Origin: Verrucomicrobiota bacterium
GTDB lineage: Bacteria > Verrucomicrobiota > Verrucomicrobiia > Limisphaerales > JACDHS01
DNA: 64,000 bases
NCBI GenBank assembly: GCA_013820875.1
Contig: JACDHS010000004.1
Location: 35,816-99,815 of the forward strand
Direction: 5' to 3'
Shown here piece by piece: positions 1 to 64,000 of this stretch. The position numbers were made by a program, and so were the translations under genes. How positions within the stretch are numbered: the first letter of the stretch is position 1; each line of letters begins with the position of its first letter. A model generated the notes under the pieces. That model ran no database searches and was not told where the DNA came from. It saw only the letters and a program-made list of their open reading frames with translations.

Positions 1-68
1 TTTACGTCCTGGCCTACGACCACCGCATCTACGAATTCGAATCGCTGCAAAAGGTTTCCGCCAAATAG
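1..68 (+). CDS. 3' end of an unidentified gene (partial)
   Basis: An open frame enters from the left edge (codons from base 3) and ends at TAG 66-68, giving a 21-residue tail that reads YVLAYDHRIYEFESLQKVSAK or very near it. Codon composition is like a real gene, but the fragment is too short to name a family. It is followed by non-coding DNA with a 43-bp tandem array, so it is the last gene of its transcription unit. Confidence 0.55.
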   Translation, partial: YVLAYDHRIYEFESLQKVSAK

Positions 69-298
69 TTGCCGCGCTCCGCCTGCCTTCTCACCTACTT
101 TCAATCACCCCCTCCCTTCTCTCCGGGCGCATTTCGATACTGCGACGGATCCCCCGAGCGGGTGTAAAAGGGCTGAGTTATCACAAGCGAAGCAGCGTGT
201 CGATTTGCTACGTTTGAGACCCGAAGAGAAAATTGGCCCTTTTCCAGCCGAATATCCCACCAAAATACTCAAAAGTAGAGAAAATGGGCTGTTTATCC

Positions 299-592
299 AT
301 TTTTTCGTTCTGTTTTAGAACCCTGGTTGGCCAACTTGCCGTCAAAACAGAACAAAAAAGTAGCAGGGTTGGCCAACCAGGTATCCAAAACAGAACGAAA
401 AAGTAGGTGGGTTGGCCAACCAGGTGTCCAAAACGGAACAAAAAAGTAGCAGGGTTGGCCAACCAGGTGTCCAAAACAGAACGAAAAAGTAGGTGGGTTG
501 GCCAACCAGGTGTCTAAAACGGAACGAAAAAGTAGGTGGGTTGGCCAACGAGGTGTCTAAAACAGGACGAAAAAGTAGCGTGGTTGGCCCCT
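299..592. repeat. 43-bp tandem array with palindromic core and inverted first copy
   Basis: About six direct copies occur. The motif GGTTGGCCAACC, itself a perfect 12-base palindrome, recurs at about 324, 366, 409, 452, 495, 538 and (degenerate) 581, so the unit is 43 bp (42 for the first step). The rest of each unit reads like AGGTGTCCAAAACAGAACG followed by AAAAAGTAG. Bases 299-335 carry the start of the unit in inverted orientation, so the left edge can fold back on the array. Short similar sequences (GCCGCGCTCCG followed by TGCC) flank it near 70-86 and 646-660. There are no unique spacers, so this is not a CRISPR array. Frames read through it are repeat artefacts. Confidence 0.9.
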
Positions 593-808
593 TCCCTCGC
601 AGCATTAAAAGTGGGTGAGATTGACTAGGAAACGGAGCGGTTGCGCCGCGCTCCGTCTGCCACCACCCACTTTTATTCGCACCCCTCCCTGCCCTCCCTG
701 ACTTTAGGGTCTTTGCCTGTTGACACACTATACATTTTTTGTTTAGTAATAGTGCATTCCCTGTAGTTCTGTGTCCGAACGTCCTTGTCCCTTAACCTTA
801 TTAAACCT

Positions 809-2197
809 ATGAAGTATACTAAAACTAAACTCTTGGCATTGCTGGTGACGACTGTCGCCGCAACGAGTCTGCAAGCGCAGACCACGCCTGCACCACAACC
901 CAACATCTGTAACCGTGCCTGTTGGAGCGCCCGCTCTTCAAGCTGCAGCACATCGCTCGGCTCCCTGACCCGCGCCATCATCCATCACACCGCTGGACCC
1001 AGCGATTACACGACCAATTACGAGACTGGAAAGTCCAGAATGCGTTCCAATCAGAACTATCACATGGATAGCAACGGTTGGTGCGATATCGGTTATCACT
1101 TTTTGGTGAACGCAGCCGGCCATATCTACGAAGGCCGTGTCGGTTCAATCGGTTCAAGCGGCGGTTGGAAAAAGGGTGCCCATGATGGTTGCAATTCCAA
1201 CAGCATGGGCTTCACTGCGCTGGGTTACTTCCACACTCCTTACAATCATGCCTTTACGCAAGCGTTGCAGGATGGTCTCGCGGCTGTAATTGCCTGGAGA
1301 ATGCCAAGCGGTTGGGCTGCGCATGGCAGCGGCACCTATTGCGGAAATTCTGTCGGCACCCTGGATGGCCATTACAAGGTTAAAGCCACGGCCTGCCCTG
1401 GAACGAACATTATCAATGGACTCGGAAATCTTCGTAACAATGTTGCGAACCGCAGAACATCCGAAGTCAATAATGCGGCTGTTGTTTCCATGAGTTTCCC
1501 AAGCTCCGTAGTCAAGGGGTCAAGCTTCTCCGCAACGGTAACCATGAACAATAACGGCACTACCCATTGGGTCGTTGACAATGGCTACAGGCTCGGTTCG
1601 CAGAACCCACAAGACAACACTCGCTGGGGACTTAGCCGTGTTAACGTGGTTGGGACGGTCAGCCCAGGTTATAATTCAGCCTTCACCTTTAATTGCACCG
1701 CGCCAACCACCGCTGGCACCTATCCGTTTGACTGGAAGATGGTGCGGGATGGCGTCCAATGGTTTGGCGCCACCGCAGTCGGAACGATTATCGTGGAAGA
1801 GCCAAGTAACGCCGTCATCGTTGATAACCAGGCCGCGACTTATGTTGGATCCTGGGCAACTGCCAGCTCAGCCACCGATAAGTACGGCGCTGATTATCGC
1901 TATCGCTCCACCGCAGCGGTAAGCGAGCCTGCTATCTTCACCGCCAACCTCACTTCTGGCAGTCGCAATGTATATGCCTGGTGGACGCAAGGTTCAAACC
2001 GCTCCGCAACGGCTCCTTACATTGTCTATCACTCGGGTGGAACCACCACCGTCCAAAAGAATCAGCAGGTCAACGGCGGTTCCTGGCAATTGCTGGGTAA
2101 CTGGACCTTCAATTCTGGTAACAACGATGTCAGGCTCTCCTGCTGGACGACCACCGGCTATGTTGTCATAGCTGACGCCGTCAAATGGGGTGACTAA
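809..2197 (+). CDS. Secreted PGRP-type N-acetylmuramoyl-L-alanine amidase with NBR1-like Ig and golvesin-like C-terminal domains
   Basis: Predicted zinc amidase that cleaves the bond between N-acetylmuramic acid and L-Ala of peptidoglycan. The ATG at 809 is preferred over an in-frame TTG at 785 because it begins a clean signal peptide (KYTKTKLLALLVTTVAATS, cleaved near LQAQ). Residues ~50-210 are a peptidoglycan-recognition/amidase domain: AIIHHTAG (zinc His), the YHFLVNAAGHIYEGR region, and KATACPGTNI supplying the Cys ligand, so the site looks intact. Residues ~225-335 resemble the NBR1-type Ig-like domain (many Trp/Gly, DWKMVRDGVQWFG). The last ~125 residues resemble a golvesin C-terminal-like domain (VYAWWTQGSNRSATAPYIVY, ending VVIADAVKWGD), probably for wall or polysaccharide binding. 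It stands alone and ends at a strong terminator. Role could be cell-wall turnover or attack on other bacteria. Confidence 0.88.
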   Translation: MKYTKTKLLALLVTTVAATSLQAQTTPAPQPNICNRACWSARSSSCSTSLGSLTRAIIHHTAGPSDYTTNYETGKSRMRSNQNYHMDSNGWCDIGYHFLVNAAGHIYEGRVGSIGSSGGWKKGAHDGCNSNSMGFTALGYFHTPYNHAFTQALQDGLAAVIAWRMPSGWAAHGSGTYCGNSVGTLDGHYKVKATACPGTNIINGLGNLRNNVANRRTSEVNNAAVVSMSFPSSVVKGSSFSATVTMNNNGTTHWVVDNGYRLGSQNPQDNTRWGLSRVNVVGTVSPGYNSAFTFNCTAPTTAGTYPFDWKMVRDGVQWFGATAVGTIIVEEPSNAVIVDNQAATYVGSWATASSATDKYGADYRYRSTAAVSEPAIFTANLTSGSRNVYAWWTQGSNRSATAPYIVYHSGGTTTVQKNQQVNGGSWQLLGNWTFNSGNNDVRLSCWTTTGYVVIADAVKWGD

Positions 2198-2217
2198 ACC
2201 GTTTTTAAATTAATCCG

Positions 2218-2250
2218 AAAGCCGGAAGAGTTTTCTCTTCCGGCTTTTTT
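2218..2250 (+). terminator. Rho-independent terminator after the amidase gene
   Basis: Stem AAAGCCGGAAGAG, loop TTTT, complementary stem CTCTTCCGGCTTT followed by a T-run, 20 bases after the amidase stop. It closes that monocistronic unit before the flavoenzyme gene. Confidence 0.92.
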
Positions 2251-2309
2251 GTTTGGTGCGATGGACATAATGCGGTAAAAAATAGGCATCCCATTGCTCA
2301 TTTTGCGCC

Positions 2310-3449
2310 ATGCCCAAGACTTTGCCCGAAATTGCCCAGTTGCCGATCTCTACCATTACGACGCTGGAGTGGGACGTTATTGTCGTGGGAGCAGGGCCTG
2401 CGGGTGGAGCCGCTGCGGCATCGCTTGCTTCCAAAGGTGTCAGGGTGCTGTTGGTTGATCGCAGTAAATTTCCGCGGGAGAAAGTTTGTGGAGACGCTCT
2501 TGTTCCAGAGGCTATGGATGCTTTGGAACGGATCGGCCTCAAAGAGACAGTGTGCGCTCACTCCATCACGTTGCCCGGCTATACCCTCGTGAGTCCATCT
2601 GGGGCGGCGGTGAATTTAAACAGTCCTGTGACCCTCCTGCAACGGAGAGCGCTGGACACCCTGATTTCTGCCAGGGCCATTGCCAATGGAGCTGTCTTCG
2701 CCCAGGGAAAATTCCAGAATGCCGAAGCTCGGCTCGACGGTGATGTGGATTGCACGCTCAGTGACATGCGGTTCCGTTGCCGGATTTTGATTGTTGCCCC
2801 TGGAGCGGACCTAAGCTCTTTAAGATCTTTGGGATTCTCAATCCAGTTCAACAAACCCGAAGGAGTGGCAATCCGGCGTTACTACCGCAGTTCCGGCGGG
2901 CCGGAACGCCCCTACTTTTTTTTAAAAGAAGCTTTTCTGCCTGGCTACGCATGGATTTTTCCGTTGGGGGACGATTACTACAACGTGGGATGCGGCACGT
3001 TCCTTACCCAATCAAAGAAGATGAACGCTTCTCTGATGAATGCCTTCGAGCAGTTCCTGGAAGACGATCCGGTGGCCCGGAAACTTGTTCTGCAATCGTC
3101 GGAAGCAACCCCTCTGCGCGGAGCTTCGTTGCGTTGCGGAATGCCGACCATTGAACATGCGCTGCAAGGAAGAATAATGCTGGCGGGAGAGGCGATAGGA
3201 ACAACCATTACAGGGTGGGGTGAAGGGGTGAGCAAAGCCATGGAAACAGGACTGCTTGCTGCAGAGGTCGCCCAATCAGCCCTGGCAGGAAACGATTTCG
3301 GCAAACTCGCGGATTATCCAAAAAGATTGGCAAAAGAGATAAAGCCGGAAATCGACCGCCATTCGAGAGTAACCTCTTTTTTCAACCGCCGTTGGACGGC
3401 AAACCTCCTGGTGAATGCAGCCAGGGCCATCCCAGGGAATTGGCTGTAG
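2310..3449 (+). CDS. Geranylgeranyl-reductase-family FAD-dependent oxidoreductase
   Basis: 379-residue flavoprotein of the geranylgeranyl reductase/halogenase-like superfamily. Residues ~24-55 form the Rossmann FAD site (VIVVGAGPAGGAAAASLASK), followed at once by the family signature FPREKVCGDAL. A second conserved patch (IMLAGEAIGTTITGWGEGV, residues ~290-310) matches the usual FAD-binding GDAAG-like region. Family members reduce double bonds in isoprenoid chains (chlorophyll phytyl tail, archaeal lipids, menaquinone side chain). It converges on the minus-strand UbiA and CrtC-like genes, which also point to isoprenoid chemistry; a shared pathway is inferred from position only. Substrate unknown. 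Confidence 0.8.
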   Translation: MPKTLPEIAQLPISTITTLEWDVIVVGAGPAGGAAAASLASKGVRVLLVDRSKFPREKVCGDALVPEAMDALERIGLKETVCAHSITLPGYTLVSPSGAAVNLNSPVTLLQRRALDTLISARAIANGAVFAQGKFQNAEARLDGDVDCTLSDMRFRCRILIVAPGADLSSLRSLGFSIQFNKPEGVAIRRYYRSSGGPERPYFFLKEAFLPGYAWIFPLGDDYYNVGCGTFLTQSKKMNASLMNAFEQFLEDDPVARKLVLQSSEATPLRGASLRCGMPTIEHALQGRIMLAGEAIGTTITGWGEGVSKAMETGLLAAEVAQSALAGNDFGKLADYPKRLAKEIKPEIDRHSRVTSFFNRRWTANLLVNAARAIPGNWL

Positions 3450-3452
3450 CCT

Positions 3453-4523
3453 TTAATCCGGGCGGTTCAATTCCCCATAGGCAGTGCCCGTGACGGGAGC
3501 GCCATTGAAGGTTCCTGCTGCTTTCATGCTCCCTTCCCAGAGCACCTGGGGCTCGACGAATTGCAGATCGTTTTCGGAGGTAAGCGTCAACACGGTATTT
3601 TTTAGGCTGGGAATCTTTAGTTCAACTACTTTTTGCCACTTTCCACCTGAGGCATCTTCATAATATTCCCTGGTTACCAGTTCGCTGGGAAGTTTGTGAA
3701 ACTGATTGTTATTGGCATCGATGTAGCCGCAATGGGAGCCAATCAATTCCTTATCCTTGTAGATGTTGAACAGCATCAGGTCCACGCCGTTATCCAAATT
3801 CACGCCAAACCATTTCCACTGGCTAAAATCTTTTTCCCAATCCCATTTGCCCCATTGATGGTTCAACCATCCGGTACCGGTGACGTTCACCGGATTGTTT
3901 CCTGTGCTGAGCGATCCGCTGATAGTTAGATCTGTCAAAGAGTAAGTATGAGAAACGCCATTCTTGCCCATCGCAATAAACCCTTCTCCGCCAGTGAGGA
4001 ACGGATTTTTGTTTGCTTTAATCGTGAGCGCCACGGTCATGCCTTCGAAATCATAGGAAAAATTATAACGGAAGGGAGCGTCTGCCTGCTTCCACTTCAA
4101 GGACAAGGAAGTGACGGAATGAACATTTTCCGTATAATTAAGCGATTCGTAATAGTCTTTGGTCAGAACTTTGTCCGCGGCTTTGTCATAGAGCGAAACA
4201 AGGTGCCTGCCGGTGCTGAGAGCACAAAAAAAGAACGCGTATTTCTTGCCTGAAGTATCGGCCAACTGCGTGCTCAGATGCCACCACTCGATAGGGTGCT
4301 CGTAATGCGCGCCTTCGTCTCGAGGAAATTCGATCGGGCGAGGTTTATCGGTGGCGGGGGATGTGCCGGAGGTCACTTGGTTTGTGGTGCTGGCGTGTTC
4401 CACCGTCTTTGCCTCCTTTCCGCAGGATGCCAGTAGCAATGGAAGAACCAATGCGGGAAATAATGACTTTAGAAGCTTGAGTGACCGCCTCTTCATGTGT
4501 CTTTGTTTGTTGGATTGCTTCAT
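3453..4523 (-). CDS. CrtC/AttH-like lipocalin-fold lipoprotein (hydratase-like)
   Basis: Predicted lipoprotein: hydrophobic n-region ending in LLLASC. The mature part has the CrtC (carotenoid 1,2-hydratase)/AttH signature near its start (HYEHPIEWWHLSTQLAD, then KKYAFFFCALS) and a Trp-rich core (GWLNHQWGKWDW, QWKWFGVNLDNG). AttH-like proteins are double lipocalin barrels; CrtC adds water to carotenoid double bonds. An internal ATG at 4496 gives a more usual lipoprotein leader and may be the real start. It lies 3 bases after the UbiA-type prenyltransferase gene on the same strand, so the two are almost certainly co-transcribed. Enzymatic activity is inferred; a lipid-handling role is equally possible. 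Confidence 0.75.
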   Translation of the reverse strand: MKQSNKQRHMKRRSLKLLKSLFPALVLPLLLASCGKEAKTVEHASTTNQVTSGTSPATDKPRPIEFPRDEGAHYEHPIEWWHLSTQLADTSGKKYAFFFCALSTGRHLVSLYDKAADKVLTKDYYESLNYTENVHSVTSLSLKWKQADAPFRYNFSYDFEGMTVALTIKANKNPFLTGGEGFIAMGKNGVSHTYSLTDLTISGSLSTGNNPVNVTGTGWLNHQWGKWDWEKDFSQWKWFGVNLDNGVDLMLFNIYKDKELIGSHCGYIDANNNQFHKLPSELVTREYYEDASGGKWQKVVELKIPSLKNTVLTLTSENDLQFVEPQVLWEGSMKAAGTFNGAPVTGTAYGELNRPD

Positions 4524-4526
4524 AAT

Positions 4527-5390
4527 TTAAGCTTTGCCGATCAGAATGCCGAGCATGCCCATGCCATACATTCCACAAATCATTTTGGCGCGAAACCGGA
4601 GTTGGCCATACATCTCGCTGCTGTTGGTGCGCTTATAGAAAGCCACCAGGGACAAAAGCAGCAGCAACAGGTTGAACACAGACCACCCGGCAAACACCGG
4701 CGAAATTACGGTCTGCCATGCCAACAGTATGGAATAAGCGATAAGGCATCCAAGCGATGCAACCGCCAGCAGCATCGTTCTCCGTTCTCCATGAACCAGG
4801 GCCAGGGTGGGAAAACCCTTGATGCGGTCGGCTTCCATATGCGCCAGAACATGAATGAGTTCAAGGGGAAGGTACAGACCAAAAATGAAGAGCCCCATCA
4901 AGGCTTCTCCGCCTGACACATGATTGTCGAGACTCGAACCCGCCAAAAAGAATAACCCGAATCCCAGTGAGTTAAGGAACAATCGCCAAAACAGTCTTCG
5001 CTTTAAAACAAACGGCGGCGCGGAATGAAGCCAGACCGTCACCGCAAGCAAAGAAACGATTGCGAACGTGGTGAACGAAATCATCCAGGCGACACCGAGC
5101 GAAAAGATCAGAAAGGCATAGATACATCGCATCATCTCGCGAGTAGTTGTTTCATCCCCGGCGACCTTCTCTTTGATCTCATCGAAAAATTCGTTCAATG
5201 AATAGCCGTAAGCAAGACAGAGGCAGGAGAGGACGAGACTGGCTCCAATGAACGACCAGCTTCTGCCCAGGAAATCATCGGCAAAGAATGCTCCCAGCAA
5301 AAAGACGCCGTTTTGGACGGACCAGTCTTTGATGCGCAATAGCTGCACGCCGTATCTGAGTTTTTGCGGCATTGGGATGGCAGAGTTCAT
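4527..5390 (-). CDS. UbiA-family membrane prenyltransferase
   Basis: 287 residues with about eight hydrophobic segments. The first Asp-rich prenyl-diphosphate motif is present in relaxed form (YSLNEFFDEIKEKVAGDE, an N-x3-D pattern) around residue 75, and a second conserved stretch follows (HMEADRIKGFPTLALVHG). UbiA enzymes transfer a prenyl chain to an aromatic ring or other acceptor in quinone, heme, chlorophyll and lipid synthesis. It sits between the TPR membrane protein gene (21-base gap) and the CrtC-like lipoprotein gene (3-base gap), and faces the geranylgeranyl-reductase-like gene. Acceptor and chain length cannot be told from sequence. Confidence 0.8.
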   Translation of the reverse strand: MNSAIPMPQKLRYGVQLLRIKDWSVQNGVFLLGAFFADDFLGRSWSFIGASLVLSCLCLAYGYSLNEFFDEIKEKVAGDETTTREMMRCIYAFLIFSLGVAWMISFTTFAIVSLLAVTVWLHSAPPFVLKRRLFWRLFLNSLGFGLFFLAGSSLDNHVSGGEALMGLFIFGLYLPLELIHVLAHMEADRIKGFPTLALVHGERRTMLLAVASLGCLIAYSILLAWQTVISPVFAGWSVFNLLLLLLSLVAFYKRTNSSEMYGQLRFRAKMICGMYGMGMLGILIGKA

Positions 5391-5411
5391 TGGAAAATCT
5401 TCGATCAGGAC

Positions 5412-7661
5412 TTAATTACTTCGAAACGGCTGCCCGGACAGATACAGGCTGAGGCGGGAACGCATTTGAGAGGACAATTGTTCCTCATTCAGGGCTTGGG
5501 CGAGCGACGCTGCCTCTTCCACTGTTTTAATGGCTTCCGGAAATCGGCCAGCTTCAGCGTACGCAGCAGCAAGCAGATCCAAAAATCTTGGATTATTTCC
5601 ACCTCCAATGGCACAAGCGCGTTCCGCCAAAACGACAGCTTCGCGGCCATTGCGAAGGTTTGCGTTATAATCTGTCGCCAGAGCCCATGCCAGGTTGGCA
5701 ATCACAGGCACCGTATCTGGTTGCATTGCAAGAATCTGCCGCCACTGCTCGATCGCCGCGGCTTTGTTGTTCAGTTGTGCCTGAACTTCTGCGAGGCCAA
5801 AGCGGGCGTCGATATACTTCGGACTCAAGTGAACAGCTTCCTTGTAATGAACCAAAGCAGCATCCAGTTTTCCTTCGCTGAACAGAAGTTGTCCCAGCTT
5901 GGTGTGGGCGAAGCTATCCGCTGGCACCCGGCGGATTCTCTCTTGAAATGTTTCGATTGCCTTCGTGGTTTGGCCTGTCTCGACCAGCAATTGCATGAAG
6001 TTGGCAAAAAATATTGCATCGCCCGGAGCGAGCTGAACGGCGCGATGAAAAGAAGAAATGGCTTCATTGGTTCTACCCAGCGTAATCAAGGCCACCCCGA
6101 GATTGTTATGTGCTTTAAAATCGCCGGCATCCACCTTGATCGCTTCGAAATAGTGGCCGATGGATTCCTCAGTTTTGCCCAAAGCAAACAACGCTCTGCC
6201 CACGTTCACATGCACCATGCTGAGGTTGTCGCGCCGTTTCAAAGCTTCTCGGAAATGTTGCAATGCTTCGTTATATTCTCCGCGCTCGAAAAGAATCCCG
6301 GCCAGATTGTTGTGAGCTGCCCATGAAGCAGGATTTCTCTCGATGTTATCTCTCCAGAGTGCTTCCGGATTCGCCATCCTGCTCTGGTGTGTCCATGAAA
6401 GCGCAGCCAAAGGGACAGCTAAAACCATAAAGACGATTGCCGGCACAAACCTGTGCTGCTGTTTCGACATCACGCGGTTCAACCCATGGCAACCACCAGC
6501 CACGACCAGGGCAATTGTGCCGGGTAGAGCAAGATACTGAAAATGATCTGCCACAGGCGCCATCACCAAAAACGCCATGTTGATCACTCCAATGGTGGGC
6601 CCAAGAGCCAACACAAAATAGCCAAGTCCAAACAAACAAGCGCGTCCCCATGTTTGGCGGTATTTCCAAAAGAGGAAAAACATACCGACGATGGCCAGCG
6701 CCGGGAGATACGCCACGGGAGAAGTGACACTCACAACCCAGCGCGGATAATGCATCGTCAAACCGACGGGCAGGATGTCTTTGCCAAGGTAGAACCAAAA
6801 AGCGCGCCCTGCCGTCAAGGTGCGGATCAGCAGGTTGTCCTCCGTCGAAAGCACCCCGAATTTGGGGGCGTAATAGTGGTGCGCCACTAATGTTGCTATT
6901 CCCGCAGCCAGGGCAAACCCGAAGAAAGGAGCCACACGAATGAGCGTTGCCCGTTCGATTTTTCCACGTTGCCACCAGGCGCATAACAACAGCACGACCG
7001 GCAAAATGACCACTGAGGACTTGCTTAAAAGGCCAAAAAGGAAAAATACGAATGACAGCCAGTAAAAACCTCCTAACTGAACCTTCGCCGGGAACGAAGA
7101 ACGAGACGCTACTTGATGGGACGGTTCTGATCGCAGGTAGAACAACAAACTGAGCAGGTAGAAGAACATGGATAATGTATTCTTCCTCTCCGCCAACCAG
7201 GTCACAGACGCTATGCAGACCGGATGCATCGCAAAAAGGGCCGCAATGACCCACGAACCCGGCACGCCAAGTCGCAGCAGGATTCTCCATAACAACACTG
7301 CATTTAGCGCCTGGAGAACGACATTGGTTGCATGCTGTATTTCTTTCATCGCACCATGCACCTGCCATTCGATCCAGAACGTCGTCGCCGTCAGTGGAAC
7401 AAAGTCTCCAAAGCGTGTGCTGAACCAAATGTCACGCAGCCCGCGCCATCCTTCCTTCAACAACGGGTTCGCGGCGATGACGTCATCGTCCCAGATGAAA
7501 CCTGCTTTGTAGGTGGGAATATAAACCAGGAAAGTGAGCAGCAGCAGGGCCAGGACGCCTGTCCATGTCTCGCGTCGCGAGAGAAAGTGCGACGGCGTTT
7601 TCGCCACAGGCAAAGAAATTGGTTTGGAAGTTTTTCGATGCATTCTCAGGGGTGCAGCCAT
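5412..7661 (-). CDS. Multi-pass membrane protein with C-terminal TPR repeats (TMTC/GT-C-like)
   Basis: 749 residues. The first ~430 hold about ten hydrophobic helices with an acidic loop after TM1 (FIWDDDVIAANPLLKEGW) and WLAERKNTLSMFFYLLS; this layout matches TMTC-like and other GT-C-type membrane glycosyltransferases, where such Asp residues act in catalysis. The rest is a run of TPR repeats (for example AHNNLAGILFERGEYNEALQ, AHNNLGVALITLGRTNEAIS) facing one side of the membrane. A second Met at 7643 is an alternative start. First gene of a likely three-gene unit with UbiA and the CrtC-like lipoprotein. A protein or lipid O-mannosylation-like role is possible but not shown. Confidence 0.78.
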   Translation of the reverse strand: MAAPLRMHRKTSKPISLPVAKTPSHFLSRRETWTGVLALLLLTFLVYIPTYKAGFIWDDDVIAANPLLKEGWRGLRDIWFSTRFGDFVPLTATTFWIEWQVHGAMKEIQHATNVVLQALNAVLLWRILLRLGVPGSWVIAALFAMHPVCIASVTWLAERKNTLSMFFYLLSLLFYLRSEPSHQVASRSSFPAKVQLGGFYWLSFVFFLFGLLSKSSVVILPVVLLLCAWWQRGKIERATLIRVAPFFGFALAAGIATLVAHHYYAPKFGVLSTEDNLLIRTLTAGRAFWFYLGKDILPVGLTMHYPRWVVSVTSPVAYLPALAIVGMFFLFWKYRQTWGRACLFGLGYFVLALGPTIGVINMAFLVMAPVADHFQYLALPGTIALVVAGGCHGLNRVMSKQQHRFVPAIVFMVLAVPLAALSWTHQSRMANPEALWRDNIERNPASWAAHNNLAGILFERGEYNEALQHFREALKRRDNLSMVHVNVGRALFALGKTEESIGHYFEAIKVDAGDFKAHNNLGVALITLGRTNEAISSFHRAVQLAPGDAIFFANFMQLLVETGQTTKAIETFQERIRRVPADSFAHTKLGQLLFSEGKLDAALVHYKEAVHLSPKYIDARFGLAEVQAQLNNKAAAIEQWRQILAMQPDTVPVIANLAWALATDYNANLRNGREAVVLAERACAIGGGNNPRFLDLLAAAYAEAGRFPEAIKTVEEAASLAQALNEEQLSSQMRSRLSLYLSGQPFRSN

Positions 7662-7862
7662 TATGCAGGGAAAGCCCTATCATATGCAATCTTCTATGCC
7701 GTTCGTCGTAAGTATCCAGCTCGGAAGCGTTGTTGTGGGCGAAGCATCAGCCGCAACGCGTGAGATTGTTTGTGCATTTATCGGAAGCTCTAAAGCGCTG
7801 CATCCCATCTTATGACCGCTCCGGCGGATGCTTCCCACAAACCCAACAGAGATAGGACGCGG

Positions 7863-9110
7863 TTACGCCGCGCTCCGTCCCAAACGACCATCCGCCCGGC
7901 TTCGGTCATAAGCGCAGCAGACCTCTTCGAATACCTGATCCACTGTGATCTGTTGCATGCAAAGGTTGTTGGTGCAACGGGTTTGCCGATTGTTGTAGGC
8001 ATTCACACAAGGACTGCACGCGATGCCAGCCCAGACAGGAGTGTTGCGCGGAGTCGGCGCAGCAAACAGTCGGGGGGTCTCCGGTCCGAAAAGAGTTACA
8101 ACCTGGATCGCAGTCAGCGCGGCAAAGTGAGCAGGCCCACTGTCATTGGTGACCAAAACCCTCGCCAGCGAATAGGCAATGAGCAATTGACGCAGGGTAG
8201 TTTTTCCGGCCAATGAAAAACAGCGGGCGGAGCCTACATCCTTCACGAGAGCTTCCGCTGCTTCGACTTCGTTCGGGGCACCCGTGAAACCAACGTATGC
8301 GCCTGGATACTTCAGCAGCAGTCGCCTGGCGAGCTGGACATAGCGTTGCATCTCCCAGCGACGCAGCGGAAGCAGATCGCTGGCGTTCGGATTTAACAAC
8401 AGGATCGGCGGGAGTTCGCCTTGACCTGTTTCACTGGCCAACAACTCGCGAACCACTTCAATTTCCAAAGGTGCGGCAACAAACCTCGGCAATTCTTCGC
8501 CCAACGGCGGCGGGGGCACTGGCAACGTTGGCAATTGTTCCCGCGGGTGACGAAGCGCTTCGACCAGCAATTGGAACATTTGCGCCGTGTGAAGGTACGG
8601 ATTGTAAAGCAACCGGTGTGTGAACAGGTCACCGCGATAAGGCCCCGCTCCAAAAAACGCATGAAACCCAACGCGCAGTTTGGCGCCAGTCAAAAGCGTG
8701 AACGCGGCGGACCCGCGAGCAAAAAATTCCATGTCGATCGCAGCATCGAGTTTCAGCTTTTGCAGACGGACCAGCGCTTTGCCGGCGGAACGTGTCAAAA
8801 CAGCGGGGCTGCTGTAGGTAATGGGAACGACATTTTCTTCTGGAATAAGACCGAGAGCATCCAAAATGAACCGGTTGTCATCGAAGCAGGCGACATAAAC
8901 ATTTTCACGTCCGACCATTTCCGTTGCCACGCGAATCGCTGAATAGGCGAGAACCGTGGAGCCCTGCTCCGCGAGTTTCACAAACAAGATCCGGCGCAGA
9001 GGTGGAGGAGAAAACGTTTTCCGACCAAATAATTTTCGAAAAACCGTTAAGCCAAAGCACAGCGGCACGCCAATATAGCGGTCAATCTTCTGGAGTGCGG
9101 CGACTTTCAT
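7863..9110 (-). CDS. Glycosyltransferase family 9 (heptosyltransferase-like)
   Basis: 415 residues, two Rossmann-like halves. N-terminal half begins RRILFVKLAEQGSTVLAYSA (residues ~40-60), matching the GT9 nucleotide-sugar transferase start; the C-terminal half carries the diagnostic LVTNDSGPAHFAALT and VTLFGPETP segments plus a cysteine-rich tail (CSPCVNAYNNRQTRCTNNLC) typical of this family's C-terminal loop. GT9 enzymes add heptose or related sugars to lipid A core or other glycolipids at the inner membrane. It stands 201 bases upstream of the TPR membrane protein gene on the same strand, so they may be regulated together. Exact sugar not determinable. Confidence 0.85.
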   Translation of the reverse strand: MKVAALQKIDRYIGVPLCFGLTVFRKLFGRKTFSPPPLRRILFVKLAEQGSTVLAYSAIRVATEMVGRENVYVACFDDNRFILDALGLIPEENVVPITYSSPAVLTRSAGKALVRLQKLKLDAAIDMEFFARGSAAFTLLTGAKLRVGFHAFFGAGPYRGDLFTHRLLYNPYLHTAQMFQLLVEALRHPREQLPTLPVPPPPLGEELPRFVAAPLEIEVVRELLASETGQGELPPILLLNPNASDLLPLRRWEMQRYVQLARRLLLKYPGAYVGFTGAPNEVEAAEALVKDVGSARCFSLAGKTTLRQLLIAYSLARVLVTNDSGPAHFAALTAIQVVTLFGPETPRLFAAPTPRNTPVWAGIACSPCVNAYNNRQTRCTNNLCMQQITVDQVFEEVCCAYDRSRADGRLGRSAA

Positions 9111-9318
9111 GGGTGAAAAGCCAGATTATAGGAAAACCCGTAGGCATCAAAGTTTTTCGTGACCCGCCCAGGCAGAGGGGGTGATTTTAGAACGGTTGGA
9201 ATGGGCGCGCTTGAGCGCAAACGGAGCGCTTCGTTCAGCTCCACCAGGTTTGCGTTCGCCTCGCCCGTGAGCAGCAAGCGATAAAACGACATCGGGAGGG
9301 TAAAACTTTGATATCGCG

Positions 9319-9462
9319 GTTCCAACCAGCGGCGCGCACGGAGTGCGACGCCCTACCTTTTGAATTTGCGACAGACGAGCTGTAAACTGTGGGATTGACG
9401 ATAAATGCGGAAAGGTAGGGCGCGTCACTCCTGTGCTCGCCGTTCATAGGTAATGTTGGAAC
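9319..9462. repeat. MITE-like long inverted repeat (GTAGGGCG-type)
   Basis: Arms near 9319-9362 and 9409-9462 are imperfect inverted copies: CGACGCCCTACCTTTT on the left matches the complement of GGAAAGGTAGGGCGCG on the right, continuing through GGCGCGCACGGAGTG against CACTCCTGTGCTCGCC and out to GTTCCAAC/GTTGGAAC. The ~45-base loop contains nothing recognisable. The structure resembles the miniature inverted-repeat elements common in verrucomicrobial intergenic DNA. Confidence 0.75.
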
Positions 9463-9568
9463 GACTGGATTCCCTGTAACAACGGCGACGAAACCTGCCC
9501 CGACCCGTAAAACCCTCCCATTCTTACGTTTACAAAGACCAAAACCGGAAAAATCACCAGTTTTCCCA

Positions 9569-9937
9569 CGTAACCGAGACCAAATCCGTTCGGATCGGGT
9601 CTCGGTTAGCGTAACCGAGAGGCAATCCGTTCGGATCGGGACTCGGTTAGCGTAACCGAGAGGCAATCCGTTCGGATCGGGACTCGGTTAGCGTAACCGA
9701 GAGGCAATCCGTCCGGATCGGGTCTCGGTTAGCGTAACCGAGAGGCAATCCGTCCGGATCGGGTCTCGGTTAGCGTAACCGAGAGGCAATCCGTTCGGAT
9801 CGGGTCTCGGTTAGCGTAACCGAGAGGCAATCCGCCCGGATCGGGTCTCGGTTAGCGTAACCGAGAGGCAATCCGCCCGGATCGGGTCTCGGTTAGCGTA
9901 ACCGAGGGGCAATCCGTTCGGATCGGGTCTCGGTAAT
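9569..9937. repeat. 41-bp tandem array, nine palindromic units
   Basis: Nine copies start at 9569, 9610, 9651, 9692 and so on every 41 bp to 9897. Each unit reads CGTAACCGAGAGGCAATCCG, then TTCGGATCGGG(A/T)CTCGGTTAG. ACCGAG and CTCGGT pair across each unit, ATCCGTTCGGAT is near-palindromic in its centre, and CGGTTAGCGTAACCG bridges neighbouring units, so the whole array can fold as a hairpin chain. Copies differ by single bases (GTTC/GTCC/GCCC at the hairpin top; GAC/GTC). It lies between divergent genes (GT9 and a small lipoprotein). Confidence 0.95.
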
Positions 9938-10291
9938 CTTCGTCGGGAGGCATTTAGTTGGTCGCGAGGATGTCGTCGCCCGACGGAAGCAAGATACTGG
10001 ACGTCTGTTTCGCATTGAGTGAACTCAATGCCTCGCGCAAAACTTCGCAGTGCAGAACCCCGAACCATTTTTCCTCTGACCCTCGGTCGAAAAGCGCTTC
10101 TAAACAATTTTACTCGGCCAAAAGTCTGTTGAAATCCCGGGCTTAATCACATCGATGAGACCGACCGACCGAGTTCGGCTTGATGTGACGTCAGCAAATG
10201 GTTTGACTCATCGTGAGCAAAAGCACCGATAGCGTAGATAGCATCAGGGCAGCTTGAGAGAAAAACGCTGGACGGTTCAAAATCATTCCGT

Positions 10292-10588
10292 ATGAAAAAT
10301 ACATTATTCGCATTATTCGCAGCACTGGCCCTGGTTGGTTGCAGTGAAGAAAAACAAGCAATCGATAACAGTGCTGAAACCACTAAAGAAGCTCTCGAAC
10401 AACAGCAGGAAGCTGTGAACGAAGCGGCAGGCGCAGCCAAGGATCAGGCTGAATACAACGCCGACATCGAGAAAGCTCGGGTCGAGGCGCAACGAGAAGC
10501 CAGCGAGGCACAACTGAAAGCAGATAAAGCGAAAGTTGACGCGCAGGCTGATTACGAAAAGTCCAAAGTGGATGCAACGAATCCATAA
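10292..10588 (+). CDS. Small coiled-coil lipoprotein
   Basis: 98 residues. The leader NTLFALFAALALVGC ends in a lipobox Cys at ~17. The mature part is almost entirely Ala/Glu/Lys/Gln/Asp and predicted to be one long amphipathic helix (EALEQQQEAVNEAAGAAKDQ, then EAQLKADKAKVDAQADYEKS). Small helical lipoproteins of this kind resemble Lpp or osmotically induced envelope proteins, but no specific family is recognised. Monocistronic: long non-coding DNA lies on both sides, and a stem-loop follows at 10601. Confidence 0.78.
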   Translation: MKNTLFALFAALALVGCSEEKQAIDNSAETTKEALEQQQEAVNEAAGAAKDQAEYNADIEKARVEAQREASEAQLKADKAKVDAQADYEKSKVDATNP

Positions 10589-10600
10589 CGCGCTTCTCAA

Positions 10601-10627
10601 AGCGGCTCAGGTTCATCGCGAGCCGCT
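10601..10627 (+). terminator. Stem-loop after the small lipoprotein gene (possible terminator)
   Basis: AGCGGCTC and GAGCCGCT form an 8-bp stem with an 11-base loop, 12 bases after the stop codon. There is no clear T-run, so it may stabilise or end the transcript rather than be a classical terminator. Confidence 0.5.
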
Positions 10628-10645
10628 GCTCAGTTCTGGATCAAA

Positions 10646-10685
10646 CGGCTATTGGCTTTCGCTTACGGAACCAAGCGAATAGCCG
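10646..10685. repeat. Isolated hairpin
   Basis: CGGCTATT and AATAGCCG pair (8 bp), continued inward by GCTT/AAGC, around a loop with CGCTTACGGAACC. No T-run. It sits in the 619-base stretch between the small lipoprotein gene and purD; apart from the stem-loop at 10601 and a 27-codon open frame at 10818 I see nothing else there. Confidence 0.5.
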
Positions 10686-10817
10686 GTATGCCGCTCGATC
10701 ACGAAGATTCATAATCAAAAGAGCCACCTGGTCGCCACACCTGCTCAGGTATCGCCCCGAAGCGCTTTTCAGAATTGCCTCTTATAGACCTCCCATTTTT
10801 CTGAACGAATTTGAGGC

Positions 10818-10901
10818 ATGGAAAATATTGGGTATTGGATGTTGGGAGCGGGCGTTCTGCTGCTGGTGGTGGCGCTGATATTAAAGCGCTCAAGGGCTTG
10901 A
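10818..10901 (+). CDS. Possible 27-residue single-TM small protein
   Basis: ATG to TGA encodes 27 residues: a short polar start (MENIGYW), a hydrophobic core (MLGAGVLLLVVALIL) and a basic tail (KRSRA), the layout of a one-pass small membrane protein with a cytoplasmic positive C-terminus. There is no strong ribosome-binding site (TGAGGC lies just upstream) and no family is recognised. Chance cannot be excluded at this length. Confidence 0.35.
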   Translation: MENIGYWMLGAGVLLLVVALILKRSRA

Positions 10902-11207
10902 TTGCAGTAGTAGTCGCGCTGACACGCTAACAGAGCGCAGGCGTCAGTTCACTCCGGCGGACAGATGCCCTCGTTCTTTTTTTTCAAGGGAGGAATTGCC
11001 CGCGAAGCAATCGGGGAGAATTGAGAAATGAAAATTGGGGTGACGCCGGGCGCGTTAGAGCGGTCGTAGTTGAATTTTGCAATTCGCAATTCCCTCAATG
11101 CCGTTACTCAACTTTCTTGGTGTTTCGTCACAATCCTTCCCACTTTCTTGGGGACAAAAAACAGAAAAACCTTCCCTGCCTGCGATTTTTCCTGACAATC
11201 CGCGGCG

Positions 11208-12500
11208 ATGAAACTTCTCGTCATTGGCTCCGGCGGACGCGAGCACGCTTTGGTTTGGAAATTGGCTCAATCACAGCATGCCACAAAAATGTGGTGCGCT
11301 CCCGGCAATCCCGGGATCGCCCTGGAACGCCTCGCTAAAAATCAAAGCGCAGTGGAGTGCGTCCATATCGGCGCGGAGAATCTCCCCGGCTTGCTGGCTT
11401 TCGCGCTGGAAAACAAACCCGACCTGACCGTGGTCGGTCCCGACAATCCGCTCGCGCTCGGCATCGTGGATTCATTCCAGGAAAACGGTCTGCGCATCTG
11501 GGGCCCGAACAAACGCGCGGCGCAGTTCGAATATTCGAAAGTGTTTTCGCAGGAGTTCATGGAGAAATATGGAATTCCAACAGCCCGGGCCGGGACTTTT
11601 TCAGATCCCATGCTGGCGAAAGAATTCGCGGCATCGCTGGAGGGACGTTGCGCTGTGAAAGCCGATGGTCTCGCCCTGGGAAAAGGTGTCGTGGTCTGCA
11701 CGAATGTCGCTGCTGCCGATGCCGCCATAGATGATATGCTGCTGAACAAAGCGTTCGGAGCGGCAGGCGCAACGATTGTTATCCAGGAATTTCTCGAAGG
11801 AATGGAAATCTCGTTGCACGCTCTCTGTGACGGCAAAACCGCCAAGCTGTTTCCTACGTCACAGGATCACAAACGCATTTTTGAAGACGACCAGGGCCCG
11901 AACACCGGCGGGATGGGCGCTTATTCGCCGACACCTTTTTTAAATGAAACAGAATTGGCGGAAGTCGGCCGGCAGGTTTTGTATCCATGGCTCAAAGGGT
12001 GCGCGGCGGAAGGCATCGATTTTCGTGGCATTCTTTACCCGGGAATCATGCTGACCAAAAGCGGCCCCAAAGTAATCGAATTCAACGCCCGGTTCGGCGA
12101 CCCGGAAGCGCAGATATACCTGACGCGCCTTGAGAATGATCTGGTGGAAGTTCTGAACGCGAGTGTGGATGGCACATTGGACCAGGTTGATCTGCGCTGG
12201 AAACCGGGCGCGGCCGTTTGTGTGGTAATGGCGTCTGGCGGCTACCCGGCGAGTTCTACAAAGGGGAAAGTGATTTCGGGGTTGGAGGAGTCCGCGCGTT
12301 TACCAAACACTAAAATATTCCACGCCGGGACCGCGAGTGTGGATGGGAACATTGTGACGAACGGCGGGCGCGTTCTCGGTGTCACATCGTGGGCCGAAGA
12401 TTTGGCGAAAGCGCGTGATGCAGCCTATGCAGCAGTCGCAAAAATTGAATTCGACGGGGCACAGTTTAGACGCGATATTGCCGCCAAAGCTTTAGCGTAA
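11208..12500 (+). CDS. purD: Phosphoribosylamine--glycine ligase (GAR synthetase)
   Basis: 430 residues, the normal length for the monofunctional enzyme of de novo purine synthesis that joins glycine to 5-phosphoribosylamine using ATP. N-terminal MKLLVIGSGGREHALVWKLA, ATP-grasp core with VKADGLALGKGVVVC, the family signature FNARFGDPEAQ, and the terminal domain with GVTSWAEDLAKARDAAYAAV. Cytoplasmic. A secreted S41-like gene starts 18 bases after its stop, so they may share a transcript, although no functional link is obvious. Confidence 0.97.
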   Translation: MKLLVIGSGGREHALVWKLAQSQHATKMWCAPGNPGIALERLAKNQSAVECVHIGAENLPGLLAFALENKPDLTVVGPDNPLALGIVDSFQENGLRIWGPNKRAAQFEYSKVFSQEFMEKYGIPTARAGTFSDPMLAKEFAASLEGRCAVKADGLALGKGVVVCTNVAAADAAIDDMLLNKAFGAAGATIVIQEFLEGMEISLHALCDGKTAKLFPTSQDHKRIFEDDQGPNTGGMGAYSPTPFLNETELAEVGRQVLYPWLKGCAAEGIDFRGILYPGIMLTKSGPKVIEFNARFGDPEAQIYLTRLENDLVEVLNASVDGTLDQVDLRWKPGAAVCVVMASGGYPASSTKGKVISGLEESARLPNTKIFHAGTASVDGNIVTNGGRVLGVTSWAEDLAKARDAAYAAVAKIEFDGAQFRRDIAAKALA

Positions 12501-12518
12501 GCTTTCATTCTAAAATCA

Positions 12519-13592
12519 ATGAACATCGTTTTCCTCCGCCGACTCCAAAAGCAGATTTTTATCTTGTCCCTCACGTTCGCCGCGACCTTTTGTGCGTTGG
12601 CGCAGGCAAATCAAACTCCCTCTTTCGAGGCTGTTTACAAACTGTTGCAAGAAAATGTGACTGGCCTCAGCAGTGAAGAACTGAACGCCGCCGTCTTGCG
12701 CGGTCTGCTGTCGGAATTGGAGGGACAGGTCTCACTCGTGACCAATGCTGCTGCAGAAGTATCGGCAGGCAGCAACCTGGTGAGCAAGACTGCGATCTTT
12801 GAAAAATCATTCGCTTACCTTCGCATTGCCCGGATTGAAAGCGGGTTGAGCGAGAAAATTGCCGAACAATACAAACAACTCACCGGCACCAATAAATTCA
12901 AGGGAGTGATTCTTGACCTGCGTTTTGCAGCGGGCGACGACTACTCCGCCGCTGCGAAGACGGCCGATCTGTTTATCAGCACTGAGCAGCCGCTCATCCA
13001 TTGGGGAGAAAATTCACTCTCTGCGAGCGCGAAGACCATGGCGATTTCCGTTCCGTGCGCCATCCTGATCAACAGCCGCACTCGTGGAGCAGCCGAAGCC
13101 CTGGCGGCTGCGCTCCGTGAGACGAGAGTGGGATTGTTGATCGGCGCCAATACCGCCGGGCAGGCGAGTGTGTTTAAAGAATTTCCTTTCGCCGACGGAC
13201 AGGTGCTCCGCATCGCCTCTTCACCGGTGAAAGTTGGAAAAAACAAGGTGCTGGATGCCAACGGATTGAAACCCGACATTCAATTGGAGATCAGCCTCGC
13301 CAACGAGCGAGCGTATTTGCAGGATCCATATCAAATTATATCCCGCCCCGTTGACCAGGTCAGCCTGACCTTGAATACCAACGAGACGCCATCCATAGAA
13401 CCGAACCGGCCGCGTATCAACGAAGCCGAACTGGTTCGTCGCAAACGGGAAGGCCTGAGCACCGACGAAGAATTCCTCGATCAACAACCGGGGAATGCCG
13501 TTGAAATCCGAGTCATTCGAGATCCCGCGCTGGCCCGCGCGCTTGATTTGTTAAAGGGACTGGCGCTGATCAAAGCCAACAGGGGGATTTAG
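12519..13592 (+). CDS. Secreted S41-peptidase-like protein lacking catalytic residues
   Basis: 357 residues with an N-terminal signal sequence (IFILSLTFAATFCALAQA). The core has the fold signature of C-terminal-processing (tail-specific) peptidases: GVILDLRFAAGDDYSAA (~129-145), ILINSRTRGAAEALAAAL (~182-199) and GANTAGQASV (~209-218), then LDANGLKPDIQLE. In active S41 enzymes the second segment carries the nucleophile Ser (pattern GSASASE) and the third the Lys (FGKGSVQ). Here these positions read Gly and Gln, so it is probably a non-catalytic homologue, perhaps a peptide-binding envelope protein. No PDZ domain is evident. Downstream of purD. Confidence 0.75.
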   Translation: MNIVFLRRLQKQIFILSLTFAATFCALAQANQTPSFEAVYKLLQENVTGLSSEELNAAVLRGLLSELEGQVSLVTNAAAEVSAGSNLVSKTAIFEKSFAYLRIARIESGLSEKIAEQYKQLTGTNKFKGVILDLRFAAGDDYSAAAKTADLFISTEQPLIHWGENSLSASAKTMAISVPCAILINSRTRGAAEALAAALRETRVGLLIGANTAGQASVFKEFPFADGQVLRIASSPVKVGKNKVLDANGLKPDIQLEISLANERAYLQDPYQIISRPVDQVSLTLNTNETPSIEPNRPRINEAELVRRKREGLSTDEEFLDQQPGNAVEIRVIRDPALARALDLLKGLALIKANRGI

Positions 13593-13596
13593 AGAA

Positions 13597-15126
13597 TTAC
13601 GGCGAGGCAATAATGTTCGTTGGGATCTGTACTAGATTTGTGGAGTTCGCCAGCATGACGACGATTGAATCCAGGGCGGCTTTATTCTCCATTTCGGATT
13701 GATTGCAGTTATTCAGCATCATCGAAAAGATCAGTCGTTCTCCACTGGCATTGGTGAGATAGCCCGATAGGGCGGCAACCTTTGGGAGAGTTCCCGTCTT
13801 GGCGCGAAGATTCTTTGCAGCGCTGGTGTTTGCAAAGCGACTCATCAGGGTGCCATCCACTGCAGCAAGCGGAAGGCTGTTGATGAAGGTGTTCGAATAC
13901 TTGTGTTCAGCCATATACTTAAGCAAGGCCACATTGGCGTTCGCTGTCACCAGTCCGTCTCGAGACAAACCGGCGCCATCCTCCAGCAACACTTCTTCAG
14001 GATTGATATTAGCTTGTATCAAGAAGCTCTCGAGCATCTTTAGCCCAGCTTTTTCGGTGTTAAGGTGTGGGTTCTCTGTGTATTTGGATCCCACTTGCAG
14101 AAGCAGCAATTGCGCATAAAGCCCCTGGGAGTTTTTTAGGGTCTTGTTAATGATCTCTGAAAGTGGACGCGAATTCACTGAGCAAATTTCCACCATTTGC
14201 GAGTAATCCACAGGGCGATCCTGGCGTTCCAGCCAATTCACCGAACGAGTTCTGCCGCTAACTGTGATTCCCTTTTCAACAAGCCGTTTTTTAAGTTGTT
14301 CCGCAAAGAGCGCCGCTGGATCGGGCATTGCCACCGCTTCGGTGGCGCCCTTTGTATTTTGAACCGAAAGACTGCCGGAGAAATAAATATTTGTGTCGCC
14401 AGGTGCACGGTAAAATCGGATTCCAGATCCGTCAGAACTGGTTGTCCTGGTGCGATTGATTATTCGGACAAGCGCTGTTTCCGGCTGGCCAACGAAAGTG
14501 CAGGGATCTCCAACGCGACTGCCAGGTTTGATTGTGTAACGAATCACATTATCATCAATCGAGAGTGCGGAAGCCGCCGCCCCATAGTGATACTGCAAAT
14601 CTTCCCATTTCCAACCTGATCCGATACCCGAACCCCGGAAGAAACTCTCATCGGCCACAATGTCCCCATTGATGCGTTTGACGCCACTTGCAGCAATCGC
14701 ATCCACCAACGATTTCAAAGATCGCGCGTAAGCACCGTAGTTGAACCGTTGTGAAAATGTAGGATCGCCACGCCCATAAACGATTACATCTCCTGCGACG
14801 ATGCCCGAGGAGTCAGCTTTGGTATTCGCGTAAACAGAAGTTCTAATTCGGTAGTCCGGGCTCAGTTGATCCAAGGCAAGAGCTGTAACATATAACTTCG
14901 CGTTCGAGGCAGGTTTTAAGAAATTCGCGGCGTTGTGCTCGAATATCGTGTTTGAATCACCGTGTTGCACCTTGAGCCCCCAAATAGATTGCAAAAAATG
15001 ATGCTCCGCAATCTGCATTTTAATGCCCACTGCTGGAGACGAAGGGTTAAGGAGCGGAGCGGAAGATTGGCTGAGCGCCTGTGCTACCGGTATGATGATT
15101 GAGCAAAAAACAAAAAGTCGATTCAT
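13597..15126 (-). CDS. dacB: D-alanyl-D-alanine carboxypeptidase/endopeptidase, PBP4 family (S13)
   Basis: 509 residues with a signal peptide. It carries the three penicillin-binding motifs: SxxK as PASNAKLY, the SxN motif as EICSVNSRPLS, and KTG as LRAKTGTLPKVAALSGYL. The large insertion between SxxK and SxN, with GDIVADESFFRG and DPTFS-type segments, is typical of PBP4/DacB. These periplasmic enzymes trim the terminal D-Ala and cut peptide cross-links. It converges with the S41-like gene (4-base gap) and is preceded by an AraC-type HTH gene on the same strand 86 bases upstream. Confidence 0.93.
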   Translation of the reverse strand: MNRLFVFCSIIIPVAQALSQSSAPLLNPSSPAVGIKMQIAEHHFLQSIWGLKVQHGDSNTIFEHNAANFLKPASNAKLYVTALALDQLSPDYRIRTSVYANTKADSSGIVAGDVIVYGRGDPTFSQRFNYGAYARSLKSLVDAIAASGVKRINGDIVADESFFRGSGIGSGWKWEDLQYHYGAAASALSIDDNVIRYTIKPGSRVGDPCTFVGQPETALVRIINRTRTTSSDGSGIRFYRAPGDTNIYFSGSLSVQNTKGATEAVAMPDPAALFAEQLKKRLVEKGITVSGRTRSVNWLERQDRPVDYSQMVEICSVNSRPLSEIINKTLKNSQGLYAQLLLLQVGSKYTENPHLNTEKAGLKMLESFLIQANINPEEVLLEDGAGLSRDGLVTANANVALLKYMAEHKYSNTFINSLPLAAVDGTLMSRFANTSAAKNLRAKTGTLPKVAALSGYLTNASGERLIFSMMLNNCNQSEMENKAALDSIVVMLANSTNLVQIPTNIIASP

Positions 15127-15212
15127 CGGAATAAATGGTGTGCAATTTTTACATTATCCTTTCGTCACCATCAACACAGTACGCGATCTTCGTAAGAATT
15201 GCGGTTCGCTCG

Positions 15213-15563
15213 TCAGTGTCCAAAAATTTCGAATTCAAACTGCGGATTACAAAGATATTGGGTTTTGGCGAAGACTTCAGGAGAAAGACCGTGCGCTTTT
15301 TTAAATTCTCGAGAAAAGTGGTTGCTCTTTTTAAATCCCAGAGAAAAGGCAACCTCCTTCACCATCCTGTCTCCATTTAGCAAGTGCTTAGCATCATCAA
15401 GACGTAAGTGATTAAGCCATTCCTGTAGTTTAAGTCCAAAGACATCTCGAAAATGGCGCTGCAACTGACGTTGTGATATCCCGCACGCCTGGGCTAACTT
15501 CGCAGAAGAGTACCTCCCACACCTCGCCAGGCACGGCCAGCTATATATCTTGTATGACCACAT
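15213..15563 (-). CDS. Short AraC-type HTH DNA-binding protein
   Basis: 116 residues, almost only the two-helix-turn-helix AraC domain: AKLAQACGISQRQLQRHF (first HTH), then VKEVAFSLGFKKSNHFSREF (second HTH) and HGLSPEVF. No ligand-binding domain. Such short AraC proteins are frequent in Verrucomicrobiota. The start at 15563 is uncertain. It precedes dacB on the same strand and could regulate it, but no operator is visible. Confidence 0.75.
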   Translation of the reverse strand: MWSYKIYSWPCLARCGRYSSAKLAQACGISQRQLQRHFRDVFGLKLQEWLNHLRLDDAKHLLNGDRMVKEVAFSLGFKKSNHFSREFKKAHGLSPEVFAKTQYLCNPQFEFEIFGH

Positions 15564-16249
15564 CGCAACTTCGCTCTTGTTCTAGTGTGGGTGGGGTAAA
15601 GCACCATAATTAGCATCAGGTAGTAGGGTCAAGTGTATTTCTTCAACTAGAAGTTTCCCTTTTAGGATTGAGTTGCCTCAAAAGCTACGGTCAGGGGTGC
15701 TGAAAAGCCTCTCAAATCAGCACGCAGCAAAAACTTCGTTGCCTGCGGTTGAATCAAATGACCCCGCAAAGGATAAAGAAGAACAGGAATAGCTTCATTT
15801 CGAAAAAAACGGAAAAGCCATAAAAAACCGACTTCGCTCGTGAAACAGACCCATTCCCATATTTCCGTCAACGATAGTTTGTCGCGCATAGATACTTCAA
15901 TTCTCTTGAGAACGGTGACGCACTCACTAGGGTGTGCATCTAGATACCAATGCGTGAAACAACTAATACTATTGCGGCATTCACCGGCACGTTGGTCAAA
16001 CCGGTTCTGACGGCAGCATGCTATAATAGTATGATAACTAACTTCTTAACCAGAAGCTTCAGTGCCGCCAATGTTGGCTTAATAAAGGCAGCAGGCATTC
16101 CGCTTTCTCTTTGTGGTGCGGCGAACCGCAGAAGCGAATGGTATCTAAGAATTTACTCAGACAACAAATGGGAAGAGTTGGGGACTCTGGTGAGTTCTTG
16201 ACTGGCTGGTAAGCCTATTTTCCATTTGAGTGTTGAGTAGAGAAAAACA
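15564..16249. other. Gene-poor stretch, AT-richer than flanks
   Basis: 686 bases between the HTH gene and the cysteine-rich peptide gene. The only open frame of note is minus-strand 15889-15662 (75 codons, Trp/Phe-rich, ending GFSAPLTVAFEATQS), which matches no family I recognise and has no clear ribosome-binding site. A plus-strand frame at 15950-16201 is no better. The promoter for the following envelope block should lie near the right end; I could not fix it. Confidence 0.4.
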
Positions 16250-16501
16250 ATGAAAAAACTGATACAACTCGTAATGGGTGGACTACTGGCATTGGCTTTG
16301 CTGGTCGGTCCTGCCAATGCAGCTACATCCTGCTCCGACGGAAAAGCATCGTGGACCTGTGAGAGTGGCACCGTTTGCTGCTCTTACACATCTTGGACAT
16401 GCGGTCTGATCAAAGTAGGCCCGATCTGGATACCGTGGTGCACCTCAGAGCGGATCAATACTTGTGTTCCGAGCGGATCGCCCTGCCCGATTCCATCATA
16501 A
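16250..16501 (+). CDS. Small secreted eight-cysteine peptide
   Basis: 83 residues. Classic signal peptide (KKLIQLVMGGLLALALLVGP, cleavage after ANA). The mature ~58-residue part has eight Cys (single C, C, adjacent CC, C, C, C, C), several Trp, and ends CVPSGSPCPIPS, so four disulfides are likely. No family is recognised; it has the look of a knottin-like or signalling/toxin-like exported peptide. A perfect 12-bp hairpin follows at 16525, and the next two genes encode a membrane-anchored CxxC protein and a MauE/DoxX-like membrane protein, suggesting a peptide-plus-maturation cassette. Confidence 0.72.
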   Translation: MKKLIQLVMGGLLALALLVGPANAATSCSDGKASWTCESGTVCCSYTSWTCGLIKVGPIWIPWCTSERINTCVPSGSPCPIPS

Positions 16502-16524
16502 GCTTCTTTTAAAAGAGAAGATCA

Positions 16525-16555
16525 GAGGTGGTTTTCTATTATGGAAAACCACCTC
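16525..16555 (+). promoter_or_regulatory. Perfect 12-bp intercistronic hairpin
   Basis: GAGGTGGTTTTC (16525-16536) pairs with GAAAACCACCTC (16544-16555) around loop TATTATG. It lacks a downstream T-run. It would sequester an ATG at 16541, so the downstream gene probably starts at 16571. A likely role is mRNA stabilisation or partial termination to give more of the small peptide than of the downstream membrane proteins. Confidence 0.7.
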
Positions 16556-16570
16556 AATAAAGTAAACTAT

Positions 16571-17506
16571 ATGAAGAAGTCTCAAAACAATCGTCGTTGG
16601 CTGTTTCTCGGTATTTTCCTGCCCCTAATTATTTTTGCAATAATCGCCTCAATCAGCATCAAGAAATCCAAACTGGGTGCGGAACAGGCGTTCAATTCCC
16701 CAGAAGCGGCTAAGGTTCGTCAAATATTGACCAATTGGAATAGTGGCGACTTTCATCCGATTACCACGCGGGAGGAAATCAAAGCTGAACTGTCGGAGCG
16801 TTTGACCCCAATATCCGACTTCTCTGCCCTTGAGAATACGCAAAGATTAGCGCTCCTCGATTCACTCGGCAGCTTTTTTCTTGCATACCATTCTTCGGAT
16901 TTAACGGACTTTTTCGCCTTTCGCATTCCGGCCTCAGCTCAATCTGGACAAAGCTATGTTGCGAATCTTGGAGAGATTAACAAGTACAAGCGATTTCTAC
17001 CGTCATCCGATGTAATCGATAAAGAGCTAAAAAAGGCGGGCAATGCGAATTCTGCTGCTGAGCTTGGATATGATCTCTCCAAGCCGCTTTTTGTAATCGA
17101 AACCTATCGGGGATTTATAGATACAGCGTCTCGCAAAAAGCAGGGGAGCACTACTCCCTGTGTTACTTGCTTGACTGCCGTAAATTTTGACACCCTACAT
17201 TTTCGGTCGGAAGTAGTGACAAGTGTAGAAGCGTTATCTCTGCAGCAAGTGGTAAGTGGAATGGACTCCATTGGTATGGTCCAGCCATTGCCCGATATTT
17301 CATTTCAACCATCCGCCCGTGACGTGATACGGGACACCGGATCAGTTAGATATGCATCCATGGTAGTCACTGTGCAGGCCGAACGATTTGGCATCAAGGC
17401 ATTTCCAGTGGCGGTACTTTGGTATTGGGCACCCTCGCTAGGCACATGGCTTCCAGAGGAAATGCTCCTTTTGTCCAGGTTGAACGCTGCAGATATAATG
17501 TTTTGA
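16571..17506 (+). CDS. Membrane-anchored protein of unknown function with a CxxC motif
   Basis: 311 residues from ATG 16571 (an in-frame ATG at 16541 lies inside the hairpin loop and is less likely). One N-terminal TM helix (WLFLGIFLPLIIFAIIASIS), the rest predicted outside the cytoplasm. Residues ~200-215 contain STTPCVTCLTAVNF, the only Cys pair. Late segment VTVQAERFGIKAFPVAVLWY is followed by a Trp-rich C-terminus. No family recognised. Position between an 8-Cys secreted peptide and a MauE-like protein suggests a thiol-linked or peptide-handling role, by inference only. Confidence 0.65.
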   Translation: MKKSQNNRRWLFLGIFLPLIIFAIIASISIKKSKLGAEQAFNSPEAAKVRQILTNWNSGDFHPITTREEIKAELSERLTPISDFSALENTQRLALLDSLGSFFLAYHSSDLTDFFAFRIPASAQSGQSYVANLGEINKYKRFLPSSDVIDKELKKAGNANSAAELGYDLSKPLFVIETYRGFIDTASRKKQGSTTPCVTCLTAVNFDTLHFRSEVVTSVEALSLQQVVSGMDSIGMVQPLPDISFQPSARDVIRDTGSVRYASMVVTVQAERFGIKAFPVAVLWYWAPSLGTWLPEEMLLLSRLNAADIMF

Positions 17507-17519
17507 GACGCAACAAGTT

Positions 17520-17993
17520 GTGAAGATTAAAATGACTTTTACAATTGCAATGCGGGCATTTATTGTTTTTGCTGTGTTACTGCTCTCTTTCACTTCGTTG
17601 ATGAAACTGAACGATGCAATATTTAGTTCCAGCCCGGAGATAAGAAGCCCGGATCCGGTAATATCTTTCCTTCGACAGAAAGAACTTTACCTGCTTGTTG
17701 GTCTGCTCGAATTGGGAGTAATTCTGTATTGCTGCAGCAAGAAAAATATATGGAATAAATGTTTAATTATATTAAGTTTGTCCAACTGCTTCGTCATTTA
17801 CCGATTTGCTCTTTATTCCATGGATAAGCTTCACTGTTCTTGCGCGGGAATATGGGCGCAAAGCAATTCTCTAGTACAGAAATCAACGATGGTTGCGTTA
17901 ATACTATTGCTTATTGGTTCAGCGGCTGGAGTATTTTTCTGCCGCCCTAAAAAATCTGACGCTCAAATGCTTAGCGAACGATTAGAATTGTGA
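17520..17993 (+). CDS. MauE/DoxX-like four-TM membrane protein with a C-x-C motif
   Basis: 157 residues from GTG 17520 (ATG at 17532 is an alternative). About four hydrophobic helices (AFIVFAVLLLSFTSLMKL, LLVGLLELGVILYCC, CLIILSLSNCFVIYRFALYS, MVALILLLIGSAAGVFFC). The loop LHCSCAGIW carries a C-x-C motif where redox-associated MauE-like proteins have their Cys pair. MauE is needed for disulfide formation in the Cys-rich methylamine dehydrogenase light chain, which makes the nearby 8-Cys peptide a plausible substrate. Assignment rests on topology and the Cys motif and is tentative. Confidence 0.55.
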   Translation: MKIKMTFTIAMRAFIVFAVLLLSFTSLMKLNDAIFSSSPEIRSPDPVISFLRQKELYLLVGLLELGVILYCCSKKNIWNKCLIILSLSNCFVIYRFALYSMDKLHCSCAGIWAQSNSLVQKSTMVALILLLIGSAAGVFFCRPKKSDAQMLSERLEL

Positions 17994-18054
17994 GTAGCAG
18001 ACTCAACTCATGAAGGCATCTCTACATTGTCATTTGCAGTAACCTCGTAGGACA

Positions 18055-20187
18055 ATGATTACACTGAAATCTATTCGAGGCGCCTTCTGCCTGGCATTAG
18101 GTTTGGCCCTGGCTATATTTTTTGAGAAACAAGGCCTCAAAGCAGACCATTTTATCACAATTTGGGCTCATCGTTTCTCTCAGGCGTTCGAAGACCCAGA
18201 TACCCAGTGGCTGTTTGTAGTTTTTTGCGTTTCTTATTTCGTAGTCTTGTCCGCCCTTTTTCGCCCTTCGCAAAAGTCTGCTATTTTGGGTTGGACGCTA
18301 GGAGAACTATGGATTGCAGGGCTCCTTCTCGGGGTGCTTATTCCTTATGCCAGTAATTATTCAAATGCCTCGCAATCTACTGACGCTTTGATTGTTGTCG
18401 CAGGGTTGTGCATTGGCCGCGCCACCATCGTGGTTGCACAATTGATCACTCGGTCGGGTTATGCATCCATGCAAGCAATCGTTCTTGCTCTGCTTATGGT
18501 CTTTTTGGTAGCCGCCTGTCTTGGACATGGCCAGAGTGGCGATGTTTATCATTACCAAGGACAGCCCCGTTGGACCGGTCCCTGGCGGAACCCAAACACG
18601 TGCGGATTACTTATGGGCGTTGGATTTGCTCTTTCATTGGGGCTTTTGCTTAGGGGACGCAGACCGAAAAGTGCTGTTCTGGAAGAGCGACTGGAAACGA
18701 TTGTTATATTAGCCGCAATTGTGATATTTGGCATTTGCCTCACGATCACATTCAGTCGTGGGGCTTGGGTTGGAACCTTTTGCGCAGTCATATATCTCTG
18801 CATTAAGCGATTAAGCTCCTCTACGATATCAATCGTTCCGGGTAGAGAGCGAATGCATAGAAATGGGCTGATATGCTGTATACTCGTTGTTGGAATTGGT
18901 GTGGCGGGTTGGAGCGGAACACGTTTGCTCACTCCAGACTCGCGGTTGGAGAAACGGCTCCAATCGTTTACTAACATCAACGATTTTTCTTGGCGCAATC
19001 GTGTTAGCACCTGGGTGGGAATGCTTCAGATGATTAGTGATCGTCCTGTTTCGGGTTTTGGATGGAAAGAAATGGAGGGTAGCTATATCGATTATTACAG
19101 GCCTGTCGGTTTAAACGATGGACTTGCCGTACGGGTAAACAATTACCTTGGGGCTGCCGCCTCTGCGGGGATAGCGCTCCTTGCTTGTTTGGTGGGGTAT
19201 ATCTGCATTTCTTGGCCCGGAAATCGGCACCCCAGTGATCTCAAGGTAAAGAGTGGAACGTTCTGGGGCCGGGAGGATTGGCTTTTAGTGGTGGTTCAGG
19301 CCGGAGCCATTGTGTTTGTTGTAGGGTTTTGGTTTGACGGAGGGCTTTTTCAAATGGCCACGGCGGTTCCGTTTTGGTTGTTGCTTCAGATGCACGCGCT
19401 TAGATCTAAAGGCGTCGGCGAAAAGGAAATTGGAGGGAAGGATTCTCGCCCGAGTGCTGGAATTGTGGCGGAATTGTCGGATTCAGCAAAGGCATTGAAA
19501 AACTACTATATGCGGTGGCCTAAGACTCTGCGAGTTGTAATAACAATACCGGCAGTTCTAATCGGCATTTGCTTGATCTTACCTCCCCTGCAAATCCTTT
19601 TTGCGCGTTTCCATTCGCCTGCCAAGACAGTTGCGGTTCACGGAACTAACATTTCTGCAAGGGCTCATCTATCCGAGGTTTCCTCGGATTTTCTTACTTG
19701 TGTATGGGTTTCTGAGGATCGCAGGTTTTTCACGCATAGCGGTTTTGATTGGGAGGAAATCAGAAATGCAAGAGAAGAAGCAAAACGCACCGGCAAGCCA
19801 CCGCGAGGGGCTTCGACCATAACTCAACAATGTGCTCGTTCTTTGTACTTATGGCAGGGGCGGTCTTGGATACGAAAAGGATTGGAAGCTTATTACAGTA
19901 TTTGGATGGAATTATTGCTTTCGAAGGTGCGAATTTTGGAGTTGTACGTCAATGTGATTGAGTTGGGGGATGGAATCTATGGAATTGAAGCGGCGTCACA
20001 ACATTATTATGGAGTATCTTCCGCTGAACTCACTCGAGAGCAGGCGGCGATGTTGGTGGCAATTATGCCAAATCCCAAGCAATGGGATCCGCTGAACCCT
20101 AACGAGCGTGTGCAGCGTCGTCAGGCTATGATTTTGCAGCGCACGGAACACGCGAAGTTTCCGCTCAGCCTGGAGGAGAAAAGATAA
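18055..20187 (+). CDS. Fusion: O-antigen ligase/Wzy-type polymerase + GT51 monofunctional peptidoglycan transglycosylase
   Basis: 710 residues in one uninterrupted frame. Residues 1-~450 are a multi-pass membrane domain of the O-antigen ligase/polymerase (Wzy_C) type, with the hallmark ITFSRGAWVG (231-240), a long periplasmic loop to ~360 (RVSTWVGMLQMISDRPVSGF) and more TM helices. Residues ~495-515 are a further TM, then ~520-700 match MtgA-like GT51: SEDRRFFTHSGFD (catalytic Glu 554), RGASTITQQ (584-592), KGLEAYYS (Glu 611), RILELYVNVIELG (627-639) and YGIEAASQHYYG (642-653). All GT51 motifs look intact. It would join a lipid-linked glycan ligase/polymerase to a lipid II polymerase at the outer face of the inner membrane. 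Followed one base later by a DUF4015-type lipoprotein gene. Confidence 0.85.
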   Translation: MITLKSIRGAFCLALGLALAIFFEKQGLKADHFITIWAHRFSQAFEDPDTQWLFVVFCVSYFVVLSALFRPSQKSAILGWTLGELWIAGLLLGVLIPYASNYSNASQSTDALIVVAGLCIGRATIVVAQLITRSGYASMQAIVLALLMVFLVAACLGHGQSGDVYHYQGQPRWTGPWRNPNTCGLLMGVGFALSLGLLLRGRRPKSAVLEERLETIVILAAIVIFGICLTITFSRGAWVGTFCAVIYLCIKRLSSSTISIVPGRERMHRNGLICCILVVGIGVAGWSGTRLLTPDSRLEKRLQSFTNINDFSWRNRVSTWVGMLQMISDRPVSGFGWKEMEGSYIDYYRPVGLNDGLAVRVNNYLGAAASAGIALLACLVGYICISWPGNRHPSDLKVKSGTFWGREDWLLVVVQAGAIVFVVGFWFDGGLFQMATAVPFWLLLQMHALRSKGVGEKEIGGKDSRPSAGIVAELSDSAKALKNYYMRWPKTLRVVITIPAVLIGICLILPPLQILFARFHSPAKTVAVHGTNISARAHLSEVSSDFLTCVWVSEDRRFFTHSGFDWEEIRNAREEAKRTGKPPRGASTITQQCARSLYLWQGRSWIRKGLEAYYSIWMELLLSKVRILELYVNVIELGDGIYGIEAASQHYYGVSSAELTREQAAMLVAIMPNPKQWDPLNPNERVQRRQAMILQRTEHAKFPLSLEEKR

Positions 20188-20188
20188 T

Positions 20189-21553
20189 ATGGATCAGCTT
20201 TCACAAGGTCAGATTGAATTTGTTCGAAAGGAGAGAGTTTTCAAACGCGGGATGTCGTTGATCATCATTAATACGATACTCATTCTACTGGCATTGTTGC
20301 TGTCGGGATGCAGTCAGCAGGAAGGACGCGTTTTGAATGGTGATGATAATACCCCAATTGTGGGAGCAACCATTTATCATAATGGACAGGTCGCCCAGTC
20401 AGACAATGAGGGGCGTTTTAAATTGAACAGGCCTGACCTGAATAAGCCTCTGCTGGTTAAGGCTGTTGGTTTTCGCCGAATATCTGTTCCATTGAAACGA
20501 TACATTCGTCCCAACGCACGCCTGGAGAGCTTTCAGGCCAAGGCCGTTTACTTGTCTCACGCAGGTGTCGGTGCGGCCCATTTGCGTAATCCTGTGTTGG
20601 ACCTGATAGCTGAAACAGATGTGAATGCGGTGGTGGTGGATGTCAAAGGGCAACGAGGATTATTTAGTTTCTCCTGGGAAATCCCAATAGGTCACCAAAT
20701 CGGTGCCTTTTCAAAAATCACCATCGAAGATCCGGATGCATTTATTCACCAAATGCGCGAAAAGAACATTTACGTGATCGGACGTGTGTGCGTGTTCAAA
20801 GACGAGGCATTGGCCAACAACAAGTCGGAATGGGCCGCTATAGATCCGAAGAGCAACAAGCCATTTCGGGATACTGACAAAATTCCGTGGATGGATCCGT
20901 TCCGCAAAGAAGTTTGGGAATACAACCTGGCCATCGCGAAGGCTGCGGCTGAAGTAGGCTTCGATGAGATTCAATTTGATTATCTCCGTTTTCCCACTGC
21001 CCCCGTTAAGTATTCAAAAGAGAACACGAAAGAAGCTCGTGAAGGCGTCATAAAGGAATTTCTGGCAAAAGCACAAAAAGAACTGCAACCATATAATGTC
21101 TATCTCTCTGTAGCCACTTCTGGGATTTCCCTCTGGAAGCAGGGTGATGCCGATATTGGACAGGATCTTGCGATTATTGCGCCATTAGTCGATTACATTT
21201 CGCCATATATTTTCCCCTCCGACTTACCCGCCGGAGCATTAAATCTGAAAACGAACGCTGCTGCGGTTCCGGGAGAAGCTGTCACCGCCGCTTTGGAGAT
21301 GGGAATTCAACGCATCGGCAATCAGCCGGAAAAAATTCGGCCTTGGCTGCAAAGCTTCAAAGACTATTCGCGTTTACGTCGAGAGTTTAAGGAGGAGGAA
21401 ATTGCAGAGGAAATTGCAGCCTGTGCTGATGCCGGCACCGCTGGTTGGATATTCTTCAATCCTGAAAACAAATATCCTTATGTTTCTGGAGCCCTGGAGA
21501 AGGCGAAGCAGCATGTTTCGGGTAAAAACAAAATCGCCCAGGTCCAACCATGA
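20189..21553 (+). CDS. Putative glycosidase-like lipoprotein (DUF4015) with carboxypeptidase-regulatory-like domain, copy 1
   Basis: 454 residues. N-terminal leader LLALLLSGC gives a lipobox; Met at 20252 may be the real start because it directly precedes the hydrophobic leader, although GGAGG at 20172 fits 20189. Residues ~50-105 form a small beta domain of the CarboxypepD_reg type (GRVLNGDDNTPIVGATIYHN). The rest is a TIM-barrel-like putative glycoside hydrolase: KAVYLSHAGV, NAVVVDVKGQRGLFSF, YVIGRVCVFKDEALA, WMDPFRKEVWEYNLAIAKAA, GFDEIQFDYLRFPTAP. FDYLRFP with its Asp is the usual candidate catalytic segment. Overlaps its own paralogue by 4 bases (ATGA). Confidence 0.8.
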   Translation: MDQLSQGQIEFVRKERVFKRGMSLIIINTILILLALLLSGCSQQEGRVLNGDDNTPIVGATIYHNGQVAQSDNEGRFKLNRPDLNKPLLVKAVGFRRISVPLKRYIRPNARLESFQAKAVYLSHAGVGAAHLRNPVLDLIAETDVNAVVVDVKGQRGLFSFSWEIPIGHQIGAFSKITIEDPDAFIHQMREKNIYVIGRVCVFKDEALANNKSEWAAIDPKSNKPFRDTDKIPWMDPFRKEVWEYNLAIAKAAAEVGFDEIQFDYLRFPTAPVKYSKENTKEAREGVIKEFLAKAQKELQPYNVYLSVATSGISLWKQGDADIGQDLAIIAPLVDYISPYIFPSDLPAGALNLKTNAAAVPGEAVTAALEMGIQRIGNQPEKIRPWLQSFKDYSRLRREFKEEEIAEEIAACADAGTAGWIFFNPENKYPYVSGALEKAKQHVSGKNKIAQVQP

Positions 21554-22887
21554 TTCATCGATTTCTCAAAACAGTTTTCTGGGGGATAGTGGCTGTCAAC
21601 CTGTTGACAGGATGCAGCCAGCACTCAGGAGTAGTGCTCGATGATTCCTCGCAAAAACCAATTGCTGGGGCGACTATCTTCCACAACGGGAAAATGACGC
21701 TTTCAGGAGCGGACGGCGAGTTTGTCTTGAAACGGGTAAATTGGGAAAAGCCGGTTCTGGTCAAGGCATCTGGATTTCGCCGAACACAAACGAACCTGGC
21801 GCGTGAGGAACCGGTTCGCATCTCACTCGAGCCATTTGATGCAAAAGGAGTTTACCTGTCTTATTATGGTGTGCGGTCTGACACAGTGCGTGGGCGTGTT
21901 TTGCAGTTGATCGAAAACACGAGCATCAATGCAGTCGTCATTGATGTTAAGCCTGACGAAGGGACTCTCAGTTTTCAATGGAGCATTCCGTTAGCGGAAA
22001 AGATCGGATCCATGTCGCGTCCCACAATTGATGATCCGGAAGAATTCATTGCGGAATTACATGCAAAGGGAATTTACGTCATCGGGCGCATTTCAGTTTT
22101 TAAAGATAACCTTCTCGCCAGCAAACGACCTGAGTGGACGATTCAAAGTGTGAAGACAGGGTCGCCGTATGCGGAACGAGACAAAATGGCGTGGATGGAT
22201 CCGTTTCGGACTGAGGTTTGGGATTATAACATCTCTGTTGCAAAAGCGGCTGCTGAGGCGGGCTTTGATGAAGTGCAATTTGATTACGTTCGCTTTCCGG
22301 TGAACACAGGGCCAACGGTGGCGACCTATCGAAAAGAGTACAGTGCAGTAAACCGTGGAGAGGCGATTGTCGGCTTCCTTAAGAAAGCTTATCAGGAATT
22401 GCTTCCTTACAACGTCTTTGTCGCAGCCGATGTGTTTGGTATCACTTGTTGGTATGACGATGAAAGCGGCATCGGACAGCCCCTTAGAGAAATGTCTAAA
22501 TGGGCCGATTATGTGTGTCCAATGGTGTATCCTTCCGGGTTTACAACGGGTTTTATGAATACTGACGAAAAGCCAGTAGCAATCCCTCGTGAAGTTATCT
22601 TGTGGTCCATGCAGAAAGCGCTTCCGATCGTTAATGGACAGCACAAAAAGCTTCGCCCGTGGCTTCAGAATTTCAAGGATTATGCATACGACCGGCGTCA
22701 ATTCACAGACCGCGAGATAGCGTTACAGATTTTTGCGTCTGACGAGGCCAACACGAGCGGTTGGTTACTCTGGGACGCAGGAAATAAATACAATCACACG
22801 GCCGAGGCGTTGCAGCTTTTAGAAACTGGAAGCGTTTCTAATTTGCTAAACAAGCCACTAATCGCGGAACAAAAGGTATCTCAATGA
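21550..22887 (+). CDS. Putative glycosidase-like lipoprotein (DUF4015), copy 2
   Basis: 445 residues, a tandem paralogue of the preceding gene, alignable end to end: lipobox VNLLTGC, beta domain GVVLDDSSQKPIAGATIFHN, barrel with NAVVIDVKPDEGTLSF, YVIGRISVFKDNLLA, WMDPFRTEVWDYNISVAKAA and GFDEVQFDYVRFP. The FDYxRFP segment is kept. It differs mainly in strand 6-8 loops (VAADVFGITCWYDDESGIG here against SVATSGISLWKQGDADIG), so the copies may act on different glycans. Start overlaps the stop of copy 1, and its stop overlaps the next ATG (ATGA), so all are translationally coupled. Confidence 0.8.
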   Translation: MIHRFLKTVFWGIVAVNLLTGCSQHSGVVLDDSSQKPIAGATIFHNGKMTLSGADGEFVLKRVNWEKPVLVKASGFRRTQTNLAREEPVRISLEPFDAKGVYLSYYGVRSDTVRGRVLQLIENTSINAVVIDVKPDEGTLSFQWSIPLAEKIGSMSRPTIDDPEEFIAELHAKGIYVIGRISVFKDNLLASKRPEWTIQSVKTGSPYAERDKMAWMDPFRTEVWDYNISVAKAAAEAGFDEVQFDYVRFPVNTGPTVATYRKEYSAVNRGEAIVGFLKKAYQELLPYNVFVAADVFGITCWYDDESGIGQPLREMSKWADYVCPMVYPSGFTTGFMNTDEKPVAIPREVILWSMQKALPIVNGQHKKLRPWLQNFKDYAYDRRQFTDREIALQIFASDEANTSGWLLWDAGNKYNHTAEALQLLETGSVSNLLNKPLIAEQKVSQ

Positions 22888-23693
22888 AAAAGCGTCTAAG
22901 ACCAGAACTGGCAATGACATTGATAGAACTGCTGGTCGTGATCGCAATTATTGCAATCCTGGCTGGATTGCTTCTGCCAGCTTTGGCTAAGAGTAAAGCA
23001 AAAGCTCAACAAGCCTCTTGCCTGGGAAATCTGCGCCAGCTAACCATGGCGTGGAAGATGTATGCCGACGAGAATGACGGAAGGTTCGTGCCGGTCTTTT
23101 ACTTTCAAGCAGGAAAAATCAATTCCAACGCCTGGGTCCGGGGCAGCATGGACGATGATATATCCACCTATCCGCCGGTCGAACCGGGCATTTTGGATTC
23201 CACCAACGTAAATGGATTGCGGTTTGGTGGACTTTACAAATATCTAAATTCTCCGCGGGTTTATCGATGCCCAGCCGATAAAAGTGAAACGAATCGCGTT
23301 CAAAAAGTGAGGAGTTATTCGATCAACGGTTGGATGGGAGGCACTTATGTTGCCGGTCAAAGCAACTATTGGGTTTTTAAGAAGGAAGCCGATCTTGTCA
23401 ATCCGTCGCCCTCCGCTGCCTGGGTGTTTTTGGATGAGCATGAGCGCAGCATTAACGACGGCTGGTTTGCTGTAGATATGAAGGGGAGTCGAGGTCTGCT
23501 GGACGCTCCAGCGGCTCGGCATAATTTCGGCTACGGCATCACTTTTGCCGACGGGCATTCAGAGATTTGGAAACTGGAAGATGGACGCAGCCGCAATTGG
23601 GAATCACTGCCGATTAGTAATCGTCCGCGCAACCCTGATTGGGAAAAGTTAAGTGCAGCAACCACCAGCTTAAAGGAAGCGCCCGCAAATTAA
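22884..23693 (+). CDS. Prepilin-type N-terminal methylation protein with H-X9-DG C-terminal motif
   Basis: 269 residues. Type IV prepilin leader with cleavage site region MTLIELLVVIAIIAILAGLL, one N-terminal hydrophobic helix, then a globular part. The C-terminal ARHNFGYGITFADGHSE is the H-X9-DG motif found in the large planctomycete/verrucomicrobial pseudopilin-like family. It has both ends coupled: 4-base overlap with the upstream lipoprotein gene and a start very close to the next gene. Such proteins are thought to be processed by prepilin peptidase and assembled by or near a type II-like machine; here it may help place the envelope enzymes encoded around it. Confidence 0.85.
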   Translation: MKKRLRPELAMTLIELLVVIAIIAILAGLLLPALAKSKAKAQQASCLGNLRQLTMAWKMYADENDGRFVPVFYFQAGKINSNAWVRGSMDDDISTYPPVEPGILDSTNVNGLRFGGLYKYLNSPRVYRCPADKSETNRVQKVRSYSINGWMGGTYVAGQSNYWVFKKEADLVNPSPSAAWVFLDEHERSINDGWFAVDMKGSRGLLDAPAARHNFGYGITFADGHSEIWKLEDGRSRNWESLPISNRPRNPDWEKLSAATTSLKEAPAN

Positions 23694-23707
23694 TTTCTTC
23701 TGTATCC

Positions 23708-25306
23708 GTGAACGAGATTTCCCAGGATGAAGTAAAAAGTGGTTCCACTCCAGCAGAAGGCCGACCTCGCAAGCTGCTGTTCTCTTCTGTCCACTTCATT
23801 GAAACCAAGAGCTTATGGATACCAGGTCTCCTGGTGCTCCTGTTTTTTGGGGCGCTTTTTTGGGCGAAAGCCAAAGATCCTTACAAACGAATCTGGTTCA
23901 CACTCAAACCGGAAAACTGCCCGAAAGCCAAGGCTGTGGCGGTTCTTTCGAAACCGATTCGTCCAGTTCCCATAGTGATCTTCGCACATGATCGGGGGGA
24001 GACACTGTTGAGCAGCGGTGTGGAACTGCGCCAGATGGCTGAAATGGGCATGGCCACCATCAACTTTGAGTATGATCAAAACAGCCGGGAAAACTTTAAT
24101 GCCCAGTTCCTTCAACTTCATCGCTTTCTTCAAAGGCAGTCGTGGGCCAGAACGAATGATGTAGCCTGGATCGGCGCTGGGCTTGGAGCAGAATGGATGC
24201 TTCAGTTCGCGCTCGAGAACCAGACGCTTCAACCGCAGATGATGATTCAATTGGGAGGAAAGTGGTTTCCCGATTTAGGTGCCGCAACTACCCAATCCAA
24301 TTTCCTCAAATCGCGGGTTTCGTTGTTTCACGGCGAAAATGACAATCTCGTCTCGGAGACCGAAGTGACGCGCCTGCGGGATTTTTTCGTGACGAACGGG
24401 GTCACTGCTGACTTGCGGATTGTGCGAGGGCAACAACATGATTTCGAACCAGACCGAACATTGTTCTTCCGGGTGCTTGGTGAGCATTGCTTACAAGTGC
24501 TTGGTGGCGGCAATGCATTGGGAACATATCGTTCCATTGCATTATGGGATAAAAATGCAAAACCACTTCTGCTCTATTGGATTCCGGCAATCGCCTGGAT
24601 TGGACTCTGGATTTATGTGAAGCGACGAAACCGCTCCCCTGCGCCCGGCGTTCCCTTGGCCTGGTGGGAGAACGGGTTGCGTTTCCTCGCAGTATTTCTC
24701 ATGGTCCTGGCGTTGGGACGAAGTGCCATTCATCTACTCACGCCTCGATTCCAAGTTAGTCCATGGACTTTGTCGATCGCTGAAAAGTTCCTGATAATTC
24801 CAAAATGGAGGGAGGATTTCGATGCTGTAAAGCATCAATCCTACTGGTCGGACGAGCGTCTCAAAACTCTGCTAACCCACGTTGAATTATCGAATTACAA
24901 TCGCGAGTTAATCAATTGGAGAGTGGATGATCCAATCTATCGCGAATTCGTTTTGTCGCCGATCATTACCGGGGATGACAAAGAACTGAATTGGCGTCGT
25001 TCACTCTGGGAAAGTTTTTATCCGCGCATTCGAAAGGAAAATTCCATTTTCTCTGCGGCGCGAATCATCGTCCGCCACCTGCGAGAACGTGTGACTATCT
25101 CGGGGGAGCAATATGATTATGGGATTGAAGGGATCTGGCTCAACCAGATTACCGATGCAACGGGATTTGAAATGATCTACGTGGCTGCAATGCGCTCGGC
25201 AGGAATTGCGGCGCGCCTGAACACGGCAGGACGCGCCGAATTTTGGGACGATGTCTCCTGGCAACTCGCGCCACGGCCTGCGATTGAGCAGTTGGATAAA
25301 CTGTAA
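23708..25306 (+). CDS. Membrane-anchored alpha/beta-hydrolase-like protein with transglutaminase-like C-terminus
   Basis: About 532 residues from GTG 23708; the frame is open upstream to a TTG at 23639, which overlaps the pseudopilin gene, so the start is uncertain. One TM near residue 35 (WIPGLLVLLFFGALFW), an alpha/beta-hydrolase-like middle (PVPIVIFAHDRGETLLSSG, DVAWIGAGLGAEWMLQFA, SRVSLFHGENDNLVSET, GQQHDFEPD), then one or two more TMs near 300 and 330 and a C-terminal transglutaminase-like piece (TDATGFEMIYVAAMRSAGIA, ARLNTAGRAEFWDDVSWQ). The nucleophile elbow is GAGLGAE rather than GxSxG, and the transglutaminase Cys position is not Cys, so both enzyme sites look altered. Confidence 0.62.
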   Translation: MNEISQDEVKSGSTPAEGRPRKLLFSSVHFIETKSLWIPGLLVLLFFGALFWAKAKDPYKRIWFTLKPENCPKAKAVAVLSKPIRPVPIVIFAHDRGETLLSSGVELRQMAEMGMATINFEYDQNSRENFNAQFLQLHRFLQRQSWARTNDVAWIGAGLGAEWMLQFALENQTLQPQMMIQLGGKWFPDLGAATTQSNFLKSRVSLFHGENDNLVSETEVTRLRDFFVTNGVTADLRIVRGQQHDFEPDRTLFFRVLGEHCLQVLGGGNALGTYRSIALWDKNAKPLLLYWIPAIAWIGLWIYVKRRNRSPAPGVPLAWWENGLRFLAVFLMVLALGRSAIHLLTPRFQVSPWTLSIAEKFLIIPKWREDFDAVKHQSYWSDERLKTLLTHVELSNYNRELINWRVDDPIYREFVLSPIITGDDKELNWRRSLWESFYPRIRKENSIFSAARIIVRHLRERVTISGEQYDYGIEGIWLNQITDATGFEMIYVAAMRSAGIAARLNTAGRAEFWDDVSWQLAPRPAIEQLDKL

Positions 25307-25321
25307 TCGGGTGTTCTTGAA

Positions 25322-26506
25322 ATGAAAAAGATACTCAGAGAAGCCTTTGTAATTCTGATTATTGGAATCCTTGGAAGTTCTGCCACTCTTCTTGCACGCG
25401 AGCCTTTCGTTCCAGGCAAACTCGAAGAAATTGACACCACGATCAATGAAGCCATAGCCAAAAGGAAACTTCCAGGAGCCGTTTTCTGGCTGGAATCCGA
25501 TGGGCAATCCTATCAGCGGGTGTATGGGCACCGAATGGTTGCTCCTATCAAGGAGGATCTCGCCGAGGATACCATTTTCGATGCAGCATCCCTTACGAAA
25601 GTCATCGCTACCACGCCAGCCATCATGGTGCTGGTACAGCGCGGCTCGGTGAAACTGGATGAACCTGTTAAAACTTATCTCCAGGAGTTCCAGGGAGATG
25701 GGCGCGACTCTATCACCGTGCGACACCTTCTGGCGCATACGTCTGGGCTGACTCCCGGATTCGATCCCAAGCTTGTCTGGGAAGGTTACGCGGGAGCGAT
25801 CCAGATGGCTTGCCTCGAGCGGCCAGGTTCATCGCCCGGCACAAAGATTCGCTATAGCGATGTGAATTTCATTCTCCTGGGCGAAATCGTTCAACGTGTC
25901 AGTCAAATGCAATTGAACCATTTTGTTATCCGGGAGATTTACCGTCCACTGCAGATGTGGGACACCGGTTACCTTCCTTCCGCAAAAAAGAGGGCACTGG
26001 TTGCGCCGACCGAAAGAGGTTTGCACCAGGGGATCGTACACGATCCAACCGCCCGAAAAATGGGGGGAGTTGCTGGTCATGCCGGCGTTTTTACCACTGC
26101 CACCAATCTAGCGCGATTTGCCCGTATGCTATTGAATGATGGCGAGCTGTCCGGCGTGCGTATTTTCAAGCCGGAAACAGTCCAACTCATGATCCAGACG
26201 CATACACCCGATTCGCTGACACAAAAGAGAGGTTTAGGATGGGATATTGATACCGGCTTCAGCCATCCTCGCGGCGCCTTGTTCCCGATTGGATCCTATG
26301 GTCATACTGGTTTTACAGGCACTTCTATTTGGATAGATCCTTTCTCGAAAACTTTTTGGATTCTTTTGTCGAGCCGACTTCATCCCAATGGTTCCGGAAA
26401 CATCATGACGCTGCAACGCGAGCTCGGCACTCTCTCCGCAGAAGCAATCACCCATTTTGATTTTCAACATTTGAAACCGGTCAATCACTCAGTGGCAACC
26501 GATTGA
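25322..26506 (+). CDS. Beta-lactamase-family serine hydrolase (class C/esterase type), exported
   Basis: 394 residues with an N-terminal export sequence (FVILIIGILGSSATLLA). SxxK motif in FDAASLTKVIATTPAIM, conserved VRHLLAHTSGLTPGFD, a Tyr motif in IRYSDVNFILLGE, AGHAGVFTTATNLARFARM, and YGHTGFTGTSIWIDP as the KTG-equivalent (HTG). This is the AmpC/EstB-like fold, which includes D,D-peptidases and esterases; antibiotic hydrolysis need not be its role. Last gene of the envelope run that starts at 18055, 15 bases after the hydrolase gene. Confidence 0.87.
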   Translation: MKKILREAFVILIIGILGSSATLLAREPFVPGKLEEIDTTINEAIAKRKLPGAVFWLESDGQSYQRVYGHRMVAPIKEDLAEDTIFDAASLTKVIATTPAIMVLVQRGSVKLDEPVKTYLQEFQGDGRDSITVRHLLAHTSGLTPGFDPKLVWEGYAGAIQMACLERPGSSPGTKIRYSDVNFILLGEIVQRVSQMQLNHFVIREIYRPLQMWDTGYLPSAKKRALVAPTERGLHQGIVHDPTARKMGGVAGHAGVFTTATNLARFARMLLNDGELSGVRIFKPETVQLMIQTHTPDSLTQKRGLGWDIDTGFSHPRGALFPIGSYGHTGFTGTSIWIDPFSKTFWILLSSRLHPNGSGNIMTLQRELGTLSAEAITHFDFQHLKPVNHSVATD

Positions 26507-26600
26507 TCGGTTCCCTTCCTGGGCAGGACTCGGCTTGACTTGGATCACACGCGGAAAAAATTTCTCTAGGCTCTGTGCGCCGCTGTGGCAGATTCGGTGC

Positions 26601-27644
26601 ATGTTGACGAAGGAAAGCATCACAGAGGCGCTGAAGACTGTTAAATATCCGGGTTACTCCCGCGACATTGTTTCATTTGGACTAATCAAAAATGTGGCGT
26701 TGCACGAAGGTGACGTGGTCGTTTCCCTCCAGCTTTCCACCCCCAGCAATGATGTCGCCGCACAATTGAAGCGCGAAGCGGAATTAGCCCTGCAGAATCT
26801 TCCGGGAATCAAGACGGCAAAAGTGGATGTCATGATGCCGAGCGCGCAACAAGTCGCCGCTGCCACCAATACGATGGCAGGGCAAGCGAAGGTTCCAGGT
26901 GTCAAACGAATCGTCGCCATTGCCTCGGGCAAAGGTGGCGTCGGTAAATCAACCGTTTCAGTGAACCTGGCCTGCGCGTTGCAACAGCTCGGGGCCAAGG
27001 TGGGTTTGCTCGATTGCGATATCTACGGGCCGAGTATTCCGCTCATGATGGGGGTTCACGAAAAACCGCAGGTCACGGACGATGAACGCCTGATCCCGCC
27101 GCAGAATTACGGGGTCAAGCTGATGAGCATGGGCTTCCTGGTGGAAGGTGATCAACCGGTCATCTGGCGTGGGCCAATGATTGTAAAGACGATCCAACAA
27201 TTTTTGTTTGTCGTTGATTGGGGTGATCTCGACTACCTCCTCGTCGATTTGCCGCCCGGCACCGGCGATGCCCAACTGACGCTATGCCAGACGGTGCCGC
27301 TCGACGGTGGCGTCATTGTGACCACCCCGCAGGAAGCTTCGCTCGGCGTCGTGCGCAAGGGCGTCGCCATGTTTGAAAAGGTGAATGTGCCGATTCTTGG
27401 GATTGTGGAGAATATGAGTTACTTCACCACGCCTAATGGTGAACGGGTCGAAATCTTCGGCCACGGCGGCGGACGCTACGAAGCGGCCCGCAAAGAAGTT
27501 AATTTCCTCGGCGAAGTTCCCATCTTTACCGAAATCCGCATCGGCGGCGATGAAGGACGCCCGATCACGGTAAAAGATCCAAAGAGCGCCCCGGCGCAAT
27601 GCTTCATGAAGGTAGCTGAGGAACTGCGGAAAATTCTTGGGTAA
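26601..27644 (+). CDS. Mrp/ApbC-type P-loop ATPase (Fe-S carrier family) without the CxxC motif
   Basis: 347 residues from ATG 26601. N-terminal ~90 residues are the DUF59/MIP18-like domain (LKTVKYPGYSRDIVSFGLIK). Then the ParA/MinD-like ATPase: deviant Walker A SGKGGVGKSTVSVNLACAL, LLDCDIYGPSIPLMMGV, LLVDLPPGTGDAQLT. This family carries Fe-S clusters to apo-proteins. In most members the segment after NMSYF has a CPxC cluster-binding pair; here it reads NMSYFTTPNGERVEIFG, so the pair is missing and cluster carriage, if any, must differ. Monocistronic, followed by a non-coding tandem array. Confidence 0.9.
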   Translation: MLTKESITEALKTVKYPGYSRDIVSFGLIKNVALHEGDVVVSLQLSTPSNDVAAQLKREAELALQNLPGIKTAKVDVMMPSAQQVAAATNTMAGQAKVPGVKRIVAIASGKGGVGKSTVSVNLACALQQLGAKVGLLDCDIYGPSIPLMMGVHEKPQVTDDERLIPPQNYGVKLMSMGFLVEGDQPVIWRGPMIVKTIQQFLFVVDWGDLDYLLVDLPPGTGDAQLTLCQTVPLDGGVIVTTPQEASLGVVRKGVAMFEKVNVPILGIVENMSYFTTPNGERVEIFGHGGGRYEAARKEVNFLGEVPIFTEIRIGGDEGRPITVKDPKSAPAQCFMKVAEELRKILG

Positions 27645-27842
27645 TCCGGCAGTTGCTTGCTTAACCGCTGATCTTCGCTAATAGGCCCCAATGGGAGTAG
27701 CGGAGCGAAACAAAGGATTTCACCCAACAAACGGTGCCCCCTTTTCTTCCATTCCCACTGCCGAGAAACCGGTTTAAGATCCCGGCACTGACGCCTTGCC
27801 TCAAGTGACTTCAAAAGGAAAAGCTGAGTTTGGGCGCAAAAT

Positions 27843-28180
27843 GACGAAAAAAGGGATTTTTGACACCCAACACACCTTGCTGAGGGTCAAAAAAGCCTTT
27901 TTACGACCTCCGCAAGGTTTGCGGACAGTCAAAAATCCCTTTTTTGACACCCAGCAACCTTTGCTGACTCCCCAAAAACCCTTTTTCGACACCCAACACA
28001 CCTTGTTGAAGGTCAAAAATCCCTTTTTGCGACCTTCGCAAGGTTTGCGGACAGTCAAAAAACCCTTTTTGAGGAGTGCGCAAGGTGTGTTGACAGTCAA
28101 AAATCCGTTTTTTGGCGGCCAACACACCTTGCTGACTCCCAAAAATCCCTTTTTTGCCGGTCCGCAGACCCTCCACGGGA
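27843..28180. repeat. 42-bp tandem array of hairpin units
   Basis: A-tract/T-tract junctions of the form AAAAATCCCTTTTT recur at about 27847, 27889, 27931, 27974, 28015, 28057, 28099 and 28141, i.e. every 42 bp (41-43). Between them lie alternating arms such as GACACCCAACACACCTTGCT and GCAAGGTTTGCGGACAGTC, sometimes in inverted order (GCAAGGTGTGTTGACAGTC), so successive units can pair with each other. Both strands are open over >130 codons, but only because the repeat has no stop in those frames; the peptide would be a degenerate repeat. It lies between convergent genes. Bases 27645-27842 hold nothing else recognisable. Confidence 0.92.
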
Positions 28181-28229
28181 AGCCTGAAAAACATTTCAAA
28201 ACTCCGCCAACTGCCGGTTTAATTAAGGA

Positions 28230-29096
28230 TTACATAGCGGCTGTTTGGAATTGCGGATGCCTTTGCAGTTTCTCCCAGTTTTCTTCAGAAATAGGGAGTT
28301 GCCGATAGAGAGCTTCAAACATGGGTTCTGCGCTGGTGGAACGTCTCGCCTTTTCCAGCCAGGCGCGGTCCAGCGGTTCGTTAATCAAATTCAATGAATT
28401 GGCAGCAATGGTGGTTTCTTCCTTCTCACCCGTCGCATGGCCCACTCCAACGAAAAACCCTGCCAGCAACAAGGTGACACGAAGCATCGTGCTGCGGGAG
28501 TAGGTTGGCATTGCACACGGCCGATTTGAGTCCAGTAACTGGAAGAGGTCAGTAAAAAGAGGCAATGTCCACATTGCGGGGTTGCGGGCGGGAGAAAAGG
28601 CATCGAACAGAATGACATCCGGCTTCAAAAGGAGCTTCGCGCCGGGAGTTTTCAGAAAGGTCGGAAAATCGCCGAGGCGCAGTTGCCAGTTCACATTCTT
28701 TTCGCCATTCAGAAACTCCACGTCATGTGTTTGGATTAATTGCCGCACCGGTTCTTCATATCCCGCGAAATAGCCGAGTTCCTCTTTTTTCTGCAGGGAA
28801 AATTGCAGCGGTTCCAGCGTGTAATCGAAGCTGATGACGCGGAGCCTGGCCAGGCTTTTGCGGGCCGCGCGGAGAATAGTGAGCACATTGGCGGCGGCCC
28901 CCAAGCCGATATCCCAGATGACGAATTCTCCCTGGTGCTTTTCCAGGCGGTCGAGGAGTTTGATTTGTTGCAGATAAAGCGCTTCCGCTTCTGCCACGGG
29001 ACCAATCACAGGATGGAACGTTTCACCGTATTCCGTCGAGTGCAGGCTCCACGCACCGCTCGTGAGCTGAACCAGTTTGTAAGTGCCGCTTTGCAC
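28230..29096 (-). CDS. MnmC-like SAM-dependent methyltransferase
   Basis: About 288 residues. I place the start at GTG 29096, just downstream of the GDP-fucose synthase stop; an ATG at 29192 would overlap that gene by 89 bases and adds low-complexity residues. N-terminal part WSLHSTEYGETFHPVIGP and AEALYLQQIKLLDRL is typical of the MnmC methyltransferase domain (DUF752), followed by the SAM site VIWDIGLGAAANVLTILRA and DVILFDAFSPARNPAMWT, then MPTYSRSTMLRVTLLLAGFFVG. MnmC(M) finishes the 5-methylaminomethyl modification at the tRNA wobble uridine. The FAD oxidase half of bifunctional MnmC is absent. Confidence 0.8.
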   Translation of the reverse strand: MQSGTYKLVQLTSGAWSLHSTEYGETFHPVIGPVAEAEALYLQQIKLLDRLEKHQGEFVIWDIGLGAAANVLTILRAARKSLARLRVISFDYTLEPLQFSLQKKEELGYFAGYEEPVRQLIQTHDVEFLNGEKNVNWQLRLGDFPTFLKTPGAKLLLKPDVILFDAFSPARNPAMWTLPLFTDLFQLLDSNRPCAMPTYSRSTMLRVTLLLAGFFVGVGHATGEKEETTIAANSLNLINEPLDRAWLEKARRSTSAEPMFEALYRQLPISEENWEKLQRHPQFQTAAM

Positions 29097-29103
29097 AGAA
29101 AGC

Positions 29104-30045
29104 TTAAGAATCGGCGAAGCGCTGGAGGAAGTCGGTGTAGGCCAGCTCAATGCCTGTCTCCAAATCCATTTTGGGCCTCCAACCGAGCGCAAAAAGACGT
29201 GAACTGTCCATCAGCTTGCGTGGAGTCCCGTCGGGCTTGGAATCGTCCCAGATAATTTCGCCAGTGAAATCGATGATACGTTTCACAAGCTCGGCCAATT
29301 GCTTGATTGTCAGTTCCTGGCCCGAGCCGACGTTGATGAATTCTTCCTCACTGTAGTTCTCCATCAAAAAGACTGCCGCACTGCCCAGGTCATCCGCGTG
29401 CATGAATTCACGGAATGGCGAACCAGTGCCCCAGCAGGTGACGGCTGGCAGGTTGGCGACTTTAGCTTCATGAAATTTGCGGATCAACGCTGGCAATACA
29501 TGGGAGCTCTGCGGATGGTAATTGTCATTTGTGCCATAAAGATTGGTCGGCATGACAGAAATGAAGTCGCAGCCATATTGGCGTCGGTAAGCCTGGCACA
29601 TCTTGATCCCGGCGATTTTAGCTACTGCATACCATTCGTTGGTTGGTTCCAAGGGCCCAGTGAGCAGGTATTCTTCTTTTAGCGGCTGCGGAGCCAGTTT
29701 CGGATAAATGCAAGAGCTGCCGAGGAACAAAAGCTTCCTGGCTCCATGCAAATAGGCGGTGTGGATGAGATTGTTCTGAATTTGGAGATTTTCATAAAGG
29801 AACTGGCCCGGTAACGAATCATTGGCCAGAATGCCCCCTACTCTTGCGGCTGCAACAAACACATATTCTGGTTTCTCATTCTTGAAAAAGGTTTGAACTG
29901 CTGCCGTATCCAACAGGTCTAATTCAGCATGGGTGCGACCGATTACATTGGAAAAACCCTGTTTTTCAAGTTCGCGCCATATGGCACTGCCTGCCAAACC
30001 GCGATGGCCGGCCACGTAAATTCTGGAATTACGCGAGATTTGCAT
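29104..30045 (-). CDS. fcl: GDP-L-fucose synthase
   Basis: 313 residues from ATG 30045 (an ATG at 30069 is possible). Short-chain dehydrogenase fold: RIYVAGHRGLAGSAI (NADP site), FVAAARVGGILANDSLPGQF, LLFLGSSCIYPKLAPQPLKE, and YAVAKIAGIKMCQAYRRQYG with the catalytic Tyr-x3-Lys; then MPTNLYGTNDNYHPQSSHV. It makes GDP-L-fucose from the 4-keto-6-deoxymannose intermediate by epimerisation and NADPH reduction. The usual partner GDP-mannose dehydratase (gmd) is not in the window. Upstream neighbour of the MnmC-like gene on the same strand. Confidence 0.95.
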   Translation of the reverse strand: MQISRNSRIYVAGHRGLAGSAIWRELEKQGFSNVIGRTHAELDLLDTAAVQTFFKNEKPEYVFVAAARVGGILANDSLPGQFLYENLQIQNNLIHTAYLHGARKLLFLGSSCIYPKLAPQPLKEEYLLTGPLEPTNEWYAVAKIAGIKMCQAYRRQYGCDFISVMPTNLYGTNDNYHPQSSHVLPALIRKFHEAKVANLPAVTCWGTGSPFREFMHADDLGSAAVFLMENYSEEEFINVGSGQELTIKQLAELVKRIIDFTGEIIWDDSKPDGTPRKLMDSSRLFALGWRPKMDLETGIELAYTDFLQRFADS

Positions 30046-30354
30046 AGTAAACGTCGCAGCTAACGGCATTTTCGCGTAAATGCAAGCATTCGGGGGCGAA
30101 AGAGTGGTTTGGGATCACTTAAGCGGCCTTGATTGCCAAACATTGTGCCGGGGAGTGCCTTATTTTTTAACACTCGTTTGGTCAAATCAGTTTGCAGGCG
30201 CAAATTCCTGTGTAAAACATCACTGTTGACTTTGGCACTGAGATTGCTAAAACGGACATTGCGGTAGACAGAAGGCAATAAGTGAACAAACGTCCTAATT
30301 ATAAAACCGTCTTCTGTTACGTTCACGCCGCAGTAAACAGAAAAGGTAAATACA

Positions 30355-30735
30355 ATGAAAATCCAAATGAGTCGTAAGTCGGGCTTCACACTGGTTGAAA
30401 TCATGATCGTCGTCGCCATCATCGGTCTGTTGGCCGCGATCGCGATTCCGAACTTCGTGAAAGCTCGCACCACCGCCCAGCAAAATGGTTGCATCAACAA
30501 CCTCCGCCAGATTGACGGTGCCAAAGAACAATGGGCTTTGGAAAAGAAAAAAGCTGAAGGTGATCCGATTACTCAAACCGAAGTGGACGAGTACATCAAA
30601 GGTGGCACACCTAAATGCCCATCCACTGGTGATACTGCCAGCTATGACTATGGTGATGTAGGCGCAGATCCTACATGCGAAAAATCAGGTGAAACTGCCG
30701 CGCATGTGCTGCCTAATCCGCAGGTCACCCCATAA
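30355..30735 (+). CDS. Type II secretion/type IV pilus-like pseudopilin, copy 1
   Basis: 126 residues. Prepilin leader with GFTLVEIMIVVAIIGLLAAI after basic SRKS; Gly/Phe cleavage site and Glu5 are intact. The short globular part (AIPNFVKARTTAQQNGCINN, QIDGAKEQWALEKKKAEGD, KGGTPKCPSTGD) is the verrucomicrobial GspG-like type with a conserved Cys. An AAAAGG ribosome-binding site precedes the ATG. It ends in a strong terminator, and the next gene is a diverged copy. Confidence 0.9.
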   Translation: MKIQMSRKSGFTLVEIMIVVAIIGLLAAIAIPNFVKARTTAQQNGCINNLRQIDGAKEQWALEKKKAEGDPITQTEVDEYIKGGTPKCPSTGDTASYDYGDVGADPTCEKSGETAAHVLPNPQVTP

Positions 30736-30748
30736 TAGTCTTTATGGC

Positions 30749-30781
30749 AAAAAGGCTTAGGAGCAATCCTAAGCCTTTTTT
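30749..30781 (+). terminator. Rho-independent terminator between the two pseudopilin genes
   Basis: AAAAGGCTTAGGA, loop GCAA, TCCTAAGCC and a T-run, starting 14 bases after the first pseudopilin stop. The second pseudopilin therefore needs read-through or its own promoter in the short stretch before 30828. Confidence 0.92.
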
Positions 30782-30827
30782 GCTTTTAAGACGGTATGGA
30801 AACAGCTTTAATCCATGTAAGCCTATT

Positions 30828-31190
30828 ATGCGTGTTTTTAACAAGGTTGAATCGGGTTTTACGCTGGTCGAAATTCTCATCGTGGTAGCGGTCATCGGAC
30901 TGCTTATCTCGATCGCAGTGCCGAACTTCGCGAAAACCCGCAAAGTCGCTCAAGCGAACATCTGCGTGGAAAACTTGATGCAAATTGAATCGGCCAAACA
31001 AATGTGGGCTCTGGAAACACTCAAGGCCGATGGCGACCCCGTCGAACCCGATAACTTGATTGGCATGACTCTTTACATCAAAAAGACACCCGAATGCCCG
31101 AGTGGCGGGGAGTATGATTACAATGTGGTGGGGACGAATGCGTTCTGCAGCTTTGGAAATCAAGTCACTCCTCCTCACGTTTTGGAATGA
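30828..31190 (+). CDS. Type II secretion/type IV pilus-like pseudopilin, copy 2
   Basis: 120 residues from ATG 30828. Leader VESGFTLVEILIVVAVIGLL, then SIAVPNFAKTRKVAQANICV, ENLMQIESAKQMWALETLKA and KKTPECPSGGEYDYN: a diverged tandem paralogue of the previous gene. It has the same layout and ends NQVTPPHVLE, matching the AAHVLPNPQVTP end of copy 1. Frames starting further upstream run through the terminator and are not credible. Followed by its own terminator, then the ABC transporter genes. Confidence 0.88.
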   Translation: MRVFNKVESGFTLVEILIVVAVIGLLISIAVPNFAKTRKVAQANICVENLMQIESAKQMWALETLKADGDPVEPDNLIGMTLYIKKTPECPSGGEYDYNVVGTNAFCSFGNQVTPPHVLE

Positions 31191-31199
31191 TAAACTCAC

Positions 31200-31229
31200 A
31201 CCTGGGGATTCGTCTTCAGGTTCTTTTGT
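31200..31229 (+). terminator. Terminator with TTCG tetraloop after pseudopilin copy 2
   Basis: ACCTGGGGA, loop TTCG, TCTTCAGGT (9 bp with two G-T pairs), followed by TCTTTTGTTT. Confidence 0.75.
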
Positions 31230-31298
31230 TTCAGATTTGAACGAGTCTTTTTGCTCATTGTCTATAAAGTGCAATTCTAACACATTTTCGGTTTAGCT

Positions 31299-32054
31299 AT
31301 GGCGGAAGTCATTAAAGTCGAAAAGTTGACAGTAGAATTTCCCGCTGGCGGAGCAGGGCAGCAAACCAAGGTCGCCGTTAAAAACTTGAATCTGACGGTG
31401 TCCTCGGGAGAAGTCTTTGGTTTCCTAGGACCAAACGGCGCGGGAAAGACCACAACCATGAACGTCCTGCTCGGGTTCGTTAACCCGACCAGTGGTTCGG
31501 CTTCCATCTTCGGGGTGGATGTCCGCCAGCCGATTGCCCGGCAGCGCATCGGGTATCTTCCAGAGTTGACCTACTATTACAAATTCCTGACTGCTGAGGA
31601 ATTGCTGCGTTTTTATGCAAAAGTATTCCGAATTCCCAAAGACCAGGTAGAAAGTCGAATTGATGAGGTGTTGAAGCTGGTGGAGTTGGAGCATGCCCGG
31701 AAACGATTGATTAAAACGTATTCCAAAGGGATGCAGCAACGGGCCGGCCTGGCCCAGGCGTTGATCAACGATCCTGACCTGCTTATTTTGGATGAACCAA
31801 CCAGCGGTCTCGATCCGATTGGCCGGATGAAGGTTCGGGAGATTATTCAACGACTTAAAAACGAAGGGAAGACCGTGTTCTTCTCCTCGCACGAACTGGG
31901 TGAGGTCGAAACCGTGTGTGATCGCGTGGCCATTTTGAACCAGGGAGAATTGAAGGTGACAGGCCGCGTTGATGACCTGGTAAGAGAAAATCAAATGAAT
32001 CTCGAGAAAATTTTCCTCGAAATGATCGGCTACAAAAGTCCAGTCACAGTATGA
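31299..32054 (+). CDS. ABC transporter ATP-binding protein
   Basis: 251 residues, single nucleotide-binding domain of the DrrA/ABC-2 type: Walker A GFLGPNGAGKTTTMNVLLGF (~45-60), Q-loop region RIGYLPELTYYYKFLTAEE, signature SKGMQQRAGLAQALI, Walker B LLILDEPTSGLDPIGR and H-loop FFSSHELGEVETVCD. It energises the permease encoded next, with a 4-base ATGA overlap. Export of a lipid, polysaccharide or antibiotic-like compound is usual for this class; the cargo is unknown. Confidence 0.93.
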   Translation: MAEVIKVEKLTVEFPAGGAGQQTKVAVKNLNLTVSSGEVFGFLGPNGAGKTTTMNVLLGFVNPTSGSASIFGVDVRQPIARQRIGYLPELTYYYKFLTAEELLRFYAKVFRIPKDQVESRIDEVLKLVELEHARKRLIKTYSKGMQQRAGLAQALINDPDLLILDEPTSGLDPIGRMKVREIIQRLKNEGKTVFFSSHELGEVETVCDRVAILNQGELKVTGRVDDLVRENQMNLEKIFLEMIGYKSPVTV

Positions 32055-32830
32055 TGAATAATGCGTTTGCCCTGGCCGGTATCGTCATTAAAGAACTGTA
32101 TCGGCGCAAAGATTTCTACGTTCTCTTTATTCTCACAGCCCTGCTGACCCTGTTGCTCGGCTCGATCAATTTCTTCAACGAGCAAAATATCGCTCGCTAT
32201 GTAAAAGAGTTTTGCCTGCTTTTGATCTGGATCGCCTCGCTCGTCATCGCGGTGACTACCACCGCGCGACAGATCCCGGCGGAGCGCGAGCAACGAACGA
32301 TTTTTCCGCTCCTGGCAAAACCTGTTTCACGAGGGGATCTGATTTTCGGCAAGTTTCTCGGCTGCTGGATTGCTTCCGGAATTGTTCTGGTGGTGTTCTA
32401 CGTTTTCTTTGCGGTGATTACCGGTGCTCGTGAGCATCACATTCATGTCGCCGCGTATTTCCAGGCATTTTGGATGCATTGGATGATGCTTGGGGTTGTG
32501 GTGGGAATGGTTCTGCTGGGTTCAATCGTGTTTGCAGCGCCATCTTCCAACTCCACCATTTCGTTTGTTGTCATCCTCGGAATCCTGTTGGTCGGACGGC
32601 ACCTGAATAAAGTTGCCGATAGCCTTGCCGAACCAACCAGTTCGATTCTTTACACCGTTTACTACGTCATTCCTCACCTTGAATTTTATGACCTGCGTGA
32701 CCTGATTGTTCACAATGCCGGCTCAGCTCCCTGGTGGGCCGTCGGAGTGGCGACGATCTATGCGATGGTTTATGCCGCTCTGTTTCAGTTTGTGGCATGG
32801 ATGACGTTCCGACGAAAAGCTCTGAATTAA
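32051..32830 (+). CDS. ABC-2-type transporter permease
   Basis: 259 residues with six predicted TM helices (for example VLFILTALLTLLLGSINFF, LLIWIASLVIAVTTTA, MHWMMLGVVVGMVLLGSIVF). Contains the ABC-2 permease feature IPAEREQRTIFPLLAKPVSR between helices. Translationally coupled to the ATPase gene and followed 2 bases later by the TPR protein gene, so the three form an operon. Confidence 0.88.
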   Translation: MMNNAFALAGIVIKELYRRKDFYVLFILTALLTLLLGSINFFNEQNIARYVKEFCLLLIWIASLVIAVTTTARQIPAEREQRTIFPLLAKPVSRGDLIFGKFLGCWIASGIVLVVFYVFFAVITGAREHHIHVAAYFQAFWMHWMMLGVVVGMVLLGSIVFAAPSSNSTISFVVILGILLVGRHLNKVADSLAEPTSSILYTVYYVIPHLEFYDLRDLIVHNAGSAPWWAVGVATIYAMVYAALFQFVAWMTFRRKALN

Positions 32831-32832
32831 AA

Positions 32833-33720
32833 ATGGCTTCACCACGGCTCATTTTACTGCTGCTCCTGGCGAGCGCGTTCAGTCTCTCCACAGTGCTGGC
32901 ACAGTGGCACCAGAACTGGGCTGGCAATCGTTCTGACAACGGGAGCGCTTTGGCGGTGGTCATGGGCGATAGTCGTCGTATTTTCGCAAATCACTTTTTT
33001 ACCAAGGCAGACGTTTATTTCCACAGCGGTTATTACCCGAGCATCTTTGATGCGCCCAAACAGCAGGAACGTTCGCACATGGAGGAGGATCTTACCCAAA
33101 CCCACGATGACGAGGATGAGGATGATCACCATGCGCACGATGAGAGTTGTGATCATGGGGAGGAACATGGTGAAGCAGAGTTCCTCGATAAGCCGCGGAA
33201 TATCATCGATGCGTTCGGTCGAAATTTTTATATCACCAGTCATTCCCATTTGGCCGAAGGGGAGCAGCGCGAAATGTTGCCGTGGTTGAAAATCGCGGCA
33301 GAACTCGATCCGCAAAAAGTGCAGACTTACACCGTCGCTTCCTACTGGTTGCGGAGTAGATTGAACAAACCGAAAGAAGCAGAACAGTTCCTGCGGGAGG
33401 GTTTGCGAGTCAATCCGGACAGCTACGAGATTCTATTCGAGTTGGGGCGAATTCAGCGTGAGAACTATACCAACCCTGATAATGCGAGGAATCTTTGGGA
33501 ATTGGCCCTGCTGAAATGGAGGAAACAAGAATCGGCCGGTCTGAAGCCGAACGAGTTCAATTACCAACAGATTATCGGGTTCCTTGGAGCTTTGGAAGAA
33601 CAGCAGGGAAATGTTGTCAAAGCCATTGAGTATTTTGAGGCGCTAAAGGAAGTGTCACCGGCGAAAGCAGACATCGAATTACGCATCGAGAAATTAAAAG
33701 TCGCGAGCGAACCTCAATAG
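32833..33720 (+). CDS. Exported TPR protein with acidic/histidine-rich stretch
   Basis: 295 residues from ATG 32833, directly after the permease stop; longer frames overlap the permease gene and are unlikely. Signal peptide LILLLLLASAFSLSTVLA. Residues ~90-130 are extremely Asp/Glu/His-rich (DDEDEDDHHAHDESCDHGEE), a plausible metal-binding segment. The second half has TPR-like helices (KEAEQFLREGLRVNPDSYEI, LFELGRIQRENYTNPDNARN). Likely a periplasmic partner of the ABC transporter; whether the His-rich region points to metal transport or is a linker cannot be told. Confidence 0.75.
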   Translation: MASPRLILLLLLASAFSLSTVLAQWHQNWAGNRSDNGSALAVVMGDSRRIFANHFFTKADVYFHSGYYPSIFDAPKQQERSHMEEDLTQTHDDEDEDDHHAHDESCDHGEEHGEAEFLDKPRNIIDAFGRNFYITSHSHLAEGEQREMLPWLKIAAELDPQKVQTYTVASYWLRSRLNKPKEAEQFLREGLRVNPDSYEILFELGRIQRENYTNPDNARNLWELALLKWRKQESAGLKPNEFNYQQIIGFLGALEEQQGNVVKAIEYFEALKEVSPAKADIELRIEKLKVASEPQ

Positions 33721-33815
33721 GTGGTTGAACTTGCGAAGACGCAGAGAGCCAACGTTTCGGGCAATCGTTATTTATAGCAGCCCCCGTTCCACCCATTCTC
33801 AGACAGGCCTAAGAC

Positions 33816-34580
33816 CTAATCAGCAGTAGCTTCGCTTTTTGCGAAGATACGGTTGGCTTCCTCGAGGCTTTCTTTAGACCCGATGTCGTACCAGAGACCG
33901 GGAACTGTCCAGGTATAAAAAGGTGTGCGCGGATAGAGCCATTGGACAAGGCGCCCCGGTTGATCGGGATTATTGCCTTCGGCGATGTATTGCTTAATCA
34001 GCGGCAGCGTATTCTTCGGATAGTAGTAAAGAGCGATGGCGCTCAAGGTGCTGGTTGGATCCTTTGGTTTTTCTTCGAAGAATGTGATGCGCCCTTCGCC
34101 GTCCACATTGATGGAATTATACTTTTTAACTTCATCAAGACTGCCGACATCGTACACGCCGACAACGGGAGCATTTTTTTCCCGGCAAACGTTTCCAAAA
34201 CCCTCCAGGGCTTCGCTAAACAAATTATCGCCAGCGACCACAATCAAATCGTCATCCACATTTTCTTTGGTGATGACAAGGTGCAAATCGCCGATTGCCC
34301 CGAGTTTGTTGGTATCGTCGGTTGACTTATCATTGACGATAGTAAAATCGAGCTTCGTCGCTTTGGTGGCGCGATAATTATCGGCCCATTTCTGGAAGTG
34401 ATCGGCGAATTTGTTGTTGGTGACAACATAAACGCGGTCGATGCCGCCGATGGGCTCAATATTGTCGAGGACATACTCGATCATCGGCTTGCCCGCGACC
34501 GGCAGGAGCGGTTTCGGTTGGTTTTGGGTAAGGGGATAAAGGCGGGTAGCGTAGCCAGCGGCCAGGATCAAAACTTTCAT
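33816..34580 (-). CDS. Sugar-phosphate nucleotidyltransferase (RmlA-like)
   Basis: 254 residues. NTP_transferase fold: MKVLILAAGYATRLYPLTQN with the catalytic Lys in KPLLPVAGKPMIEYVLD, DDLIVVAGDNLFSEALEGF, ITFFEEKPKDPTSTLSAIAL, and LPLIKQYIAEGNNPDQPGRL. Activates a hexose-1-phosphate (glucose-1-phosphate is typical) with an NTP for surface glycan synthesis. Lies 7 bases after ptsI on the same strand. Confidence 0.88.
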   Translation of the reverse strand: MKVLILAAGYATRLYPLTQNQPKPLLPVAGKPMIEYVLDNIEPIGGIDRVYVVTNNKFADHFQKWADNYRATKATKLDFTIVNDKSTDDTNKLGAIGDLHLVITKENVDDDLIVVAGDNLFSEALEGFGNVCREKNAPVVGVYDVGSLDEVKKYNSINVDGEGRITFFEEKPKDPTSTLSAIALYYYPKNTLPLIKQYIAEGNNPDQPGRLVQWLYPRTPFYTWTVPGLWYDIGSKESLEEANRIFAKSEATAD

Positions 34581-34587
34581 GGTCTCC

Positions 34588-36363
34588 TTAAATATTGTTT
34601 TCGAAAAGGCTCGGAGCGATTTCGCGGGCGAGAATTTGCGCCCTGGCTAAAATTTCCACACCGGAATCACATTGCAAGGCATAGTCCGCAAGTTTCCTGG
34701 CGTCCTCCATCTTGAGGCGCCGGATAAGAAACTTGATTTGGGGAACGGTCGGTGGAGCCACGCTAAGTTCGTCCACCCCCAACCCAAGTAATAATGGCAC
34801 CAGCACCGGATCGCCAGCCATCTCACCGCAAACCCCGACCCAGATGCCGTTCTTGTGTGCGGCTTCCACCGTCATCCTTATGAGTTGCAGAATCGCTGGA
34901 TGCGTTGGTTCGTAAAGATGGGCGATCTTTTCGTTTAAGCGATCGACGGCGAGCGAGTATTGGATCAGGTCGTTGGTTCCGATGCTGAAAAATTTGGCGT
35001 GTTTGGCCAGAACATTGGATGCGACTGCGGCCGAGGGTATCTCGATCATCGCACCAACTTCCATATCGGGATTGAACGGAACATTCTCGCACTTCAATTC
35101 CGCTTTGTATTCTTCCAGCAACGCATTGGCTTTATTCAACTCGTCCAGACAGGAGATCATCGGATACATCATCTTGATGTTTCCTTCGACACTGGCGCGG
35201 AGAATGGCGCGAAGTTGAACACGGAAAAGGTCTTTCTGTTGCAGGCAAAAGCGGATCGCCCGCCAGCCCAGAAAAGGATTCATCTCCTGCGGGATCTGGA
35301 GGTGAGAAAGAAATTTATCGCCGCCCAGGTCCAGAGTGCGGATGACGACTGGCGCCGGTTTTAGTGCTGCTGCCACAGAACGATAGGCTGCATATTGTTC
35401 TTCTTCTGTCGGCAGAATCTCGCGGTTGATGAACAGGTATTCCGTGCGGAACAAGCCGACTCCTTCGGCGCCGCAAGCCTTCACTGCGACGGCATCGGTG
35501 GCCTGCTCGACATTCGCGGAAAGAATGATGTGTTTACCATCCAGCGTGACGGCGGGTTGATCGTGGATGCCCTTCAGGTGTTCCTGAAGATCAACCTGTT
35601 TGCGCTCAAGTTGCCCGTATTCGAAAAGGGTTTGGTCGCTGGGATCAAGAATGACTACTCCGTTGTAACCGTCGAGCAACGCATATTGGCCCGTTTCAAG
35701 GCGTTTGCTGAGATCCTGCAACCCCACCACAGCCGGGATCTGCATGGAGCGGGCCATGATCGCAGTGTGGGAAGTTTTGCTGCCGCCATCCGTGCCGAAC
35801 CCAAGAACCATGTTACGGTCCAGCAATGCAGTTTGGGAGGGGACAAGGTCTTCAGCGATAATGATGCAAGGTTCTTTCAGGTGGCGAAAATCAATGCCAT
35901 CGAGCCCCATTAAATTATTCAGAATCCGCTCCGAAACATCGCGAATATCCGCCACGCGCTCGCGCAGGAAGTCATCTTCAATCTTGCTCAACGTTGCCGC
36001 ATATTTTTGCGCAAATTCGGAGAAGGCATATTCCGAATTTACTTTTCCTGTTTGAATGGCTCGGGTGACTTCCTCGATCAACAACGGATCTTCGAGCACG
36101 AGCAGATGCGCATCGAAAATCGTGGCATGTTCCGCACCAACCCCTTCCTGGACCTGCCGTTGCACATCGAGGATCTGCCGGCGGGTTTCAGCGAGCGCGC
36201 GTTCGAGGCGTTCCATTTCTTTGGGAACCTGTTCGTCAGAAATGGAGTAATGCGGAATGGACGGCTTATTCTCCCGGAGAACGATGATCTTTCCGCGACA
36301 AACGCCTGCTGAAACGGGAATACCCTTGAAGCTCTTCTCTCCAGCTTTGACGTGCTCGCGCAT
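34588..36363 (-). CDS. ptsI: Phosphoenolpyruvate-protein phosphotransferase (PTS enzyme I)
   Basis: 591 residues, near the usual ~575. FKGIPVSAGVCRGKIIVL at the start, the phospho-His site GGSKTSHTAIMARSMQIPAV (~190), GVGLFRTEYLFINREILPTE, and the PEP-binding C-terminal barrel with SIGTNDLIQYSLAVDR and GVCGEMAGDP. It moves phosphate from PEP to HPr. No HPr or enzyme II is in the window, so sugar uptake versus regulatory PTS cannot be judged here. Co-directional with the nucleotidyltransferase gene; divergent from the dienelactone hydrolase gene. Confidence 0.95.
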   Translation of the reverse strand: MREHVKAGEKSFKGIPVSAGVCRGKIIVLRENKPSIPHYSISDEQVPKEMERLERALAETRRQILDVQRQVQEGVGAEHATIFDAHLLVLEDPLLIEEVTRAIQTGKVNSEYAFSEFAQKYAATLSKIEDDFLRERVADIRDVSERILNNLMGLDGIDFRHLKEPCIIIAEDLVPSQTALLDRNMVLGFGTDGGSKTSHTAIMARSMQIPAVVGLQDLSKRLETGQYALLDGYNGVVILDPSDQTLFEYGQLERKQVDLQEHLKGIHDQPAVTLDGKHIILSANVEQATDAVAVKACGAEGVGLFRTEYLFINREILPTEEEQYAAYRSVAAALKPAPVVIRTLDLGGDKFLSHLQIPQEMNPFLGWRAIRFCLQQKDLFRVQLRAILRASVEGNIKMMYPMISCLDELNKANALLEEYKAELKCENVPFNPDMEVGAMIEIPSAAVASNVLAKHAKFFSIGTNDLIQYSLAVDRLNEKIAHLYEPTHPAILQLIRMTVEAAHKNGIWVGVCGEMAGDPVLVPLLLGLGVDELSVAPPTVPQIKFLIRRLKMEDARKLADYALQCDSGVEILARAQILAREIAPSLFENNI

Positions 36364-36634
36364 GAAAAATTGATTAAATCGGATTAACTGAGTTGAACAC
36401 TAATTCTTCCGGCGCCAGCAGGCAATGCCGGAACAAGTCCAAATTAAAACTGTGACTCTTCTACACCCATGTGCAAATTAAAAGTTAGCGCAGCAATTCA
36501 CCAGATCATCGAATAAAATGAGTGGCTATCCCATCAGAAACGCTGGAAATCATCATTTTGCCGACAGGTAAAGCCGCTACCAAAACCATTCGTTCCCCGA
36601 TTGAAAGAGTGTCGCACTCTGCTATATGGAACTT

Positions 36635-37408
36635 ATGAAACGGGCACTCATAATTTTCTTCGCGCTGACAGTTTTCAACAGCGCCCACGCGGAAGTTCAA
36701 TTCAAGACAGTGGAATACAAGCAAGGTGACGCCGTTTTGGAAGGGCTCCATGTGTATGACGATGTTGCCACAGGCAAACGCCCGGGGGTGCTCGTTGTCC
36801 ATCAATGGAAAGGGTTGGGCGATTACGAAAAGAAACGCGCCGAGATGCTGGCGAAGCTCGGATACAACGTTTTCGCAGCCGATATTTATGGAAAAGGGAT
36901 CCGTCCGAAAGAAACAAAAGATGCCGCTGCCCAGGCTGGTAAATTCAAGAAAGATCCCGACCTGATGCGCGAACGAGTGAACGCTGCTTTCGAAGTGTTG
37001 CAGAAACATGCACTGACCGATTCCAGGCGAACGGCGGCAATTGGATATTGTTTCGGCGGCACTGTGGTCCTGGAACTTGCCCGGAGCGGTGCTGATGCAA
37101 ATGGTGTGGTGTCATTTCACGGAGGTCTGGGCACTTCGCAGCCTGCCGGTGAAGGCATGAAAGCAGAAATACTCGCTCTGCACGGTGCTGACGATCCGCA
37201 TGTGCCTGTAGAAGAGGTCACAGCCTTTGCCAAAGAAATGCGGGAGGGAAAGGCTGACTGGCAATTGATCGCTTACGGAAACGCCGTTCATTCCTTTACC
37301 GATTGGAACGCTGGCAATGACAATTCCAAAGGCTCAGCCTACAACGAAAAAGCCGACAAACGTTCATGGGAAGCGATGAAGCTGTTTTTCGCGGAGTTGT
37401 TCAAGTGA
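36635..37408 (+). CDS. Exported dienelactone hydrolase family protein
   Basis: 257 residues from ATG 36635 (another ATG 9 bases upstream). Signal peptide RALIIFFALTVFNSAHA. Alpha/beta hydrolase with the dienelactone hydrolase Cys nucleophile in AIGYCFGGTVVLELARSG, acid in LALHGADDPHVPVEEV and His in AYGNAVHSFTDWNAGND. The early VLVVHQWKGLGDYEKKRAEM and YNVFAADIYGKG segments are typical. Periplasmic; substrate unknown. Confidence 0.88.
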   Translation: MKRALIIFFALTVFNSAHAEVQFKTVEYKQGDAVLEGLHVYDDVATGKRPGVLVVHQWKGLGDYEKKRAEMLAKLGYNVFAADIYGKGIRPKETKDAAAQAGKFKKDPDLMRERVNAAFEVLQKHALTDSRRTAAIGYCFGGTVVLELARSGADANGVVSFHGGLGTSQPAGEGMKAEILALHGADDPHVPVEEVTAFAKEMREGKADWQLIAYGNAVHSFTDWNAGNDNSKGSAYNEKADKRSWEAMKLFFAELFK

Positions 37409-37570
37409 TGTGAGTGCATATTGCTGACAGGGCAATGCGATGTAATGTTTGAAAGCTATGTGCGCCTCGCCGCGCGCAGTCGAAAAACTCGGGAAAACCA
37501 CTTGCGCCATGTTGTAAACATCGTTAGTTTTCGCCGCGCTTTGACCCGAAAAGGTCTAAGTTCCTCAAGT

Positions 37571-37646
37571 GGGCTGGTAGCTCAGTTGGTAGAGCAGTGC
37601 CCTTTTAAGGCATTTGTCCAGGGTTCGAGTCCCTGCCAGCCCACCA
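37571..37646 (+). tRNA. tRNA-Lys (anticodon TTT)
   Basis: Full cloverleaf: acceptor GGGCTGG/CCAGCCC, D-arm GCTC AGTTGGTAGA GC, anticodon arm GTGCC-CTTTTAA-GGCAT with TTT anticodon, T-arm CAGGG TTCGAGT CCCTG, discriminator A and genome-encoded CCA. Confidence 0.96.
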
Positions 37647-37659
37647 TTTCTTTTTCCGT

Positions 37660-37905
37660 ATGGCTTGGGTTTACATATTGCGAGGCACTCGTGGACGATA
37701 TTATATCGGCGCGACGGACAATTTTGATCGTCGATTTGCTGAACATTGCAACGGAAAAGTCCACACCACCGCACGCTTGGGATTCCCTCTGGAAATTGTG
37801 TGCAAACGCGAATTGCCGTCTTTCTCGGATGCTTTGGTCCTCGAACGGGAGTTGAAGAAATTAAAGAATCCAAGATTCGCAATCTCTCGGTTGCAATCTG
37901 GTTGA
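37660..37905 (+). CDS. Small GIY-YIG endonuclease-like protein, tRNA-associated
   Basis: 81 residues, a stand-alone GIY-YIG domain: WVYILRGTRGRYYIGATDN (both motif halves), the Arg after it in DRRFAEHCNGK, and the conserved Glu in ALVLERELKKLKNP. Starts 14 bases after tRNA-Lys and its last codons (LQSG stop) run into a degenerate copy of the same tRNA. Such short GIY-YIG genes beside tRNA 3' ends are a recurrent pattern in bacterial genomes and suggest mobility by targeted cutting, though the function of this subfamily is not settled. Confidence 0.85.
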   Translation: MAWVYILRGTRGRYYIGATDNFDRRFAEHCNGKVHTTARLGFPLEIVCKRELPSFSDALVLERELKKLKNPRFAISRLQSG

Positions 37906-37971
37906 CGTTGTTGGTAGAGCAGCCCCGATTTTCGGGGTTTGTCCAGGGTTCGAGTCCCTGCCAGCCCACCA
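37898..37971 (+). pseudogene. Degenerate tRNA-Lys copy forming the right edge of the GIY-YIG insert
   Basis: Bases 37938-37982 repeat 37613-37657 exactly (45 bp: T-arm, acceptor 3' strand, CCA and flank), and GTTGGTAGAGCAG repeats at the same 325-base offset. The anticodon arm is replaced by CCCCGATTTTCGGGG, a perfect 6-bp hairpin with TTT loop, and the 5' acceptor strand is lost, so it should not make a working tRNA. Confidence 0.85.
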
Positions 37972-38035
37972 TTTCTTTTTCCATGACGGTGGTTTACAAC
38001 GAAGATTGCCATCAGGTGCCGCCTGGATGTCGAGT

Positions 38036-41000
38036 TCAGTCTTCTGTTCGCGTTCGGTAGTATTGGTGAGGCAAACTTTCGAGGCGGGGATCACTGAAGT
38101 GCCTCGGTGCATTGGTAAATGTATTCGTCAGAAGCGGAATCCAATCGAGCAGGTCGCTGGAGCCTTCCAGAATGAATGTTTGCCCTGAGACGCCCTCGAT
38201 GCTGAAGCCGAATCCATTCGTTCCGAAACCAAATTGGCCATCGTTCAAAAGGATCAGCGGCGGAGTTGCTGCCGTTTGAAGAACCTCCTCCAGGAACCAA
38301 CTGGACGAGTTCCCGTTGATAAACCCACGCGCACGGAGCATGGCACCGGGCGAACTCGATACACCGCTCCACTGCCAACCGCCCGGAATCCGTGTTCCTG
38401 TTCCCACACTGGTCCATACCGCTTGATCAGAAGAAATTTCCAAAGTGGCTGCTTCAACTTCAGAGCTAATTCCACCTCGCAGCCACTGGATTTCCGAATC
38501 ATTGCGGCTCAGACTATGAACGGGCGGAGCTGTGTAGCTAAGCCGTCCAATGTTTTTGCGTGCTCGTCCGTATAAGGTTGTGAAGCTGCCACCAACGAGA
38601 GTTTTTCCATCGGCCTGAATGGCCAGAGAGAACACTGCCGAGTTGGTTCCAGCCACATCCATGTCGAAGGCGGTATCCAAACTGCCATCGCTATTAATAC
38701 GTCCCAGTCCGTTTCGAGATCCTCCGGCCAGATTGGAAAACGCTCCTCCCACTAAGATTTTTCCATCTGCTTGCGCAACCAACGCACGGACGTAAGAATT
38801 GGGCTTCGGAGCAAAGGCAGTATCCAGAATACCGTCGGAATTGAACCTTACGAGGTATGATAGAGCTGAGTTGCCATTGTAGCTGAAGAGTCCACCGACA
38901 ATCACCGCGCCGTCTGGCTGGAGTGCTAATGTGAACACCCACTGGTCCGATGATGACGAGCCCCATGTGTATATGTGGTCAAGGTTGCCACTGGAATCGA
39001 ACCGGACTAGATGATGAGTTGGACCCAGGTTGCTCGGAAGGAAGCGACCTCCGGCAATGATTTTTCCGTCCGTTTGAACCTGCATCGACTCCACTGCGGA
39101 TAGATAGGTAAGAAAATATGGACTGGACCGGCTAAAAGAAGAATCCCAACTGCCATCCGAATTCAGGCGAATCAAAGGATAGACAGGCACTGGAGGTGTG
39201 GAATTCGGAGCATAGCCTACTAGAATTTTTCCATCAGGCTGAAGCGCCAGGCAGGAAACAGTCCCGTCAATATACGGAGCATAAGACTGATCGAGAGTGC
39301 CATCTGCATTCAAACGGCCGATAGACGTGCGCGTCTGCCCCGCCAAATTCGTGAACGAGCCTCCCACCACGATTTTCCCATCGGTTTGCACAGCCAGAGC
39401 GCGGACGCCGCCGCCACTCACGCTCACATTGAAACTATCGTCACGCCTGCCGTCGGAATGAACGCGGGCGACACGGTTGCCGGGTGAGTTGGTGAAGTTG
39501 CCACCCATCACGATTTTACCGTCGGGTTGTATGGCCAAAGCATTGACGGAACCGTCTGCGTCTGGATTAAAACTATCCGCATACCTGGGCCAGACATGAA
39601 TGGTTTGACTTTGCATACTGCCGAGGGAATTCGTGACCACTACATGGTATGTGTCTCCGGTTGGCAAAGGTGCAGACACGTTGAGAGAGAAATTCGTCGC
39701 ACTGCTTATAAGCACTCCGTTTTTGTACCATTGGTATGACAAAGGACCGCTACCTGTTGCGGTGACACTAATAGTAGCGCCAGCCGTTATGGGTATCCAA
39801 AGGTCTCCCGTTTGAGCGGTGATCACTGGCGAACCAACCGAACTCTCGAGCACACTGGCAGAACCGTTATTATAGCCACCAAGCACAACGGCTCGGGCCC
39901 GAAGGGTGGCCGAAGAAGGAATATCAACACCTGTTGCTCGCCATCCCCCTGCAATTCGTTCGGCCGCAGGCAGGGCTGACCAGGAGGCACCGCTCCAATA
40001 TTCAAAGCTGACCCGGTTTGCCTCTGGACTACTGCCGCCACGCAACCAGGTGATGGTTGAATTCTCAAGGGCAAGTGTTTCAGTGACTCTCGATGAACTG
40101 TTCAGACGCCCAATGTTTGAGCGCGATATTCCCCACAAATTTCCGAAAATGCCGCCTGCAAATACTTTTCCATCTTTACGTGGAGCCAAGCAGTGTATGT
40201 CGCCCGTGAAACTTGGATTGAAAATGGCGTCCACCGTTCCATCTGGATGCAATTGGGCAACCCCCATATGAGTTTGTCCTCCCAAGGTGCCGAATGCACC
40301 AGCCAACAGAATCCTTCCATCTGCCTGGAGAATAATCGAACGAACCGTGTTGTTTGCTTCGGGCCGAAATGCCAGATCCAGAGAGCCGTTTACGTTGAGT
40401 CGGCCAATTCGTTGGCATGACTGTCCTCCCAGCGTGGTGAAATGGCCGCCGACAAGAATTCTCCCATCTTTCTGCACGACAATTGATCGAACCTCGCCAT
40501 TGGCATTCGGGTTGAAGCTTCCGTCCAGTGAACCGTCTGAGTTGAGGCGGCCAATTCGCTGGCGTGACTGCCCGCCGAGGTTGCTGAACTGTCCACCGAC
40601 CAGGATTCGTCCATCAGGCTGCAAAGCAATGCAGTTTACAATTGTGCCGAAGTTCATTACAGGATTGAAAGCGGCATCCAACGAACCATCCGCATTAAGG
40701 CGTCCGATCCCCTTTCTGGCCTGACCGGTGAGAGTTGCGAAGGAGCCTCCAACGAGGATCTTGCCGTCCGATTGCACGACACAAACATTCACGTTGCCAT
40801 CTGCTCCTGGATTGAATTCCGTATCAAGGCTGCCGTCAGCATTCAACCTTCCAATCCGGCTCCTTGATTGCCCCGCCAAAGTTGTAAACGCGCCTCCCAC
40901 CAGGATCTTCTCATCTGGTTGAACGTTCAGGCAAAATACGCTGTTGTTGGCTCCTGGGTTGAAAGTTGTATCCAACGCGTCATCGGGACGAAATCGACCT

Positions 41001-42769
41001 ATGAAATTTCGCTGTGAACTGGCGAGCACTGTGAATTGTCCACCGACCAGGAGACCGCCGCCCGGTTGCAACGCCATTGCATAAACGCCTGAGTTGGCTC
41101 CGGGATTGAATGAGTCAGCTCCGAAAGAACTCAAGAGCGCTGGTTGACTTCGGATGCTGCCAAGTGAGCTGCTTACCAACACTTCGAACGCATTCGCCGC
41201 GTTCTGAGCGCTTGGTGGGCTTGCCGTCCAAAATGAGCGTGTTGCACCGGCCAAAGCCGCTCCGTCTCTGAACCACTGATACGAAAAGGGACCGGTTCCG
41301 ACAGGTGCCACGTTGAATCGCACTTGAGCAGTGGTTCCCACAAATCGGTCACTGGGCTGGCTGCTCAGAGCGGGTGAACCAATCCCACTCTCGACGAACC
41401 ATTCGGATCCACTGCCGTAGCCACCCCGCAAATAAGCCCGGGCTCGAATCGTAGCATTGGACGGCAGGGCAAGACCGGTTAATTGCCATCCACCTGACAC
41501 TCGTTCAGGAACAGAAAGATCAAGCCAATCCAGACCATTCGTGGAGTAAGCAAGGGAGGCACTGCTTGCTTCCGGGCTGCTGCCACCGCGCTGCCAGGAG
41601 ATTGTAGAACCCTCTAAAGTGAGGCTTTGAACCGCAGGCAAATTATTGTTCAATCGTGCGATCCGACTTCGAGATGAGCCTCCAATTGAAGTGAAATTGC
41701 CACCTGCCAATAGTTTTCCGTCCGCCTGAAGCGCGAGGCAATAGACCGCAGCGGAGGCACTTGGATCGAAGGTGTCCAGAGTGCCATCCAGATTCAACCG
41801 CACTATATTCGAGCGTGACTGACCGCTGACACTATCGAAGCTACCGCCTGCCAGAATCATGCCGTTCGCCTGCACGGCGAATGTGCGAACATCGCCGTTT
41901 ATTTCCGGATGGAAGTCGGCGTCAATGGATCCGTCGGTGTTCAGGCGACCGATATGTAATCGTGTAAGGCCTCCAAGAGTATTGAATTTGCCGCCTGCGA
42001 GAATTTTCCCGTCTGCTTGCAAGGCGAGGCAGTATACCGCCTCGTCGGCTTCTGAATCAAAATCGTCGTCGAGTGAGCCATCTGGATGGAAGCGCGCGAT
42101 CTTGTTCCGCCCGCCCTGGGCGCTCGTAAAGTTTCCGCCTGCGATAATCTTTCCGTCTGGCTGCAGGGCCAGTGAATAGACGGAGTCGTTGATTGCGGGA
42201 CTAAAGCTTTCGTCGAGCGAGCCATCTTCGTTGAGGCGTCCAAGATAGGCGCGCGCCACGCCCGAGAGCGTTGTGAACGAGCCACCCACGAGGATCTTTC
42301 CGTCAGGTTGTGTCGCCATGACATAAACGTTTGTGTCCGCTCCGGAATTAAAGAAAGGATCCAGGCTGCCATCCGCATTCAGTCTGGCGATACGACTGCG
42401 GCTTTTGCTTGTAAGGTTTGTGAAAGCACCGCCAACAAGAATTTTTCCGTCAGGCTGCACACTGAGACAATAGACAGGAGTGCTGGCTGGGCTGGTTATT
42501 CCCGGGCTGAAAGTTGTGTCGAGCGAATCGTAACCATAATCGAAATGAAACCGCCCGAGCCCATTACGGGTCGAACCTGCCAGACTTCCAAAAGCTCCGC
42601 CAACCAACAAGTTGCCATCCGCTTGCACTGCGAAGGCATAAACCGTGTTGCCTGCTCCTGGATTAAAACTGTCAGCAGTTTGGGAATGAAGTGGCGCAGC
42701 GAAGCTGAACACGAAGAGCATTATAAGACAAAATGCTGAATTAATTCTAAAGTGATGGACTGGTTGCAT
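38036..42769 (-). CDS. Giant secreted delta-60-repeat protein: three blocks of seven repeats with Ig-like linkers
   Basis: 1577 residues from ATG 42769, which begins a signal peptide (NSAFCLIMLFVFSFAAPLHS). I count 21 delta-60 repeats (consensus like VYALALQPDGKILVGGAF then RIGRLNADGSLD) in three runs of exactly seven, each run long enough for a seven-bladed beta-propeller. After each run comes a shared module (TLEGSTISWQRGGSSPEA through IRARAYLRGGYGSGSEWF), and between runs an Ig-like domain (GPFSYQWFRDGAAL; GPLSYQWYKNGVLI). The C-terminal GQTFILEGSSDLLDWIPL ending FSDPRLESLPHQYYR is a module seen at the end of many verrucomicrobial secreted proteins. Monocistronic. Function unknown; surface or extracellular binding is likely. 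Confidence 0.9.
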   Translation of the reverse strand: MQPVHHFRINSAFCLIMLFVFSFAAPLHSQTADSFNPGAGNTVYAFAVQADGNLLVGGAFGSLAGSTRNGLGRFHFDYGYDSLDTTFSPGITSPASTPVYCLSVQPDGKILVGGAFTNLTSKSRSRIARLNADGSLDPFFNSGADTNVYVMATQPDGKILVGGSFTTLSGVARAYLGRLNEDGSLDESFSPAINDSVYSLALQPDGKIIAGGNFTSAQGGRNKIARFHPDGSLDDDFDSEADEAVYCLALQADGKILAGGKFNTLGGLTRLHIGRLNTDGSIDADFHPEINGDVRTFAVQANGMILAGGSFDSVSGQSRSNIVRLNLDGTLDTFDPSASAAVYCLALQADGKLLAGGNFTSIGGSSRSRIARLNNNLPAVQSLTLEGSTISWQRGGSSPEASSASLAYSTNGLDWLDLSVPERVSGGWQLTGLALPSNATIRARAYLRGGYGSGSEWFVESGIGSPALSSQPSDRFVGTTAQVRFNVAPVGTGPFSYQWFRDGAALAGATRSFWTASPPSAQNAANAFEVLVSSSLGSIRSQPALLSSFGADSFNPGANSGVYAMALQPGGGLLVGGQFTVLASSQRNFIGRFRPDDALDTTFNPGANNSVFCLNVQPDEKILVGGAFTTLAGQSRSRIGRLNADGSLDTEFNPGADGNVNVCVVQSDGKILVGGSFATLTGQARKGIGRLNADGSLDAAFNPVMNFGTIVNCIALQPDGRILVGGQFSNLGGQSRQRIGRLNSDGSLDGSFNPNANGEVRSIVVQKDGRILVGGHFTTLGGQSCQRIGRLNVNGSLDLAFRPEANNTVRSIILQADGRILLAGAFGTLGGQTHMGVAQLHPDGTVDAIFNPSFTGDIHCLAPRKDGKVFAGGIFGNLWGISRSNIGRLNSSSRVTETLALENSTITWLRGGSSPEANRVSFEYWSGASWSALPAAERIAGGWRATGVDIPSSATLRARAVVLGGYNNGSASVLESSVGSPVITAQTGDLWIPITAGATISVTATGSGPLSYQWYKNGVLISSATNFSLNVSAPLPTGDTYHVVVTNSLGSMQSQTIHVWPRYADSFNPDADGSVNALAIQPDGKIVMGGNFTNSPGNRVARVHSDGRRDDSFNVSVSGGGVRALAVQTDGKIVVGGSFTNLAGQTRTSIGRLNADGTLDQSYAPYIDGTVSCLALQPDGKILVGYAPNSTPPVPVYPLIRLNSDGSWDSSFSRSSPYFLTYLSAVESMQVQTDGKIIAGGRFLPSNLGPTHHLVRFDSSGNLDHIYTWGSSSSDQWVFTLALQPDGAVIVGGLFSYNGNSALSYLVRFNSDGILDTAFAPKPNSYVRALVAQADGKILVGGAFSNLAGGSRNGLGRINSDGSLDTAFDMDVAGTNSAVFSLAIQADGKTLVGGSFTTLYGRARKNIGRLSYTAPPVHSLSRNDSEIQWLRGGISSEVEAATLEISSDQAVWTSVGTGTRIPGGWQWSGVSSSPGAMLRARGFINGNSSSWFLEEVLQTAATPPLILLNDGQFGFGTNGFGFSIEGVSGQTFILEGSSDLLDWIPLLTNTFTNAPRHFSDPRLESLPHQYYRTRTED

Positions 42770-42915
42770 AGTGGATTCCCTGCTTTTGAAAACTGAAGTC
42801 CAGAGCTTTGAAAGGCAAGGCCGAACCGGCGCAAAAACCCGACTTATCGGCGGGGCTCGGCATCTTACTCCATGGAGAAATTCACATTCAGATAGGCCGT
42901 TGCAAATGGCCGGAT

Positions 42916-43278
42916 TTACATGATGAAAACCTGCTTGCCACTCCGGACAGATTGCAAGGTGGCGCGGTTGGACTTTAGGATTTGAATGGCCGTTTCGTTG
43001 GGAAGTTGAAACTGGTTCAAGCTGTAGCTGACCAGGGTATCGCCGTTCTGCGCTGTTACACACGCTGTATCTTCCACCTCCACTCCCTCCAAGGCTTGAT
43101 GCCTGGCCGCACAGAAACCTTTGCCTGTGGGACCGACGATCCATTCGACTGCATTGACCAGATGAGTCAGCGCATCCTGGATCAAGCCGCCGCCGGTTTC
43201 ATGGTTGTTGTAATAGACGTCGCGGTAAGCCGGGCGAAGGCCGGGATCCCAGGCGTGGCTGTGAACATCAACGATCAT
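42916..43278 (-). pseudogene. Remnant of a Gfo/Idh/MocA dehydrogenase C-terminus behind an amidohydrolase-like start
   Basis: 120 codons, ATG overlapping the D-threonine-aldolase-like stop by 4 bases. The body matches the C-terminal half of Gfo/Idh oxidoreductases (TGGGLIQDALTHLVNAVEWI, EGVEVEDTACVT, LNQFQLPNETAIQI), but the whole NAD-binding half is missing. The first ten residues (MIVDVHSHAW) instead look like the N-terminus of a metal-dependent amidohydrolase, as if a deletion had joined two genes. The frame is intact, so a short product could still be made. Confidence 0.7.
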
Positions 43279-44387
43279 GAAAGCTTTCCTCGCGCGTCCA
43301 CCGTGATCTTGCGCAACGAACCATCCGCTTCCAGCCACCAGATTGCATCCTGCAAATTGACACAGGGACAAATGTGATTGGGAATCACGGAAACGCGTTC
43401 GCCGACTTTGGGCCGTTTCTCGCAGCGCGACACATCCACCTGGCCATGCTCCTCGCTCAACGCTGAAATGCGGGCGGCTGGATACTCTATAATGTGACCA
43501 TGCCCGCTCTCCTTCGCTGGCCCACAGAGATCGCTTGTGAAAGTTTTCGACCCTCCATCAAGGACAACCTGGCTTTCCACCGCGTCACTCACCACCGTGC
43601 AAATGATTTGCGCCGCGCAATCTTCCAGCGGGCAATAGCCGCCCCGGACGATGTTCATATCATTGAAGACATACGTGCCCGGACGAATTTCTGTATATTC
43701 CTTGACCAGGTGGGATTGAAAAGCCGTGGGCGTTGATCCGCCGGAAACGATCCCCGCCGACAAACCGCTTTTTGCCCAGAGATCAATGGCTTCCTGGAGT
43801 TTCACTGACACTGCAGCAAGAGGTGCTGCTTGTTGCTCAACCGATTGCCCAATGTGGCCGGGATAACACAGGATTCCATCCAATCGCAGACCGCGGCTCT
43901 GATCGATCAACTGGGCAAGCGCCAGCGAATCGGACGCAGTCGCCACGCCGACGCGTTTCATCCCGACATCCATTTCCACGAGCACACCAATCGTGCTGTT
44001 CGCAGATTGCGCCGCGGCGGCCAGGGCTTCCACACCAAAGGAACTATCCGCCACCACGCGCATCGTCCGGGAGTGAGCCAGTTCCGCGAGGCCTTTGCAT
44101 CGGGCCAGATCCACGGCGGGATAAGCCATCAACAGATCTTCTGCTACCGCCTGCAGTTGCTCGGCTTCTCCGACTTTGGCAACGGTCAGCCCAATCGCGC
44201 CTGCCTCAATCTGCAAACCGGCGATGAACCGGCTCTTATGGGTTTTTGTATGCGGACGAATGCCAAGATTGTGCTGCGACGCGTAGGTGGCAAGTCTTTG
44301 GATATTGCGGCGAACGATCGCTGCATCCAGGACTAGTGCTGGGGTCGGTAACTCCGCGAGGTTCCTCGCTTGATCCAAGTCTTTCAT
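43275..44387 (-). CDS. D-threonine aldolase/alanine racemase-fold PLP enzyme
   Basis: 370 residues. Fold-type III PLP enzyme: ELPTPALVLDAAIVRRNI, then GIRPHTKTHKSRFIAGLQIE with the PLP Lys, VLVEMDVGMKRVGVATASDS, CYPGHIGQ, and SGGSTPTAF. The C-terminal VIPNHICPCVNLQDAIW supplies the His and Cys metal ligands typical of D-threonine aldolases and D-serine dehydratases. Cleaves or dehydrates D-3-hydroxy amino acids. It is divergent from the GntR/LacI regulator gene across 870 bp of repeat-rich DNA and translationally coupled to the Gfo/Idh remnant. Confidence 0.88.
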   Translation of the reverse strand: MKDLDQARNLAELPTPALVLDAAIVRRNIQRLATYASQHNLGIRPHTKTHKSRFIAGLQIEAGAIGLTVAKVGEAEQLQAVAEDLLMAYPAVDLARCKGLAELAHSRTMRVVADSSFGVEALAAAAQSANSTIGVLVEMDVGMKRVGVATASDSLALAQLIDQSRGLRLDGILCYPGHIGQSVEQQAAPLAAVSVKLQEAIDLWAKSGLSAGIVSGGSTPTAFQSHLVKEYTEIRPGTYVFNDMNIVRGGYCPLEDCAAQIICTVVSDAVESQVVLDGGSKTFTSDLCGPAKESGHGHIIEYPAARISALSEEHGQVDVSRCEKRPKVGERVSVIPNHICPCVNLQDAIWWLEADGSLRKITVDARGKLS

Positions 44388-44586
44388 TTTATGATGTTGA
44401 TGGCGTTGCTGGGCGGGGTTGCGGGAGCTTTGCTCATATCAAGTAGGTACCGATTCCAACATGGGAGCAACTTCCGTTCAACACCAAAGTACAAATAGAA
44501 AATCCGTGGAATCCCAAAAAGCAGTTAACCTAAATCCGGCAGGTTCAATACCGCTGATCTACGCTAATGACCGCTAATCAGAGGGG

Positions 44587-44722
44587 GATTGCATTTTGGA
44601 CTGCGCTGGCAGAGCGCAGCGGCGACAGCGCTTTCGGGCGTATTAAGCACCAGGAAATTGAAAACTCCGCATTGGGCGTCCGAAAGCGGTGTCGCGCTTC
44701 GCTTGCCACCGCAGTCCAAATT
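44587..44722. repeat. Long imperfect inverted repeat (MITE/REP-like)
   Basis: Left arm ~44595-44637 (TTTGGACTGCGCTGGCAGAG, then CGCAGCGGCGACAGCGCTTTC) is the imperfect inverse of the right arm ~44676-44720 (CGAAAGCGGTGTCGCGCTTC, then GCTTGCCACCGCAGTCCAAA). The ~38-base loop is AT-rich. Probable non-autonomous mobile or REP-like element; no transposase is inside. Confidence 0.85.
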
Positions 44723-44779
44723 CGTCTCCTCGTGACCGGATAAAATATCGGTTGTCCCAGCAACCTTGTCCCAGACCAC

Positions 44780-45012
44780 GTTTTTGAAGGTTTCAAAACT
44801 TTTTTTCTGGCTCCAAAATTATGCGCGGAGATTTTTAAGCTCCATATTTGGTTCCAAAATTATGTGCGGAAGTTTTTAAGGTCCATTTTTGTCTCCAAAA
44901 TTATGTGGGAGCTTTTTGAAACTCTTTTTTTGGACGCAAAATTAATTTTAGAAGTGTTTAAGGTCCATTTTTCGCCCCAAAATTAATTTTGGAACTTTTT
45001 AAGGAGCTTAAA
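44780..45012. repeat. 41-bp tandem array, about six units
   Basis: CCAAAATTA recurs at 44813, 44854, 44895, 44936 (CGCAAAATTA) and 44977, exactly 41 bp apart, embedded in units such as TTTTTAAGGTCCATTTTTG plus CTCCAAAATTATGTG. Copies drift to the right, where ATTATG becomes ATTAATTTT. Partial copies extend to both sides. It lies in the divergent intergenic region between the PLP enzyme gene and the GntR/LacI regulator; any regulator-binding site must lie among or beside these units. Bases 45013-45259 hold only the regulator's presumed promoter. Confidence 0.92.
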
Positions 45013-45259
45013 AACATTCAAAACACGTCACAAGTCGCTTTAAATCAGATACTTGCCCGGGTTTTGTTGGTTCCTCGCTGTTTTCGGTGGAATTACCCTT
45101 CAGAAATTCCAGACTTCCTCTCTTCCCCTGGAAAATTCTCTCTGCTTACGCCGTTTTCCGACATCTTTGCGCAGGAAATCTCCCTTTAGGGTTAAACTTC
45201 GTTCAACGGGTTTAGGGGTTGATTGCGCACATCAACTATGTACCTAATTGTGCAGACAA

Positions 45260-46417
45260 ATGGATTTTACAGCGATCCCAACCACTAATCGAGCAGCGGA
45301 CATGTTGCCGAAGCATGAGCAGTTGCGTGCCCATCTCTTGCGGGAGTTGAGCGAAGGCCGACTGCGGCCTGGGGACGCTCTCCCGACGGAAGTGGAATTG
45401 GCGGCTTCATTTAGTATATCGCGGAATACGGTTCGCCAGGCACTGGCTGAATTAGAGCGCAGCGGCATCATTCGCAGGATCCCCGGGCGCGGAACCTTTG
45501 TGCATGATGCGGCCATTCAAAAGCTGCGATCCGGGCTGGATATTTTTGCCCTGGTTATTCCCGAAACGCGGACGGGTTATTACCCATCGCTGCAGCGCGG
45601 TTTTAATGAGGGTGCGAGTAAATTGCGCAACCAGGTGATCGTCTGCGACACGGATAATGATCCCTTCCGGCAAGCGGATGCCCTGCTTCAATTGATGGAC
45701 CAAAATGTCGCCGGGATCGCACTGGTGCCGACAATCACTCCGACCACTCCGGTTTATCAAATCCGCCCGCTTCACGAGCGAGGAATCCCGGTCGTTTTCT
45801 GTCATCGCAGGGTGGAAGGGATTTCAGCTCCATTGGTGACTTTCTCAGGGTTGGAAGTGGGGCGCCTGGCTGGGAAGGCGATGGTTGAACGCGGCCATCG
45901 CCGGGTAGCATTCTTCAGTGCGCATCGAGCAGGATTGGGCGGGCAATACGAGCAGGGCTTGCGCGAGGCATTGCACGTTTGTGGAGGAGAGTTGCAGGAA
46001 GAATTTATCCATTATGATTACGCCACAAAAAAGGCCGATGACCATGAGCGATATTTTCAAACGAGCCTTGAAAAGCTGGTCCAACATCCTGAGCGTCCCA
46101 CTGCCATCTTTTGCGCCTTCGACTCCGAAGCGGAACTGGTTTACCTGCTGCTCAACCGCATGGGAATCAAAGTGCCGGAGGAACTTTCCATCGTCGGTTT
46201 CGGCGGTGCCTGGCGCGAAGGAGCGATCACGCGTCGCCTGACTTCGGTGACAGTGGACGAAGAAGAACTGGCGCGACGGGCGGTGCAGTTGTTGGAAGAG
46301 ATGCGAAACAGGGAACGGCCGCTCAACGATATGACGGAAATACTCATGGCGGTGAGTCTCAGCAACGGCGAGACGCTCGGCGCGGTGCCGGGTGATGCGT
46401 CGGTTCGCAAAGAATAG
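45260..46417 (+). CDS. GntR-HTH / LacI-type ligand-domain transcription regulator
   Basis: 385 residues from ATG 45260. Residues ~15-85 are a winged HTH of the GntR family (LPKHEQLRAHLLRELSEGRL, ALPTEVELAASFSISRNTVR, RRIPGRGTFVHD). The rest is a periplasmic-binding-protein-like sensor of the LacI type (IFALVIPETRTGYYPSLQRG, ALVPTITPTTPVYQIRPLHE, CAFDSEAELVYLLLNRMGIK, GFGGAWREGAITRRLTSVTV). This is the AraR-like architecture, normally binding a small sugar or acid. It probably controls the divergent D-threonine-aldolase-like gene and the downstream dipeptidase gene. Confidence 0.9.
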   Translation: MDFTAIPTTNRAADMLPKHEQLRAHLLRELSEGRLRPGDALPTEVELAASFSISRNTVRQALAELERSGIIRRIPGRGTFVHDAAIQKLRSGLDIFALVIPETRTGYYPSLQRGFNEGASKLRNQVIVCDTDNDPFRQADALLQLMDQNVAGIALVPTITPTTPVYQIRPLHERGIPVVFCHRRVEGISAPLVTFSGLEVGRLAGKAMVERGHRRVAFFSAHRAGLGGQYEQGLREALHVCGGELQEEFIHYDYATKKADDHERYFQTSLEKLVQHPERPTAIFCAFDSEAELVYLLLNRMGIKVPEELSIVGFGGAWREGAITRRLTSVTVDEEELARRAVQLLEEMRNRERPLNDMTEILMAVSLSNGETLGAVPGDASVRKE

Positions 46418-46458
46418 GATGCGAGCGCTTCTGTCATTATCAATTGTTCGCTACATGA

Positions 46459-46617
46459 TGCTGGTTTCGACATGGCGCGACGTTGATCGAACGCGGCATT
46501 TACCATTTCCCAGTGATCGTGAAACAAGGCAGCATCAGTTTCGTCCACACGGATGCTGATATAGATGAAACGCTGGAAGCGACTGACGACGCGCTCCGCG
46601 AACTCATTAAGAAGTAA
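46459..46617 (+). pseudogene. C-terminal remnant of a class III (GSA-type) aminotransferase
   Basis: Open codons from 46459 to TAA 46615 read GATLIERGIYHFPVIVKQGS, then SFVHTDADIDETLEATDDAL, matching the last ~50 residues of glutamate-1-semialdehyde-aminomutase-like aminotransferases (HTxxDIDxTLEAxxxAL). No start, PLP Lys or other part of the enzyme remains. It lies between the regulator and dipeptidase genes and shows that a full gene was lost here. Confidence 0.75.
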
Positions 46618-46646
46618 TTACGACGTCAACCTGTGGTTTAATACAT

Positions 46647-47732
46647 ATGCGACCGATGATAGATGCGCACCTGGATCTAGCCTGGAACGCGCTTTATTTT
46701 AACCGTGATCTTTTGGCGAGCGTTGCTGAAGTTCGACAATCCGAGAGCGGCATGACCGATCACCATGCGCGCGGATCGAACGCGGTCACGCTGCCGGAAC
46801 TTCGGCGGGCAAATATTCCCGTTTGCATCGCGACCTTGATAGGGCGGAGCGGTCCGGACAAACCGCAGCGTCAGCAGTTCAATCGCACGGACCTTGATTA
46901 CGCTACCCAGGCGATCGCCTATTCGCATGCCCAGGGACAATTGGCCTATTATCGTCTGCTCGAAACACAAGGTCATCTGCGCTTCATTACCACGCGCGGG
47001 GAATTAAAGACGCACTGGGATTCATGGATGGCATCCCCGGTCACGACGCCTCTCGGAATCATTCTCGGGATGGAAGGGGCCGATTCCATTCTCAACCCGG
47101 AGAATGTGGAGGCCTGGTGGAAACAAGGATTGCGGTCGGTCGGCCCCGTGCATTATGGCCGGAGCCAATATGCGCATGGAACAGCGACGAATGGGCCGCT
47201 AAGCGAATCGGGGATAAAGCTGCTGAAAGAATTCATGCGCACGGGGATGATTTTGGACGTCACACACCTCTGCGATAAATCCTTTTTCCACGCGCTGGAG
47301 ATTTACAACGGTCCGATGCTTGCGAGTCATCATAATTGCCGCGCGCTGGTCCCTAATGACCGACAACTGGCGGATGAACAAATTAAACTTTTAATTCAAC
47401 GCGACGCGGTGATTGGAACAGCGTTTGATAATTGGATGCTGCACCCAGGCTGGAAGCGCGGTGAAACGAAACCAGAAGTGGTCGGCATCGAAGCAGCGGC
47501 GGATCACATGGATCATATTTGTCAACTCGCCGGCAACACGCAGCATTGCGCTTTCGGTACCGATCTGGATGGTGGCTTCGGCACAGAACAAACCCCCGGC
47601 GACCTCGACACGATCACCGATGTTCACAAACTCGAACAGATCCTCGCTCAACGCGGTTACAAGGACAGCGACATCGATGGGATTTTCTTTGGCAACTTGC
47701 TTAGGTTCTTCAGTGCTGCCCTTCCTGAGTAA
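46647..47732 (+). CDS. Dipeptidase, peptidase family M19 (renal dipeptidase type)
   Basis: 361 residues. Zinc-site start MIDAHLDLAWNALYF (His-x-Asp), the bridging Glu in LGIILGMEGADSI, His ligands in ILDVTHLCDKSFFHALE and MLASHHNCRALVPNDRQ, and HCAFGTDLDGGFG. M19 enzymes cut dipeptides, often with a D-residue at the second position. No signal peptide is visible, so it is likely cytoplasmic. Together with the D-threonine-aldolase-like gene it suggests use of D-amino acids from wall peptides. Its stop overlaps the convergent cyclase gene by 23 bases. Confidence 0.9.
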   Translation: MRPMIDAHLDLAWNALYFNRDLLASVAEVRQSESGMTDHHARGSNAVTLPELRRANIPVCIATLIGRSGPDKPQRQQFNRTDLDYATQAIAYSHAQGQLAYYRLLETQGHLRFITTRGELKTHWDSWMASPVTTPLGIILGMEGADSILNPENVEAWWKQGLRSVGPVHYGRSQYAHGTATNGPLSESGIKLLKEFMRTGMILDVTHLCDKSFFHALEIYNGPMLASHHNCRALVPNDRQLADEQIKLLIQRDAVIGTAFDNWMLHPGWKRGETKPEVVGIEAAADHMDHICQLAGNTQHCAFGTDLDGGFGTEQTPGDLDTITDVHKLEQILAQRGYKDSDIDGIFFGNLLRFFSAALPE

Positions 47733-49617
47733 TTCGAACTTCACGCGTTTCCCTGACGGCTCGAAGGGCGCCGCTCGTAAAAACCAGCGGATAAAGCCGC
47801 TCGTAATACCACAATTTAGCGAAATAAAAACCGATGGGGGCCGGTTGGGGCCATTCGCCGCTTTCCACTTTTCGGATTAAGTATTCGGTCCCGCGTTCTG
47901 CTGCTGCGAGCGTGGCAGTCTTCGTTTGTATCGAGAGAATCGGAATTCTTAGAACTGCAGAGATCGACTCTACCGCGAGCGCTGTTTCTTCGGTGGACGA
48001 TGGAATATTCGTGGAACCGCCCCAACCGCCGTCCGCATTCTGCGCCGAAAGCAGCCACTGCAGCCCGCGATCGAGTGACCGTTGGAGCATCGGGGATTGT
48101 GTGTCCAGAGCGCTTAACGCCAACAGCACGCGCGATGTTCCGTAAACCGGATTTTCATCATCGGGACTGGCTTGATTTCCAAACCAGAGCGGAACCCAGG
48201 AGCCGTTCTCATTTTGCACGCGTTTGAGGTAAGCCACTGCTTTGGTAATGCCTTGGCGCAATTTCTCTAGGAATGTTGCATTCAGATGGGGTGACCACGC
48301 GTAAGCCGCCCGAATGAAATGCGCTGTGATGTCCTGGCTGCTTCGATCGAATGGCAATGCGCCCCATCCGCGACAGAATGTCGGGATTCCGCCATCGCGA
48401 TTCTGGACGCCCAGAAGCCATGTTAGACCGGCAGTAGCGGCATCCAAAGTTCCCGGGTGCGCGTGACGCAAGTGGAACAATGCAAGCACTGCACCAGCGG
48501 TGTCGTCGGAATCGGGAACTCCGCCCGGCAACTCTGTCCAAGCCCAACCACCAGGTTTGGCGTGAGTATAGGGATGTTCAATCTTGTGTTGTTCGCCGAT
48601 TAGAAGTGCAGCCAGTGCAGCGGCATCTTTCTCATCCAATACTCTGCTGGTTTCACTTTGAAGCGCATTGATGGCGAGTGTCGTTACCCACGTGGAAAGA
48701 TTCGAATCTATAGGCCAACTGCCATCCGCGCGGACGGATCTCTCCAGGAAACCAACCGCTTTGATGGCGGCAGGATGGGCGGAGAGTTCCATCGCCGCCA
48801 GGCTCATCAGAACAAAAGAGGTCAGAGGAATCGCCTCCAGAAAGCCGCCGTTCTCAGGCTGGATTTTGGCAAGGATTTTGAGCGTGCGCTTCTTTGTGAG
48901 ATGCCGGATCAGTCGAGGAATGGGATTCTTCGGCGGACAATGATGAAAGAGCGTCTGCCCGATTGCGATGAGCGCGGGTAACGCGTAGCTGACGACTGGC
49001 AATTGCAACGCTCCATAAACCTGGTGAGGAAATACTGCCAATTCGAAGGGTAAAGAAGGAATCCGTTCCCATGCTTCACGACCCGATCCAAGACGATTTC
49101 CGAGGACGCAGGTCATCAGGATCGGAACTGAGAACGTGCGATCTTTGCCGTAACGCTTTTCGATGGCAGAAACCAACTGGCCGATTGACTCGCCATTCGC
49201 AGCTTTGGTTAACCACTGGCGTGCTCGGAGACAATTTTCCGCATAACGAAAGTCAGCATCGAGCACCGCGCCGAAAGCAGCCCAGCACAGCGCGGTTGTG
49301 CTGATATTGCTGATGCTGAGAAGAGTGTCTCCCCAGCCACCGTCTGCATTCTGGTTCCCGGCGAGCCAGTCGAGTCCGGTTGCAATCAATTGCTGATGCC
49401 TGGGATCAGGCGCTTTAGAATTTCGAGTGAGCACTGCGAGGGCGCATACCGCCGTGGCCGTGGACAAAGCGCTGCTGGAGAGTTCACCAATCCATTTCCC
49501 GGACGTATGCCGCTCAGCCAGCAAGGTGCGGACGGCAGTCGCACACGCCACATCCAAACGGCTGCATCCGGCGGGAGTATTGGTTTGCGGCGCTGAGTTC
49601 ATTTGTTCTATTGCCAT
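47710..49617 (-). CDS. Squalene-hopene-cyclase-like class II terpene cyclase
   Basis: 635 residues from ATG 49617 (ATG 49602 is also possible; the frame runs up to 49809 but that part lacks family features). Alpha-barrel built of QW-type repeats (QNADGGWG twice, QNRDGGIPTF, QNENGSWVPLWFG). The catalytic acid motif is intact: GGVPDSDDTAGA gives DxDDT at ~369-373, the site where squalene-hopene and other class II cyclases protonate the polyene. The C-terminal GFYFAKLWYYERLYPLVF echoes the SHC end. Similarity is clearly weaker than to true hopanoid enzymes, so the substrate may be a different polyprenyl compound. Last gene of the eight-gene minus-strand cluster, about 270 bases after the prenyltransferase-repeat gene. 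Confidence 0.82.
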   Translation of the reverse strand: MAIEQMNSAPQTNTPAGCSRLDVACATAVRTLLAERHTSGKWIGELSSSALSTATAVCALAVLTRNSKAPDPRHQQLIATGLDWLAGNQNADGGWGDTLLSISNISTTALCWAAFGAVLDADFRYAENCLRARQWLTKAANGESIGQLVSAIEKRYGKDRTFSVPILMTCVLGNRLGSGREAWERIPSLPFELAVFPHQVYGALQLPVVSYALPALIAIGQTLFHHCPPKNPIPRLIRHLTKKRTLKILAKIQPENGGFLEAIPLTSFVLMSLAAMELSAHPAAIKAVGFLERSVRADGSWPIDSNLSTWVTTLAINALQSETSRVLDEKDAAALAALLIGEQHKIEHPYTHAKPGGWAWTELPGGVPDSDDTAGAVLALFHLRHAHPGTLDAATAGLTWLLGVQNRDGGIPTFCRGWGALPFDRSSQDITAHFIRAAYAWSPHLNATFLEKLRQGITKAVAYLKRVQNENGSWVPLWFGNQASPDDENPVYGTSRVLLALSALDTQSPMLQRSLDRGLQWLLSAQNADGGWGGSTNIPSSTEETALAVESISAVLRIPILSIQTKTATLAAAERGTEYLIRKVESGEWPQPAPIGFYFAKLWYYERLYPLVFTSGALRAVRETREVRITQEGQH

Positions 49618-49671
49618 TAAATCTGCGCGTGACGTGATTGTGCCGGAAGCCATAACGTTCAGAAACATTTT

Positions 49672-49884
49672 ATGGATAGGCCAACCAGTATTTCCCAAAT
49701 CAAAAAGGCGTGCGCGAATATCGCGAGTGAGCTGATGAAAATCCATCCTGCCGTGGGGAGCCTCGGCGACAAACCGGCTCAGGACGATATTATCAAAGCC
49801 ATTTATCAACTCACCAAGGAGCTGGAAACGATTAAGAAGAAGGTGGCTGCGGTGGAACGGCAGGAAGACACGCCTGAAATGTGA
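49672..49884 (+). CDS. Possible small coiled-coil protein
   Basis: 70 residues, Lys/Glu/Ile-rich, predicted helical (QIKKACANIASELMKIHPAV, TKELETIKKKVAAVERQ). It is the only plus-strand gene candidate inside the terpenoid cluster, sits in the gap between the two cyclase-type genes and ends exactly one base before the stop of the convergent gene. No ribosome-binding site is clear. It would exclude the longest start of the cyclase gene, which supports the shorter start chosen there. No family recognised. Confidence 0.45.
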   Translation: MDRPTSISQIKKACANIASELMKIHPAVGSLGDKPAQDDIIKAIYQLTKELETIKKKVAAVERQEDTPEM

Positions 49885-50778
49885 TCAGATGCTTAGGTGC
49901 CCCAGTGCGAGCAGACCATAATAGGTGTATTCGCAATCGAGTTGATCATCGTTCCAATGACCGTAAAAGCCTCCTTCGTTGGTCCAAAGAGAATCTACGA
50001 AATCCAGGCATTGCTCGCGCACCGGAGCGATGTCTCTTTCAAGGCAGGCCAACGCGTGCAGCGCTGTCGCCGTGGAGAGGAGATCGGGGACGGGAATTTC
50101 TGCGCTGGCGTTAAACCCGCCGAGCTTATGTGCCCGCTGCAGAAGCCAATCGCCAACTGCCGAATTCACAGGCATACCAAGATTTGTGAGAAGAACAGCG
50201 GCGGCGGCAGTAGGATTTGTGCCGGCAGTTTTCGTGTGGATATCGTTCGACCATCCGCCATCAGGAGTTTCGAGGCGTTTCAAACTTTGAACCAGTTGAA
50301 GAGGATCTGGAATCGAAACGCCGAGATCCTGTAGAGCACCCACTGCTAGAAAGGCGGCGTAAACCGCGCCGAAATCCTGGCCTTTGAACAGGTTGAACCC
50401 ACCATCCTGAGAACGGTAAGCCGCGATCTGGCTGGCCAACCGCTCGCGAACGAGCTCCGGGCATCGCACCTTGGCGGAGTGCGCGATTGTTCCCCAGCAA
50501 CGCGCCAGGCAGCAGAGATGAATGAAATCGAGGGCAGCAGGATCGGTGAACTGCAATAGATAACGGGACACAGCATCGGCGGGAACAGCAGCTTGCACGG
50601 CGAGCAAGCCATCTAAACCGAAGACCGAGTAGTAAAGGTCACTTTTCCCTTCGCGATCCTGGAAAGCGCCTTCGCTGGTTTGGTGAGCGTTGAGAAATGT
50701 TTCAACCAGTCTCGCTGAGTCGCCGAGAAGATTCGGCGCAAGGCGGGCGACCTGCAACATTTCCAGACGCAAGTTCAC
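49885..50778 (-). CDS. Prenyltransferase/squalene-oxidase-repeat protein (GGTase-beta-like)
   Basis: 297 residues forming a single alpha-alpha barrel. Repeats of the protein prenyltransferase beta-subunit type: DLYYSVFGLDGLLAV, YRSQDGGFNLFKGQDFGAVY, LETPDGGWSNDIHTKTAGTN, LWTNEGGFYGHWNDDQLDCE. The C-terminal DCEYTYYGLLALGHL keeps the Asp-x-Cys and His positions that bind zinc in GGTase beta subunits. There is no DxDD motif, so it is not itself a class II cyclase. It may prenylate or bind an isoprenoid intermediate. Within the minus-strand cluster, after the DUF116-polyprenyl-synthase gene. Confidence 0.75.
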   Translation of the reverse strand: MNLRLEMLQVARLAPNLLGDSARLVETFLNAHQTSEGAFQDREGKSDLYYSVFGLDGLLAVQAAVPADAVSRYLLQFTDPAALDFIHLCCLARCWGTIAHSAKVRCPELVRERLASQIAAYRSQDGGFNLFKGQDFGAVYAAFLAVGALQDLGVSIPDPLQLVQSLKRLETPDGGWSNDIHTKTAGTNPTAAAAVLLTNLGMPVNSAVGDWLLQRAHKLGGFNASAEIPVPDLLSTATALHALACLERDIAPVREQCLDFVDSLWTNEGGFYGHWNDDQLDCEYTYYGLLALGHLSI

Positions 50779-50805
50779 GAGGAAAAATGCGTCGAAGCCG
50801 CAAAA

Positions 50806-50838
50806 CGGAGCGCGGCTGTGTCCGAAGGATCAGCCGCA
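50806..50838. repeat. REP-like hairpin inside the cluster
   Basis: GCGGCTG (50812-50818) pairs with CAGCCGC (50831-50837) around TGTCCGAAGGAT. The arm GGAGCGCGGC recurs, inverted, near 645-655 and 7866-7876. Located in the 146-base gap between two cluster genes, where it could end or stabilise transcripts. Confidence 0.6.
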
Positions 50839-50924
50839 GCAGCCAGGGATGGAACTGGACGCTTAGAATATTCCAGATTGTGTCCATCTGTATCCATCTG
50901 TGGTTTCTCTATTGATGAACTCTG

Positions 50925-52643
50925 CTAAGCCACCTTGGCTTCGGGCTGCGTTTGTTTGTTCTTTTGCTCGAACTCAGCGCACCAGCCTTTGATTTCCGTG
51001 TCGTTGAAGATCTTGCCGATGACGCGGCGCAACAATCCTTTGAGACTGGCGTTTTCGACATCGCGCAAGGAACGGATTGCTTCCTCCTTGTATGTTTCAA
51101 GCAAGGTGCGGGCTTTTTCGTCCACTTTCAATTCCATGTAGAGAGCCTGAATTCTTGCGGCATCGGGCCTCGTTGCAGGCTGCCACAAATTATGGAGAAT
51201 GCCGCGGTGTTCTCCGCTGGCGCGTTCCAGCGCGATCGAGAGCAAAATGGAAGGGCGCAAACCTTTGATGTCTTTGGCCTGTTCTTCCGCCTCAAGATCG
51301 GCGAGGTCATCACGGATCTGGTAAGCGATCCCAAGTGCTTCGCTGTATGCCTGCAAAGTTTCCTCCAGTTCGTCACATTGCTCGAGACTCGCGGAGATAG
51401 CGCCGAGCTGTAGTGCCACCTGGAAAGCTGGAGCCGTCTTGCCTCGGAATATGTTAACCACCTCCAGGGTGGTGAGCGGTTTGGGATTTCGTCCCCAACT
51501 GAGCTCCTCGCCCTGACCACAGCAGAGTTCGCGTTGACTCTCAGCAGCAGCGAGAATCATGCGGGCCTTTTGTTCTGCGGAAAGGCGCGTGGAAGCAATC
51601 AGGCGGTAACCTTCACCAATCAAGAGATCGCCGACATTGAGTGCGATCGGTATCCCGTGTTGTTCGTGCAGGGTGTTCTGCCCGTAGCGTTCTGAATCGG
51701 CATCCTCGATGTCGTCATGAACGAGGGATGCTTTGTGAAAACATTCCACGGCAACGGCAATCTTGCGCAGGTCATCGGAAAACATTGTGCCGCCATCAGT
51801 TCGCAATGCCTGATATGTCGCGACACTCAGGAAGGGACGCCAACGTTTGCCGGCGCGCATCAACCATTCGCGAGCAATGCGTTCTGCTTCTCCTTCCACA
51901 GATCCCATCAAGGATTGCAACGACTCAGCCGTGAACCACGAATCCACTTCATCTCTCAATGAACCGAGATCCACGCGGCGCGTTTTGTCGTCGCTGGTGA
52001 GGTGGATATAATCCCAAACCCAATCGAGATCGACATTGGTATCGATGCAATCGTCCTGGAGCAGGGGAACGGCCACACCGGGAACAGCGGCCGCTTCCAT
52101 GTAAGGAAACGCGCGTTCCAGCACGCTCAAACAACTAACCCCAACAATCGCTTCGATCTTCCCCGTTTGAATCAGCGACATCACAATCGCCGAACCTTCC
52201 GCCACCAACACAGCGTAGCCGAGGCGTTCGGCTTCGTTCTGTAGATCCTGAATGGAACAGAGACCGCACTGCTTGCACAACAAGCCGAACTCATCGAAGG
52301 GCGCCGGACATTTGCTTTCCACCCGCAGACATTTTGGGAGAAGCAAAAGGCGTCGTTCGAACGGGACGGCGGCTAGCGTTTCACGCCACATTTCATTGTT
52401 GATCAGAACGCCGACGTAATCCCGGTAAATTGGATCGCAGCCAAGTTGGGCAACGAGTTTATCCGCGTGCGTCTTCAATTCGTCTGAAGGCATCGGCGGG
52501 ACTGGGTTGAACTCCGCAACGTATCTTCGTGTGGCGTGGAGAATTGCGGTTCGTTCCGCCGGTGTTTGCGGAACATTCTTTTTCGGCGGACGAATGCGTT
52601 GAATCGGAACGGGCCTTGGCAAATTGAATGTGATGGGCTGCAT
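50925..52643 (-). CDS. Fusion: DUF116 domain + trans-polyprenyl diphosphate synthase
   Basis: 572 residues from ATG 52643, preceded by GGAGG at good spacing; upstream in-frame codons overlap the radical SAM gene and are rejected. Residues ~95-215 are a DUF116 domain with its Cys set (CLRVESKC, CKQCGLCSIQDL, IVGVSCLSVLERAF, QDDCIDTNVD), a likely Fe-S or metal site. Residues ~235-545 are a polyprenyl synthase: first Asp motif LVHDDIEDADSERYG (D310, D311, D314), second RDDLADLEAEE (D445, D446, D449), basic AGKRWRPFL before them. It would condense isopentenyl units into an all-trans chain. The C-terminus ends in a charged tail. The fusion ties chain building to a redox-type domain. Confidence 0.85.
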   Translation of the reverse strand: MQPITFNLPRPVPIQRIRPPKKNVPQTPAERTAILHATRRYVAEFNPVPPMPSDELKTHADKLVAQLGCDPIYRDYVGVLINNEMWRETLAAVPFERRLLLLPKCLRVESKCPAPFDEFGLLCKQCGLCSIQDLQNEAERLGYAVLVAEGSAIVMSLIQTGKIEAIVGVSCLSVLERAFPYMEAAAVPGVAVPLLQDDCIDTNVDLDWVWDYIHLTSDDKTRRVDLGSLRDEVDSWFTAESLQSLMGSVEGEAERIAREWLMRAGKRWRPFLSVATYQALRTDGGTMFSDDLRKIAVAVECFHKASLVHDDIEDADSERYGQNTLHEQHGIPIALNVGDLLIGEGYRLIASTRLSAEQKARMILAAAESQRELCCGQGEELSWGRNPKPLTTLEVVNIFRGKTAPAFQVALQLGAISASLEQCDELEETLQAYSEALGIAYQIRDDLADLEAEEQAKDIKGLRPSILLSIALERASGEHRGILHNLWQPATRPDAARIQALYMELKVDEKARTLLETYKEEAIRSLRDVENASLKGLLRRVIGKIFNDTEIKGWCAEFEQKNKQTQPEAKVA

Positions 52644-52668
52644 GTAATTTTTTCCTCCGTTTCGAATT

Positions 52669-53934
52669 TCAGTTTGCGACAGACTCCTTTTCGACACTCT
52701 CCACCAACTTGCGCGCCTTGGCAGACGCATCGTGCGCCACATCCCTGTAGGCGCCAAAGTCAGTGAACCAATACTTCTTGGCCAGGCGATACATCCAGTG
52801 TTTCTCCGGCACTTCTTCACCGGGCAACCATTGGCTGAAGCGTGGCTGCATTGCTTCGAGTTCCGCCATGGCAGTCTGACGCACCGTTGTATCACGGGCG
52901 CCATGTTTGAGCACCAGGTTTTTTACCAACTCCGGATTCTCCAACACCACGCATCCCCGGGTCGCTTTCCCAGATAGCTGCCTGAAGTCACGCAGGAACG
53001 CTGAATCCCGGAACACATTGTAGATGTTCCGTTTGTCAGAAATATTATCGGTCGCAAACTGGATGATGGGACAAGGCTCAATCTCTCCTTTTGGACTGAT
53101 GTGATGGCTGATGCCGGTCACCATCGGGCAAAGAGCTTTGCCCTGGTGATCGTAGTACGCGTCGATGATCGCAATGGGCATTTTGGAACGCATTTCCACG
53201 ACGAAATTTCGCACCTCGACGAGTTGCTTTGGATGCAATGCGAGCTGCGGATTCATCTTCGGTCCCACGGGACGATAAGTGTGGTACCAGACGTAATGCA
53301 CCCCTCGATCAATCAGCTTCTGTAGCCACTCTTTTGTAAGAAGATCATCTATATTTGTTTGGCAAACACTGGTCGCAACGCCGGTGAGGATCCTCTCACG
53401 AATGCAGTTGTCGAGCCCGCGTAACGTACGATTCAGCACCTCTTTATTTCCACGGCGTTGATCACTGACAATGTCGGTTCCTTCGATACTGATCAATGGA
53501 GTGACATTCCCAAGGCGACGGAGTTCCGCTGCCACTTTCTCGGTGATGAACTGTCCGTTGGTGAATACCTGGAAATAACAATCGGGATGTTTCGCAAGAA
53601 TCTCCAGCAACTGCGGATGCATGAATGGTTCCCCGCCCAAAATTCCGAAGAAGGTGTTGCCGCGCGCTTTCGATTCGGAGATGAGCCGGTTCAATGTTTC
53701 GGCTTCGATCATGTCTCGTTCCGCCGCAACATCCACCCAACAGCCCTGACAGCGGAGGTTGCAGGAGTTGATGATGGAAATGTAGAGAAAGGGAGGAAAG
53801 TATTCGCCCCGTTTTAAGCGGCGCTTGAATTTCTCCACTGACAACATCCCTTTCACGCCAAAGTTCCACATGAACTTCCACAGCAAACGTTTGTCAGCGG
53901 AACGAAAGGCGCGAATGGCAAGTTGTGGCAGCAT
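52669..53934 (-). CDS. Radical SAM enzyme with extra C-terminal Cys residues
   Basis: 421 residues. Canonical cluster motif NSCNLRCQGCW (Cys 58, 62, 65), followed by the usual GILGGEPFMHPQLLEIL (GGEP) and FQVFTNGQFITE. Later Cys in HQGKALCPMVTGISHHISPK and GEIEPCPIIQFA suggest an auxiliary cluster of SPASM type. Family members start radical chemistry with S-adenosylmethionine. It resembles hopanoid-associated and other lipid-modifying radical SAM proteins only in general; I do not assign it to HpnH. Two bases downstream of the ferredoxin gene, so an electron donor is encoded next to it. Confidence 0.85.
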   Translation of the reverse strand: MLPQLAIRAFRSADKRLLWKFMWNFGVKGMLSVEKFKRRLKRGEYFPPFLYISIINSCNLRCQGCWVDVAAERDMIEAETLNRLISESKARGNTFFGILGGEPFMHPQLLEILAKHPDCYFQVFTNGQFITEKVAAELRRLGNVTPLISIEGTDIVSDQRRGNKEVLNRTLRGLDNCIRERILTGVATSVCQTNIDDLLTKEWLQKLIDRGVHYVWYHTYRPVGPKMNPQLALHPKQLVEVRNFVVEMRSKMPIAIIDAYYDHQGKALCPMVTGISHHISPKGEIEPCPIIQFATDNISDKRNIYNVFRDSAFLRDFRQLSGKATRGCVVLENPELVKNLVLKHGARDTTVRQTAMAELEAMQPRFSQWLPGEEVPEKHWMYRLAKKYWFTDFGAYRDVAHDASAKARKLVESVEKESVAN

Positions 53935-53936
53935 TT

Positions 53937-54698
53937 TTATTTAGAGTTATTTTGCAAAGCAGCAGCGGCTTTGGCTTTGGCCGTTTCCGCGCGTTGCGCG
54001 ATTTCTTCAGGTGACGGCAGAGCCATCAAAACTTCCGCAGGGATGTCTCCGGCTTCCGCCAGTTTCACCAGGCAACGCTGCCTTTCCTTCAAGGCTTTGT
54101 CCGGATCACGTTCCTTGGAGAAGCGGGACTGGGCGCGTTCGCTACGGGTGCGGAGCATGGCATAGACATCACCGCCGAGCAGAGCGGAAATATCGATCTT
54201 CATTTTTTCCCGCTGCAAATCCGCCGTCGTTACGATGTCGCCATTGATCGGCCCCGTCTTGTATTTCGGAAACATGATCGCTGCTTCCGGACAAACGCGG
54301 GAACACGCCGGACAATTTGTTTTGCAGCTATCGTTATTCTGAACCTCAATCTTGTGATCCTGATCAACGCCGTAAACGCCGAACAAACAGAAACTCAAAC
54401 ACTGCATGCAGTTGGTGCAGCGATCGTAATCAATCACCGGGAACCATGGCTTCCACTCGCCTTGCTTGACGGCTTCACGTTCCACACGCGCCGATTCCGC
54501 CTGTTCCACAATGTGTCCAGGAGCGCTGTCTTTCTGGATCAGCAAGACATTCGGACTCTCTGTAGCAACGGAACCAGACTCAGTCGTGCAGGTGACCGTG
54601 TAACCGTTCTCGAGCAGCTTCTGCAGTGTCTCAAACCTTGTTTGAACTGGTGTTTCTGCCAGAACGATGCGCAACGTTTTCTGATCTTTCAGACTCAT
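53937..54698 (-). CDS. 2[4Fe-4S] ferredoxin-domain protein
   Basis: 253 residues. An N-terminal ~90-residue region of unknown type (LRIVLAETPVQTRFETLQKL, NVLLIQKDSAPGHIVEQAES, receiver-like) precedes two Cys motifs: YDRCTNCMQCLSFCLFGVYG and CKTNCPACSRVCPEAAIMFP, each able to hold a [4Fe-4S] cluster with the CxxCxxC...CP pattern. The C-terminal helix is Ala/Glu-rich. Probable electron carrier for the radical SAM enzyme. ATGA overlap with the preceding small gene. Confidence 0.85.
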   Translation of the reverse strand: MSLKDQKTLRIVLAETPVQTRFETLQKLLENGYTVTCTTESGSVATESPNVLLIQKDSAPGHIVEQAESARVEREAVKQGEWKPWFPVIDYDRCTNCMQCLSFCLFGVYGVDQDHKIEVQNNDSCKTNCPACSRVCPEAAIMFPKYKTGPINGDIVTTADLQREKMKIDISALLGGDVYAMLRTRSERAQSRFSKERDPDKALKERQRCLVKLAEAGDIPAEVLMALPSPEEIAQRAETAKAKAAAALQNNSK

Positions 54699-55087
54699 AG
54701 TGGTGCAGATTGGTTTGCTTTGGGGCCGGACTCCTGGGAGGTCGGCAAATTTGATTTCAAATCTGGTTGAAGCAAGCGTTCAACAATTTCATCCGCAGTT
54801 TGAGAGCGCATATTCAGGACTTCAGTCGCGTCGGGAGCCAGCGGAGCTTGAGCCGCCGCAAACAACCACTTCACCGCCCGAGGATAGCAGGCAGCTATTT
54901 TAATCTGACCACTTTCGACCTGGCGCTTCAGGGAAGGATCCCGTCGCGCCGATGATTCACACAAATCCGCTACCGCCTCGAATGGAACATTCGCTTCGCA
55001 GAGTTTGCGCAGGACAGCCTCTTTCACTTCTTTCGGCACCACTTGAGCGTAGGCGCAATGACAGTAAATGATCTTTGGTTTACTCAT
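54695..55087 (-). CDS. Small cysteine-containing protein of unknown function
   Basis: 130 residues. Begins KPKIIYCHCAYAQVVPKEVK, where the C-x-C resembles the start of heterodisulfide-reductase-type Fe-S subunits (HdrA-like YxCHC), then FEAVADLCESSARRDPSLK and IAACYPRAVKWLFAAAQAPL. Four Cys in total. No named family recognised. Overlaps both neighbours by a few bases, so it is made with the CobW-type GTPase and ferredoxin. Confidence 0.72.
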   Translation of the reverse strand: MSKPKIIYCHCAYAQVVPKEVKEAVLRKLCEANVPFEAVADLCESSARRDPSLKRQVESGQIKIAACYPRAVKWLFAAAQAPLAPDATEVLNMRSQTADEIVERLLQPDLKSNLPTSQESGPKANQSAPL

Positions 55088-56222
55088 GGGCAGGCGTCAG
55101 CAGGCGGTGCGTTGGGTTGGGGCGGCCGGGACGAAAATGTTCCAGGTGATCGACGACCAGCTTCAGTCCGGGCGTCTCGTTCTGAACATCGGTCACAGCC
55201 TTCAAGACGGTATCCCGTAATAATTCAGGTGAAGCTTCTGCTCTCAAATTGATGATCATTTGTGCGCGATGAACTGGTTCCTCCAACGATTGCGAAAGCT
55301 CCGCAATATAATCGTTACGAACCAGATTGATCACAGCGACATCCCCGAATCCGACGTCGGGACTCACCGTCATCTTCAAATGACCGATTTCTACTGCGTG
55401 TCGTCCCAGTTCGCATTGAATGAGTTTCGCGATTTCTTTCAGCGCGGCATTGGCGTCAATGCCTTCGCCGCTCGACAGTTCCAGTGTGCAATTCAGCCAA
55501 CCGAGCAACGCTTCGCCTTCTGCGTAAATATCATAGTCCAAAGGCACTGCCGCACTCGCCTGCTGTAACTCTGTTTGGATGTGATGAAACCACTCTGCAA
55601 GACCGCTCCCGTCACGGGCTGAAGTTTTGAACAGCGTGGCCTGTGGAAATTCGCGCGCGAAAACTGCCTCTAACTGCGCGGACTGTTCTGCTGTGAGAAG
55701 ATCGGTCTTGTTCAAAACAATCACGTCAGCCTCCGCAAGTTGTTTCCGAAAGATATAAAGAACCTTGTCCGAGAACTTGCCGCCTTGTTCGACGCCAAAA
55801 ATCCGCAGTGCCCGAATCGGATCCACCAACACGCTGAGCGGCGCTATCAGGAAATTTCCGCCATAAATTCTGCGTAAAGGATACGTCACCGTTGCAACCA
55901 GGTCGGTGCAACTGCCAACCGGTTCGGCAACAAAAACATCAGGTCGGGTTTCATCCGTTAACTTTTGCGCCGCATCCGTCAGTGAATTGAAGCGGCAACA
56001 AAAACATCCCCCGGAAATCTCCTCCGTCGCAAAACCCCGCGATCGTAGCATCGCCGTATCTACCAGGTTGGTCCCTTGATCGTTTGTGATCAGTCCGACG
56101 CGCAAACCTTGTTCGCTTAGATGTTTTGCGAGTGCAGCCACCGCTGTCGTTTTACCCGCCCCAAGGAAACCACCAATCATGATGTAGCGAGGTTTCCTTT
56201 TCGTGGTGTCGGTCAGGTTCAT
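55080..56222 (-). CDS. CobW/HypB-type G3E GTPase (metal-insertion family)
   Basis: 380 residues. P-loop MIGGFLGAGKTTAVAALAKH (~15-34), switch GLITNDQGTNLVDTAMLR, the metal-binding Cys motif GGCFCCRF (GCxCC), and the guanine site VIVLNKTDLLTAEQ. G3E GTPases load metals or cofactors into target enzymes. The C-terminal half differs from COG0523 standards. Its start overlaps the GcvH-like stop (ATGA), indicating a dedicated partner in this cluster rather than a general metal chaperone. Confidence 0.88.
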   Translation of the reverse strand: MNLTDTTKRKPRYIMIGGFLGAGKTTAVAALAKHLSEQGLRVGLITNDQGTNLVDTAMLRSRGFATEEISGGCFCCRFNSLTDAAQKLTDETRPDVFVAEPVGSCTDLVATVTYPLRRIYGGNFLIAPLSVLVDPIRALRIFGVEQGGKFSDKVLYIFRKQLAEADVIVLNKTDLLTAEQSAQLEAVFAREFPQATLFKTSARDGSGLAEWFHHIQTELQQASAAVPLDYDIYAEGEALLGWLNCTLELSSGEGIDANAALKEIAKLIQCELGRHAVEIGHLKMTVSPDVGFGDVAVINLVRNDYIAELSQSLEEPVHRAQMIINLRAEASPELLRDTVLKAVTDVQNETPGLKLVVDHLEHFRPGRPNPTHRLLTPAHE

Positions 56223-56746
56223 GATTGTTTCTCGAGCATGCGCTCAATGGTTTTATCCAACAGGTTCACGTAGCCCTCCACATTACCGCAATTGATGTCT
56301 GGTTTACCCCGCACTTTATAAAGCCATCCATCAGAGTAGGGAAGTTTGTTCACCAATTCGACCTGCTCCTGCAGCCTGGAATTTCCCTCCACGAACTCTC
56401 CTTCTGCGATGCAGAAAATATCGCTCATCGCTTTAAACCCTTCGATCCAGCCGATGGCTTGCCCGACACAAACCGCCCCGTTCGGTTCAACCTCAATTTT
56501 ATGATCTACAATCTCACCCAACATTCGCGTGGCAAATTTGGTGAAGCCAATACGCCAAACGCCTTCCGACTCCTGCGCGATCCAGCAATGTGACGGGCTA
56601 TAGAGATAATCAACCGGCAATTGCGTCGCGAAGTGCGAGTTCTTATACTGCACTGTTTTTTGTGAGGAAGTATTCACGCGATGATCAGGAAATCTCTGAA
56701 AGTATTCGGGCCGAAGCTGCTGTTGGCAAGCGGTGAATCCCGTCAT
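56219..56746 (-). CDS. GcvH-like lipoyl-carrier protein
   Basis: 175 residues from ATG 56746 (ATG 56755 possible). An N-terminal ~45-residue extension with a Cys (TGFTACQQQLRPEYFQRFPD) precedes the glycine-cleavage H fold: YSPSHCWIAQESEGVWRIGF, FATRMLGEIVDHKIEVEPNG, and the lipoylation site IEGFKAMSD with Lys ~105 (cf. ESVKAxSD in GcvH). None of the other glycine cleavage genes (gcvT, gcvP) is present, so it is probably a specialised carrier, as in sHdr-type clusters where a GcvH-like protein serves a different pathway. First gene of the eight-gene cluster; only 17 bases separate its start from the divergent cysteine desulfurase start. Confidence 0.85.
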   Translation of the reverse strand: MTGFTACQQQLRPEYFQRFPDHRVNTSSQKTVQYKNSHFATQLPVDYLYSPSHCWIAQESEGVWRIGFTKFATRMLGEIVDHKIEVEPNGAVCVGQAIGWIEGFKAMSDIFCIAEGEFVEGNSRLQEQVELVNKLPYSDGWLYKVRGKPDINCGNVEGYVNLLDKTIERMLEKQS

Positions 56747-56763
56747 TTGCCTCATTGAAGTCC

Positions 56764-57912
56764 ATGATTTATTTCGATCACAACGCCAGTTCCCCCCTTC
56801 ATCCGGCAGCGCGAGCAGCGTGGTTGGATGCTTGCGACAAATTTGTCGCGAATCCCGCAAGCCAGCATCGTCTCGGTCAACGCGCCGAAATGGCTCTGGA
56901 GGAAACGCGCGGCTCTCTTGCTAATTTCCTCCGTTGCGATCCCCTGGATATCGTTTGGACGTCGGGCGCTTCTGAGGCAAGCAACATGGTTTTTCATCAT
57001 TTTTCCCGAACTGCGCAGGTCAGCGGAGATGAAATTTGGATTTCCGCGATCGAACACCCAGCGGTGAAGCAACCGGCAGAATTTTATTTTGGCAAAACCG
57101 TTCGCTTCATTCCTGTGAACGAGCGTGGAGTCATCTCCCTGGATTGGCTGGTGGAACAACTCAAAACGAAGAAGCCGCGACTGGTTGCAGTGATGGCTGC
57201 CAACAATGAAACAGGAGTTCTCCAACCATGGCGCCAGATCTCAGTCCTCTGTCGCGAACATGGAGTGCCGTTCTGCTGCGATGCAACTCAGTGGCTGGGC
57301 AAGCTTCCGGCGAGCGGGCTGGGTGAATGCGATTTCGTTATCGGGAGCGCGCATAAATTCGGCGGGCCACGCGGCGTCGGTTTCCTGAAACACTCCGCTG
57401 GACAGAACGCTTCTGCGCTCATTCGAGGTGGCAAGCAACAGAACAGCAGGCGCGCTGGCACAGAAAACCTACCAGGCATCCTCGCAACAGTGGCAGCATT
57501 GGCTGCAATCGAAAATGCGCTGGCAAAAGATGAACATCTGGCGCGCCAACAATGGCGTGATGACTTTGAAACTCGCTTGCTCGCGTCTGTTCCAGGAGCG
57601 CGAGTGATCGGCGCGAATCAGGAGAGGCTTTGGAACACCAGCATGGTCGTTCTGCCGGACACAAATTGCGCATTCCGCTGGGTCGTTAAGCTGGACAAGC
57701 AAGGCTTTGCGGTCTCCACCGGCTCAGCCTGCGCCAGTGGCGCGGAACTACCTTCGCACGTGCTGTCCGCCATGGGTTGTCCCGCGCAAGAAATTTCAAA
57801 CACCATCCGCATCAGTGCTGGTTGGGACACGTTCGCCACAGACTGGGAGCGCCTGCTGGGTTGCATCATCTCGACAGCCCCCGTCAAGGATGGGCGCCAG
57901 ATGGCTCGATGA
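56764..57912 (+). CDS. Cysteine desulfurase (NifS/IscS-like)
   Basis: 382 residues from ATG 56764. PLP-dependent: MIYFDHNASSPLHPAARAAW, TSGASEASNMVFHH, AVMAANNETGVLQPWRQIS, and the PLP Lys in IGSAHKFGGPRGVGFL. The Cys loop reads STGSACASGAELPSHVL, so the catalytic Cys is present. It takes sulfur from cysteine for Fe-S clusters or sulfur-containing cofactors. Divergent from and abutting the GcvH-like gene, it likely supplies Fe-S clusters or lipoyl sulfur to the radical SAM/ferredoxin proteins of the cluster. Confidence 0.92.
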   Translation: MIYFDHNASSPLHPAARAAWLDACDKFVANPASQHRLGQRAEMALEETRGSLANFLRCDPLDIVWTSGASEASNMVFHHFSRTAQVSGDEIWISAIEHPAVKQPAEFYFGKTVRFIPVNERGVISLDWLVEQLKTKKPRLVAVMAANNETGVLQPWRQISVLCREHGVPFCCDATQWLGKLPASGLGECDFVIGSAHKFGGPRGVGFLKHSAGQNASALIRGGKQQNSRRAGTENLPGILATVAALAAIENALAKDEHLARQQWRDDFETRLLASVPGARVIGANQERLWNTSMVVLPDTNCAFRWVVKLDKQGFAVSTGSACASGAELPSHVLSAMGCPAQEISNTIRISAGWDTFATDWERLLGCIISTAPVKDGRQMAR

Positions 57913-58105
57913 ATCGTTCGAAACAAAATGGTTCCTTTTGGCGCACCGTGTAAACCGCACCCATTCCTGCGCGACCCAGTAATGCCAAAATCTCCAGTTG
58001 CGGAAATTTATATGCCAACTCAGCCGGGGGTGGTTGGGACGAATAATCCATTCTTGTTGTTGAAGGCCAGCTCACGGCATAGTTCTCAAGCCAATCCAAA
58101 CACAA
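57884..58105 (-). pseudogene. N-terminal fragment of a Ser/Thr protein kinase
   Basis: Minus-strand frame contains AYKFPQLEILALLGRAGMGA followed by VYTVRQKEP, the linker and glycine-rich loop that begin the many Hanks-type kinases of this phylum. After VRQK the similarity stops (no catalytic HRD/DFG), and the frame overlaps the cysteine desulfurase end. A dead fragment, probably left by recombination. Confidence 0.65.
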
Positions 58106-58110
58106 CCAAC

Positions 58111-59427
58111 ATGGATCTTAAAATTCAGTGTCATTGCGGGACGAAGTACAAGTTTGAATTTCAACCGGTCGATGGGCGCGTTCCTTTCCAGGTAATTTGC
58201 CCGACGTGTGGAACCGACGCGACGGAGTTCGCCAATAGCCGCGTGCAGGACATGATGGGCGGAGCTCCGGCAACACCTTCGATTGCTGCAACAACAGGCG
58301 CCGCTCCGATGTCGCCAGCCATTAGCGCAGCGTCATCCGCCCCAGCAACGTCCCTTCCATCGAAACTGCGGGTGCGTTCAGAGGCTCCGGCGCCCGCAAT
58401 CCATGACGATCAGAGCGATGGCGGTGCTGCGCCGGTGGCCAGGCCAGCTCGTGCGCCAATGTTCGTGCCGCCACCTGTCACTCCTCTACTGGAGCAGAAT
58501 GAAGGACTCAGCCCAAGGTTCTTTCTTGGCGTGCTCGGCGGATTGTTGGGAGTGCTGGTCGGTTGCCTGGTCTGGTATGCCTTCGTTCACTTCACGGGCA
58601 AAAATTTTCGAATCGTAGCGGTGGTGGTTGGGTTTGCAGCAGGGTTGGGAACCAAAATTTTCAGTAAGGATCTCGGCAAGAGTGAACTCGGATCGATCAC
58701 CGGCGCGTTCGTCCTGGTGGGGCTTATCTTTACGGCATATTTCATCGGGCGCGATCGCGTCCATGGTTATGTCGGCGGCTTCGAAACCGAAATCTTCAAA
58801 GAGGAGGTCGCCTACGCAAAACGCGCTGTGACCGCTGTTCCCAAAGGCACCGAGCAGGAGATCCGGATGTTTCTCGCCAGGGAAGAAGTTCTGGACGACG
58901 AAAAACCGGATCCAGCGGGAGTGGATCGTGACGAGGTGCGTCTGTTTCGCGACGTGCGGCTCGGGCACTACAAGGAGTTGGCCGCGGGCAAAATTCCCGA
59001 GAAAGACTACTTCAAAGTGATGATGCGTTGGGAACACGAGGTAAGTGTCGCCGACGCAAAGCACACTCTTGCCCTGATGCCCACCGGCAGCGATCGCGAG
59101 ATCCGCGCCTATCTTGCCGAACAACACGCCAGATTCGGCGAGGAAGGTGAAAAGCCTAATCCAAACGCGATCAGCAAGGAGGAGATAGCCACGTTTCGCA
59201 CTGAAGCACTGCCGGAACTGAAGGCCCTGGCGAGCGGGGAACGCCCGTTCCAGGAGAATACCGGGGACTACAAAACAGCCAAGGAATCACTCGACGAATT
59301 TGAGAAATCGGACGAGGGCGGCTGGGCGAAATTCATCTATTTCTTTTCAGGGTGGGGACTGGGCGGTTTGGGCATAATGGTGCTCACCGTGGGTCTCGCC
59401 TATAAAATCTGCACCCACGCAGACTAG
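58111..59427 (+). CDS. Zinc-ribbon membrane protein with internally repeated domain
   Basis: 438 residues from ATG 58111, chosen because it starts the Cys region directly; longer frames read through the kinase fragment. Residues 1-40 hold a zinc-ribbon-like pair (QCHCGTKYKF and VICPTCGTD), then a Pro/Ala/Ser-rich linker, about three TM helices (~145-215: FFLGVLGGLLGVLVGCLVWY; IVAVVVGFAAGLGTKIF; GAFVLVGLIFTAYFIG), and two similar ~80-residue helical segments (YAKRAVTAVPKGTEQEIRMF / DAKHTLALMPTGSDREIRAY). A final TM follows (FFSGWGLGGLGIMVLTVGLA). No named family. Confidence 0.72.
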   Translation: MDLKIQCHCGTKYKFEFQPVDGRVPFQVICPTCGTDATEFANSRVQDMMGGAPATPSIAATTGAAPMSPAISAASSAPATSLPSKLRVRSEAPAPAIHDDQSDGGAAPVARPARAPMFVPPPVTPLLEQNEGLSPRFFLGVLGGLLGVLVGCLVWYAFVHFTGKNFRIVAVVVGFAAGLGTKIFSKDLGKSELGSITGAFVLVGLIFTAYFIGRDRVHGYVGGFETEIFKEEVAYAKRAVTAVPKGTEQEIRMFLAREEVLDDEKPDPAGVDRDEVRLFRDVRLGHYKELAAGKIPEKDYFKVMMRWEHEVSVADAKHTLALMPTGSDREIRAYLAEQHARFGEEGEKPNPNAISKEEIATFRTEALPELKALASGERPFQENTGDYKTAKESLDEFEKSDEGGWAKFIYFFSGWGLGGLGIMVLTVGLAYKICTHAD

Positions 59428-59512
59428 GCGTTTGTTTACAAACACGGTAAACCAAAAATCCACCATTTTGACTCCCCCGATATTATCGGAAATTCTCCGG
59501 CGGCTGTCTCCT

Positions 59513-60190
59513 CTAAGGAGCAAGGCGTTCGATCTTCCAAGTGTTCTCATCCCCAGCGATGTAACGGAACCTGTCGTGAAGGCGATTTGCCCGGCCTTGC
59601 CAAAATTCGAACTCCGCTGGAATGATGCGAAAGCCCCCCCAGCCACTCGGGAACGGGACTTTCCCATTCATGAGTTTGCGCTTCATCGTTTCGTATTCCA
59701 TCTCGAGCAATTTTCTCGACATGATAACCCTGCTCTGGCGCGAAACAGTCGCGGCGATCTGGCTTCCGTGCGGACGCCGAAGGAAGTACTGGATGGATTC
59801 AGCGGTTGAGATTTTTTCTGCCTTGCCCTCGATGATCACCTGGCGCTCAAGCGCGATCCACGGAAACAGAATGGAGACGTTTGGGTTTTCTCCCATCTGA
59901 CGTGCTTTCCTGCTTTCGAAATTAGTAAAGAAGACGAAACCACGTTTGTCGTAATTTTTAATCAACACCGTGCGTGTCGAGGGTTGGCCCGTTGCAGAGA
60001 CCGTCGCCAGCACCACGGCGTTCGGTTCGGTCAGGCCCGCCGCGCAGGCTTCCTGGAACCAGCAGGTGAATTGCGTAACCGGATCCGGAGCCAAATCTTC
60101 CCGGCGCAAACCCTTTTGAGAATATTCAACCCGCATCGCCGCGACGTTTGAAGATTCGGATGATCCGGCATTCTGTTGATCTGTTTGCAT
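59513..60190 (-). CDS. pdxH: Pyridoxamine/pyridoxine 5'-phosphate oxidase
   Basis: 225 residues from ATG 60190 (ATG 60136 would give 207; E. coli PdxH has 218). FMN-dependent enzyme making pyridoxal phosphate: YSQKGLRREDLAPDPVTQFT, EPNAVVLATVSATGQPSTRT, YDKRGFVFFTNFESRKARQM, and the C-terminal FEFWQGRANRLHDRFRYI signature. Longer frames overlap the SCO1 gene start. Several PLP enzymes are encoded nearby (cysteine desulfurase, D-threonine-aldolase-like). Confidence 0.95.
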   Translation of the reverse strand: MQTDQQNAGSSESSNVAAMRVEYSQKGLRREDLAPDPVTQFTCWFQEACAAGLTEPNAVVLATVSATGQPSTRTVLIKNYDKRGFVFFTNFESRKARQMGENPNVSILFPWIALERQVIIEGKAEKISTAESIQYFLRRPHGSQIAATVSRQSRVIMSRKLLEMEYETMKRKLMNGKVPFPSGWGGFRIIPAEFEFWQGRANRLHDRFRYIAGDENTWKIERLAP

Positions 60191-60365
60191 TGCCTGGCGC
60201 TTCTTTTGAAATTCAGCCTGAGCGTACTGCCAGGGAGTCCGATGGGAATTGACCTGAGTCAATTCGATTGCATTGGTTGGTCCGGGGCTCTCGGGCAAGA
60301 TTCGTTGAGCTCTTACCAAATGACGTGTTGGCGGTCGCCGCTTTTTGCGAAGAGGATGGGTCAGA

Positions 60366-61316
60366 ATGAAAGGAATGCCTTTTGCCATCGTTTTGGTTGC
60401 TCTGCTGGGCGTCGTCTTGTTCTTCGGATTCCGAGCTTCCGAACGCAGAGCGCCCGTTCAGGACAATTCTGAATCCGGCTACCTGGTCTTTGAGGTTCAA
60501 GGACGCCTGAAGAGCATCGCATCAGATTCGCGGAGCGCGGTGATCGAGCATGAGACAATTCCAAATTACATGCCCGCAATGACAATGGCTTTCCCGGTTA
60601 GAAACCCCGCCGACCTCACTGGATTGAAAGAGGGCAATGCCATCTCGTTTCAATTCGTTGTGACCGGCAACGATTCATGGATCGAGCGAGTGAAAAAACT
60701 GCGCGACGATGCCGTAGCGCAGTCGCCTGCCGGAGATCGCTCCAGCCGCATCGGCAGTTCAGGATCTATTCCCTCTTTGGACGTCGGTGATCTTGTTCCG
60801 GATTTTCGACTGACCAACCAGAACGGCGAGCGGTTTCATTTGAGAGATTTTGCCGGAAAACAGGTTGTCTTAACGTTCATTTTCGTCCGATGCCCGGTTC
60901 CAAACTTTTGTCCATTGATGTCGGAAAACTTCCGCAAGCTTCAGGAGATGTTGAAGGCATCCGGCAAAATGGAGGATGTTCGACTGCTCAGCATCACAAT
61001 AGATCCGACTCACGACACACCTGAAGTCTTGAAAGCCTATGCGTCGCGATACACGCAAAACTTTAGCGAATGGATTTTTGCTACTGGCGAAGAGAAACAG
61101 ATTGATACGTTGCTGACGCAATTCATCGTTTACGCGGAACCCAATGCGGGAACGATCACACACGAACTCGTGACCGCTTACATCTCACCGGATGGACGCC
61201 TTGCCCAGGTCTGGCGGGGCAACGAATGGAAGCCTCAGGACATTGTTAACACGTTGCGCATGGGGGAGGAACAGATACAAACCACCGAATCCAATGCTGT
61301 GAATCACAGAAACTGA
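60366..61316 (+). CDS. SCO1/SenC-family copper chaperone with N-terminal CusF-like domain
   Basis: 316 residues from ATG 60366. N-terminal TM (FAIVLVALLGVVLFFGFRA) then a CusF-like copper domain (RLKSIASDSRSAVIEHETIP with NYMPAMTMAFPVRN, the Met/His-rich site). Residues ~150-310 are the SCO1 thioredoxin-like fold: VPDFRLTNQNGERFHLRDFA, LTFIFVRCPVPNFCPLMSEN (CxxxxxC rather than CxxxC, with Pro-Asn inserted), SITIDPTHDTPEVLKAYAS and the distal His in GTITHELVTAYISPDG. Probably delivers copper to a terminal oxidase or to the adjacent cupredoxin system. Confidence 0.88.
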   Translation: MKGMPFAIVLVALLGVVLFFGFRASERRAPVQDNSESGYLVFEVQGRLKSIASDSRSAVIEHETIPNYMPAMTMAFPVRNPADLTGLKEGNAISFQFVVTGNDSWIERVKKLRDDAVAQSPAGDRSSRIGSSGSIPSLDVGDLVPDFRLTNQNGERFHLRDFAGKQVVLTFIFVRCPVPNFCPLMSENFRKLQEMLKASGKMEDVRLLSITIDPTHDTPEVLKAYASRYTQNFSEWIFATGEEKQIDTLLTQFIVYAEPNAGTITHELVTAYISPDGRLAQVWRGNEWKPQDIVNTLRMGEEQIQTTESNAVNHRN

Positions 61317-61362
61317 TCGAAGCTTGATGTGAATCAAACAGGCCATTGCGAATCTGAATATC

Positions 61363-61857
61363 ATGAGGGCGCTTATGAGAAACCTTAACATTTTATTCGT
61401 CGCGTCACTTGCACTGCCTCTTTTGCTGGCAACCGGTTGTGGTGGCGGCGCTGATTCCAATGCTGCGTCAAACAATGATCCATCCTCCACAACATCGGCT
61501 TCGGCTGTGACGGTTCATGATGTTGCCATGCGAGGCGAGGGCACGACGTTCTATTTCGAACCGAAAGAGCTTACAATTCAACGAGGGGACGTGGTGCGAT
61601 GGAAAATGGTGGATGGAGCACCGCACAACGTGAATTTCACGGGACAAAAGATCCCCGAGGGAGCGCGCGTTATCCTGGCGAACAAGAAGAAGCTGATGGG
61701 AATGATGCTCGTGGCCGCCGGCCAAACCTACGAGATGAAATTCACTGAAGACTTCCCCTTCGGCGACTACAATTATGTTTGTGATCCGCACATCGCTTTC
61801 AACATGACCGGCAAGATCACCATTGCAGAGAAAAGCGAACTCGCCTCCTCAGAGTAG
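61363..61857 (+). CDS. Plastocyanin-like cupredoxin lipoprotein
   Basis: 164 residues. Lipoprotein leader LALPLLLATGC. Cupredoxin domain ~45-160: YFEPKELTIQRGDVVRWKMV, first ligand DGAPHNVNF, and the C-terminal ligand loop NYVCDPHIAFNMTGKITI with Cys, His and Met, a complete type 1 copper site. Small blue copper electron carrier on the outer face of the membrane. Between the SCO1-type copper chaperone and NnrS genes. Confidence 0.9.
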   Translation: MRALMRNLNILFVASLALPLLLATGCGGGADSNAASNNDPSSTTSASAVTVHDVAMRGEGTTFYFEPKELTIQRGDVVRWKMVDGAPHNVNFTGQKIPEGARVILANKKKLMGMMLVAAGQTYEMKFTEDFPFGDYNYVCDPHIAFNMTGKITIAEKSELASSE

Positions 61858-61995
61858 TCGCGGGTGTTTCGCGGCAAAATCTCCGCTGCCACGGCAAAAA
61901 ACGTGTATATTGGATCGCGCTACGGACGCGGTCATGTTTCGACACCTTAACCGCGTTTGCAAAATTGCAACGCACTCGGCAATCTGCGGTCAAAT

Positions 61996-63204
61996 ATGGG
62001 CGCTCAAAATAATCAGCCGAAGGTCACCTCCCGAATCTCCCTCTCTGAACTGGGCCGGGAGCCGTTCCGCATCTTCTTCCCGGCAGCCGTGCTCGCCGGG
62101 CTGTTTGGGGTTTCGCTCTGGCCGCTTTTTTTCGGTGGTATGACCAGTCTTTATCCCGGGCAAGGGCATGCCCGAATCATGGCGTATGGCTTTTTCGGTG
62201 GTTTTATCTTTGGATTCCTGGGAACCGCGATGCCTCGCATGCTCTCCGTTCCGCCGCTCGGATTGAGAAACGTTTCTCTGCTCTTCACTCTGTATGTGGC
62301 AATGAATATTGCGTTTGCAACAGGGCATGTTGCATGGGGCGATGGCCTTTTCGCAACGTTACTCGTATTTTTTGCGACCGCCATGATTCTTCGGGTCCGC
62401 CATCGCGAAGCGCTGCCGCCGCCAGGATTCGTGCTCGTCGGAATGTCTTTCGCCTGCGTGTTCGCAGCCGCTGTCATGGCTCTATGGCAACATCAGAATC
62501 CCGAGACCGGAGCCTATTGGCATTCTCTACAGAAGTTGCTCGGTTACCAGGGATTCGTGTTGCTGCCGATTCTGGGCATCGGGCCGTTCATCCTGCCGCG
62601 CTTTTTCGGCATGCCCAGTTCCCATGATCTCCCAGACAGCATAAAGCCAAGCTCAGCGTGGAGGAAAAAGGCGGTTCTCGCTCTTTCAGCAGGACTATTG
62701 ATCGTGGTCTCCTTCTTCATTGAAGCCGCAGGCAACCTCAAAGTGGCGTACGGACTCCGGTTTATCGTTACGGCCGCCTACCTCCTCCTGGAATTCCCAT
62801 TCCGAACCGCTAAAGCAGGGGGGAACGCATTAACACTGTCGCTGCGACTTGCGCTCGCTTTGATGGCAGCCGGTTTTCTCGCGGTCATGCTGTTCCCAGC
62901 TTACCGCACAGGGTTGCTTCACCTGACGTTGATGGGCGGTTTTGCGGTGGTCACGTTTGTGGTGGCCACTCGGGTCATCTTTGGACACAGCGGTAATCTC
63001 GCCAAATTGAAACTGCCAAACCGGTGGGTATTTGTGGCAGTTTCGTTGATGATCATGGCCATGGCCACTCGCCTCAGCGGCGATCTCTGGCCCAAGCTCA
63101 TGGTCTCACACTACAACTATGGAGTCCTGGTCTGGGCCGCCGGTGTGTTGTTATGGGCGTGGAAAGTTTTGCCCAGGGTGTTGGAGGCTGAGCCGGAAGA
63201 TTGA
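61996..63204 (+). CDS. NnrS family membrane protein
   Basis: 402 residues from ATG 61996. About twelve TM helices. Family features: REPFRIFFPAAVLAGLFGVS, YPGQGHARIMAYGFFGGFIF, GFLGTAMPRMLSVPPLG, and RVIFGHSGNLAKLKL. NnrS is a heme- and copper-containing protein linked to nitric-oxide/nitrosative stress handling and, in some species, denitrification. Follows the cupredoxin and SCO1 genes, so the three may form a respiratory or NO-response set. Confidence 0.9.
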   Translation: MGAQNNQPKVTSRISLSELGREPFRIFFPAAVLAGLFGVSLWPLFFGGMTSLYPGQGHARIMAYGFFGGFIFGFLGTAMPRMLSVPPLGLRNVSLLFTLYVAMNIAFATGHVAWGDGLFATLLVFFATAMILRVRHREALPPPGFVLVGMSFACVFAAAVMALWQHQNPETGAYWHSLQKLLGYQGFVLLPILGIGPFILPRFFGMPSSHDLPDSIKPSSAWRKKAVLALSAGLLIVVSFFIEAAGNLKVAYGLRFIVTAAYLLLEFPFRTAKAGGNALTLSLRLALALMAAGFLAVMLFPAYRTGLLHLTLMGGFAVVTFVVATRVIFGHSGNLAKLKLPNRWVFVAVSLMIMAMATRLSGDLWPKLMVSHYNYGVLVWAAGVLLWAWKVLPRVLEAEPED

Positions 63205-63233
63205 AGACAGAAGTTACGGTCTTGTTTCGTAGA

Positions 63234-63318
63234 TGGTGGGCGCGACAGGGGTCGAACCTGCACGGATTACTCCACTGGATCCTAAGTCCAGCGCGTCTGC
63301 CAATTCCGCCACGCGCCC
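63234..63318 (-). tRNA. tRNA-Leu (anticodon TAG)
   Basis: Reverse complement folds as a class II tRNA: acceptor GGGCGCG/CGCGCCC, anticodon arm CTGGA-CTTAGGA-TCCAG (TAG), long variable arm TGGAGTAATCCG, T-arm CAGG TTCGACC CCTG, discriminator A and encoded CCA (63234-63236). Confidence 0.95.
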
Positions 63319-63619
63319 AACTGAACGGGCGGGAATCTAACTTGTAAAATGCCTAAGGCAAAGCGTGATTTGAAAAATACTGGTTCCCTTTCGGAAGCCC
63401 ACACTGCGTTTATCGAGCTGCAACTTTCTCGGGTTTGCTCGCACTGATCATCACACTCAGGCGATTCAAGTACCTTCGAAAAACCGGGGGAGCCAGCCTG
63501 CCAGTGTAATCACACCCCAATAAACCCCATCCAACCCATTTTCGTTGCTGCAACGGAAGCGCTTGCGTTATAAACCTCGGTTATGGGGCGGCCTCGCTCG
63601 TCGCTTGTTTTAGTTTCCC

Positions 63620-63875
63620 CTTTCCAGGGCTGAAAGCCCGTCATGTGATAGCCTGGGCTGCAGCGAGCCCTGCGAGCAAGGCCCAGGTAAAGATCACCGG
63701 AAATCCAAAGCTCTGTAAGAGCGACATCCTTGTCCTATACTCTCAGGGGACCAAGAGGGGGCACAAACAGTGTCGCCCCTACAGGGCTGAAAAATTGTCC
63801 GCCGTAAACCCAGGCCTTGCTCGTCTGACTCGCTGCAGCCTGGGCTATCACATGGCGGGCCTTCAGCCCTTAACT
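63620..63875. repeat. Long inverted repeat, MITE-like, next to IS630-type transposase end
   Basis: Arms 63627-63689 and 63807-63869 are near-perfect inverted copies: GGGCTGAAAGCCCGTCATGT, then GATAGCCTGGGCTGCAGCGA and GCAAGGCCCAGG on the left match the complement on the right. The ~117-base loop has no gene. The rest of 63319-63906 is also gene-free as far as I can see. Confidence 0.88.
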
Positions 63876-63906
63876 AGTGTAGTGTCCTGTAAATCCATTT
63901 ATGTAT

Positions 63907-64000
63907 TTACGCTGATATTTGGCGGATTTTCTGAATTTTGGCGAGGATGTCAGCTCCTTTGGCACGCCATTCATAACGCGTGGGATTCAGGTTTCGTTGC
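63907..64000 (-). mobile_element. C-terminal end of an IS630-like transposase (partial, runs off window)
   Basis: Thirty-one codons read in from the right edge on the minus strand: RNLNPTRYEWRAKGADILAK then IQKIRQISA and TAA at 63909-63907. The segment NPxxYxWxAxGxxILAKIxxxR matches the last residues of IS630-family DDE transposases. The element's end lies just left, near TAGTGTAGTGTCCTGTAAA (63875-63893), possibly its terminal repeat. Confidence 0.7.

Follow-up and report, generated by a model that had tools for sequence, protein, structure and literature searches.

What does an SHC-like cyclase make when it is encoded beside a DUF116–polyprenyl diphosphate synthase fusion, a radical SAM enzyme and a lipoyl carrier? 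The question is raised by a locus within the window, a 64,000-nucleotide stretch of DNA from a Verrucomicrobiota bacterium. Sterols and hopanoids, both cyclic isoprenoids, are classic membrane-ordering lipids and molecular fossils, and genes of the squalene–hopene cyclase (SHC) family are often taken as hopanoid markers. In the relevant passage of a planctomycete genome paper, polyprenyl synthetases and terpene cyclases are counted as carotenoid- or hopanoid-forming (PMC8303584).

A conserved gene cluster

Pfam and profile searches recovered all nine genes of the preliminary description at 47710–57912, eight on the minus strand and one divergent, with every named domain present. Read from 56677 down to 47710, the minus-strand genes encode a GcvH-like lipoyl carrier (56219–56677; GCV_H, 4.3e-23), a CobW-family GTPase with GCFCC and EPVGSCTDL motifs (55080–56222; cobW, 1.2e-26), a small protein with a CxC...DLC...ACxPRA pattern, similar to HdrA's N-terminal domain (54695–55087; recognised by cysteine invariance and profile comparison), a 2[4Fe-4S] ferredoxin corresponding to the C-terminal part of a ‘mini-HdrA’ (53937–54698; Fer4 families), a radical SAM enzyme that has a CNLRCQGC motif and cysteines of SPASM/twitch-like type (52669–53934; Radical_SAM, 2e-13), a 572-aa DUF116–polyprenyl diphosphate synthase fusion (50925–52643; DUF116, 3.5e-36; polyprenyl_synt, 1.1e-41), a single alpha-alpha toroid resembling the protein geranylgeranyl transferase (GGTase) beta subunit (49885–50778; Prenyltrans, 7.2e-15) and an SHC-like class II cyclase (47710–49617; SQHop_cyclase_C, 2.4e-38). 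Across a divergent intergenic region delimited by sequence reading (56678–56754), the plus strand encodes a NifS-like cysteine desulfurase (56755–57912; Aminotran_5, 8.9e-53) starting at TTG 56755 or ATG 56764.

Six of the genes had been said to overlap or to lie within 25 bases of one another, and reading the junctions showed this to be correct: the GcvH/CobW, CobW/CxC and CxC/ferredoxin junctions overlap by 4–8 bases, followed by gaps of 2 bases between ferredoxin and radical SAM genes and 25 bases between radical SAM and fusion genes. Wider gaps separate the fusion from the toroid (146 bases) and the toroid from the cyclase (about 270 bases, counted from ATG 49617, most likely the cyclase start rather than TTG 49809, where the open reading frame begins). 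The GcvH-like protein most likely starts at GTG 56677 rather than at 56860, where the open reading frame begins and would overlap the desulfurase.

DUF116 was found in 62 of 288 sampled Verrucomicrobiota genomes. Neighbourhoods of up to 20 kb around it gave 60 stretches from 57 genomes (G032, G094, G202 and G218 being absent); 50 of the stretches contain the fusion, making 51 fusion genomes with that of the window (G000). Searches with the window's radical SAM protein (E up to 1e-60) matched 48 of these 51 genomes and none of the 237 others, and those with its cyclase (E up to 1e-25) matched 50 and 3 genomes of the two sets, a co-occurrence with the fusion at Fisher p < 1e-45, not corrected for phylogeny. 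The exceptions are three fusion genomes lacking the radical SAM enzyme (G114, G124 and G209), one lacking the cyclase (G213), and cyclases outside the fusion set in G139 (short), G218 (with a DUF116 frame at a contig end) and G247. In one family the fusion is detached in six genomes, yet the radical SAM enzyme, the cyclase and CobW each occur in 6/6. The cluster is real, its arrangement lying far beyond chance by these co-occurrence counts. A neighbourhood search had been suggested as a check for scattering rather than co-conservation; the genes proved co-conserved, the core being linked in most loci, and the radical SAM enzyme, cyclase and CobW being retained in the six unlinked genomes.

The cluster also extends well beyond this phylum. 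A GTDB genome scan with a profile of 14 fusions gave at least 590 matched stretches, at least 575 of them encoding relatives, from which 80 loci were kept. Both DUF116 and polyprenyl_synt are present in every one of the at least 120 relatives listed at protein level, a count that includes the fusion of the window. Among the loci scanned, those with the fusion bear the titles Verrucomicrobiota, Planctomycetota, Acidobacteriota, Bacteroidota (Labilibaculum, Marinifilum, Parabacteroides, Rikenellaceae and others), Lentisphaerota, Kiritimatiellota and Riflebacteria, from genomes that are nearly all MAGs and with some taxon titles that look doubtful. The common core comprises an HdrA-like Fe–S protein, the radical SAM enzyme, the DUF116–synthase, the single toroid and the cyclase. 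It lies side by side in full in loci titled Verrucomicrobiota, Planctomycetota, Acidobacteriota, Bacteroidota and Riflebacteria, whereas the only Lentisphaerota locus (L149) is cut off by the end of its contig after three core functions, and L152, the only one from Kiritimatiellota, has just the fusion and toroid. Genes that occur together, usually as neighbours, in at least five major lineages of bacteria probably belong to a lipid pathway of wide distribution.

The cyclase and the supply of squalene

The cyclase carries a DSDDT motif (48513–48499) whose three aspartates are kept in 62 of 62 aligned sequences, the window's included (59 DxDDT, 3 DADDS), and thus has the DxDD(T) protonation motif of class II terpene cyclases. 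Its scores fall well below the family cut-offs, at 124.1 bits against 431.1 for squalene–hopene cyclase (TIGR01507) and 134 against 322.7 for squalene/oxidosqualene cyclases (TIGR01787). By sequence, its best PDB matches are SHCs, with 1gsz (7.9e-26) as the closest solved relative. Its neighbour, the toroid, has Leu234 (Leu in 77/81) at the position aligned with the Cys ligand and Tyr284 (Tyr in 78/81) at that of the His, and thus lacks the full Asp, Cys and His set that we take to be the metal ligands of the GGTase beta subunit.

That no shc or hpn genes of the usual kind accompany the cluster, as had been noted, is right for the locus and wrong for the genome: among its 239 contigs, contigs other than that of the locus encode an ordinary SHC (707.2 bits against the 431.1-bit cut-off) and two SQS_PSY (squalene/phytoene synthase) proteins, one of which is HpnD (290.6 bits, cut-off 278.6). 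A cyclase grouping inside ordinary SHC in a genome with hpn genes elsewhere had been named as a sign against a distinct pathway; the hpn half of that combination holds and the SHC half fails (124 versus 431 bits).

The cluster could in principle encode a variant hopanoid pathway whose cyclase acts on squalene, as the SHC structure nearest to the cyclase and the HpnD of this genome would suggest. We reject this reading as very improbable, on the cut-offs that the cyclase misses, on its 28% identity over 290 residues to the genome's own SHC, and on missing squalene synthase. SQS_PSY is found in only 11 of 61 DUF116 genomes (genome-wide counts use 61 of the 62, leaving out G094 with its broken short match) and has no match in 40 of the 51 fusion genomes, many of them incomplete MAGs, which makes an outside squalene supply unlikely there.

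The hopanoid pathway likewise uses a DxDDT class II cyclase, and its HpnH is a radical SAM enzyme that tailors a ring lipid. Here, unlike there, the cyclase is below the family cut-off, the locus lacks squalene synthase, an Fe–S domain is fused to the synthase and an HdrA-like protein is encoded. The preliminary view of an undescribed, co-conserved cluster that is neither a standard hopanoid nor a glycine-cleavage locus is upheld.

Iron–sulfur and radical SAM proteins of the core

Seven cysteines and the first Asp-rich motif of the fusion are kept in 63/63 aligned sequences and the second Asp-rich motif in at least 90%; with both motifs and the fold, the fusion has what defines a trans-polyprenyl diphosphate synthase. 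When the entire fusion was compared with PDB folds, the matches spanned its synthase half alone (residues 224–548). For DUF116 (arCOG02078), Makarova, Galperin and Koonin proposed in 2015 an electron-transfer role and a flavodoxin-like fold, and they mentioned its fusion to a polyprenyl synthetase in Pirellula staleyi Psta_0175 (PMC5898192). The domain is the one found in the present locus and the fusion is common to both, whereas the DUF116 section of that paper describes no cyclase, radical SAM enzyme or product. The open-licence PubMed Central literature, preprints excluded, yielded no function for the fusion. A relationship of DUF116 to the HdrA N-terminal domain was also considered and is not claimed (hhalign P 0.01 against the C-x-C set over 35 columns and 0.35 against HdrA, with unrelated controls at 0.039–0.76).

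The radical SAM enzyme has the CxxxCxxC motif in 79/80 aligned sequences, and C58, C62, C65, C269, C288 and C328 are kept in at least 79/80, a SPASM/twitch pattern in which we take C269, C288 and C328 to be auxiliary-cluster cysteines. Among the best 25 of the 53 subfamily models listed, none reached its cut-off; NirJ- and SPASM-type families were the best matches and HpnH did not appear. In seven planctomycete loci a B12-type radical SAM enzyme replaces the usual one.

Usually adjoining or near the radical SAM gene is that of the HdrA-like ferredoxin, and in 47 of the 78 loci where this could be judged the C-x-C protein and the ferredoxin are one protein. The fused proteins keep 12 cysteines in 38/38 sequences, those of the C-x-C part being invariant. 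In the window the two proteins (130 and 253 aa) have no Pfam match to a flavin domain, and thus lack the FAD domain of HdrA. The ferredoxin finds HdrA as its best PDB match (8rvv, 1.6e-6). The C-x-C protein, which has no Pfam match, aligned with the HdrA N-terminal domain at an hhalign P of 3.4e-4 and a probability of 37.8% (unrelated controls, 0.05–0.35); it matched NF041891 over positions 7–94 weakly (E 0.058), with an HdrA model match in 2/10. The top Foldseek match of this part was HdrA (8rvu; E 3.1e-3, probability 0.94), whereas a profile search of the PDB was negative. From these comparisons, the two proteins appear to resemble the two ends of HdrA, the N-terminal likeness being probable. 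The preliminary description had missed this resemblance.

Two readings of this machinery compete. The most specific proposal of this report is that DUF116 would act reductively on the chain, because it is fused to the synthase, keeps its cysteines, has an HdrA-like partner and belongs to a system with missing squalene synthase. Alternatively, the synthase would make a prenyl diphosphate for a class II route of labdane-like or long-chain type, in which the diphosphate would be kept through cyclisation, and DUF116 and the HdrA-like protein would only supply electrons to a ring-tailoring radical SAM enzyme. The retained synthase and DxDD motifs, the electron-transfer role and flavodoxin-like fold proposed for DUF116 (PMC5898192) and the usual proximity of the HdrA-like and radical SAM genes are all consistent with such a route, which nonetheless gives no reason for an Fe–S domain on the synthase instead of on the radical SAM enzyme and sits poorly with a cyclase whose best structural matches by sequence are SHCs. 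We regard it as rather unlikely.

Accessory genes of one branch

We compared 124 of 140 scanned loci, those with a fusion of at least 400 aa and a score of at least 450; many are cut by contig ends, so that a gene missing from such a locus is no evidence of absence. In an unrooted FastTree phylogeny of 125 fusions, one branch (support 99) holds 62, the window's included. Within the stretches read, the fusion has GcvH as a neighbour in 27, CobW in 28 and NifS in 14 of the 61 other loci of this branch, as against 0, 1 and 0 of the 63 loci outside it, with core genes on both sides; the NifS-like desulfurase is thus beside the cluster in 14 of the 124 related loci. Because GcvH and NifS were found beside the core in one branch of the fusion tree only, and CobW mostly so, we treat all three as accessories. 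CobW, whose GCFCC and EPVGSCTDL motifs are invariant in 31 sequences, has an orthologue (E < 1e-60) in 19 of 61 DUF116 genomes. The fusion lies outside the branch in 7 of these 19, five of which have the two on the same contig at 17–19 kb. Among fusion genomes, the CobW orthologue occurs in 9 of the 13 that have COX1 and in 10 of the 38 that do not (p 0.009).

The GcvH-like protein has an invariant K81 in 29 sequences (codon 56434–56432), the predicted lipoyl-lysine. It scores below the cut-offs of TIGR00527 (78.3 bits, cut-off 115.85) and NF002270 (83.7, cut-off 117), and a stronger GCV_H match lies elsewhere in the genome (159.6 versus 83.2 bits). Columns holding cysteines of the window's protein are Cys in 5, 1, 16 and 11 of 29 sequences, and no other column is Cys in more than half; it thus lacks the two strictly conserved cysteines of LbpA. 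In 4 of 8 genomes read (G012, G066, G118 and G217), a count that leaves out seven further genomes of this kind, GcvH adjoins a detached radical SAM gene; the stretches of G187, G190, G199 and G234 do not contain it. This adjacency is the best hint that the carrier and the radical SAM enzyme cooperate.

Sulfur or lipoyl chemistry had been offered as one way in which the product is modified. In such a route NifS would give sulfur, the lipoyl carrier would hold an intermediate and the radical SAM enzyme would insert it. The invariant lysine and the GcvH genes next to detached radical SAM genes speak for this, but beyond that one branch neither GcvH nor NifS was found next to a fusion, although the core is present there too, so that such chemistry is unlikely as the core function; moreover, the two cysteines by which sulfur-carrying LbpA is defined in PMC6067878 are not conserved (best column 16/29), and the radical SAM enzyme, among the best 25 of 53 models, matches NirJ- and SPASM-type families best. 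We therefore do not retain it as central and judge the sulfur/lipoyl route improbable. In the sHdr–LbpA system of sulfur oxidation, as set out in that paper, a GcvH-like carrier is clustered with Hdr-like and radical SAM genes, as here; the nine genes, in contrast, lack the hdrC1B1A-hyp-hdrC2B2 set, a lipoate ligase and the conserved LbpA cysteines (PMC6067878).

A second group of neighbours recurs in 20–21 loci and comprises genes for NapH/NosR-like, NapG-like and beta-propeller proteins; NuoE-like genes are found in 10. Fifteen of the loci with the NapH-type module are in Verrucomicrobiota genomes, 14 of those without COX1, and 4 are in Bacteroidota; 3 of 21 also have GcvH or CobW, and strict exclusion between GcvH/CobW and the module, taken together, was not significant in the 124-locus set. 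Such neighbours would fit a product that is a membrane redox carrier for an NADH/NapH-type electron chain encoded alongside in some lineages. We consider this quite improbable, given that most loci lack NapH-type genes within the stretches read and that these genes can equally be an electron supply. UbiA-family genes are present in 58 of 61 DUF116 genomes, which leaves room for ordinary quinones and makes quinone absence unusable as an argument for quinone replacement.

A proposed route to a cyclic isoprenoid

Gene content, motifs, co-occurrence and tree position, which are directly established, anchor a scheme whose product, DUF116 step and lipoyl step we infer. Tentatively, and at somewhat less than an even chance, the core would make a polyprenyl diphosphate, cyclise it without squalene and modify it by Fe–S and radical SAM chemistry, with an input of low-potential electrons, to give a cyclic isoprenoid lipid. 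The synthase half of the fusion would build the chain, C20 or longer being a guess, and the DUF116 half, with its seven invariant cysteines, would hold an Fe–S centre and carry out a reductive step on the chain. Removal or coupling of the allylic diphosphate would be one example, giving the cyclase the kind of chain for which other bacteria use squalene synthase. Both DUF116 and the radical SAM enzyme would receive their electrons from the HdrA-like protein, whether this is one polypeptide or two; the DxDDT enzyme, with the metal-free toroid as a putative partner, would protonate the chain to set off cyclisation, and the rings would then be functionalised by the radical SAM enzyme (B12-type in the seven planctomycete loci). 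The GcvH and NifS of one branch, mostly accompanied by CobW, may adjust the supply of redox power, cofactors or sulfur, perhaps to an aerobic life. Of the pathway first suggested for this DNA, the cyclised isoprenoid and its radical modification survive as the best reading, and the sulfur/lipoyl part is not supported as central.

In a bolder version, which we consider unlikely as a whole, DUF116 would be the first known member of an unrecognised class of Fe–S enzymes acting reductively on allylic prenyl diphosphates; fused to the chain-building enzyme and with a stripped-down HdrA feeding it, it would open an oxygen-free route to polycyclic membrane lipids without squalene synthase. If so, an undiscovered sterol or hopanoid surrogate would exist in anaerobic sediment and gut bacteria, the lipoyl carrier having been added when the pathway entered aerobic hosts. 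Should the cluster make another class of ring lipids, part of the SHC marker signal would be misread, and ring lipids would be present even in lineages that lack squalene synthase. DUF116, which methanogens also have, would then gain a function, and free lipoyl carriers would be placed in a second Hdr-like context.

Squalene-independent cyclisation has precedents. In the sesquarterpene pathway of Bacillus, an SHC-family enzyme acts on a non-squalene polyprenyl chain; that pathway needs a class IB synthase and has no Fe–S or radical SAM partner. The Rieske and P450 proteins of the gromomycin pathway of Streptomyces are oxygen-dependent. The source text terms gromomycins the first bacterial triterpenes made without squalene (PMC12105684), and their squalene-independent pairing of a polyprenyl synthase with a cyclase is like that of the present locus. 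As described there, the gromomycin side differs in its cyclase GroF with a DLADPD motif, its Rieske and P450 proteins and its arginine-derived head group (PMC12105684), and a Pfam search found no gromomycin-type families (GroF, Rieske, P450) in the locus. A search of the open-licence PubMed Central literature, preprints excluded, found no description of the cluster. Because their defining features are lacking, we place the system outside SHC, squalene/oxidosqualene cyclases, GGTase-beta, GcvH, LbpA and full HdrA. As a whole we rate it as new, built from known domain families and with predicted chemistry.

The HdrA subunit of heterodisulfide reductase has, as here, an N-terminal CxC...C...C domain (a probable likeness) and a C-terminal two-cluster ferredoxin, whereas the protein of the locus is without a flavin domain and no HdrB or HdrC is among the nine genes. 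In one locus (L137), a NuoF-like gene and a GltD-like FAD gene directly abut that of the HdrA-like protein, an arrangement that would fit a dedicated electron supply, with HdrA's flavin part perhaps provided in trans.

Gene content around the core

The core genes, which encode an HdrA-like protein, a SPASM/twitch-type radical SAM enzyme, the DUF116-polyprenyl diphosphate synthase fusion (window 50925..52643, minus strand), a single toroid and the SHC-like cyclase, have an electron-transfer module next to them at L137:4180-7925, at L160:14143-21528 and in 20-21 loci, in many lineages without COX1. This module has as its members across loci NuoE/F-like, GltD-like FAD, NapH/NosR-like and NapG-like proteins as well as PQQ and NHL beta-propellers, and looks like an NADH-linked complex adjoining the core.

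In seven loci (L138, L139, L142, L144, L148, L154 and L155), the SPASM-type enzyme is replaced by a B12-type radical SAM protein encoded immediately upstream of the fusion. This substitution suggests a different tailoring step. A family-4 glycosyltransferase recurs 5-10 kb from the fusion in six loci (L035, L037, L038, L039, L041 and L137; two of the six scanned), where the product may be glycosylated.

The GTPase family of the cluster's CobW protein (window 55080..56222, minus strand) retains a proline-rich C-terminal tail at residues 365-373, with P365, P368, P370 and R373 invariant in 31 aligned sequences; this tail is possibly a docking motif.

Other genes and source records

The window's genome also encodes, on other contigs, an ordinary squalene-hopene cyclase (G000:C75; L171:5619-7622) and HpnD (G000:C173; L172:5370-6233). 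Within the window, a UbiA-family match (4617-5300, minus strand; 66 bits) lies distant from the cluster, an M19 dipeptidase gene (46647-47732, plus strand) is convergent with the cyclase gene (47710..49617, minus strand), their ends overlapping by 23 bases, and genes for a plastocyanin-like copper protein and NnrS are consecutive (61363-63204, plus strand).

Fusions also occur in metagenome-assembled genomes (MAGs) whose records bear the name Akkermansia muciniphila or Kuenenia in their titles (L091, L097, L101, L106, L147 and L134). These titles look doubtful, since a single 'Akkermansia' MAG yields two unlike fusions (L091 and L097) and the 'Kuenenia'-titled fusion clusters with Planctomycetaceae.
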